32,851 bases of DNA from an uncultured Eubacterium sp. (GTDB lineage Bacteria > Bacillota > Clostridia > Lachnospirales > Lachnospiraceae), in the NCBI GenBank assembly GCA_947384955.1, contig CANDJC010000046.1:1-32851 (forward strand), read 5' to 3'. Shown here one piece after another: positions 1 to 32,851 of the stretch; the stretch's first letter is position 1; every line of letters begins with the position of its first letter. The notes below the pieces were generated by a model. It saw nothing but the letters and a program-made list of their open reading frames with translations. It made no database searches and was not told the origin of the DNA. Made by a program: the position numbers and the translations under genes.

Positions 1-85
1 CCGCCTGGTTATAGAGCAGAAAGCTAAGGGATTCTAAACATTCTTCCAATGCCGCAGGAAGACCGGGCAAATCCCCTCTCCCGGC
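1..85. repeat. Right half of a long palindromic element, cut by the window edge
   Basis: This is the 3' half of the palindrome family described at 18595-18835. The core piece (AGCAGAAAGCTAAGGGATTC, 15-34) is followed by the outer arm at 51-85. The left half is outside the window. The 35-base arm is the exact reverse complement of the arm at 32755-32789 at the other end of the window. It belongs to the 'GAGAGGGG' arm subtype, also seen at 19652 and 23513. Confidence 0.85.
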
Positions 86-91
86 TGTTTT

Positions 92-235
92 CTGGCTGGT
101 GTTACATGAGACACTTCGGGTGCTGCACGGATATCCTGGCTGGTGTTACATGAGATATTTTGGGTGCTGTACGGATGTTCTGGCTGGTGTTACATGAGAC
201 ATTTCGGGTGCTGTACGGATATGTTTGAGCGATAG
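92..235 (+). repeat. Three 44-bp tandem units readable as overlapping mini-ORFs (locus i)
   Basis: Units start at 92, 136 and 180 with an exact 44-bp period and no indels. Each contains GGTGTTACATGA, a weak GGTG Shine-Dalgarno a few bases before ATG. The mini-ORFs are 106-153 (MRHFGCCTDILAGVT), 150-197 (MRYFGCCTDVLAGVT) and 194-235 (MRHFGCCTDMFER). Each stop overlaps the next start as ATGA. Differences between units fall at first and third codon positions only. Translation is an inference; the repeat itself is certain. Confidence 0.8.
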
Positions 236-256
236 TTACAGTACGCCTGCCATGTA

Positions 257-285
257 AAAATACAGCAAAGCGTCTGCTGTATTTT
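257..285. terminator. Stem-loop, possible terminator after the 44-bp array
   Basis: A perfect 11-bp stem (257-267 with 275-285) and a 7-base loop. It is A-rich on the 5' side and T-rich on the 3' side, so it could stop transcription from either direction. It lies just after the last mini-ORF, inside locus (i). Confidence 0.45.
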
Positions 286-306
286 ATGTAAAACCTGTGA
301 AAACCA

Positions 307-403
307 GCCGGGTGACGGGAAGATGCAGCGGCTTCCTGTGACATTCCGGAGCCGTCACAGGAAGCCGCTGCATCTTCCCGTCACCCGGCGTCCGAGTGGC
401 CAC
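307..403. repeat. Compact palindromic element with outer boundary motif (right end of locus i)
   Basis: A perfect 36-bp stem (307-342 with 354-389) around an 11-base loop. It has the same outer arm as the long elements ('GTGACGGG' subtype), but the roughly 160-base branched core is missing, as if deleted. On the right it ends in the boundary motif at 389-403 (reverse strand GTGGC-CACT-CGGACG). It points the opposite way to the half element at 1-85, so locus (i) is closed by outward-facing palindromes. Confidence 0.9.
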
Positions 404-433
404 AACATTTCTGACATTTTTTGAAAAAAACAC

Positions 434-462
434 TTGTATTTTTTTTCAGCTTGTGATAGACT
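434..462 (+). promoter_or_regulatory. Sigma-A-type promoter of tRNA-Thr
   Basis: -35 TTGTAT (434-439), 17-bp spacer, -10 TAGACT (457-462). The -10 is preceded by TTGTGA, as in the rplS promoter. It ends about 38 bp before the tRNA, which suits a short 5' leader. Confidence 0.65.
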
Positions 463-500
463 AATGAAGTCGCAAGTGAGGCGGCAGAAAACTTGATAAT

Positions 501-573
501 GCCAATATGGCTCAGCTGGTAGAGCAACGCATTCGTAATGCGTGGGTCGGGGGTTCGAGTCCCCCTATTGGCT
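501..573 (+). tRNA. tRNA-Thr (anticodon CGT)
   Basis: A complete cloverleaf of 73 bases. The acceptor stem is GCCAATA (501-507) with TATTGGC (566-572), and the discriminator is T573. The anticodon stem 527-531 pairs with 539-543 around loop TTCGTAA, placing CGT at 534-536, which reads ACG threonine codons. The T arm contains GGTTCGAGTCC. The CCA end is not encoded. It stands alone. Confidence 0.96.
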
Positions 574-581
574 TTCTTTTT

Positions 582-612
582 ATGAATCCGTAATGGGTTC
601 ATTTATTTTATT
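582..612 (+). terminator. Terminator after tRNA-Thr
   Basis: An 8-bp stem with one G-T wobble (582-589 with 595-602) and a 5-base loop, followed by a T-rich run. It lies 9 bp after the tRNA and just before the next gene's ribosome binding site. Confidence 0.5.
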
Positions 613-627
613 ACACAGGAGGTTTTT

Positions 628-1065
628 ATGAAACCTGCATTACTTGCGAGTACCCTTGAGGAACTGATTCAGGAAACAAAGAAAGGCCGCATAAACTGGC
701 AGATTGAGCTGCAGTCAACGGACGGGCTTTCGGATTCTGTTAAGAACCGGGTGACAGAAGATGATAAAGAATGGATTGTAGACGAATGCTTTATTTCATT
801 TTACTGTAAGCATCATGGCAAAGATTATCTGATGATTACATATGAACATATTAAGCGCCATGACGGACAGGTGCGCTCCGATAACCTGATTTTTATGCCG
901 CCGCTGAACGTCCGTTATTTTGATGTCGGAATTCTTTCTCCTTATATTGTGGATGCGAATGCTGTGCTTCTGGATAAGTTTCATCAGCTGTGGATGCTGG
1001 TTATGGATTCTTATAAGAAGAAGGACGGACATGTTTCGTTTAAAGTTTTTGATCCATATGAATAA
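628..1065 (+). CDS. Hypothetical protein, 145 aa
   Basis: I do not recognise the family. It has a good ribosome binding site (CAGGAGG, 6 bases before ATG). The protein looks soluble, with no signal peptide or membrane segment. It is rich in charged and aromatic residues, and the central part alternates hydrophobic and polar residues like beta strands (SFYCKHHGKDYLMITYEHIK). It is followed after 47 bp by a small gene on the same strand, and both end before the terminator at 1301-1347, so they probably share a transcript. The coding call rests on the ribosome binding site, the length and the clean termination. Confidence 0.75.
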   Translation: MKPALLASTLEELIQETKKGRINWQIELQSTDGLSDSVKNRVTEDDKEWIVDECFISFYCKHHGKDYLMITYEHIKRHDGQVRSDNLIFMPPLNVRYFDVGILSPYIVDANAVLLDKFHQLWMLVMDSYKKKDGHVSFKVFDPYE

Positions 1066-1112
1066 CTGGTATGGGATAAAGCGCTTGCATAAAAGCGGTG
1101 AAGGGGGCTGCT

Positions 1113-1277
1113 GTGAATCATCAGGAATTATGTATTTTGCTGGATTCAATATTAGCGCTGCTTGAAACTGATAATACGGATAAAGCAAAAGAAGTCATTA
1201 AGAATGGCATTAAAAGGATGGAAAGGGGCATGACATCAGGCAGTACAGATTATACGGGCAGCAGGAATAAGGAATAA
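1113..1277 (+). CDS. Small hypothetical protein, 54 aa (GTG start)
   Basis: The GTG start at 1113 has a GGGGG Shine-Dalgarno about 7 bases upstream. The first 40 residues look like a helical hairpin (MNHQELCILLDSILALLETD, then NTDKAKEVIKNGIKRMERG), followed by a short Ser/Gly/Thr-rich tail ending NKE. I do not recognise the function. It lies 47 bp after the preceding gene and 23 bp before a strong terminator, which supports it as the last gene of a two-gene unit. Confidence 0.65.
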   Translation: MNHQELCILLDSILALLETDNTDKAKEVIKNGIKRMERGMTSGSTDYTGSRNKE

Positions 1278-1300
1278 CAGCTGAATGGAAAACGCTGACG

Positions 1301-1347
1301 AAAGGTGCAGGGTCTTATGATTTTAACAAGGCTCTGCACCTTTTTTA
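1301..1347. terminator. Bidirectional intrinsic terminator
   Basis: The stem AAAGGTGCAG(GG).../...GCTCTGCACCTTTTTT has A-runs on one side and T-runs on the other. It separates the convergent 54-codon gene and the AraC regulator gene and can serve both. Confidence 0.85.
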
Positions 1348-1353
1348 TTATGT

Positions 1354-2262
1354 TCATTTTTGCTGCCTGGATAATTTCCGGTATTGCAGCGGAGGTACCT
1401 GAAACTGTTTTTTAAATACCCTGTTAAAATAATAGGGAGAAGAAAAACCGGCAATTTCGCTGATTTCTTCACAGGTAAGGTTCGTGGTTACCAGCAGTTT
1501 TACCGCTTCATTTAACCGAATGGAAGCAAGCGCTTTATTGGGGGTTGTTCCGTATTCCGACAGGAAACAGCGTGCTGCATGGGCAGGGTGGCAGTTTGCA
1601 GCTTCCGCCATATCCTTTAAGGTGATTTTCTGCGGATAGTCAGACTGTAAAAGCTGCATGACAGTATGTGCAATCCGCCTTCCTGAATGATGTTCTTCAT
1701 GGATTACGACATCAGAAAGGATGCTGAGGAATATATTCTGCTGTTTCAGCCTGTTTTCATGCAGGAAAGATTCTTTATTTTTCATAATGCCGTCCTGGTA
1801 CCGGTTAATGCTGTAAGATTCTAAAGACCGGAGGCCTGTATAAATAGAACCGGCAGATTCTTCGCGGATTTTTTGATGTACCGGTATCGTATATATTTCA
1901 AGATTTTCCATGCTGTAATCAAAATCAGGTTTTTCCGTGCGCGGGGCGGCTTTAGCATGAATAGAAGAAGACATTTCAACAGGAGCTGTTGTATAAAAAT
2001 GAAGCCAGTGAAAATAAGTTTCTTCCGTGCACCGTTTATAGGAGCGGTGTGTCTGTGCGGGGGAAAGCAGAAGCGCTTCATGCTGCCTTACTTCATAAAA
2101 TTCTTCGTCCTGTGCCATATACAGACAGCCGTATTCGACAAACAGCATATCAAAAGCCCCAAGCCCGGAACGCTGTGCGTGGCGGTCCCCGGAACGGAAC
2201 AGGGCATCTCCGGAATACAGGAAAAATGGATAAGGCGGCGCGTAAATTGATAAATACTTCAA
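1354..2262 (-). CDS. AraC-family transcriptional regulator with N-terminal cupin-like sensing domain
   Basis: 302 aa. The N-terminal 160 residues form the beta-rich AraC ligand-binding region (EVRQHEALLLSPAQTHRSY around residues 58-76, then FHWLHF). The C-terminal 100 residues carry the two helix-turn-helix motifs: ITLKDMAEAANCHPAHAARC, and TCEEISEIAGFSSPYYFNRV followed by FKKQFQVPPLQYR. The start is TTG at 2262, with GGAGGG 7 bases upstream; no ATG is better placed. It is divergent from the glycosidase gene at 2461, and their promoters abut, so it probably regulates that gene in response to a sugar. The ligand cannot be told from the sequence. Confidence 0.9.
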   Translation of the reverse strand: MKYLSIYAPPYPFFLYSGDALFRSGDRHAQRSGLGAFDMLFVEYGCLYMAQDEEFYEVRQHEALLLSPAQTHRSYKRCTEETYFHWLHFYTTAPVEMSSSIHAKAAPRTEKPDFDYSMENLEIYTIPVHQKIREESAGSIYTGLRSLESYSINRYQDGIMKNKESFLHENRLKQQNIFLSILSDVVIHEEHHSGRRIAHTVMQLLQSDYPQKITLKDMAEAANCHPAHAARCFLSEYGTTPNKALASIRLNEAVKLLVTTNLTCEEISEIAGFSSPYYFNRVFKKQFQVPPLQYRKLSRQQK

Positions 2263-2374
2263 AGGTATCCCTCCAGGAATGTTGAGAAAGTATAAGTAAC
2301 GATATGGAAAAATCAGCAGAACCGGGAAATATATTCTGTATAAATGATAATATTTTACAATTATGCCTGCTGTG

Positions 2375-2403
2375 ATTATACAATAATCAGATTGTTTTGT
2401 CCA
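2375..2403 (-). promoter_or_regulatory. Promoter of the AraC-family regulator
   Basis: On the minus strand, -35 TGGACA (2403-2398), 17-bp spacer, -10 TATAAT (2380-2375). The -35 box directly abuts the -35 box of the divergent promoter at 2404. Confidence 0.7.
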
Positions 2404-2431
2404 TTGTATTTTTGTGCATTGCGATTATAAT
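2404..2431 (+). promoter_or_regulatory. Promoter of the glycosidase gene
   Basis: -35 TTGTAT (2404-2409), 16-bp spacer, -10 TATAAT (2426-2431), 29 bp before the start codon. It is back to back with the regulator promoter, so one bound protein could control both. Confidence 0.7.
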
Positions 2432-2460
2432 TCTGGATATAATCACTGGGAGGTGAAAAG

Positions 2461-3993
2461 ATGCTGGATAACTGGAAAGCATATGTAGAAAAATTTAACC
2501 AAAACGATGAAGAAATCATTATCCAGGCGGTTGCGGATAAGCAGGCGGCAGAATGGATACGCCGTGAAGCGCCATTTTTTGAATGCCCGGATAAGACAAT
2601 GGAAGAGGCTTATTATTTCCGCTGGTGGGTTTTCCGCAAGCATATCAAACAGACAGAGGAAGGGAGGATTATAACGGAATTTCTGCCTGAAGTTCCATGG
2701 GCGGGAGCTTATAATTCCATTAATTGTGCAAACGGCCATCATCTGGCGGAGGCCAGATGGCTGAAAAATGACCGCGGCCTGGCCTGGGAATATGTGAATT
2801 TCTGGCTGCGGGGAAGCGGCAATGAATATTCTTATTCCTCATGGATTGCTGCGGCTGTCTATGAGCTGGCTGTCGCCCGGGGTGATATGGAGCCGGCGGC
2901 CGGGTATCTGGATGATTTTGTAAGATTTTATGAAACGGTTGAAGACAGGCAGCTTACAGAGTATGGACTGTTCTGGTCAGATGATGACAGGGATGCCATG
3001 GAGTGTTCTATCAGCGGAAAAGGGCTGCGGCCTACACTGAACAGCTATATGTATGCAAACGCGGCTGCTATCGCCCGTATTTCCGGCTGGGCCGGCCGGC
3101 CGGAATTGCAGAGGCAGTATCAGGAAAAGGCGGACAGGCTGAAGGAAAAAATATTGTCACTGCTCTGGGACAGGGAGGACCAGTTTTTTAAAGTTATCCC
3201 GCTGGAAGAAAAAAACGCCAGGCCGGCATCCCTTGATTTTTCAGAAATTCCAAAAGAACATAACGTGCGGGAAGAAATCGGATATATTCCGTGGGGAATG
3301 GGAATTTTGGAAAATGACTGTGACGCGGCGTGGAAATATCTGATGGACAGCCATTATTTTAAGACGCCGTACGGCCCGGCAACCGCGGAAAGAAACCACC
3401 CGTATTTTATGAAGCCGGCAGAACATGAATGCCTCTGGAACGGGCCGGTATGGCCGTTTGCGACGACGCAGACCTTAAACAGCATGATCCGCCTTTTGCA
3501 GAATGGTTCTTCAAAATATGTGAACCGGGCAGATTTCCTGGAGCTGTTTGCAGCCTATGCCTGCAGCCACCGGCGGGTGCGGGAAGACGGGGAAACCGTC
3601 AGCTGGCTGGATGAAAATATAGACCCGGATACAGGCGAATGGCTTTCCAGAAAAATTCTGAAGGGATGGAACTGGCGTGAGGATAAAGGAGGTTATGAGA
3701 GAGGGAAAGATTATAACCATTCTGCGTTCTGCGATCTTGTAATCCGCGGAATCTGCGGGGTTCAGATTGCAGAAGGGAATGAGCTTGTCATAGAGCCTCT
3801 GCTTTTAGATGGCGCATGGGATTATTTTATGCTGGAAGACCTGCCTTACCATGGGCACAGCATTACGATAGCGTATGATAAAGACGGCGGCCGTTACGGA
3901 AAAGGGGCTGGTTTGTGGATTGCGGTGGATGGAAAAATGAAAGTGTCCGCGGACAGGATAAAGAGGCTGGCAGTAAATCTGGAGGAAAAATAA
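2461..3993 (+). CDS. Cytoplasmic (alpha/alpha)6-barrel glycoside hydrolase (MGH1-like / GH63-trehalase-like)
   Basis: 510 aa, with no signal peptide, so it acts on imported sugars in the cytoplasm. The sequence has the look of the (alpha/alpha)6 glycosidases related to trehalase and GH63: an aromatic N-terminal helix (YYFRWWVFRKH, about residue 50), EYGLFWSDDDRDAMECSISG (about 161-180), RPTLNSYMYANAAAIARISG (about 184-203), IPWGMGILEND and CLWNGPVWPFATTQTLNSMI (about 325-345). A small beta-rich C-terminal part follows (GHSITIAYDKDGG). The acidic catalytic pair is probably an Asp in the DDDRD region and a Glu in the second half, but I cannot assign it. The ribosome binding site is GGGAGGTG, 6 bases before ATG. 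The context (AraC regulator, YesMN pair, CUT1 importer) supports oligosaccharide breakdown. The substrate is unknown. Confidence 0.85.
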   Translation: MLDNWKAYVEKFNQNDEEIIIQAVADKQAAEWIRREAPFFECPDKTMEEAYYFRWWVFRKHIKQTEEGRIITEFLPEVPWAGAYNSINCANGHHLAEARWLKNDRGLAWEYVNFWLRGSGNEYSYSSWIAAAVYELAVARGDMEPAAGYLDDFVRFYETVEDRQLTEYGLFWSDDDRDAMECSISGKGLRPTLNSYMYANAAAIARISGWAGRPELQRQYQEKADRLKEKILSLLWDREDQFFKVIPLEEKNARPASLDFSEIPKEHNVREEIGYIPWGMGILENDCDAAWKYLMDSHYFKTPYGPATAERNHPYFMKPAEHECLWNGPVWPFATTQTLNSMIRLLQNGSSKYVNRADFLELFAAYACSHRRVREDGETVSWLDENIDPDTGEWLSRKILKGWNWREDKGGYERGKDYNHSAFCDLVIRGICGVQIAEGNELVIEPLLLDGAWDYFMLEDLPYHGHSITIAYDKDGGRYGKGAGLWIAVDGKMKVSADRIKRLAVNLEEK

Positions 3994-4001
3994 TATATAT
4001 T

Positions 4002-4044
4002 AAACTGCTGTGAATTCTGATTACAGGATTTTACAGCAGTTTTT
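4002..4044. terminator. Bidirectional terminator between convergent genes
   Basis: The stem AAACTGCTGT (4002-4011) pairs with ACAGCAGTTT (4033-4042) and is followed by a T run. It lies between the glycosidase gene and the convergent response regulator gene and can serve both. Confidence 0.85.
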
Positions 4045-4068
4045 GTCAGTGCTTTGGCAGACCGTTTC

Positions 4069-4803
4069 TTATTTGCGGGATTCCTCGCTGGAACGGTAAC
4101 TGCCCGGGGACATTCCGGTATTCTTTTTAAATACTTTGCTGAAATAATTTCCATTGCTGAATCCGAGAGAGAATGCAATGTCATCAAGCGTGCGGCCTGT
4201 TTCTGTCAGCAGCCGTTTTGCTTCTTCCAGCTTTCTGTCCATAATATAGGAAAAAAGATTCTGACCGGTTTCTTTTTTGAACAGGCGGGACAGGTGTTCT
4301 TTGCTGATAAAAAATGTGTCAGACAGTTCAGACAGGGAAATATCTGAATGATAATTTTCTTCGATATAAGCTTTGACATTCCGAATTGTCGGATTGCCTT
4401 CTTCTGCGGCAGGTCTGGCTCCAGCTGCCTGCTCCAGCTGCCCTATGGCGCTGGAAATGGCATTGTTTAAATCCTGCGGGTCAATCGGTTTTAGGATATA
4501 ATCAACCACGCCGGATTTTATGGCAGTCCGCATATAGGCAAAGTCGCTGAAGCCGCTGATGACGATCACTTTTCCGGGAACATGCTCTGCCTCCAGATAC
4601 TGCAGAAGGGCTGTTCCGTCCATGACCGGCATTTTCATATCTGTAATAATAAGATCCGGTTTCTCAGCCTGGATGACAGCCAGGGCTTCCTGGGCATTTC
4701 TGGCTTCATATATCTCAGTAATATCAAACATATCCCATTGTCCAAGCATTTTTACCGCGTCTCGGACTAAAGAGACATCATCAATAATCAGTGCTTTGTA
4801 CAT
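4069..4803 (-). CDS. YesN-type response regulator (REC + AraC helix-turn-helix)
   Basis: 244 aa. The receiver domain (1-120) has the acidic pair DD at 8-9, the phosphoacceptor Asp55 in LIITDMKMPVMDG, and Lys105 in YILKPID. A short linker leads to an AraC-type DNA-binding domain (about 145-240), with helices ISLSELSDTFFISKEHLSRL and TLDDIAFSLGFSNGNYFSKV. It overlaps the 3' end of the kinase gene by 23 bp, so the two are translationally coupled. It probably activates the importer operon at 6856 and perhaps the glycosidase gene. Family and partner are clear; the signal is not. Confidence 0.95.
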   Translation of the reverse strand: MYKALIIDDVSLVRDAVKMLGQWDMFDITEIYEARNAQEALAVIQAEKPDLIITDMKMPVMDGTALLQYLEAEHVPGKVIVISGFSDFAYMRTAIKSGVVDYILKPIDPQDLNNAISSAIGQLEQAAGARPAAEEGNPTIRNVKAYIEENYHSDISLSELSDTFFISKEHLSRLFKKETGQNLFSYIMDRKLEEAKRLLTETGRTLDDIAFSLGFSNGNYFSKVFKKNTGMSPGSYRSSEESRK

Positions 4804-6625
4804 TTGAATCCTCCTTTTGAGACAGTCCGGAAGCGTTCGTTTCCGGAAGTATGATGTTTATGGCAGTTCCATGATTGAGCGTGCTGTCAATCGTCAGGGA
4901 AGCGGATTCCCCGTAAATGAGGCGCATCCGGTTTCTGATGTTTCGGATGCCGATGTGTTCTGCAGGGTGCTCTTCTGGTTCCTTTTGCAGCCATTCCTGC
5001 AGCATTTTCAGTGTGGAAGGCGGAATGCCCCTGCCGTCGTCAGATACGGTGACTGACAGTGTCCGTTCGTGCCTGTGTATAGAAATCCATATCGTGCCCT
5101 CCGTGCTGTCGTCCAGTCCGTGCTTGATGGAATTTTCCACAAGAGGCTGCAAAATAAGCACAGGAACAGGCCAGTTTTCGATTCCCTCGTCAATCTGCAG
5201 GTCGGTGTTCAGATGATTGCCCCATAATATTTTCTGGATATACAGATAGTCATTCATATTTTCCAGCTCTTTATACAGCGGGATCAGCGCCTCTGTGGGC
5301 CTGAGCGTGTAGCGGAGTGTTCTCGCAAGGGCGTTTGCCATCAGGTATACGTCTTTCGCGCCTTTTTTCAGTCCAAGCGTTCCCATGGCCTGCAGGGCAT
5401 TGTTGATAAAATGCGGTTTGACCTGCGCCTGCAGCATCTGCAGTTCTGCCGATTTCAGCAGCAATTTGGATTTATACTCCAGATTGATCAGTTCATTGAT
5501 TTTTACGGTCATTTCATGAAATGCCGCGGCAAGCATGCCTATTTCGTCGGTTCCGTAATCGTCTGCATGGATGGAAAGGCAGCCGTTTCCAAAGGCGGTC
5601 ACCTTGGCAGTCAGTGCGTTTAATTTCCGGGTAGCAGTACGCGAAAAGCCAAAGGCCGTCCATATGGCCAGAAACAGAAAAACAGCTGTCAGGATCAGGA
5701 TATCTTTGATTACGTTTGCCATAATTCCCTGTGTCAGTTCATGCAGCGGGATATCTTTCAGCAGATATCTGCCGTCAGACAGGTTCCATAAAAGGATGCG
5801 TGTTTCACTGCCCGTGCGGTAAATGGCATGGCCGGAGTCTTTTGGATTTTTCAGGATGGCCTCAGATGCTTTGGCAGGCAGCGTCTGGTCTGGATAAGAA
5901 ATCAGCATTGCTTCCAGGTCATGGTTAAGAACGGCCAGCCAGGCATTTTCTGTGTTCAGGTTCTGGCAGATGTCAGAAAGGGCATCGGGACTGTATGCGA
6001 TGGAGATCATTCCGACGTAACTGCTGTCCGCAAAATACCGCAGCGCCCGGTTTACGGAGAAAACGGAAGCATCCCGCAGGGTGCCGAAACTGGCATAATT
6101 CACGAAGGAATGCAGGGGTGATACGGTGAAATATCCAGGGGCATCCAGGGTATCCTGATACCAGGGCTCGTTTTCAATTTCAGGGAAGCTGGTATGGCTC
6201 ATATTCTCACGGGAAAAGGAGTAAAGGATGCCAGTGTACGGGTCATAAAAATAGATATATAAAATGGATTTATCCGCATACAGGATATTTTTAATAGTCT
6301 GTTCATTTTCTGCCTGGGAGAGATAATCATCTCTGTGAAAGCGGAGGTTTTGAATGAAAGTATTACTGTTATACAGAGAAAGCGTTGTTTCATTCAGCTG
6401 GTTAAAATAGCGGCTGACGGACTGGTTTACTTCCGCAAGCAGCTGTTCGTTTGACTGTGTATACTGATTTTGCAAAAGGCGCGATGTGCCCAGGTAATAT
6501 ACAGCGCTGGAAAGCAGGATGACTGCTGTTGAGCATATGAACAGAGCCGCCATGATTTTTCTGGAAAAGGATGCGCACAGCCAGGTTTTTATCCTGCGGG
6601 CGCCAGTGATCATAAAAAGCTTCAT
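4781..6625 (-). CDS. YesM-type sensor histidine kinase
   Basis: 614 aa. Membrane segments lie at about 24-44 and 304-324 and flank a 260-residue extracytoplasmic Cache-like sensor region. A HAMP domain follows (about 325-380), then the His_kinase motif LQMLQAQVKPHFINNALQ with phosphoacceptor His405, and an ATPase domain with the N box QPLVENSIKHGL and the G box SDDGRGI. The usual 'NPHFLYN' signature reads KPHFINN here. It is first in its operon, with the response regulator overlapping its end. The divergent importer gene makes a sugar or oligosaccharide the likely stimulus. Confidence 0.95.
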   Translation of the reverse strand: MKLFMITGARRIKTWLCASFSRKIMAALFICSTAVILLSSAVYYLGTSRLLQNQYTQSNEQLLAEVNQSVSRYFNQLNETTLSLYNSNTFIQNLRFHRDDYLSQAENEQTIKNILYADKSILYIYFYDPYTGILYSFSRENMSHTSFPEIENEPWYQDTLDAPGYFTVSPLHSFVNYASFGTLRDASVFSVNRALRYFADSSYVGMISIAYSPDALSDICQNLNTENAWLAVLNHDLEAMLISYPDQTLPAKASEAILKNPKDSGHAIYRTGSETRILLWNLSDGRYLLKDIPLHELTQGIMANVIKDILILTAVFLFLAIWTAFGFSRTATRKLNALTAKVTAFGNGCLSIHADDYGTDEIGMLAAAFHEMTVKINELINLEYKSKLLLKSAELQMLQAQVKPHFINNALQAMGTLGLKKGAKDVYLMANALARTLRYTLRPTEALIPLYKELENMNDYLYIQKILWGNHLNTDLQIDEGIENWPVPVLILQPLVENSIKHGLDDSTEGTIWISIHRHERTLSVTVSDDGRGIPPSTLKMLQEWLQKEPEEHPAEHIGIRNIRNRMRLIYGESASLTIDSTLNHGTAINIILPETNASGLSQKEDSNVQSTDY

Positions 6626-6663
6626 AAGGTGTTTTTCCTGCCTTTCTGTTTGATGTCTGCTTT

Positions 6664-6692
6664 ATTATATATGTAAGTAAGGAATATTACAA
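6664..6692 (-). promoter_or_regulatory. Promoter of the YesM/YesN-type operon
   Basis: On the minus strand, -35 TTGTAA (6692-6687), 17-bp spacer, -10 TATAAT (6669-6664), about 40 bp before the kinase start codon. Confidence 0.7.
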
Positions 6693-6720
6693 TAGATGAA
6701 AATGACGGCCTGGCTTTTAG

Positions 6721-6787
6721 GATATCAATATTTTACCTGTATCAGTCAAGATATCACGGTTACAAATCAGGCGGGATTGGGTAAAAT
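6721..6787 (+). promoter_or_regulatory. Importer promoter with candidate operator repeats
   Basis: -35 TTACAA (6760-6765), 16-bp spacer, -10 TAAAAT (6782-6787). Just upstream are direct repeats GATATCA at 6721-6727 and 6750-6756, with a related GTATCAG at 6739-6745. This placement next to the -35 box suits an activator such as the AraC-type response regulator. The promoter is moderately supported; the operator is a guess from position. Confidence 0.5.
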
Positions 6788-6855
6788 AAAATCATCAAAA
6801 CAAAGCGCAGGGATATCCGGCGCACAGGATTTCACAATTAAGGAGGATTAAAAGT

Positions 6856-8187
6856 ATGAAAAAAAGAATGGCATTACTGATGGCAGCGCTGATGTCCGTA
6901 TCCATGATGGCAGGCTGCGGCTCAGATGACAGCTCTGGGGAGAGTAATACGGGAGGCAGTTCTGATGAAAGCCAGACAGACAGCCAGGATACGGCTCAGA
7001 ATGAAAGCGGCGGCCAGGAAGCTGAAGGCGGGGATGTTACGATCCGCTGGATGCAGTTTCAGGTAGAGTATACGAACCAGGTAAAACAGATGGCAAAAGC
7101 ATATGAAGACGAGCATCCGAACGTAAAGATTGAAGTGGAAGTGATCGGAGACGATTATTATGATGTATTAAAGACCAAGGCATCTTCCGGGGATATGCCG
7201 GACGTATTTATGACGGCAGGATATAATGAAATCGTGACTTACAAGGATTATGTTACGGATTTGTCAGATCAGGAATTTGCGGGACAGATTGCAGACGCCG
7301 CATTGGAATGCATTTCTCTGGACGGTAAAATAGTCGGACTGCCGGTACAGATGTCTGGAAACGGGATTGTATATAATAAAAAGATATTCGAGGAAAACAA
7401 TCTGGAAATTCCGACGACGCTCAGTGAACTGGAACAGGTCTGTGAGACTCTGCAGGCAAAAGGCATTACGCCGTTTGCGAATCAGTTTAAGGATGACTGG
7501 CTGCTTGGGCAGTTTGTAAATTATGGATTTGCCGGAGGAGATGATACGACTGGCTTTATCGAGGGATTAAATGAGGGAAGCGTGAAGATAGCGGATACGG
7601 ATAAAATGAAAGATTTTATGAATGTGCTGGACCTGATGTTAAAATACGGCCAGGAGAAGCCTCTGGACGCAGGCTGGAACGAAGCGGCCGCGACATTCGC
7701 GCTTGGAGAACAGGCGATGATTTTTGAAGGAATCTGGGCAAACGATACGATTACGGAAATTGCTCCGGATATGGAAATCGGACTGTTTGCGCTTCCAATG
7801 TCAGATGACCCTGCGGATACGAAGCTTGCGGCAGATGTAAACGGCGTATGGCATGTGTCCAATACTTCCGAACATGCGGATGTGGCAAAGGATATTTTAA
7901 ACTGGATTGTTTCCAGCGATGCAGGGCAGGATTTCCTGCTGAACCAGTGCCAGGTAATCCCGGCAATGGAGGGAATGGCATTCCAGGGGACAAATCCGCT
8001 TTCACAGGATGTTTCTAAATATATGGAACAGGGCAGTACCATTATCTGGTCATGGCCGCTGTGGCCGGACGGCTATTATAATGAATCCGGCAAAAAGCTG
8101 CAGGATTACATTTCAGGAGGGAGCGGCGACCATCAGGCAGCTTTGCAGTCACTGGATGATTTGTGGATAAATCTTGCATCAAAATAA
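6856..8187 (+). CDS. CUT1-family sugar ABC transporter substrate-binding lipoprotein
   Basis: 443 aa. A lipoprotein signal peptide ends in the lipobox MMAG-C21, so Cys21 would be lipidated and the protein anchored on the outer face of the membrane. A Ser/Asp/Glu/Gln-rich linker (22-60) leads to the extracellular solute-binding domain of the MalE/CUT1 type (TIRWMQFQVEYTNQVKQMAK; GLPVQMSGNGIVYNKKIFEE; EQAMIFEGIWAND). The ribosome binding site is AAGGAGG, 9 bases before ATG. It is the first gene of an importer operon with two permeases. An oligosaccharide substrate is inferred from the family and from the neighbouring glycosidase. Confidence 0.95.
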   Translation: MKKRMALLMAALMSVSMMAGCGSDDSSGESNTGGSSDESQTDSQDTAQNESGGQEAEGGDVTIRWMQFQVEYTNQVKQMAKAYEDEHPNVKIEVEVIGDDYYDVLKTKASSGDMPDVFMTAGYNEIVTYKDYVTDLSDQEFAGQIADAALECISLDGKIVGLPVQMSGNGIVYNKKIFEENNLEIPTTLSELEQVCETLQAKGITPFANQFKDDWLLGQFVNYGFAGGDDTTGFIEGLNEGSVKIADTDKMKDFMNVLDLMLKYGQEKPLDAGWNEAAATFALGEQAMIFEGIWANDTITEIAPDMEIGLFALPMSDDPADTKLAADVNGVWHVSNTSEHADVAKDILNWIVSSDAGQDFLLNQCQVIPAMEGMAFQGTNPLSQDVSKYMEQGSTIIWSWPLWPDGYYNESGKKLQDYISGGSGDHQAALQSLDDLWINLASK

Positions 8188-8230
8188 TCAGAGCCCGTAA
8201 CAGTCTGACTGAGGTTTCACGATGCAGATG

Positions 8231-8256
8231 CCGGCGCATCAGTTCAGGTGCGCCGG
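8231..8256 (+). promoter_or_regulatory. Intercistronic hairpin after the binding-protein gene
   Basis: A perfect 8-bp GC-rich stem CCGGCGCA/TGCGCCGG with a 10-base loop and no T tract. It lies between the binding-protein and permease genes. Such hairpins often protect the 3' end of the upstream message, giving more binding protein than permease; that role is inferred. Confidence 0.6.
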
Positions 8257-8275
8257 ACACAGAAAAGAGGGAAAC

Positions 8276-9157
8276 ATGAAAAATAAGAAAAAAGAATTAA
8301 TATCAGAAGTCCTGATTTTTGTCATGCCTCTTATGGTTTTGTATTTTATATTTTTTATACTGCCTCTGGCCGAAGGGATTTATTATTCCCTCCTGGACTG
8401 GGACGGCATCAGCAAAGACAGAAATTTTGTGGGACTTAAGAATTACATAAAGCTGTTTACAAGTGATTCCGATTATTTTGTGTCACTTGCGTTTACCTTA
8501 AAATATGTTGTATTAAATGTCATTCTGACTAATGTGCTGGCGTTTCTGCTTGCTCTTTTAGTGAATTCAAAGCTCAAATGCACGAAATTCCTGCGTACCT
8601 GTTTTTTCCTTCCGAATGTTATCAGCATGCTGATTGTCGGGTATATCTGGCGTTTCCTGTTTAATCAGGGATGCGCTTCGCTTTATAAGGCTACGGGATG
8701 GGACTTTTTTAACATCAGCTGGCTTGGCGGCGGAAATATTTCTGTTGCCGCTATGGTTATCGTGGCGATGTGGCAGGGGGTCGGCTATATTATGATTCTG
8801 TATCTGTCCGGGTTGCAGATGATTGACACAAGCCTGCTGGAAGCAGCCGCGATTGACGGGGCCGGAAAAGTGAAACAGTTTTTTAAAGTCACGCTGCCGC
8901 TTATGGTTCCGACCATCGGAGTCAATCTGTTTATGGTAGTATCACAGTCGTTCCGCCAGTTCGACTTAAACCTTTCACTGACAGGCGGCGGGCCGGGCAG
9001 ACAGACAACAAGCCTTGCGCTTGACATTTATACAGAAGGCTATCAGAATAACCGGCTGGGCTATGCGGAAGCAAAGGCGCTGATTCTGTTTCTGATTGTC
9101 ATTGTCATAGCGATGCTGCAGCTGAAACTGACGAATTCAAAGGAGGTGGAAGCATAA
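8276..9157 (+). CDS. CUT1 sugar ABC transporter permease (MalF type)
   Basis: 293 aa. About six membrane segments, the first at about 12-34 (ISEVLIFVMPLMVLYFIFFI). The EAA loop that contacts the ATPase reads EAAAIDGAGKVKQFFKVTLP. The start at 8276 is chosen because GAGGG lies 5 bases upstream; an upstream in-frame ATG at 8222 would add 18 hydrophilic residues over the intercistronic hairpin and has no ribosome binding site. It overlaps the next permease gene by one base (TAATG), so translation is coupled. Confidence 0.95.
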   Translation: MKNKKKELISEVLIFVMPLMVLYFIFFILPLAEGIYYSLLDWDGISKDRNFVGLKNYIKLFTSDSDYFVSLAFTLKYVVLNVILTNVLAFLLALLVNSKLKCTKFLRTCFFLPNVISMLIVGYIWRFLFNQGCASLYKATGWDFFNISWLGGGNISVAAMVIVAMWQGVGYIMILYLSGLQMIDTSLLEAAAIDGAGKVKQFFKVTLPLMVPTIGVNLFMVVSQSFRQFDLNLSLTGGGPGRQTTSLALDIYTEGYQNNRLGYAEAKALILFLIVIVIAMLQLKLTNSKEVEA

Positions 9158-9987
9158 TGGAAAAACTAAGAAATACCAGAAAGATTTTACTGGAAGTGTT
9201 TATGGTGATTCTTGCGGTTATCTTTATTTCACCCGCATGGATTGTGCTGACCAATTCTTTCAAGCCTCTTGGGGAAATACTGACAAATACATTCGGGCTG
9301 CCGAAAAGCCCGAGCCTGGAGAATTTCCGGTATGTACTGGAAAACATGAATTATGTAAGAGTGTTTTTTAATACGGTCTGCATCTGCGTGTTTGCAATCG
9401 CATTTACGGTGATACTGAGCGCCATGTGCGCATACCGGCTGTCCCGGTGGAATAATAAAGCCAGCAATGCGATTCTGCTTCTTTTAATGGCTTCCATGAC
9501 GGTTCCGTTTCAGAGCATTATGCTTCCGTTTGCGAAAATATGCAAAAGCATGAACCTGACGGACAGCATTCCCGGGCTGATTCTGGTTCTGATACCACTG
9601 TACTGTCCGATGGCAGTGTTTATCTTCCAGGGAGCGATTAAATCGATACCTAAGGAAATCGAGGAAGCGGCGCAGATGGATGGCTGCGGGAAGCTTGGAA
9701 CATTTTTTAAAATTATTTTTCCATTGTTAAAGCCGTCAACGAGCAGTATCGTAGTATTGTTCACACTGCAGATGTGGAATGATTTTACGCTTCCTCTGAT
9801 TATGCTGCAGAGTGAATCGAAAAAGACGATTACGACAACCGTATATTCTTTTTTCAGCGCTTATTCCATGCGCTGGGATTATGCGCTGACATCCCTTGCG
9901 CTGTCGATTCTGCCGATGATTATTTTCTTCCTGTTTATGCAGAAATATATTATTTCCGGTATCGTGGCTGGTGCAGTGAAAGGATAG
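9157..9987 (+). CDS. CUT1 sugar ABC transporter permease (MalG type)
   Basis: 276 aa. Six predicted membrane segments; an N-terminal segment ending in NSFKPLGEI, typical of MalG-type partners; EAA loop EEAAQMDGCGKLGTFFKIIF. Its AGGAGGTG ribosome binding site lies inside the end of the preceding permease gene. It is the last gene of the operon, before a terminator. No ATPase gene is present here; CUT1 systems in Firmicutes often use a shared MsmX-type ATPase encoded elsewhere. Confidence 0.95.
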   Translation: MEKLRNTRKILLEVFMVILAVIFISPAWIVLTNSFKPLGEILTNTFGLPKSPSLENFRYVLENMNYVRVFFNTVCICVFAIAFTVILSAMCAYRLSRWNNKASNAILLLLMASMTVPFQSIMLPFAKICKSMNLTDSIPGLILVLIPLYCPMAVFIFQGAIKSIPKEIEEAAQMDGCGKLGTFFKIIFPLLKPSTSSIVVLFTLQMWNDFTLPLIMLQSESKKTITTTVYSFFSAYSMRWDYALTSLALSILPMIIFFLFMQKYIISGIVAGAVKG

Positions 9988-10003
9988 CCGGATGAAAGCT
10001 TCG

Positions 10004-10046
10004 CCCGATAAAGACAGTCAGAATGGCTGTTCTTTGTCGGGTTCTT
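10004..10046 (+). terminator. Terminator of the importer operon
   Basis: The stem CCCGATAAAGA... pairs with ...TCTTTGTCGGG (10004 to 10041), with one G-T pair and a small bulge, followed by TTCTTTCT. It lies 17 bp after the last permease gene. Confidence 0.7.
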
Positions 10047-10135
10047 TCTGCTGAAATGCCCTTTGGGAGCAAAAAATCAATATCCATCCCGTTAAAAAAA
10101 CTAATATTTTTATAAAAAATGGTTAATATATTATG

Positions 10136-10164
10136 TTTTATTTTTCAGCAATATCTGCTAAAAT
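10136..10164 (+). promoter_or_regulatory. Possible promoter of the hydrogenase-like sensor gene
   Basis: An extended -10 TGC-TAAAAT (10156-10164) with a weak -35 TTTTAT 17 bp upstream, in a very AT-rich 150-bp stretch. This leaves an approximately 80-base leader before the start codon. Confidence 0.4.
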
Positions 10165-10249
10165 AGAATTATTCAGATAAATTGTGCCAATAAAAGTGAG
10201 TAACTGTCAGCAATAGGCATGGATTAATTCTAAAAGGAGACGTTTTATA

Positions 10250-12199
10250 ATGAAAGACATGAATGAATTGCGAAATACAGAGGGCATGCTGATTTATACA
10301 AATGAAGACTGTACGGGCTGTAATAAATGTGTGCGTGTATGTCCGACACTGGTATCGAATATTGCGCAGGACAATCAGATTCTGGTGAATCCGCAAAGCT
10401 GCATCGCCTGCGGGGCCTGTTTAAAAGCATGCGGACACGGAGCCAGAACATTTCATGATGATACGGACGCATTTTTTGCAGATTTAAAAAGCGGAAAGCA
10501 CATTTCGGTCATTATTGCGCCGGCATTTTTAGCGAATTATCCAAGGGAGTATAAGCGTGTGCTCGGGTATTTAAAATCATTAGGTGTCAGGCACCTGTAC
10601 AGTGTATCTTTCGGGGCGGATATTACGACATGGGGCTATTTAAAATATATTACGGAAAACAATTTTACAGGCGGTATCAGCCAGCCGTGCCCGGCGGTTG
10701 TTGATTATGTAGAAAAATATATACCGGAATTAATCCCGCGCATGATGCCGGTGCAAAGCCCGATGATGTGCATGGCGATTTACATAAAAAAATATCTGAA
10801 AATAACAGACGAGCTTGCATTTATCAGTCCGTGTGTAGCAAAAAAGAGTGAAATCATGGATGCGAATAACAAAGGTTATGTGAAATATAATGTGACCTTT
10901 TCCCGGTTAATGGAATATATCGGCAGCGCATATTCCCATAGTCCGGAATATACCGATGAGCTTGAATACGGCATGGGCTCGCTGTATCCGATGCCGGGCG
11001 GACTTAGGGAAAATGTAGAGCATTTTCTGGGCAAAGGGCAGGTCGTACGCCAGGTGGAGGGCGAGCAGGAAGCGTATCATTATTTAAATGAATATCTGCA
11101 GCGTGTGAAAAATAAAGCGGAGCTGCCGTTTATGGTGGATGTTTTAAACTGCAGCAAGGGCTGTATTTACGGTCCTGCGACAGAGCCTTCCAGAAATACG
11201 GATGACGTGCTGTTAACATTAAGCAGGATGCGGGATACGGACAAAGGGAATCTGCACAGACAGGGGATTTTGCATAAGAAGAACAAGAGCCCGTGGACGA
11301 AGCAGATATCACAGGAGGAGCGGCTGAAAAATCTGATGGACGCATTCCGCGATTTGAAGCTTTCTGATTTTATCCGCAAATATGATACAGCAAAAACCGT
11401 GCAGGTAAAAGAACCTTCGCAGGCCGAGCTGAATCAGATTTATTTAAGCATGAACAAGGATACGCAGAAGAAACAGATTATCAACTGCAGCGCCTGCGGC
11501 TATGAGACATGTAAGGATATGGCGCGCGCGATTTATAACGGGGTCAATACAAAAGAAAACTGCATTCATTATATTAAAGAGCTGGCAGAGAAGGAACAGG
11601 TGCATTTAGAGCAGATTAATGAACAGCAAAAGCAGGAGCATGAAGAAAGAGGCAGCCGGATTGATGCCATTAAGGGGCAGTTTACCACACTGTCGAACGC
11701 GGTTACGGAGCTGAACGACGCAAACGAAGCATCCGCAAACGAAGCAACCGACCTGGCCGGAAAGCTTACCGATATTTCGAATTTCTGCTACAGCCTGGAG
11801 GATTCGCTGGCAAGTATTCTGAATTTTATTGACATTTATAAAAATACAAGTGAAAATATTGTCAGCATTGCGAATAAAACAAATCTGCTGTCGCTGAACG
11901 CGTCGATTGAAGCAGCCAGGGCCGGAGAGCAGGGCCGGGGATTTGCGGTTGTTGCAGAAGAAATCCGCAATCTGTCGGCTTCCATTAAGACGCTTCTTGC
12001 CAAGGATAACCAGAGGGCGGAGGAGACAATTCCAAAGGTAGATGCGAGTGTGGAATCGATTAAACAGCTGATTGAAAGCATTAACCATATGAATGACCGG
12101 GTATCTACGATTGCGGCGAATTCGCAGGAGATTGCGGCGCAGACTGCAAATGTGCAGGTGATGGCGGAGGATTTGAAAGGGGCGGTGGAAGAAATTTAA
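10250..12199 (+). CDS. Sensory [FeFe]-hydrogenase-like protein fused to a chemoreceptor signalling domain
   Basis: 649 aa. Two [4Fe-4S] motifs (C21, C24, C27, C31 and C51, C54, C57, C61) are followed by the hydrogenase large-subunit domain (about 85-340). The H-cluster ligands are in place: C148 (SQPCP), C196 (SPCVAKKSE), and C302 and C306 (LNCSKGC). The usual TSCCPGW motif reads SQPCP, so the proton-transfer Cys just before the ligand is Pro, arguing for sensing rather than fast turnover. A third cluster motif (C414, C417, C422, C439) leads to a coiled coil and a chemoreceptor tip ([20 protein letters not shown] and [11 protein letters not shown]). There is no membrane segment or HAMP, so it is cytoplasmic. 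The ribosome binding site is AAGGAGA. It is monocistronic and converges on a small gene. A role in H2 or redox signalling is inferred. Confidence 0.93.
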
Positions 12200-12363
12200 A
12201 CCGGACAGTATTCCATAATAAAAAGAGCGGTATCAGGCCGCTCTTTTATCAGATTATTTTTGGTAATATATTCCAGACACTGTACAATTTCTGCGTCCGT
12301 ATGTCCGTGATTACGCAGCCATTCAATCAGTCTGGCAATATCTGCTGAGCTCATTTCTTCCAT
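12196..12363 (-). CDS. Small hypothetical protein, 55 aa
   Basis: ATG at 12363 with a strong AGGAGGG ribosome binding site 4 bases upstream. The first 40 residues form a compact helical motif ([20 protein letters not shown], then [11 protein letters not shown]). The last 15 codons run through the terminator at 12221-12250, and the stop overlaps the end of the hydrogenase-like gene by 4 bp. I cannot assign a function. The start and the first 40 codons look real; the extreme C-terminus may be unimportant. Confidence 0.7.
12221..12250. terminator. Bidirectional terminator inside the 3' end of the 55-codon gene
   Basis: A perfect 10-bp stem AAAAGAGCGG/CCGCTCTTTT (12221-12230 with 12238-12247) and a 7-base loop. 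It lies 21 bp after the hydrogenase-like gene. On the minus strand it lies before the stop codon of the small gene and is followed by TTTTTATTA. Confidence 0.85.
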
Positions 12364-12481
12364 ATTCCCTCCTCTCCATATGCTGGACCCGCCTGAACCG
12401 TTACTGACTTTCGTATGATATCTTCTTTCTTAAGCATATACCCTTACGGGTTTTTTGTAAATAGTCAGTTTGAAAAAAAAC

Positions 12482-12510
12482 TTGCATTCTTCTTCTCATT
12501 GTGATAAATT
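12482..12510 (+). promoter_or_regulatory. Promoter of rplS and its leader
   Basis: -35 TTGCAT (12482-12487), 17-bp spacer, -10 TAAATT (12505-12510). A leader of about 70 bases (12517-12587) follows. L19 leaders with autoregulatory structure are known in Firmicutes, but I cannot confirm the consensus here. Confidence 0.75.
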
Positions 12511-12587
12511 AGAGATGTTGTGAAAAAGGCGATGGTCCTCTGATACAAAGGGTATTAAGAACATCAAAATAACAGGAGGTCACAAAA

Positions 12588-12941
12588 ATGAATGCAACAG
12601 AGATTATGAGAAGCATTGAGTCAGCGCAGATGAAAGAATCTGCTCCGCAGTTCCATGTAGGAGATACTGTAAAAGTATATGGAAAGATTGTGGAAGGAAA
12701 CCGTGAAAGAGTCCAGGTTTTTGAAGGAGTCGTATTAAAGAAACAGGGTTCAAGCAACCGTGAAACATTCACCGTAAGAAAGTTATCCAACGGCGTAGGC
12801 GTAGAAAAGACCTGGCCGCTGCATTCTCCAAATGTAGAAAAGGTAGAAATCGTGCGTTACGGCAAGGTAAGACGCGCAAAATTAAATTATTTAAGGGGAC
12901 GTGTAGGCAAGAGCGCAAAAGTAAAAGAATTAGTAAAATAA
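12588..12941 (+). CDS. rplS: 50S ribosomal protein L19
   Basis: 117 aa, normal length. Clear L19 sequence: [20 protein letters not shown], then [33 protein letters not shown], and the basic C-terminus [21 protein letters not shown]19 sits at the interface of the 30S and 50S subunits. The ribosome binding site is AGGAGG, 8 bases before ATG. It is followed by its own terminator, so the lepB-rbgA group downstream is probably transcribed partly on its own. Confidence 0.99.
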
Positions 12942-12975
12942 TTCAGGATTCAGACATTCAGACATTCAGGATTCG

Positions 12976-13008
12976 AAAAGAGACAATTGCAAGATTGTCT
13001 CTTTTTTA
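12976..13008 (+). terminator. Terminator of rplS
   Basis: A 12-bp stem AAAAGAGACAAT/ATTGTCTCTTTT (12976-12987 with 12994-13005) and a T run. It is preceded by short repeats of CATTCAG/ATTCAGGATTC (12942-12975). Confidence 0.9.
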
Positions 13009-13056
13009 GAAATATTCATTTGATTTATCATATTTGGCTGATAAGGAAAGAAAAGC

Positions 13057-13644
13057 ATGGGAAGAAAAGTCAGGGGACTTCAGTTTGGAAGAAAAAAGGA
13101 ACATAAGGTGAATCTGTCCCTGTTTCAGGAAGTTCTAATCTGGATACTGGAAATTGCCATTACGATTGCGATTGCACTCGTATTTACGTATTTCTTCGGT
13201 GTGCGTTCTGCTGTCATCGGGCCTTCGATGTCGCCGCAGTTAGACGACGGGGATGAAGTGCTGATTGACCGGTTTTCCTATAAGTTTATATCTCCCAAAC
13301 CCGGGGATATTATTGCATTTCTGCCAAACGGAAATACAAATACCCATTATTATATGAAGCGGATTATTGCGGTTCCCGGCGATACGGTGCAGATTACAGA
13401 CGGAATCGTGTACGTGAATGAGGAAGAATATATAGAGGAAACCCAGGTCAGCCGCATGGAGGACGCCGGTATCGCAAAGGATAAAATCACATTAGGGGAA
13501 GATGAATATTTTGTGCTGGGGGATAACCGCAATAACAGCGAAGACAGCAGGTTTGCAAATATTGGCTGTGTGAAAGAGGAGTATATTATTGGCAAGGCGT
13601 GGTTTGTTGTATCGCCGCGGCACAAATTCGGCCTGATGCAGTAA
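13057..13644 (+). CDS. lepB: Signal peptidase I (first copy)
   Basis: 195 aa. It removes signal peptides from exported proteins at the outer face of the membrane. One N-terminal membrane anchor (about 25-48) precedes the catalytic region with nucleophile Ser57 in IGPSMSPQLDDGDEV, general base Lys101 in YYMKRIIAVPGD, and the conserved box VLGDNRNNSEDSR. The N-terminus is basic (MGRKVRGLQFGRKKEHK), as expected for the cytoplasmic side. The ribosome binding site is AAGGAAAG. It is the first of two lepB genes flanking rbgA. Confidence 0.97.
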   Translation: MGRKVRGLQFGRKKEHKVNLSLFQEVLIWILEIAITIAIALVFTYFFGVRSAVIGPSMSPQLDDGDEVLIDRFSYKFISPKPGDIIAFLPNGNTNTHYYMKRIIAVPGDTVQITDGIVYVNEEEYIEETQVSRMEDAGIAKDKITLGEDEYFVLGDNRNNSEDSRFANIGCVKEEYIIGKAWFVVSPRHKFGLMQ

Positions 13645-13678
13645 GAAGCCAGGCAGGAAAATAAGGAAGGATGATAAC

Positions 13679-14518
13679 ATGCAGTATCAGTGGTACCCGG
13701 GTCATATGACAAAAGCAAAGAGGCAGATGCAGGAAGACATAAAGCTGGTAGATGTTGTAATTGAGCTGGTAGATGCCAGAATTCCGGTCAGCAGCCATAA
13801 TCCGGATATAGATGAAATGGGAAAAAATAAGTCCAGGCTTGTTCTGCTGAATAAAGCAGACCTTGCGGATGAAGCCGCAAACAGAGCGTGGTGCGAGTAT
13901 TATAAAAAACAGGGGATGTATGCGGTCAGGCTGGATTCCAGAAGCCGGACAGGCATGAAAGAAGTGCAGGCAGTCATTCAGGAAGCCTGCAGGGAAAAAA
14001 TCGAAAGAAACAGGCGGCGGGGCATTTTAAACCGTCCGGTCCGGGCTATGGTAGCGGGGATTCCGAACGTGGGAAAGTCTACGTTTATCAATTCTTTTGC
14101 GGGAAAGGCCTGTGCAAAGACCGGAAATAAACCGGGCGTTACGAAAGGGAAACAGTGGATTCGCCTGAATAAAAATGTGGAGCTGTTAGATACGCCGGGA
14201 ATTTTATGGCCGAAGTTCGAAGATGAGCTGACCGGGCTTCATCTGGCGTTTATCGGGTCTATGAAGGATGAAAATTTAAATATGGACGAGATGGCGCTTG
14301 CGTTAATCGGGGAGCTTGTAAACAGGTATCCCGGGCTTTTGGCGGAGCGTTACCAGCTGGATGAATCCGGGGAGGGGGCCGCGGTTTTAGGACAGATTGC
14401 CCAAAACAGGAACTGCTTAAAAAAGGGCGGCGGGCTGGATGATACAAAAGCAGCCGTTTTATTTATAGATGATTTCCGCAGCGGGAAGCTGGGAAGGATT
14501 ACAATCGAAACACCGTAG
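13679..14518 (+). CDS. rbgA: Ribosome biogenesis GTPase RbgA (YlqF)
   Basis: 279 aa. A circularly permuted GTPase that acts late in 50S subunit assembly. The motif order is permuted: G4 NKADL (about 59-63) comes before G1 GIPNVGKSTF (about 126-135), then the G2 region NKPGVTKG and G3 DTPGI (about 178-182). The start MQYQWYPGHMTKAKRQMQED is characteristic of the family. The ribosome binding site is AAGGAAGGATG, and the gene lies 34 bp after lepB. The rplS-rbgA-rnhB neighbourhood matches Bacillus subtilis. Confidence 0.98.
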   Translation: MQYQWYPGHMTKAKRQMQEDIKLVDVVIELVDARIPVSSHNPDIDEMGKNKSRLVLLNKADLADEAANRAWCEYYKKQGMYAVRLDSRSRTGMKEVQAVIQEACREKIERNRRRGILNRPVRAMVAGIPNVGKSTFINSFAGKACAKTGNKPGVTKGKQWIRLNKNVELLDTPGILWPKFEDELTGLHLAFIGSMKDENLNMDEMALALIGELVNRYPGLLAERYQLDESGEGAAVLGQIAQNRNCLKKGGGLDDTKAAVLFIDDFRSGKLGRITIETP

Positions 14519-14536
14519 CCGATGGAGAGATGATGC

Positions 14537-15145
14537 ATGAAGGCTATTTTTAAAGAAATCATCAGTCTGTGTCTTTATCTGGCCATTATTTTAGGCTGCA
14601 CGTATCTGACGGTCCATTATGCGGTGCAGCGTACGGAAATTGAAGGGGCTTCCATGGAGCCGGCCCTTTATCACGGCGACCAGATTCTTGTGGACAAGCT
14701 GACATACCGTTTCAGGGAACCGAAGCGGTATGAAATTATCGCGTTTCCATACCGGTATGAGCAGGATACCTATTATGTGAAGCGGATTATCGGCCTGCCA
14801 GGGGAAAAAGTACGGATTGATGCACAGGGAACGATTTTTATTAACGAGGAAGCACTGGATGAAAATTATGGCATAGAGCCTCTCAGCCAGCCGGGATATG
14901 CGTCTTCGCCGAGGATATTAGGAGAAGATGAATATTTTGTGCTGGGGGATAACCGCAATGACAGTATCGACAGCCGCTCGGCTGAGGTGGGGATGGTACG
15001 CCGCCAGGAAATTATCGGAAAGGCGTTTTTTCGGATATATCCGTTTTCGGCTGCCGGTACGATTCACTCTGCCGCAGACGGAAAAAATGCAAAAGACGGC
15101 GGGTCTGCACAGGCAGGCACAGCCGGGCAGGAGAATACAGAATGA
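14537..15145 (+). CDS. lepB: Signal peptidase I (second copy)
   Basis: 202 aa. One membrane anchor (about 7-28), nucleophile Ser39 in IEGASMEPALYHGDQI, base Lys82 in YYVKRIIGLPGE, and the VLGDNRNDSIDSR box. It has only a short N-terminus, and a Gly/Ala-rich tail (NAKDGGSAQAGTAGQENTE) follows the catalytic domain; the first copy lacks this tail. It lies 18 bp after rbgA and overlaps rnhB by 4 bp (ATGA), so it is cotranslated with both. Confidence 0.97.
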   Translation: MKAIFKEIISLCLYLAIILGCTYLTVHYAVQRTEIEGASMEPALYHGDQILVDKLTYRFREPKRYEIIAFPYRYEQDTYYVKRIIGLPGEKVRIDAQGTIFINEEALDENYGIEPLSQPGYASSPRILGEDEYFVLGDNRNDSIDSRSAEVGMVRRQEIIGKAFFRIYPFSAAGTIHSAADGKNAKDGGSAQAGTAGQENTE

Positions 15146-15906
15146 TAAAAACGATAGGACAGATTCGGACAGAATACCAGGCAGCACAGATACAGATGCT
15201 GCCTGATTTTATTGAAGCATATAAAAATGATTCAAGGGCAGGCGTGCAAAAGCTCGCCGCGCAGGCTGAAAAAAAACTGCGGGATTTCGAACAGGAACGC
15301 CGGCGTATTTATAACCTTACAGAATATGAGCGTCAGTACAGCGGATGTGCATACATATGCGGCATTGACGAAGCAGGAAGGGGCCCGCTTGCAGGTCCGG
15401 TAGCGGCAGGCGCGGTTATACTGCCAAAGGACTGTGAGATTTTATATATCAATGATTCCAAAAAGCTCTCGGCGAAAATGCGGGAAAAATTATATGACAC
15501 GATTATGGAAAAGGCGCTTACGGCCGCTGTCGGCATCGTATCCCCGCAGCGGATTGACGAGATTAATATTCTGCAGGCATCGTATGAGGCCATGCGCGAA
15601 GCTATAAATAAACTGGACCTGGTACCCGATATATTATTAAATGACGCTGTTACCATACCTTCCGTTCCGATACGCCAGATACCGATAATAAAAGGCGATG
15701 CAAAAAGCATATCCATAGCCGCCGCAAGTATTCTGGCTAAGGTCACAAGGGACCGGATGATGGATGAATATGACCGTATTTATCCGGAATACGGCTTTGC
15801 GTCGCACAAAGGGTACGGTACGAAAGCGCATATCGAAGCAGTCAGGCGCTTCGGGCCGTGTGAGATTCACAGAAAAACATTTCTGGCTTCGATATTGGAT
15901 GCGTAA
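15142..15906 (+). CDS. rnhB: Ribonuclease HII
   Basis: 254 aa. It cleaves RNA in RNA-DNA hybrids and removes misincorporated ribonucleotides. An N-terminal extension (1-70), as in Bacillus-type enzymes, precedes the catalytic domain with Asp76 and Glu77 in GIDEAGRGPLAGPV. Then come NDSKKLS (104-110), the region LLNDAVTIP with a further acidic residue, and KGDAKSISIAAASILAKVTR. The end matches the family (SHKGYGTKAH...). It is coupled by an ATGA overlap to lepB. Confidence 0.98.
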   Translation: MIKTIGQIRTEYQAAQIQMLPDFIEAYKNDSRAGVQKLAAQAEKKLRDFEQERRRIYNLTEYERQYSGCAYICGIDEAGRGPLAGPVAAGAVILPKDCEILYINDSKKLSAKMREKLYDTIMEKALTAAVGIVSPQRIDEINILQASYEAMREAINKLDLVPDILLNDAVTIPSVPIRQIPIIKGDAKSISIAAASILAKVTRDRMMDEYDRIYPEYGFASHKGYGTKAHIEAVRRFGPCEIHRKTFLASILDA

Positions 15907-16010
15907 AAAGCAGCAAATCCGATTTTGAAGGCGGATACATAAAAAGCAGCAAATCTGGATTTGATGATGAATTCATACATAAACGCAGATGACAGGAGGC
16001 AGGAATATTT

Positions 16011-17837
16011 ATGCAGATTGCAGATTATTTAGGACAGTACGCAAACACGCTCGCAAATGCACCGGCAGCATCGCCTTCGCCCGCTTCCGGGAGTGCGCCC
16101 CAAAACCTTGTGTCTGCATTTAACGAAATGCAGGAAGGGGCCGTATTCGAAGGCAGCATTAATGCGATTGACGGGACGAAAATACTGCTCGGGCTTTCGA
16201 ACGGACAGACCGTTTCCGCCCGCCTGGACGGAAATGTAAATCTGATGCTGGGGCAGTCTGTATTTTTTCAGGTAAAATCCAACGACGGAAATACAATTGC
16301 GATTAAGCCGTTTGCAGGAAAAAATGCATTTAATCCGACCATTCAAAAAGCGCTGGACGCGGCCGGCATGGAGATGACAAAAGATACGATTGATATGGTA
16401 AACCGCATGATGGAAGAAGGCATGCCGATTGACAGAGGCTCTCTGGCAGCCATGCGCCATACACTGATGCAGAATCCGCAGATTTCCTTAAAGACCGCTG
16501 TTTTAATGACAAAGCTCGGGATACCGGTCAATGACCAGATGGCCGCACAGTTTGAAAACTACCAGAATGACCGTCATGAAGTGCTAAAGCAGGTTGCCGG
16601 GGTAATGGAAGAGCTGCCGGGCGTATTTGCAAAATCGTCCGGTGCGGCGCCGGAGCTGCTGAAGCTAAACGGACAGATACTGTCCATACTGGATGCTTCA
16701 AACGGCCTGCAAAACGGTCAGGAGCCGGAATTATTTGTAACGCCGGCAGAGGAAGGAACGCTGGCAGAAGAAGGGGCGCAGCTTCAGGAAGGAACGGCGG
16801 CCGGGAAAGAAGGAGCGCTGCTAAATGAGGAGCTGTCAGCTCAGACACCCCATAAAACAGAAAATGAAGCATTATTAAATGAAACGCAGAAAAATGTGCA
16901 GAAAGAAGCACAGGATGCAAAGCCGGCTGGCGCTGAGCTGCCAAAAGCCGCGGAGGAATCCGGGGACGTTTTAAAACAGGCTGCGTCCGGGCAGGCGGAT
17001 ACAAAACCAGGCCGTCTGTCCGAGCTGTTAAACAGGCATCAGAGAGCGGAACTCGAAGCGCAGCTTAAGGAAATCTTTCCAAAAGAAGAGAATCTGAAAC
17101 TGAATACAAAGCTGACAGCAAAAGAATTTTTAGAGTCTCTGGCAAAAGGCCTTGATACGCTTCCCGCTCCCGAAAAAGAAGCTCTGACAAAACTGTTTTC
17201 CGGGAAAGCCTACCATACGCTGCTAAAAGACGTAATGGAACAGCAGTGGACGTTAAAGCCTGAGGATTTAAAAACAGAGCATAAGGTTGAAGAACTGTAT
17301 CAGAGGCTGAACCGTCAGATGGGGCAGATTGAACAGCTCGCAAAACAGACGGGAATGAATACAGGCCAGCTGTCACAGTCCGCCGCACAGGTACGGGAAA
17401 ATATCGAATTTATGCATCAGATTAACCAGGCATACACCTATGTACAGATACCGCTTAAAATGGCAAACCAGAATGCCCACAGCGATTTATATGTTTACAC
17501 CAATAAGCGTAATCTTGGAAAAAAAGAAGGGGAGCTGTCCGCTTTCCTGCATCTGGAACTGGAAAACCTCGGCTCGACCGATGTTTCCATAAAAATGCTG
17601 GATAAAAATGTCAGCACAAAATTTTATCTTTCGGACGACGGCGCTTATGACTTAATCGAAGCAAATCTGCCGAAACTTCAGGCAAGGCTTGAAAAACTGG
17701 GTTATAACTGCAGGGTCACGGTCGAAAACCGGGAAGAAAAAGTAGACTTTGTGGAAGATTTTTTGCAGAAAAGCCAGCCGGCGACATCCAAAGGAAGGGG
17801 AATGGTACACCGCTATTCTTTCGATGTCCGTGCATAG
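16011..17837 (+). CDS. FliK-like flagellar hook-length control domain protein (YlqG type)
   Basis: 608 aa. In Bacillus subtilis the gene after rnhB (ylqG) is of this kind, and position and domain both match. The N-terminal half is alpha-helical, with an OB-like strand region (VFEGSINAIDGTKILLGLSN) near residue 43. The middle (about 240-330) is low-complexity, rich in Ala, Glu and Lys. The C-terminal part (about 480-600) resembles the FliK hook-length domain: YVQIPLKM, ELSAFLHLELENLG, VSIKMLDKNVSTKFYL, LPKLQARLEKLGYNC. There are no flagellar structural genes nearby. The ribosome binding site is GGAGGC, 9 bases upstream. The function is not established. Confidence 0.8.
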   Translation: MQIADYLGQYANTLANAPAASPSPASGSAPQNLVSAFNEMQEGAVFEGSINAIDGTKILLGLSNGQTVSARLDGNVNLMLGQSVFFQVKSNDGNTIAIKPFAGKNAFNPTIQKALDAAGMEMTKDTIDMVNRMMEEGMPIDRGSLAAMRHTLMQNPQISLKTAVLMTKLGIPVNDQMAAQFENYQNDRHEVLKQVAGVMEELPGVFAKSSGAAPELLKLNGQILSILDASNGLQNGQEPELFVTPAEEGTLAEEGAQLQEGTAAGKEGALLNEELSAQTPHKTENEALLNETQKNVQKEAQDAKPAGAELPKAAEESGDVLKQAASGQADTKPGRLSELLNRHQRAELEAQLKEIFPKEENLKLNTKLTAKEFLESLAKGLDTLPAPEKEALTKLFSGKAYHTLLKDVMEQQWTLKPEDLKTEHKVEELYQRLNRQMGQIEQLAKQTGMNTGQLSQSAAQVRENIEFMHQINQAYTYVQIPLKMANQNAHSDLYVYTNKRNLGKKEGELSAFLHLELENLGSTDVSIKMLDKNVSTKFYLSDDGAYDLIEANLPKLQARLEKLGYNCRVTVENREEKVDFVEDFLQKSQPATSKGRGMVHRYSFDVRA

Positions 17838-17857
17838 GCAGATAAGGAGAATTCATC

Positions 17858-18154
17858 GTGACACAGAAAAAACGTGAAAAACCGAAAACAGCAGTCGCGC
17901 TCGCCTATGAGCCGGGCGAACAGGCTCCGAAAATCCTTGCGACCGGAAAAGGGGCGCTGGCAGAAAAAATCATAGATGCGGCAAAAGAAGCAGACGTTCC
18001 TACGTATCAGGATGATAAGCTGGCGGATACGCTTTCAAAACTGGAAATCGGGGATATGATTCCGCCGGAGCTGTACCAGGTGGTGGCTGAGATTCTTGTA
18101 TTTGTCAACGATATGGATAAAATACGCCAAAAACTCGGAGATTACCGCAAATAA
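17858..18154 (+). CDS. FlhB C-terminal domain homolog (YlqH type)
   Basis: 98 aa, GTG start with AAGGAG 8 bases upstream. It matches the cytoplasmic C-terminal domain of FlhB/YscU export-switch proteins: AVALAYEPGEQAPKILATGK, then the helical PTYQDDKLADTLSKLEIGD and IPPELYQVVAEILVFV. There are no membrane segments. In true FlhB the autocleavage motif NPTH precedes this region; here it reads KPKT, so self-cleavage is not expected. It pairs with the FliK-like gene 20 bp upstream, as ylqG-ylqH do in Bacillus. Confidence 0.88.
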   Translation: MTQKKREKPKTAVALAYEPGEQAPKILATGKGALAEKIIDAAKEADVPTYQDDKLADTLSKLEIGDMIPPELYQVVAEILVFVNDMDKIRQKLGDYRK

Positions 18155-18214
18155 CAGCTGCATCCAAAATAAAAGCATGTCACAGCCAGCTATGGAATGT
18201 CAGGAAAGGGAAGC

Positions 18215-18571
18215 ATGATAAACAGCAGAAAAACCGGAGCAGAGTATGAAAAGAAGGCGGCGCAGTATTTGCAGACGCTTGGATATGAGGTGATAGAGAG
18301 GAACTTTCGGTGCAGGCAGGGGGAGATTGATCTGATTGCGAAGGACGGGGAGTATCTGGTCTTTATTGAGGTGAAGTACCGAAAGGATGCAAGACTCGGG
18401 GAGCCGCTGGAGGCGGTGGATTACAGAAAGCGGCGAAGGATTTCGGAGACGGCTTCTTATTATTGTTTTAGTCATGGAATTTCACAGCAGCAGCCTTGCC
18501 GGTTTGATGCGGTGGCATTTGTGCAGGGGGAATGGACGGTTGTGAGGGATGCGTTTGATTATTTTGGGTGA
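18215..18571 (+). CDS. yraN: YraN family protein (UPF0102, endonuclease-like fold)
   Basis: 118 aa. Conserved features are GAEYEKKAAQYLQTLGYEVI, NFRCRQGEIDLIAKDGEYLV, FIEVKYR and EAVDYRKRRRI. The pattern E...D...EVK matches the PD-(D/E)XK nuclease fold, although nuclease activity is not established for the family. The start at 18215 is chosen because GGAAAGGG lies 5 bases upstream and the length fits the family; an in-frame ATG at 18197 would add six residues over that site. It ends the housekeeping run; repeat locus (ii) begins 9 bp after the stop. Confidence 0.93.
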   Translation: MINSRKTGAEYEKKAAQYLQTLGYEVIERNFRCRQGEIDLIAKDGEYLVFIEVKYRKDARLGEPLEAVDYRKRRRISETASYYCFSHGISQQQPCRFDAVAFVQGEWTVVRDAFDYFG

Positions 18572-18594
18572 GGGGGGGGAGTGGCTGCGCGGAC

Positions 18595-18835
18595 GCCGGG
18601 TGACGGGGAGATGCACTGGCTTCCTGTGACGGCTCCAGAATGTTAAGAATCCCTAAGCGTTCTGCATTTACGCTGTGGCACCGGACGGACGCGGCACCTA
18701 GTTCGCCCTGGCCTGCAGCCAGCAGCTAAAGGTGCCGCTGCGGCTTCGCCGCCTGTTTTTTGAAGCAGAAAGCTAAGGGATTCTAAACATTCTTCCAATG
18801 TCACAGGAAGCCAGTGCATCTCCCCGTCACCCGGC
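18595..18835 (+). repeat. Long palindromic element, full length ('GTGACGGG' arm subtype)
   Basis: 241 bases. The outer arms form a perfect 36-bp stem (18595-18630 with 18800-18835). An inner stem of about 28 bp with few mismatches follows (about 18637-18665 with 18765-18795). The apical part is GC-rich and branched, with the small hairpin GGCGGCGAAGCCGC (on the minus strand) and GGTGCCG/CGGCACC pairs. The 3' side is followed by CTGGTTTT. It could be a structured RNA or a folded single-strand DNA element. Confidence 0.9.
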
Positions 18836-18908
18836 TGGTTTTCGTATGCTTTACGTGAAGAAATGCAGGTGATGGGGGGATTTTTTTTATGGAAGACCTG
18901 CGGTGAAG

Positions 18909-19415
18909 GTGTGCTGGGAAGTTTTCATGAAAGGCTTGTGGTGAAGATGAGCTGGAAAGCCTTAATGGAGAGCCTGCGGTAAAGATGAGCTGGAAAGTTT
19001 TAATGGAGGGCTTGCAGTAAAGATATGCTGGAAAGATTTAATGGAAGGGTTATGGTAAAGATGAGCTGGAAAGCCTTAATGGAGAGCCTGCGGTAAAGAT
19101 GAGCTGGAAAGTTTTAATGGAGGGCTTGCAGTAAAGATGTACTGGAAAGATTTAATGGAAGGCCTATGGTAAAGATGAGCTGGAAAGCTTTCATGAAAGG
19201 CTTATGGTAAAGATGAGCTGGAAAGCTTTCATGAAAGGCTTGCGGTAAAGATGAGCTGAAAAGCTTTCATGAAAGGCTTGCGGTAAAGATGAGCTGGAAA
19301 GCTTTAATGTAAGGCTTATGGTAAAGATGAGCTGGAAAGCTTTCATGAAAGGATTATGGTAAAGATGAGCTGAAAAGCTTTAATGTAAGGCTTGCAGTGA
19401 AGATGCACTGGAAAG
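18909..19415 (+). repeat. 38-bp tandem array, 13 full units plus a partial one
   Basis: Units start at 18909 and every 38 bp to 19365, with no indels; a partial unit begins at 19403. Units 2-4 and 5-7 form a duplicated 114-bp block. Read from each ATG (or GTG), most units give an 11-residue mini-ORF such as MSWKAFMKGLR, MSWKALMESLR or MYWKDLMEGLW, ending in TAA two bases before the next ATG. Units 10, 11 and 13 have early stops, and unit 4 starts with ATA. Newer units contain the palindrome CTTTCATGAAAG. Confidence 0.92.
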
Positions 19416-19651
19416 GCAGCTGACGGTTACGGGGCTGATTCGTCAGGGATTTGTTCTGAATGGATTTTTAATGGGCAAATGGAATCTGGTTTGTACTTGT
19501 AAACCGGTTATATAAAGTAAGTGGTGAGATAGATTATAATTATTTGGACGTAACTGCGAGCCTTAAAATCGCATAGACGAATCTTAAAACCTTCCGCAGG
19601 AAATGTATTGCCTCATTACATAATGTTACATGTAAATCCTTGCGAAAACCA

Positions 19652-19889
19652 GCCGGGAGAGGGGAGATGCACGGTCTTTCAGGGGCATTGGAAGAATGTT
19701 TAGAAGCCCTTAGTATTCTGCTCAAAAAACAGGCGGCGAAGCCGCAGCGGCACCTTTAGCTGCTGGCTGCAGGCCAGGGCGAACTAGGTGCCGCGTCCGT
19801 CCGGTGCCACAGCGTAAATGCAGAATACTTAGGGCTTCTTAACATTCTGGAGCCGCCCCTGAAGGACCGTGCATCTCCCCTCTCCTGGC
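19652..19889 (-). repeat. Long palindromic element, full length ('GAGAGGGG' arm subtype), inverted
   Basis: The arms 19652-19686 and 19855-19889 pair over 35 positions with two G-T wobbles. The core is close to that of 18595-18835 (GCGGCGAAGCCGCAGCGGCA), but the outer arms differ at many positions, always on both sides. Its orientation is opposite to the copy at 18595, so both boundary motifs face outward. Confidence 0.9.
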
Positions 19890-19903
19890 GTCCGCGCAGC
19901 CAC

Positions 19904-20118
19904 CCCCCTTCCCCCTTCCCCCCTTTCCCGTCATCCGCGCAGCCACCCTCCCCTTCCATCCGAAATCCCGTGCAAAAGTGATTGCTAAAAATGCCAAGAG
20001 AGGGTATACTGTTAGTGGGAGAATGAAATCGTAACAGCACTGCAGCCGTTTTTCATATCGGTAATCACTGCCGGTACTGACTGCTGCAGGGAAATTGCAC
20101 AGGGGAATTGTATGGATT
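19904..20118. other. C-run tail of locus (ii) and upstream region of the GGDEF gene
   Basis: C-rich runs (19901-19930) are followed by a second, imperfect boundary motif at 19932-19947 (CATCCGCGCAGCCACC), suggesting a duplicated end. The remainder up to the start codon shows no clear promoter that I can defend. Confidence 0.5.
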
Positions 20119-21195
20119 ATGGGCACAAAAGGGAAGAAAAAGGGCATAGTGACGCTTCTAAATAAAGAAGAGCAGGATGTCCGGTATGATATTATCAAGC
20201 ATTCGCTGTGGATTATCGTAAAATGTCTGTTTGCTCTGGATGCTGTAAGGTATCTGATTTTATTTTTGCATGGATATGGAAGCATGAAGATGATTACTGC
20301 GCTGACAGAGGCAATGGCCGGGCCGGTTCTTCTGCTTATATCAGCGCTGCTGTTTGAAAGATATTTCCTGCGTTTGAATCTGCCGCTGGATGACTGGAGT
20401 GTACTGCTTATTATCAATGGTGTGACATTATTTGTGCTGATGGGAGACCGCTGGACACGCAGCCTGGCATTTTTCAGCGTGCTTCCTGTAATTTTCTGTA
20501 TGATTTTAAAAGATATCAAGCTGGTATATCTGCAGATTGCAGTGTCTGCATGTATGGTATTGGCAGATTTTGCATATGTCGATATGACGGCGGATGATTT
20601 GTGGAAAAACAGCATGCTTTTAAATCTTACAGGTAATTTATTTACCGTGATTGTAATCTCAAGGGTAGTCGTACAGATACGCAAGTATACACATATGTTA
20701 AATATCCGGACTACGCTGGATTCACTGACAAGACTGCATAATCATGAGGCGTTTTACCGGGAATTAGACCGTAAGCTGGCAGAGCATAAAAAGAGCACGC
20801 AGCCGCTGAGTGTGCTGATTGCAGATATCGATAACTTTAAAAAAGTAAATGATACATACGGGCATTCGTATGGGGACAAAGTGCTGAAAGTTCTGGCGGG
20901 GATTTTTTTAGAAGAAGAAAGCGAGCGGTGCTTTGTAGCCAGATATGGCGGAGAAGAATTTGCTATGATTATGGATATGAACCAGCAGGATGCGATTACA
21001 AAAGCGCAGACAATACGCAGACGCTTTGAGCAGCAGCAGATACCGACGGACAGCGGACAGGTAAACAGTTTTACGGTCAGTATCGGAGTGGCGGTCTGCG
21101 GGCCGGAATTTTCTTCGGGCAGGCAGTTTTTTGAAAAAGCGGATGAAGCGATGTACCGGGCAAAAAAAGGAGGAAAAAACCGGGTCTGCCTGTAG
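20119..21195 (+). CDS. Membrane diguanylate cyclase (GGDEF domain)
   Basis: 358 aa. About five or six membrane segments in the first 190 residues form a membrane sensor module. The GGDEF domain follows, with DSLTRLHNHEAFYRELD, the metal-binding DIDNFKKVNDTYGHSYGDK and the active site RYGGEEF. The inhibitory RxxD site that should lie shortly before GGEEF is absent (SERCFVARY), so product feedback at that site is not expected. It would make cyclic di-GMP. The start is uncertain: ATG 20119 has AGGGGA 12 bases upstream, and a TTG at 20095 is the alternative. The stop codon lies within the terminator at 21176. Confidence 0.92.
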   Translation: MGTKGKKKGIVTLLNKEEQDVRYDIIKHSLWIIVKCLFALDAVRYLILFLHGYGSMKMITALTEAMAGPVLLLISALLFERYFLRLNLPLDDWSVLLIINGVTLFVLMGDRWTRSLAFFSVLPVIFCMILKDIKLVYLQIAVSACMVLADFAYVDMTADDLWKNSMLLNLTGNLFTVIVISRVVVQIRKYTHMLNIRTTLDSLTRLHNHEAFYRELDRKLAEHKKSTQPLSVLIADIDNFKKVNDTYGHSYGDKVLKVLAGIFLEEESERCFVARYGGEEFAMIMDMNQQDAITKAQTIRRRFEQQQIPTDSGQVNSFTVSIGVAVCGPEFSSGRQFFEKADEAMYRAKKGGKNRVCL

Positions 21196-21220
21196 AAATC
21201 AGGCAGTGCCGGTTTTATTG
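21176..21220 (+). terminator. Terminator enclosing the stop codon of the diguanylate cyclase
   Basis: The stem AAAACCGG (21176-21183) pairs with CCGGTTTT (21209-21216), and CTGCCTG (21186-21192) pairs with CAGGCAG (21200-21206), around a 7-base loop. The TAG stop lies at the edge of the loop. It separates this gene from pgeF. Confidence 0.75.
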
Positions 21221-21247
21221 TATAATCAGTTTTTTAGGAGACTTATG

Positions 21248-22135
21248 ATGGATATCCGGGATTTTAAGAAGGCAGACAGCCGTGTGGTTATGGAACTGGA
21301 AGACGACAGCCGTACAGGAGGCATTCCTATGCTGAAATTTCCTCTGTTAAATCTGGCCGGGATTGCGGAGCATGGATTTACGACGCGTGAAGGAGGCGTC
21401 AGCCAGGGGATTTTTTCTTCCCTGAATCTCAGCTATACAAGAGGAGATGAAAAAGCGGCCGTGGATGAAAATTTTCATCGTGCGGCAGTTTCGCTTCATG
21501 CCGAAATATCGGATTTTGTTCTTACGGACCAGACGCATACGGCGAATGTGCGGACGGTTACCCGTGCGGACTGCGGCAAGGGGATTACAGTAAACAGAGA
21601 TTATACTGATACCGACGGACTGGTTACAAATGAGCCGGGAATTGTGCTGGCGGCATTTTTTGCAGACTGTGTGCCGCTGTTTTTTGCAGACCCGGTGCGC
21701 CGCGCCGTAGGTGTCAGCCATTCCGGGTGGCGGGGGACAATTGCGCGCATGGGAAGACAGACCATCCGTGTGATGCAGGAGGCATATGGCAGCAGACCGC
21801 AGGATATTATCTGCGCCATAGGGCCTTCCGTATGCCAGACATGCTATGAGGTAAGCGGGGATGTGGCAGAGCGGTTTATGGAAGAATTTCCGGGTGAGGG
21901 ACGAAAGCTCTGTTATCCGTCTGCTCCGGGGAAATTTCAGCTGAATTTATGGAAAGCAAACGAAATCGTGCTGCGGGACGCAGGTATTTTAAAGGAGCAT
22001 CTGGCTGTGACAAATATCTGTACCTGCTGCAATCCGGGACTTTTATTTTCCCATCGCGCTACGAACGGGAAAAGAGGAAATCTCGGGGCGTTTATTAAGT
22101 TAAAAACAGAATCAGATAAATGCAGAATATCATAA
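21248..22135 (+). CDS. pgeF: Peptidoglycan editing factor PgeF (YfiH/YlmD, laccase-like domain)
   Basis: 295 aa. The family has been linked to removal of misincorporated residues from peptidoglycan precursors and to purine nucleoside activity. The metal-site motifs are present: DQTHTANV, FADCVPLFFADP, GVSHSGWRGTIARMG, and the C-terminal CTCCNPGLLFSHR...KRGNLGAF. The start is chosen at 21248 (AGGAG 7 bases upstream); ATG 21245 is almost as good. An open frame extends further upstream into the preceding gene but lacks any ribosome binding site. It lies 32 bp before the aminopeptidase gene. Confidence 0.95.
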   Translation: MDIRDFKKADSRVVMELEDDSRTGGIPMLKFPLLNLAGIAEHGFTTREGGVSQGIFSSLNLSYTRGDEKAAVDENFHRAAVSLHAEISDFVLTDQTHTANVRTVTRADCGKGITVNRDYTDTDGLVTNEPGIVLAAFFADCVPLFFADPVRRAVGVSHSGWRGTIARMGRQTIRVMQEAYGSRPQDIICAIGPSVCQTCYEVSGDVAERFMEEFPGEGRKLCYPSAPGKFQLNLWKANEIVLRDAGILKEHLAVTNICTCCNPGLLFSHRATNGKRGNLGAFIKLKTESDKCRIS

Positions 22136-22167
22136 ATATCAAATAACAGATTAAGGGAGATGTAACG

Positions 22168-23484
22168 ATGTACAGACAGTTATCACAGGAAATGCTGCAG
22201 TTTTTAAAAGAGAGCCCGACGGCTTTTCATGCAGTGGAGCGGATTCAGAAAGAACTGGAAAGCCATGGATACAAACGGCTCAGGGAAAGTGAGAAATGGG
22301 AAGTAAAGCCAGGCGGCTCTTATTACGTGACCAGGAACGATTCGAGCCTGATTGCTATGCATGCTGGCACGGAATTATCGGATTACAGTTTTAATATTGC
22401 AGCGTCGCACAGTGATTTTCCGGTATTTAAGCTGAAGGAAAATGCAGAGATTGAAGTCAGAAAAAAATATCTGCAGCTGAATACAGAAGGATACGGCGGG
22501 ATGCTTCCTGCTACATGGTTTGACCGGCCGCTGTCTGTGGCAGGCAGGGTGATTTTAAAGGAGGATAACCGTTTTGTAACAAAGCTGATAAATATAGACA
22601 GGGATTTTGTGCTTATACCAAGCCTTGCGATTCATATGAACAGAGATGCAGCAGACGGCATCAAATTCAATAAGCAGGTGGACATGCTGCCGCTTTTTGG
22701 CACGCAGAACATTCAAAAGGGAGAACTGAAAAAACTGCTCTGCAAGGAACTTGGAGCAGCGCCGGAGTCCTTTTACGGCAGTGATTTATATTTATATAAC
22801 AGGCAGGAGCCTTCGATATGGGGAGCAGGAGAAGAATTCATTTCCTCCCCGCACCTGGATGACATGCAGTGCGCGTTTGCCTGTCTGAAAGGTTTTCTGG
22901 CAGGGGAAAACAGCCGTTCAGTCAATGTATTTGCATGTTTTGATAACGAAGAAACCGGGTCTGGAACCAAGCAGGGAGCAGGCTCGACATTTTTACAGGA
23001 TGTCTTGCAGCGGATAAACAAGGGGCTCGGAAAGAACCGGGAGGACTATCTGCGTGCGGTATCCTGCAGCTTTATGCTGAGCGCGGACAATGCCCATGCC
23101 GTGCATCCGAACCACCCGGAGAAGACCGATGAGACAAACTGTGTATACATGAATGAAGGAATCGTTGTCAAATCGCATGCCGGAGCAAAATATACGTCGG
23201 ATGCTGTAAGCATTGCGCTGTTTCGTTCACTGTGCGAACAGGCCGGTGTTCCAGTTCAGTTTTTCGCAAACCGCTCAGACCAGCAGGGAGGGAGCACCCT
23301 TGGCAATATTTTAACGGGGAAGGTTTCTGTGAATGCGGTCGATATCGGGCTGCCGCAGCTTGCGATGCATTCAGCTTATGAAACAGCCGGAATCAGGGAT
23401 ACGTATTATCTGGTGAAGGCGGCAGAGGAGTTTTTTGATTCGCATTTCTGTGAAAGGGATGGGGGATTCTGTATCGAGAAGTAG
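22168..23484 (+). CDS. apeB: M18 family aminopeptidase
   Basis: 438 aa, typical length. A two-metal cytoplasmic aminopeptidase, usually preferring acidic N-terminal residues. Motifs: ASHSDFPVFKLKE (metal His), SSPHLDDMQCAFACLKG, CFDNEETGSGTKQGAGSTFL (catalytic Glu and metal ligand), SADNAHAVHPNHPEK, SDQQGGSTLGNI, and DIGLPQLAMHSAYETAG (last metal His). The ribosome binding site is AAGGGAG. It follows pgeF closely and probably shares its transcript. Repeat locus (iii) begins 14 bp after its stop. Confidence 0.96.
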   Translation: MYRQLSQEMLQFLKESPTAFHAVERIQKELESHGYKRLRESEKWEVKPGGSYYVTRNDSSLIAMHAGTELSDYSFNIAASHSDFPVFKLKENAEIEVRKKYLQLNTEGYGGMLPATWFDRPLSVAGRVILKEDNRFVTKLINIDRDFVLIPSLAIHMNRDAADGIKFNKQVDMLPLFGTQNIQKGELKKLLCKELGAAPESFYGSDLYLYNRQEPSIWGAGEEFISSPHLDDMQCAFACLKGFLAGENSRSVNVFACFDNEETGSGTKQGAGSTFLQDVLQRINKGLGKNREDYLRAVSCSFMLSADNAHAVHPNHPEKTDETNCVYMNEGIVVKSHAGAKYTSDAVSIALFRSLCEQAGVPVQFFANRSDQQGGSTLGNILTGKVSVNAVDIGLPQLAMHSAYETAGIRDTYYLVKAAEEFFDSHFCERDGGFCIEK

Positions 23485-23512
23485 TGCAGGGGAGGTTTGT
23501 GGCCCTGCGGAC

Positions 23513-23543
23513 GCCGGGAGAGGGGATTTGCACGGTCTTCCGG
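23513..23543 (+). repeat. Solo left arm of a palindromic element
   Basis: A 31-base left arm of the 'GAGAGGGG' subtype fused directly to the sequence that normally follows the right arm (GCTGATTT). The core and right arm appear deleted, probably through the CCGGC shared at both points. It pairs with the solo right arm at 23791-23822 with two wobbles and one bulge. Confidence 0.75.
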
Positions 23544-23564
23544 CTGATTTATGGGTGGTGTTAC

Positions 23565-23618
23565 ATGAAATGGGTGGAAAGCAGTGCAGATGTTTTATTG
23601 GCAGCAGTTAATGGATAA
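23565..23618 (+). other. Mini-ORF MKWVESSADVLLAAVNG (module 1)
   Basis: A 17-codon frame after GGTGGTGTTAC-ATG. The module 2 copy at 23843-23896 reads MKWVESGSDILLAAVNG and has a strong GGGAGGTG site. A third copy near 24119 is broken by TAG at codon 3. The peptides align with the 44-bp units of locus (i) (CTDILAGV against ADVLLAAV). Translation is unproven. Confidence 0.35.
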
Positions 23619-23621
23619 TCA

Positions 23622-23726
23622 GAGATGAGAAGACAGTTTGCAGTGCATACGGTACTGAAATGAAAAGACAGTTTGCAGTGCATACAGCATTGAAATGAAA
23701 AGATTGTTTACATTGTATGCAGTATT
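23622..23726 (+). repeat. Three 35-bp tandem units (module 1)
   Basis: Units start at 23622, 23657 and 23692. The first two read as 12-codon mini-ORFs (MRRQFAVHTVLK, MKRQFAVHTALK), each ending in an ATGA overlap with the next; the third (MKRLFTLYAVFQ) runs on for 64 codons. Confidence 0.85.
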
Positions 23727-23790
23727 TCAGGTAAAGTTATTGAAAACTTTCGGGCAGGTTTCCGAAGATTTTGAATATTTTTCCAAACAG

Positions 23791-23822
23791 CCGGAAGACC
23801 GTGCAAGTCCCCCTCTCCTGGC
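23791..23822 (+). repeat. Solo right arm of a palindromic element
   Basis: A right arm without core, between module 1 and module 2. It is followed by GCTGATTTGTGGGAGGTG, which gives module 2 its Shine-Dalgarno-like site. Confidence 0.75.
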
Positions 23823-23842
23823 TGATTTGTGGGAGGTGTTAC

Positions 23843-23896
23843 ATGAAATGGGTGGAAAGCGGTTCAGATATTTTATTGGCAGCAGTTAATGGATAA
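23843..23896 (+). other. Mini-ORF MKWVESGSDILLAAVNG (module 2)
   Basis: A 17-codon frame with GGGAGGTG 4 bases before ATG, the best ribosome binding site in any of the repeat loci. Compared with module 1, the amino-acid changes are S to G, A to S and V to I, all from first-position substitutions. Confidence 0.4.
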
Positions 23897-23899
23897 TCA

Positions 23900-24004
23900 G
23901 AGATGAAAAGATTGTTTACAGTGCATGCAGTTCAGAGATGAAAAGACAGTTTGCAATGCATGCAGTTTTGAAATGAAAAGATTGTTTACAGTGCATGCAG
24001 TATT
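23900..24004 (+). repeat. Three 35-bp tandem units (module 2)
   Basis: Units start at 23900, 23935 and 23970. They read MKRLFTVHAVQR, MKRQFAMHAVLK and MKRLFTVHAVFQ; the first two end with ATGA overlaps. They parallel 23622-23726 with an exact 278-bp offset. Confidence 0.85.
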
Positions 24005-24235
24005 TCAGGTAAAGCTATTGAAAACTTTCGGGCAGGTTTCCAAATACTTTGAAGTATTTCTCCAGACATGCCGCCAGAAAACTGCGCCAGACTTTTTTCC
24101 AGCTGATTTATGGTAGGTGACATGAAATAGCTCAAAAACACTGCAGCTATTTTATCAGCAGCGGTTACATCCACTCTGACAAGTAAAAATTTCCACACCG
24201 CCAACACTCTTTCATGTAAAACTCTGCCAAAACCA

Positions 24236-24469
24236 GCCGGGTGGCGGGAAGATGCACTGGCTTCCTGTGACATTGGAGGAATGTTTAGAATCCCTTGGCA
24301 TTCTGCTCAAAAAACAGGCGGCGAAGCCGCAGCGGCACCGGCAGCCCGCTGAGCCAGGGCGAATAGGTGCCGCGTCCGTCCGGTGCCACAGCCTGGAAGC
24401 AGAATGCCTAGGGATTCTTAACATTCCGGAGCCGTCACAGGAAGCCAGTGCATCTTCCCGTCACCCGGC
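24236..24469 (-). repeat. Long palindromic element, full length ('GTG-CGGG' arm subtype), inverted
   Basis: The arms 24236-24271 and 24434-24469 pair over 36 positions with one G-T wobble. An inner stem (AATGTTTAGAATCCCTTGGC with its partner at about 24402-24425) and the GC-rich apical region follow, as in the copy at 18595, with a slightly shorter loop. It is oriented with its boundary motif to the right. Confidence 0.9.
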
Positions 24470-24561
24470 GTCCGAGAGGCCACCCCCCCTTTCATTCAAA
24501 TTCCTCGCAATCCCCCATTCTGCTTCTCTTCACCCGCACATTCTTTCATAAAATATCATTT

Positions 24562-24610
24562 TTAAGAAATCTGTAAGATTTTCCACATTCTTTTCGTAAG
24601 AATTATAAGA
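24562..24610 (+). promoter_or_regulatory. Candidate response-regulator operator upstream of the two-component genes
   Basis: TAAGA-type repeats at 24563 (TAAGAAA), 24574 (TAAGATT) and 24597 (TAAGAAT) are spaced 11 and 23 bp apart, about one and two helical turns. OmpR-family regulators bind such direct repeats, so autoregulation is plausible. An AT-rich TATAAG at 24604 could be a -10 box. Confidence 0.4.
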
Positions 24611-24686
24611 TAACATCAAATTTGTGAGAAGCACTTTTGCAAATCTTTTCACAAATATACTTTCAGGCAAAAAAGGAGAACAGTCA

Positions 24687-25397
24687 ATGGAAAGCGGACG
24701 TATACTGGTAGCAGATGATGACAGGGAAATTGTAAAGGCGATTGCTATTTTGCTGGAACAGGAAGGGTATGAGGTATGCAGGGCATATGACGGCATGCAG
24801 GCGCTGGAGCTGATATCACAGGGCGGCATCCAGCTGGTGCTCATAGACGTAATGATGCCAAAGCTGGACGGGCTTTCCGCAGTGATGAAAATCAGGGAGC
24901 GGCAGAATATCCCGATTATTGTGCTGAGTGCGAAAAGTGAGGAAACGGATAAGATTTTAGGGCTTTCGATTGGAGCGGACGATTATGTTGCAAAGCCCTA
25001 CAATCCGGGAGAGCTGGCTGCCAGGGTGAAAAGCCATCTGCGCCGTTATACAAGCCTGGGGGATATTCATGCCATCGGACAGGGGGATATCCGTAACGGA
25101 AGGCTTTTATACCGTACACAGGAGCATGTGCTGTATGCAGACGGGGAGCCTGTACGTCTGACGGCCACGGAAACAAAAATCGTAGAGCTTTTCATGCGCA
25201 GTCCCGGCAGAATTTTTCCGGCAGAAGAAATTTACCGCCGTGTCTGGGAAGAGGAGGCTTTTGCAGCGGAAAATACCGTAATGGTGCATATCCGGCGTAT
25301 CCGTGAAAAAATTGAGCTGAATCCGAAAGAGCCTGAATATTTAAAGGTGGTGTGGGGAATTGGATACAAAATCGAAAAAAAGGAAAATTTTTGTTAG
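24687..25397 (+). CDS. OmpR/PhoB-family response regulator
   Basis: 236 aa. Receiver domain with the acidic pair DDD at about 9-11, phosphoacceptor Asp54 in LIDVMMPKLDG, and the Lys in DDYVAKPYNPGEL. The winged-helix DNA-binding domain (about 140-234) has LTATETKIVELFMRSPGRIF and a final VWGIGYKIEK hairpin. The start is ATG 24687 with AAGGAG 8 bases upstream; an in-frame GTG at 24624 is less likely. It overlaps the kinase gene by 38 bp, so they form a coupled pair. The receiver and wing resemble VanR-type regulators of envelope stress or antibiotic response; that likeness is only by family. Confidence 0.95.
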   Translation: MESGRILVADDDREIVKAIAILLEQEGYEVCRAYDGMQALELISQGGIQLVLIDVMMPKLDGLSAVMKIRERQNIPIIVLSAKSEETDKILGLSIGADDYVAKPYNPGELAARVKSHLRRYTSLGDIHAIGQGDIRNGRLLYRTQEHVLYADGEPVRLTATETKIVELFMRSPGRIFPAEEIYRRVWEEEAFAAENTVMVHIRRIREKIELNPKEPEYLKVVWGIGYKIEKKENFC

Positions 25398-27960
25398 CTT
25401 TGTGCTGTTTTTTCTGACTGTCAGCCTGCTTTTGTCATACGGGGTCAGGCTTGCGGAAGGAATCTATGCGCATCGGACGGAGCCGGAAATTTCCGGGGTG
25501 ATGAATCAGGATTATCAGAATACCAGGGCGTTCAGACGCTGCATGCAGGAGCGGCTGTCAAACTTTCTTTCCATTGCCTGCGGCGGAGGGCCGGGAGACT
25601 ATTATTATGCGGAGTCTGGCGGCTATTATGAAGGAGAGGCTTTTGAGGCGGACGAGGAATGGGAGGAGGTTCTTTTTAACTCCTGGGATACAGAATATAA
25701 GACTCTGGACGAAGCGCTGGACAGCGAAAAAAATAAGGAAAAAGCTGCTGGACAGAACAGTGAAAAAGCTGCTGGACAGAACAACACAAAGGCTGCTGGA
25801 CAAAACAGCGGGAAGGATACTGCACAGAACAGCGGGAAGGATACTGCACAGGAAAACGGGCAGAAGCTGACAAAAGAGGAAAGAAACGCTGCGGCTGCGA
25901 AAGCATATCATGAATCCTTAAAAAGAAACAAAAATCTGCTATACCGGATTTGTTTCGGCGGAAAAGAGCTGTACTCGAATATGGAAGGAGTTTCCTGGAA
26001 TGAGAACAGTAAAAAACTCCCGGATGGCTATAATTTTCTGCTCCGCTTTTCAAATGGAAAGGCGTCCATTATGAAAGACGGGAAGGAGCTGGATATTTAC
26101 GGGGACGGCTATTACCGCGGCAGTCAGCAGTGGTATGTACCCGGTTATCAGAATTTTGAATCCGGCGGGGAGTTAAAACAGGCAGAAGTGGTAATGCTTG
26201 CGGCCGAAAATCCGGTACAGTATTCGTATGTGCGCTACCGGGCAGAATCCGGCGGCTATCAGGTACCGGATAACAGGCTGTATGATATTGCGCAGACTGT
26301 AAAAGCAGAGCATGACAGCATGCAGAGGTCTGTTTTCGGGTTTTGCGGCGGAGTCTTTTTGTTTTTGATTTATTTACTGTTTTTCCGAAAACAGAAAAGG
26401 CTGGCAGATGAAAGAATCGGAAAGATGCTTGGCAGTGTCTGGGCGGAGGTTAAGGTGCTTTTGCTGGTGATGCTGGCAGTCTGGATTTATGAGGAGGTCA
26501 TGCAGGAGGATTATCTTACGCTCAGCTTTGTAAACGAGGCGCAGGCGGAGGAAGGGTCAGCCGGTACGGGGACAGATTCGATGCAGGGGCTTGCGGCTGT
26601 GCGGGCAGAAGCAGAGGAAGCTGCATCCGAAACAGAGCTGCTTCAGCAGCAGCCGGCTGGCATGGTACAGTACGAGGAAGAGGAGACATGGATACAGCAG
26701 GAGCGTATGGCGAATGTTCGAAAACAGGCGGCGGCTGCAGTATTTGACCCCGTAATGCTTCCGGTTCTGTTCTGGACGGGTTATCTGCTTGTAACTGACT
26801 TTCGCAGAAACCGCGGCCGTATGGTGGAAGGCCTTTTCGTAAAAATATCACGCAGAGCCAGGCTGAGCGGTTTAAAGCAGCCGTTTGCCATACAGCAGAT
26901 GCGCAGATTTCTGCTGACAGCCGCTGCAGGGGCCGTATGTGCAGCCGTTTCCCTGGTTCTGACGGTATTTTTCAGCAAAGGAGTGACTGACACAGCGCAG
27001 ACCGTTTTTGCACAGTGCCTGAATCTGGCGGTGTTTTTATGTGTGATTTATCTGAATCTGTCGAAGGCGAAGCAGCAAGCGGAGGATTTGGATTTGCTGG
27101 CAGATTATATCCGGTCTGTGCAGGCAGGGGATTATACGGAAAGGGAAAACCTTTTAAACGATTCCAGCTTAAGAGAACTGTCAGAGCGCGTCTCCCAGAT
27201 ACGCCAGGGCATGGAGCTGGCAGTGGAAGAAAAGATGAAAAGCGAGCGCATGAAGGTGGAGCTGGTGGCGAATGTTTCCCATGATCTGAAGACGCCTCTG
27301 ACATCGATTATCAGTTATATCGCTTTCTTAAAACAGGAAGAAGGCCTGCCGGAGCATGTGAAGGATTATATCCGGATTCTGGATGAAAAGGCGGAAAGGC
27401 TTCGCAGCATTGTACAGGATGTATTTTTCATAAGCAAGGCAGCGGGAGGACAGCTGCCTGTGGAATTAAAGGAACTGGATTTCGGCAAGCTGCTGCTTCA
27501 GACGCTGGCCGATATGCAGGAGCAGATTCAGGCGGCTGCGGTTACCATTAAAACAGAGATTCCAAAGAAACCTGTGATGATTACGGCGGACGGCGCAAGG
27601 ATGTACCGGGTGTTTCAGAATCTGATTTTAAATGCACTGACCTATTCGCTGGAAGGCTCCCGGGTGTTTGTGGATTTAAAGGAAAAGGGAGGATATGCAA
27701 CAGCCAGTGTGAAGAATATTTCAAAAAGCGAGCTTTCGGACGGGACAGACTTTACCGAACGGTTTGTGCGCGGGGATAAAAGCCGTACAGACGGCGGAGC
27801 GGGGCTTGGACTGTCGATTGCAAAGAGCTTTACGCAGGCTTGCGGCGGGGAGCTGGTGCTTGAAACGGATGCGGATTTATTTGTGGTGCGGGTGGAGTTT
27901 TTGTGTACGCAGAGTGCGCATGCAGATGAAGAAGCGGCAGTGACGGTAAGGGAAGCTTGA
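25360..27960 (+). CDS. Large membrane sensor histidine kinase
   Basis: 866 aa, TTG start inside the response regulator gene (GTGTGGGGAA upstream). TM1 lies at about 8-28, then an extracytoplasmic region of nearly 300 residues with an 8-residue repeat at 128-167. TM2 (324-342) and TM3 (365-378) follow, then an acidic, Gln-rich loop, TM4 (464-480), TM5 (516-540) and TM6 (548-568). The kinase core has NVSHDLKTPLTSIISY with His641, the N box FQNLILNALTYSL, and the G box GGAGLGLSIAKSFTQACGG. The kinase core is ordinary; the long sensor with six membrane segments is unusual. The signal is unknown. Confidence 0.93.
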   Translation: MDTKSKKRKIFVSFVLFFLTVSLLLSYGVRLAEGIYAHRTEPEISGVMNQDYQNTRAFRRCMQERLSNFLSIACGGGPGDYYYAESGGYYEGEAFEADEEWEEVLFNSWDTEYKTLDEALDSEKNKEKAAGQNSEKAAGQNNTKAAGQNSGKDTAQNSGKDTAQENGQKLTKEERNAAAAKAYHESLKRNKNLLYRICFGGKELYSNMEGVSWNENSKKLPDGYNFLLRFSNGKASIMKDGKELDIYGDGYYRGSQQWYVPGYQNFESGGELKQAEVVMLAAENPVQYSYVRYRAESGGYQVPDNRLYDIAQTVKAEHDSMQRSVFGFCGGVFLFLIYLLFFRKQKRLADERIGKMLGSVWAEVKVLLLVMLAVWIYEEVMQEDYLTLSFVNEAQAEEGSAGTGTDSMQGLAAVRAEAEEAASETELLQQQPAGMVQYEEEETWIQQERMANVRKQAAAAVFDPVMLPVLFWTGYLLVTDFRRNRGRMVEGLFVKISRRARLSGLKQPFAIQQMRRFLLTAAAGAVCAAVSLVLTVFFSKGVTDTAQTVFAQCLNLAVFLCVIYLNLSKAKQQAEDLDLLADYIRSVQAGDYTERENLLNDSSLRELSERVSQIRQGMELAVEEKMKSERMKVELVANVSHDLKTPLTSIISYIAFLKQEEGLPEHVKDYIRILDEKAERLRSIVQDVFFISKAAGGQLPVELKELDFGKLLLQTLADMQEQIQAAAVTIKTEIPKKPVMITADGARMYRVFQNLILNALTYSLEGSRVFVDLKEKGGYATASVKNISKSELSDGTDFTERFVRGDKSRTDGGAGLGLSIAKSFTQACGGELVLETDADLFVVRVEFLCTQSAHADEEAAVTVREA
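25741..25860 (+). repeat. 24-bp in-frame tandem repeat within the histidine kinase gene
   Basis: Five consecutive 24-bp units encode KAAGQNSE, KAAGQNNT, KAAGQNSG, KDTAQNSG and KDTAQENG. The segment lies in the extracytoplasmic sensor region and is hydrophilic and probably disordered. The unit number may vary between strains by slippage. Confidence 0.9.
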
Positions 27961-28156
27961 TTTTAGCGTAATCAGTTCAGACAGGCCTGTGCAGGGTCTG
28001 TCCCATTGGGCATTGACTGCACAGACCCTCTCATGGCTTGTAAAATCAGGAGGTCTATGATAGGATAGGGATAGGGATACGAAACCAAAGGAGAACCTGA
28101 AAACAGACCGGAATATGCAGACGGCGCTGAAGAGCCGAAATCAGAGGGGTATATTT

Positions 28157-29758
28157 ATGAAGTATTTTAACACAGAAGGACGGTGCAGTCCCAGACTCCA
28201 TTACATGGTAAACCTGGAACCGCGTCTGGAGCTTATCAAAAAGCGTTATATCATGCACGGCAGCTACTTTGCCATCAACAGAGGAAGGCAGTATGGAAAA
28301 ACAACGACACTGAGGCAGCTGCAGGAATATTTAAAATCAGATTACACAGCTTTGTTTATGGATTTCCAAAAAATCGGTTCCGAAGAATTTTTAAATGACC
28401 GGGTTTTTATAAGGGCTTTTACTCAAGTGTTACTGACAGCATTTGACCATGCCGGTACGAATCCGGATGCGGCGTTTTTAAAACCGCTTGCAGAATATTC
28501 AAAGGAAGCGTCAAAGGAAACCGAACTTTACAGCCTTCGGGAACTGTTTATCCGGCTGAGCAGGGTATGCGCCGATGCGCCAAAGCCGGTTGTGCTGATG
28601 ATTGACGAAACAGACAGCGCTTCAAACAGCCAGGTTTTTATTGATTTTCTGGCAATGCTCAGGGCTTATTATCTTGAGAGGGATAACAGTCCGATTTTTC
28701 ATTCGGTGATACTTGCAGGCGTGTATGATATTAAAAACCTGAAGCTGAAAATCCGGCCTCAGAAAGAGCATCAGTACAACAGCCCGTGGAATATTGCAGC
28801 AGATTTTGACGTAGCAATGTTTTTTTCAGCAGAGCAGATAGCCGGAATGCTGGAAGAATATGAAACGGACAATGAGACTGGCATGGATGTGTGGGAAATA
28901 GCCGCGGAAATTTATGATTATACGTCCGGGTACCCTTATCTGGTATCTGCTGTGTGCAGGATTATAGACGAAAGGCTGCCGGGAAGCGAAAGATTTCCAG
29001 ACAGCCGGGCTGCCTGGACAAAAGCAGGAATTTCCGAGGCGGTCAGCCGGATACTGAGTGAACAGATTCCACTGTTCCAAAGCATGGTCAGACAGTTTGA
29101 CGAACACCCAGAGATAAAGCAGATGTTTAAAAATATATTGTTTCAGGGAAAACGGGTTACTTATAATCCTTATAGCAAAGTGATAAACATTGCGACAATG
29201 TTTGGGTATATTGTAAATTCGGATGGGAGTATACAGGCAGCAAACCGTATTTTCGAAATGTGGCTTTACAATCTGTTTCTTTCAGAAGAAGAGCTGACAG
29301 ACGCCATGTATGATAAGGCTCAGGAAAATTACGGCATGTTTATCAGTAATGGGAAGCTGAATATGAAGCTGGTACTGGAAAAGTTCTGCGAGCATTTTAA
29401 AGAAATTTATGGCGGCAGCAGTGAGAAATTTGTGGAAGATTACGGGAGAAAATTTTTCCTGCTGTATTTAAAGCCGATTATCAACGGTACCGGGAATTAT
29501 TATATTGAAGCACAGACAAGAAGCGCGAGGCGCACGGATGTGATTGTGGATTATCTGGGAGAACAGTTTATTATCGAATTGAAAATCTGGCGCGGCAGCG
29601 AGTATCACGAAAGAGGGGAGGCGCAGCTTTCCGGTTATCTGGATGAATATCATCAGAAAACAGGCTATCTTATCAGTTTTAATTTTAATAAAAATAAGCA
29701 GTGCGGTGTAAAGGAGCTTCAAATCGGAGATAAAGTGATTATTGAAGCGGTGGTTTAG
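28157..29758 (+). CDS. AAA-family ATPase with C-terminal PD-(D/E)XK nuclease-like domain
   Basis: 533 aa. The N-terminus MKYFNTEGRCSPRLHYMVNL is typical of the AAA-like/PDDEXK_9 proteins of gut Firmicutes. Walker A is NRGRQYGKTTTL (about 42-53) and Walker B is VVLMIDETDSAS (about 145-156). The C-terminal domain has the nuclease-like pattern TDVIVDY...FIIELKIW (Asp, then Glu-x-Lys), then a conserved Gln/Tyr helix (GEAQLSGYLDEYH). The start at 28157 is preferred: AGAGGGG lies 7 bases upstream and family members begin here. The cellular role is unclear; genome-defence or mobile-element links are plausible but unproven. Confidence 0.9.
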   Translation: MKYFNTEGRCSPRLHYMVNLEPRLELIKKRYIMHGSYFAINRGRQYGKTTTLRQLQEYLKSDYTALFMDFQKIGSEEFLNDRVFIRAFTQVLLTAFDHAGTNPDAAFLKPLAEYSKEASKETELYSLRELFIRLSRVCADAPKPVVLMIDETDSASNSQVFIDFLAMLRAYYLERDNSPIFHSVILAGVYDIKNLKLKIRPQKEHQYNSPWNIAADFDVAMFFSAEQIAGMLEEYETDNETGMDVWEIAAEIYDYTSGYPYLVSAVCRIIDERLPGSERFPDSRAAWTKAGISEAVSRILSEQIPLFQSMVRQFDEHPEIKQMFKNILFQGKRVTYNPYSKVINIATMFGYIVNSDGSIQAANRIFEMWLYNLFLSEEELTDAMYDKAQENYGMFISNGKLNMKLVLEKFCEHFKEIYGGSSEKFVEDYGRKFFLLYLKPIINGTGNYYIEAQTRSARRTDVIVDYLGEQFIIELKIWRGSEYHERGEAQLSGYLDEYHQKTGYLISFNFNKNKQCGVKELQIGDKVIIEAVV

Positions 29759-29827
29759 CACTGGTGTGAGCGCATAAAGTTTCGGTCCGGTTTTTCGGAT
29801 TTTCCTTCCTAAATATGGAAAAAGCAG

Positions 29828-29855
29828 TCATACTTCCCGTCCAAAGACATAAAGT
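29828..29855 (+). promoter_or_regulatory. SigE-type promoter of spoIVA
   Basis: -35 TCATACT (29828-29834), 13-bp spacer, -10 CATAAAGT (29848-29855). This matches the mother-cell sigma-E consensus (about KMATATT, N13-15, CATACAHT) except for two positions. It ends 47 bp before the start codon. SpoIVA is a known SigE-regulon member. Confidence 0.65.
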
Positions 29856-29902
29856 ATAAAGAGCAAATATCTGGCAGGAAGGACAGGGAGGGGAGAAATC
29901 TG

Positions 29903-31375
29903 ATGGAACAGTACAATTTATATAAAGATATCAAGGCCCGGACAAACGGAGAGATTTATTTAGGGGTCGTAGGCGCGGTGCGCACCGGAAAGTCCACGTT
30001 TATCAAGCGTTTTATGGAACAGATGGTCATCCCGAACATTGAAGATGAAAACGTCCGCGCAAGGACAAGGGATGAGCTTCCGCAGTCTGCCCAGGGCAAG
30101 ACGATTATGACGACGGAACCGAAGTTTATACCAAAGGACGCGGCGGAAATCCGTCTGACCGACGATATTAAAGTGAAAGTCCGTCTGATTGACTGTGTAG
30201 GCTATATGACGGAAGGGGCGAGCGGGCATCTTGAAAATGGGGCGGAGCGCATGGTTAAGACGCCGTGGTCGGAACAGGAAATTCCGTTTTCCCAGGCTGC
30301 GGAAACCGGCACGCGCAAAGTCATCAAAGACCATGCCACGATTGGCATTGTTGTGACGACGGACGGCTCGGTTACGGAGATTCCGGCAGCGAATTATCAA
30401 AAACCGACGCAGGAAACGGTGAATGAACTGAAAAAGAGCGGAAAACCGTATCTGATTCTGTTAAATTCCGCAAAACCGTACAGCGATGAAGTGCGCCAGA
30501 TGGCCCAGCAGATGGAAGCGCAGTACGGCGTCAGTGTGATTCCGGTCAACTGCGAGCAGCTGCGCAAGGAAGATGTGAATCATATTTTAGAGCATATATT
30601 ATATGAATTCCCGGTGGTGCGCATGAATTTCTATCTGCCCAAATGGGTCGATTTGCTAAACCAGGACCGCCCGGTGAAAAAGAATGTGATTGAAAACGCC
30701 AGGAAGATTTTACAGGAAATCACTTATGTAAAGGATGTGCAGAATTACGATTTTAAGCCGGAAGGGGAATATCTGGAAAAAATCAAGCTCGAGCAGATGA
30801 ATCTGTCCGACGGGACCGCTGAAATCCGTATGGAGGTGGCGCAGAAGTATTATTACGAAAATATCTCGCAGCTGACCGGCGTAAAAGTAAACGGGGAATA
30901 CGAGATGATTCAGCTCATACGGGAAATGGCGGCCAAAAAGCAGGAATACGACAAGGTAGCCGACGCGATGCAGTCTGTGCGCATGAAGGGATACGGTGTC
31001 GTGTCGCCGCAGCTTTCGGATATCGAGCTCGATGAGCCGGAAGTTATCAAACACGGCAGCCAGTACGGCGTAAAAATCCGGGCATCTTCGCCGTCCATTC
31101 ATATGATCCGTGCCAGCATTGAGACAGAAATCGCACCGATTGTCGGAAGCGAGGAGCAGGCGCAGGGACTCAAAGAGTACATAAAAGAAGGACAGAATTC
31201 TTCGGACGGCGTATGGAATACCAACATCTTCGGCAAGACCATCGGTGAGCTTATGGAAGACGGAATCAGCCATAAGATATCCATGATGGATGATGAAAGC
31301 CAGATGAAGCTGCAGGATACGATGCAAAAAATTGTCAACGATTCAAACGGCGGCATGGTCTGCATTATTATATAA
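29903..31375 (+). CDS. spoIVA: Stage IV sporulation protein A
   Basis: 490 aa, normal length. It is the ATPase that polymerises on the forespore surface as the base of the spore coat. The N-terminal domain is TRAFAC-like: NLYKDIKARTNGEIYLGVVG, Walker A GAVRTGKSTF (about 25-34), DCVGYMTEGASG (Walker B region) and LLNSAKPYSDEV. The middle and C-terminal domains, needed for assembly and anchoring, are present, ending GGMVCIII as in the family. The ribosome binding site is GGGAGGGG. It is monocistronic and ends in a perfect terminator. Confidence 0.98.
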   Translation: MEQYNLYKDIKARTNGEIYLGVVGAVRTGKSTFIKRFMEQMVIPNIEDENVRARTRDELPQSAQGKTIMTTEPKFIPKDAAEIRLTDDIKVKVRLIDCVGYMTEGASGHLENGAERMVKTPWSEQEIPFSQAAETGTRKVIKDHATIGIVVTTDGSVTEIPAANYQKPTQETVNELKKSGKPYLILLNSAKPYSDEVRQMAQQMEAQYGVSVIPVNCEQLRKEDVNHILEHILYEFPVVRMNFYLPKWVDLLNQDRPVKKNVIENARKILQEITYVKDVQNYDFKPEGEYLEKIKLEQMNLSDGTAEIRMEVAQKYYYENISQLTGVKVNGEYEMIQLIREMAAKKQEYDKVADAMQSVRMKGYGVVSPQLSDIELDEPEVIKHGSQYGVKIRASSPSIHMIRASIETEIAPIVGSEEQAQGLKEYIKEGQNSSDGVWNTNIFGKTIGELMEDGISHKISMMDDESQMKLQDTMQKIVNDSNGGMVCIII

Positions 31376-31407
31376 TCACAATATTAATATCAATATGCCA
31401 GCGTTTC

Positions 31408-31444
31408 AGCAGTGTTTTAAATGAAATTTAAAACACTGCTTTTT
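31408..31444. terminator. Terminator between spoIVA and the convergent gene
   Basis: A perfect 15-bp stem (31408-31422 with 31426-31440), a 3-base loop and a T run. The A/T-rich stem can serve both directions. Confidence 0.9.
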
Positions 31445-31477
31445 GAATAAACGGGAAAGGCCAGGCAGTTTCATCTG

Positions 31478-32500
31478 TCAGCTTTGCCCGGCTGTTGCCA
31501 GTTCATAAATCTGTTCGGCTGTTTTTTCCGGGTTTTGGAAGATAAGGTCATAAATCGAAGTAATTTCACCCGGCTCGGTTTCCAGCTCATCAGCGATTAC
31601 AGACAAAGGCTTTTGTCTGCTGCATTTTTTCTGGATTAAGCGGATTACATTCATTAATTTTTCTTCCATTACGGCTTTGGTGACCGCTTCGTTCACCGCT
31701 TTGTCCACTGCTTCATTTACGGCTTTGTCCACCGCTTCATTTACCGCTTTATCTACAGTTTCACTCACGGCTTTGTCTACAGCTTCAGCCAGCCTTTTAT
31801 CGAATTTTTCCTGTACGATTTCCATAAAAATATCACCCATGCGATTCACCTCCTCAAATGTTTTTTTATTTGCCTGCATAATTGTTTCGAGTACAGCCCG
31901 GTACAGCTGATTATCCGAGTGCTTTAGATAATCTGCGGCCAGCTGCTTAGCAGATTCAGTTTCAGACAGTTTGTTGGTAAGGCTTGCAAGCCACAGATTT
32001 TTTTCTTTTGACAGTCTGGCAGTCACGATAATCTGTATCGGAATAAAATCTCCCTTTACGAGGTAAATTCCCGGTTCCGTCTTTTCTACTGCATAATGCC
32101 TTATCTGCTGTAAATGACGGATGAGCTTTCGGGGATATTTTTCGGATACAAACGTGATGGTCAGCTCCTGCACCGGAATACTGTCCACAAAAGGCACATC
32201 TGCTTTATAAAAACACGCATACCCGTATACTTTATAAAAATCATCTATGCTTAAGTAATCATAAGGGCTTTTGTATTCAATGATGTTATGCTTTCTGAAT
32301 ATTTTTCCAATATTCTTTTTCACGGGTCTGTTTTGCTGCTTTTTAATTATCAGAACATCAATCTGCAGCGGATTTGCGGACAGATGATGTTCGCTTTCAA
32401 ATTCCAGGCTGCCGGCATCTTCTGCCAGTTCAATCTGGATATCTGCATAAAATGCTGGATGCCAGTAAGTCGCATCTGTTTCTTTGTTATCTGACTCCAT
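31478..32500 (-). CDS. Predicted PD-(D/E)XK nuclease-like protein with alpha-helical repeat
   Basis: 340 aa. The start has AAGGAGG 7 bases upstream. The N-terminal region (about 1-110) has the pattern IDVLIIKK...NIIEYKSPYDYLSIDDFYKV, that is Asp, then Glu-x-Lys, as in PD-(D/E)XK/Rpn-like proteins common in Lachnospiraceae. YGYACFYKADVPF and LVKGDFIPIQIIVTA are further family marks. Residues about 237-276 are an 8-residue repeat (AVDKAVNE), predicted helical and perhaps coiled coil. Similar proteins have often been misannotated as 3-isopropylmalate dehydrogenase; nothing here supports that. The function is unknown. It shares the PD-(D/E)XK theme with the protein on the other side of spoIVA. 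Confidence 0.8.
   Translation of the reverse strand: MESDNKETDATYWHPAFYADIQIELAEDAGSLEFESEHHLSANPLQIDVLIIKKQQNRPVKKNIGKIFRKHNIIEYKSPYDYLSIDDFYKVYGYACFYKADVPFVDSIPVQELTITFVSEKYPRKLIRHLQQIRHYAVEKTEPGIYLVKGDFIPIQIIVTARLSKEKNLWLASLTNKLSETESAKQLAADYLKHSDNQLYRAVLETIMQANKKTFEEVNRMGDIFMEIVQEKFDKRLAEAVDKAVSETVDKAVNEAVDKAVNEAVDKAVNEAVTKAVMEEKLMNVIRLIQKKCSRQKPLSVIADELETEPGEITSIYDLIFQNPEKTAEQIYELATAGQS
31671..31790 (-). repeat. 24-bp in-frame tandem repeat in the nuclease-like gene
   Basis: Five 24-bp units encode variants of AVDKAVNE. The even spacing of Ala/Val with charged residues suits an amphipathic helix. It sits between the nuclease-like domain and the C-terminal tail. Confidence 0.88.
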
Positions 32501-32526
32501 AGAAAACCTCCTTGTACTGTTGTCTG

Positions 32527-32553
32527 GAGATTTTCTTTTTCAGAAAATCTCCT
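32527..32553 (-). promoter_or_regulatory. Leader hairpin upstream of the nuclease-like gene
   Basis: A perfect 10-bp stem GGAGATTTTC/GAAAATCTCC with a 7-base loop, in the 5' leader about 20 bases before the Shine-Dalgarno. It has no T tract, so an effect on translation or mRNA stability is more likely than termination. Confidence 0.5.
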
Positions 32554-32671
32554 GCCTGTATGGAAAAGCATGAATTTTCTGAAAAGGCAGTGAATGCCTT
32601 GTTATGGAAATGTCATAGATGTATCGGATGTGTGCCGACACAGGGAAAACTGAGAAAATATGCTTTGTATT

Positions 32672-32699
32672 ATTTTATCATATTTGATTGAAAATGCAA
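32672..32699 (-). promoter_or_regulatory. Promoter of the nuclease-like gene
   Basis: On the minus strand, -35 TTGCAT (32699-32694), 16-bp spacer, -10 TAAAAT (32677-32672). It gives a leader of about 165 bases containing the hairpin at 32527-32553. No gene is seen between 32501 and 32740. Confidence 0.6.
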
Positions 32700-32740
32700 T
32701 GAAATTTTTGGAGTGTTTTAGAAAAAAAGGGGGGGGGAGA

Positions 32741-32851
32741 GTGGCTCCGCGGACGCCGGGAGAGGGGATTTGCCCGGTCTTCCTGCGGCGGCTCCAGAAT
32801 GTTAAGAATCCCTAAGCATTCTGCATTTACGCAGTGGCCCCGGACGGTCGC
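32741..32851 (+). repeat. Start of composite repeat locus (iv), cut by the window edge
   Basis: A G run and the boundary motif GTGGC-TCCG-CGGACG (32741-32755) lead into a left arm of the 'GAGAGGGG' subtype (32755-32789) and half of the core (to the GGACGG near the apex). The right half is outside. The arm is exactly complementary to the one at 51-85. Confidence 0.88.

Follow-up and report, generated by a model that had tools for sequence, protein, structure and literature searches.

Why do long palindromes in the genome of an uncultured Eubacterium sp. differ from copy to copy while the two arms of each copy stay paired, and what are these palindromes? The question is raised by a hairpin in the middle of the window, which here means the whole stretch of 32,851 nucleotides that was analysed. 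The palindromes are probably the end modules of non-coding, MITE-like mobile elements, with outer-stem arms that are rewritten by hairpin-templated copying. The modules come in pairs, lie between genes and are related to the TwoAYGGAY motif, and in other lineages their relatives are framed by terminal inverted repeats and target duplications. Each module would form a DNA hairpin of about 240 nt, in which an outer stem some 32 bp long is followed by an asymmetric internal loop, then by a mid stem whose unpaired As are conserved, and finally by a branched head. The modules would be spread by a transposase acting in trans. Within the outer stem, template switching or quasi-palindrome correction would repeatedly copy the sequence of one arm onto the other and so turn single mutations into paired changes without selection on an RNA. 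Mid stem and head are conserved and may serve a separate function.

A repeat search of the window recovered the inverted arm pairs at the places given by the initial annotation, which had been made from the letters of the window (Table 1). The half copies at both window ends (repeat matches 1-85 and 32755-32851) and the solo arms near 23513 and 23785 were borne out as well. The hairpin of the A-type at the left of composite 2 is built from an outer stem, an internal loop, a mid stem and a branched head. Two properties of the stems had not been mentioned before: an asymmetric internal loop recurs in the aligned copies, and an A opposite an A is identical in 16 of 16 sequences of the wider alignment. 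Since both recur in aligned copies, either correction, if it takes place, stops at the internal loop and the A-A position or selection keeps both. The compact form without a core, like the solo arms, seems to derive from the same hairpin plan by deletion. Elsewhere in the window, a tRNA gene (501-573) adjoins composite 1, and the open reading frames at 13057-13644 and 14537-15145, which have repeats D11 and D13 in common, are signal-peptidase-I-like by eye.

Table 1. Palindromes, composites and repeats in the window (positions of the window; A and B are the two stem types)
Feature	Position	Strand	Description
B-type hairpin, inner half, cut by contig end	1..102	+	left end of composite 1
Tandem repeat, 44 bp, 3 copies, composite 1 spacer	90..222	+	made of inner-end sequence
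Compact A-type hairpin	307..389	-	arms 307-342/354-389, 36 bp, 100%; 11-nt loop; without core; right end of composite 1
Composite 2	18580..19903	.	two hairpins in inverted orientation plus spacer; flanking genes by eye yraN-like and GGDEF-like
A-type hairpin, composite 2 (the hairpin under study)	18595..18835	+	arms 18595-18665/18765-18835, 71 nt, 87%
Tandem repeat, 38 bp, 14 copies, composite 2 spacer	18885..19415	+	
B-type hairpin, composite 2, inverted	19652..19889	-	arms 19652-19721/19820-19889, 70 nt, 86%
Composite 3	23496..24483	.	B-type end in reduced form, spacer with repeats, complete A-type hairpin
Solo arm, remnant of B-type hairpin	23513..23544	+	inverted-repeat matches
Tandem duplication, 278 bp, composite 3 spacer	23542..24073	+	carries second solo arm at ~23767-23839
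A-type hairpin, composite 3, inverted	24236..24469	-	arms 24236-24307/24398-24469, 72 nt, 88%
B-type hairpin, outer half, cut by contig end	32740..32851	+	left end of composite 4

The window belongs to a draft genome of 5.06 Mb in 271 contigs (G000), which holds at least 40 full-length copies at 89-100% identity, 40 having been scored out of 437 first-look candidates. With so many copies at such identity, the hairpins are not a product of chance. They are present in 8 of the 13 genomes of the genus, and the same search gave no match in any of 28 more distant genomes. No copies were found on phages, plasmids or viral contigs, the viral scan having used a single exact pattern. An aspect absent from the initial annotation is that the hairpins are paired in inverted orientation around spacers that are rich in tandem repeats. 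Looking only for the order plus then minus and within a limit of 3 kb, we counted 46 composites in which a hairpin is followed, after 32-2438 bp, by a second, inverted one. These composites are 0.4-3.0 kb long (median 774 bp). When neighbouring hairpin matches up to 1.5 kb apart were tallied in any order, 56 were '+-', six '--', two '++' and none '-+'. Parvovirus-like terminal hairpin replication, which such hairpin ends call to mind, was rejected since the lack of '-+' neighbours within 1.5 kb leaves no sign of flipped ends.

The two stems of a composite tend to be of different kinds. The own genome has a mean distance of 22.7 between the left stem and the right stem of an element, compared with 5.8 between a stem and the closest stem in other elements, and the distance within an element was also the larger one in the other genomes compared. 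By eye, 19 of 20 subfamily-1 pairs in the own genome combine one A-type with one B-type stem (L010 being A and A, and L021 being taken as B-like). An automatic split into two clusters gave heterotypic pairs in 0 of 24 cases in the own genome, 1 of 2 in G002, 2 of 2 in G003, 1 of 10 in G005, 2 of 4 in G008, 7 of 7 in G009 and 1 of 7 in G010. This clustering separates two clear stem types in G009 and G003 only; what it set apart in the own genome was subfamily 2.

To the initial annotation, the palindromes matched no named family. This stands for the window copies themselves, which stay below the Rfam cut-off and gave no TwoAYGGAY match, also when a window copy was scanned alone; it does not stand for their relatives in other genera, nor for the one scanned locus of subfamily 2 of the own genome. 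The Rfam model of TwoAYGGAY (RF01731, clan CL00106) spans 168 positions and has a gathering cut-off of 43 bits. Among 200 genomes of the bacterial family, our model R1, built from the core of 35 genus copies, found matches in seven: the own genome and one genome from each of six other genera. Outside the genus, it identified 12 loci in these six genera, which share the plan of the hairpin and have unrelated outer stems; 10 of the 12 are TwoAYGGAY above the Rfam cut-off. A second model, R2, gave matches in at least 17 of 299 family genomes and, in a class-wide sample, in at least 1 of 291, namely the own genome; as nine candidates were scored per genome under strict filters, these counts and the negatives are lower bounds. 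Seven of the eight R2 loci that were submitted to Rfam are TwoAYGGAY above the cut-off, and one R2 locus, L347, has a stem base with 30 of 30 positions paired. The R1 and R2 loci lacking an above-cut-off match are L310, L319 and L349, and further TwoAYGGAY matches lie at L345, L347, L411 and L413. Scores of the relatives of the window copies reach 95-130 bits. In the pairs L318 and L348, both hairpins match TwoAYGGAY, on opposite strands. At the one subfamily-2 locus of the own genome that was scanned (L111), both hairpins pass with 66.2 and 60.7 bits; at the one subfamily-1 locus scanned in the sister species (L150), one of two hairpins scored 38.3 bits (E 1.7e-4), just below the cut-off. The palindromes thus form a branch of the TwoAYGGAY hairpins that is divergent and rich in copies. 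The initial annotation had itself named a match to a described family as grounds against it, and its claim of novelty is weakened by these matches.

The palindromes and TwoAYGGAY have the mid stem in common, as well as the forked head and its two hairpins. The 168-position Rfam model, on the other hand, does not extend to the long variable outer stem, the terminal repeats or the arrangement in composites. Among 16 sequences, the mid stem common to the relatives shows a both-sided change at 12 of 17 pairs. Inverted 12-mers in this mid stem had suggested a dif-like or integron attC-like site, an idea that was dropped because the mid stem is common to TwoAYGGAY. Two genera have a TwoAYGGAY hairpin (1497-1662 in both L313 and L315) that directly precedes an S10-Clostridia ribosomal leader, together with what is by eye an rpsJ gene.

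Given this relationship, the palindromes might be functional structured RNAs of the TwoAYGGAY type, proposed binders of CsrA, with the covariation being the result of compensatory RNA evolution. Rfam files TwoAYGGAY as RNA, and the high scores of the relatives speak for such a reading. The family was classed as a probable RNA without a cis-regulatory role (Weinberg 2010, PMC2864571), and a role as a CsrA sponge has been proposed (PMC4333381). The passages of this literature that we consulted present TwoAYGGAY as an RNA whose function is unknown or proposed, and a link to transposable elements does not occur in them. The loops on which the CsrA proposal depends are, however, nearly lost where copies are commonest. 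Among 168 genus copies, 2 have at least one CsrA-type ANGGA string in the head, compared with 16 of 18 Rfam-positive relatives and 2 of 5 subfamily-2 copies. The exact AYGGAY string is found twice in the head of none of the 168 genus copies and of 3 of the 18 Rfam-positive relatives. These counts refer to strings anywhere in the head, and the looser string and the control were added since exact AYGGAY is rarely doubled even in Rfam-positive relatives. Judged by these strings, GGA-type loops appear to be almost gone from the genus.

Covariation is standard evidence for a conserved RNA. In 33 diverse copies, 95.1% of the stem cells are paired, compared with 81.5% after shuffling; the first figure leans upward, as the structure was derived from the same alignment. 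Both-sided changes fill 262 cells in these copies, a value reached in none of 500 shuffles (75.8 ± 7.2), and sliding the partner columns by 1-3 positions leaves 37-46% paired. The fold is therefore maintained, as the initial annotation had concluded from the few copies in the window. Its statement that the arms always differ on both sides holds as a tendency: among 936 stem cells of 39 A-type copies of the own genome, paired changes prevail with 96 cases, but 11 changes are one-sided. Likewise, arms that pair perfectly or with only G-T wobbles are frequent, with a perfect 24-bp stem in 92 of 155 copies, whereas the 111 mismatches in the stems of these 155 copies, read from the outside in, comprise 31 G-T, 54 A-C and 26 others. 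The core, which had been described as more conserved than the arms, indeed diverges by 9.2% compared with 14.0% (35 A-type copies of the own genome).

The kind of changes bears on the cause of this pairing. If changes passed through G-U intermediates, transitions would be expected to dominate and G-U would greatly outnumber A-C on one strand. The 96 paired changes consist of 52 transitions and 44 transversions, and in the core 223 transitions stand beside 235 transversions. One-sided differences between close copies, on the other hand, are mostly transitions (374 vs 65). Read on the TwoAYGGAY strand, taken as the one opposite to the model match, the stems of 23 relatives contain 60 G-T and 72 A-C mismatches (p 0.34), thus no excess of G-U over A-C, and 273 others, a class that includes the internal loop and constant mismatches. 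In the outer stem of the genus, 54 G-U face 31 A-C on that strand (p 0.017, the copies being non-independent). The mid stem has a wobble bias towards that strand, with 101 G-U vs 37 A-C in 168 related copies, which fits some selection on RNA. With nearly half of the paired changes being transversions, with relatives free of a wobble excess and with the CsrA-type strings nearly lost from the genus, we consider it unlikely that RNA function accounts for the palindromes.

Selection on a DNA hairpin or cruciform, bound by a transposase or a host protein, could keep the arms paired with no copying from arm to arm. Symmetric mismatches suit DNA, and selection acting on both strands would yield them; moreover, the letters of the mid stem and its unpaired As have stayed the same between genera, in the manner of a binding site. 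However, paired transversions are about as frequent as paired transitions, and each would need two mutations via a poor intermediate, in many unlinked copies. This makes selection on DNA a somewhat unlikely cause of the paired arms.

Templated copying in the outer stem is favoured since the ratio of transitions to transversions among paired changes resembles that of the core and since no clear strand-specific wobble preference is seen. Of the two mechanisms offered in the initial annotation, selection for a structure and hairpin-templated repair, the outer-stem data therefore lean to the second, with selection on a DNA hairpin also being possible. We infer that the paired arms are best explained by templated copying. 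A single template-switching event can turn the two arms of a hairpin into complements of each other, according to the parts of two reports that we consulted (PMC8794818, PMC7202029). The copying proposed here would be the same in this respect and differs in its setting: in these sources, such correction is described for RNA genes and for imperfect inverted repeats in general, whereas its substrate here would be a large number of long repeats in one genome. With many copies, stems that are kept paired and little or no wobble asymmetry, the palindromes offer a natural test case for RNA selection versus DNA templating. DNA copying may be the source of some covariation that is read as pointing to RNA.

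Signs of mobility come from relatives. In two other genera (G203 and G149), a 19-bp inverted repeat frames the hairpin. Directly outside these repeats, an exact 7-bp duplication was found in 12 of 29 distinct pairs (38 loci). This was by far the strongest signal of the 12 offsets and 9 lengths tried; 0.002 would be expected at equal base frequencies, and given the AT-richness of the sites and one duplication that consists of A only, the true expectation is somewhat higher. The full single-hairpin elements of G203 measure 272-276 bp between the two 19-bp repeats and are too short or too empty for a transposase gene of their own, as in MITEs. G203 also carries headless forms that are near-identical (97-98% and 94-96%) and lie at different sites; exact duplications flank 4 of 9 headless and 5 of 11 full forms. 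Because these short elements occur without a head at several sites in one genus, the head seems unnecessary for movement. A different terminal repeat, of 28 bp, is present in G007 and G010. G010 has 131 occurrences of it when up to 2 mismatches are allowed, compared with 0 in the reversed control, and it borders hairpins in 84 of 112 cases, with loci mostly chosen around hairpins. Its pairs have an exact 8-bp duplication in 3 of 19 cases and none at other lengths from 4 to 12. Relatives of the palindromes thus possess the terminal inverted repeats and target-site duplications that characterize MITEs, and the element group moves or has moved. On the right flanks of L301, L278 and L161, a common string like CTTAAGTNAATGACATTG lies just outside the 28-bp repeat and may be a preferred target or another repeat.

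For the own genome, the evidence is of another kind. None of 25 pairs showed a target duplication, the mean longest shared string being 5.24 compared with 5.21 in shuffled pairs. Recent movement in this genome is not supported, because duplications are lacking and the spacers are mostly unique. Occupied and empty sites can nevertheless be compared between species. The gap between yraN and the GGDEF gene, occupied by composite 2 in the window, is short and free of a hairpin match in G008 and G010, though both carry the family elsewhere; in G002 and G003, hairpin sequence follows yraN. Across orthologous positions, 19 rows have an element and 51 have none, which is an indication only, as the rows are non-independent and biased by the many loci that were chosen around hairpins. 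Sites common to several species could represent old elements that were kept vertically.

No transposase was found in the search for a mobilising enzyme, which covered the families Y1_Tnp and IS66 in draft genomes. The distribution of neither family tracks the hairpin-bearing genomes. IS66 had come into question since the 28-bp repeat has a GTAA start and an 8-bp duplication, both traits of IS66 elements. It was rejected because the drafts of G007, G009 and G010, which carry the 28-bp repeat, have no IS66 match; those of the own genome and G003 have none either. In addition, the IS66 ends seen in G004 agree in their first letters only. G004 itself, a 6.35-Mb contig of the same genus, differs greatly in its mobile load, with 91 IS66 and 54 Y1_Tnp matches and no hairpin match.

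An involvement of Y1 enzymes would be expected if the palindromes were very large REP or REPIN-type elements moved by a RAYT (Y1) transposase. Like REP dimers, as described in the part of the REP literature consulted (PMC3733652), the hairpins are intergenic and palindromic and come in inverted pairs. REPs, however, are only 20-40 bp long and carry an unpaired GTAG or CGTC tag (PMC3733652). The distribution was also unsuitable for a RAYT or Y1 mobiliser: the draft of G002 bears hairpins with no Y1_Tnp match, G004 shows the reverse, and no link between the hairpins and a Y1 transposase gene was seen. Target duplications of 7 and 8 bp are atypical of Y1 enzymes. Taken with the much greater length of the hairpins, these points make a REP-type origin highly improbable.

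The location of the elements could instead suggest that they act after genes, as transcription terminators, insulators or stabilisers of mRNA. According to simple ORF calls, the elements are intergenic, with a median distance of 72 bp to stop codons (n=87) and of 153 bp to start codons (n=73), and thus lie nearer to the former, which speaks for such a role. The orientations of flanking genes by the same calls (29 -E-, 26 +E+, 16 +E- and 9 -E+) are, however, near the background of the own genome (215, 241, 85 and 75, respectively). The terminal repeats and target duplications in relatives also show insertion, so that we regard a role after genes as very unlikely.

If the palindromes are end modules of mobile elements, the consequences would extend to the Rfam family. 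It is possible, and we put it forward tentatively, that TwoAYGGAY in one bacterial family is mainly a DNA hairpin of mobile elements, that its covariation stems largely from hairpin-templated copying, and that it is carried by elements whose terminal repeats differ by genus, with 7-bp or 8-bp duplications. This orphan RNA family with its CsrA-sponge hypothesis would then gain a genomic home in mobile elements. The fast evolution of the repeat could also help to distinguish strains of these gut bacteria.

In being non-coding and intergenic and in having terminal inverted repeats, the elements resemble MITEs such as BrickBuilt of Porphyromonas gingivalis, which has a minisatellite inside according to the portion of the report consulted (PMC4596501) and thereby parallels the tandem repeats of the spacers here. 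They differ in that their ends are branched hairpins of about 240 nt and of two types, with stems that pair almost perfectly within a copy and vary from copy to copy. Tandem repeats are abundant in many spacers, and one spacer contains several short open reading frames. About 100 bp of related sequence lies inside the otherwise unrelated spacers of L005, L018, L024, L026 and L028, perhaps another small element. Two long composites (L097 8806-11789 and L096 9609-10997) have spacer open reading frames that by eye resemble a toxin-antitoxin pair of the RelE/ParE type and an acetyltransferase.
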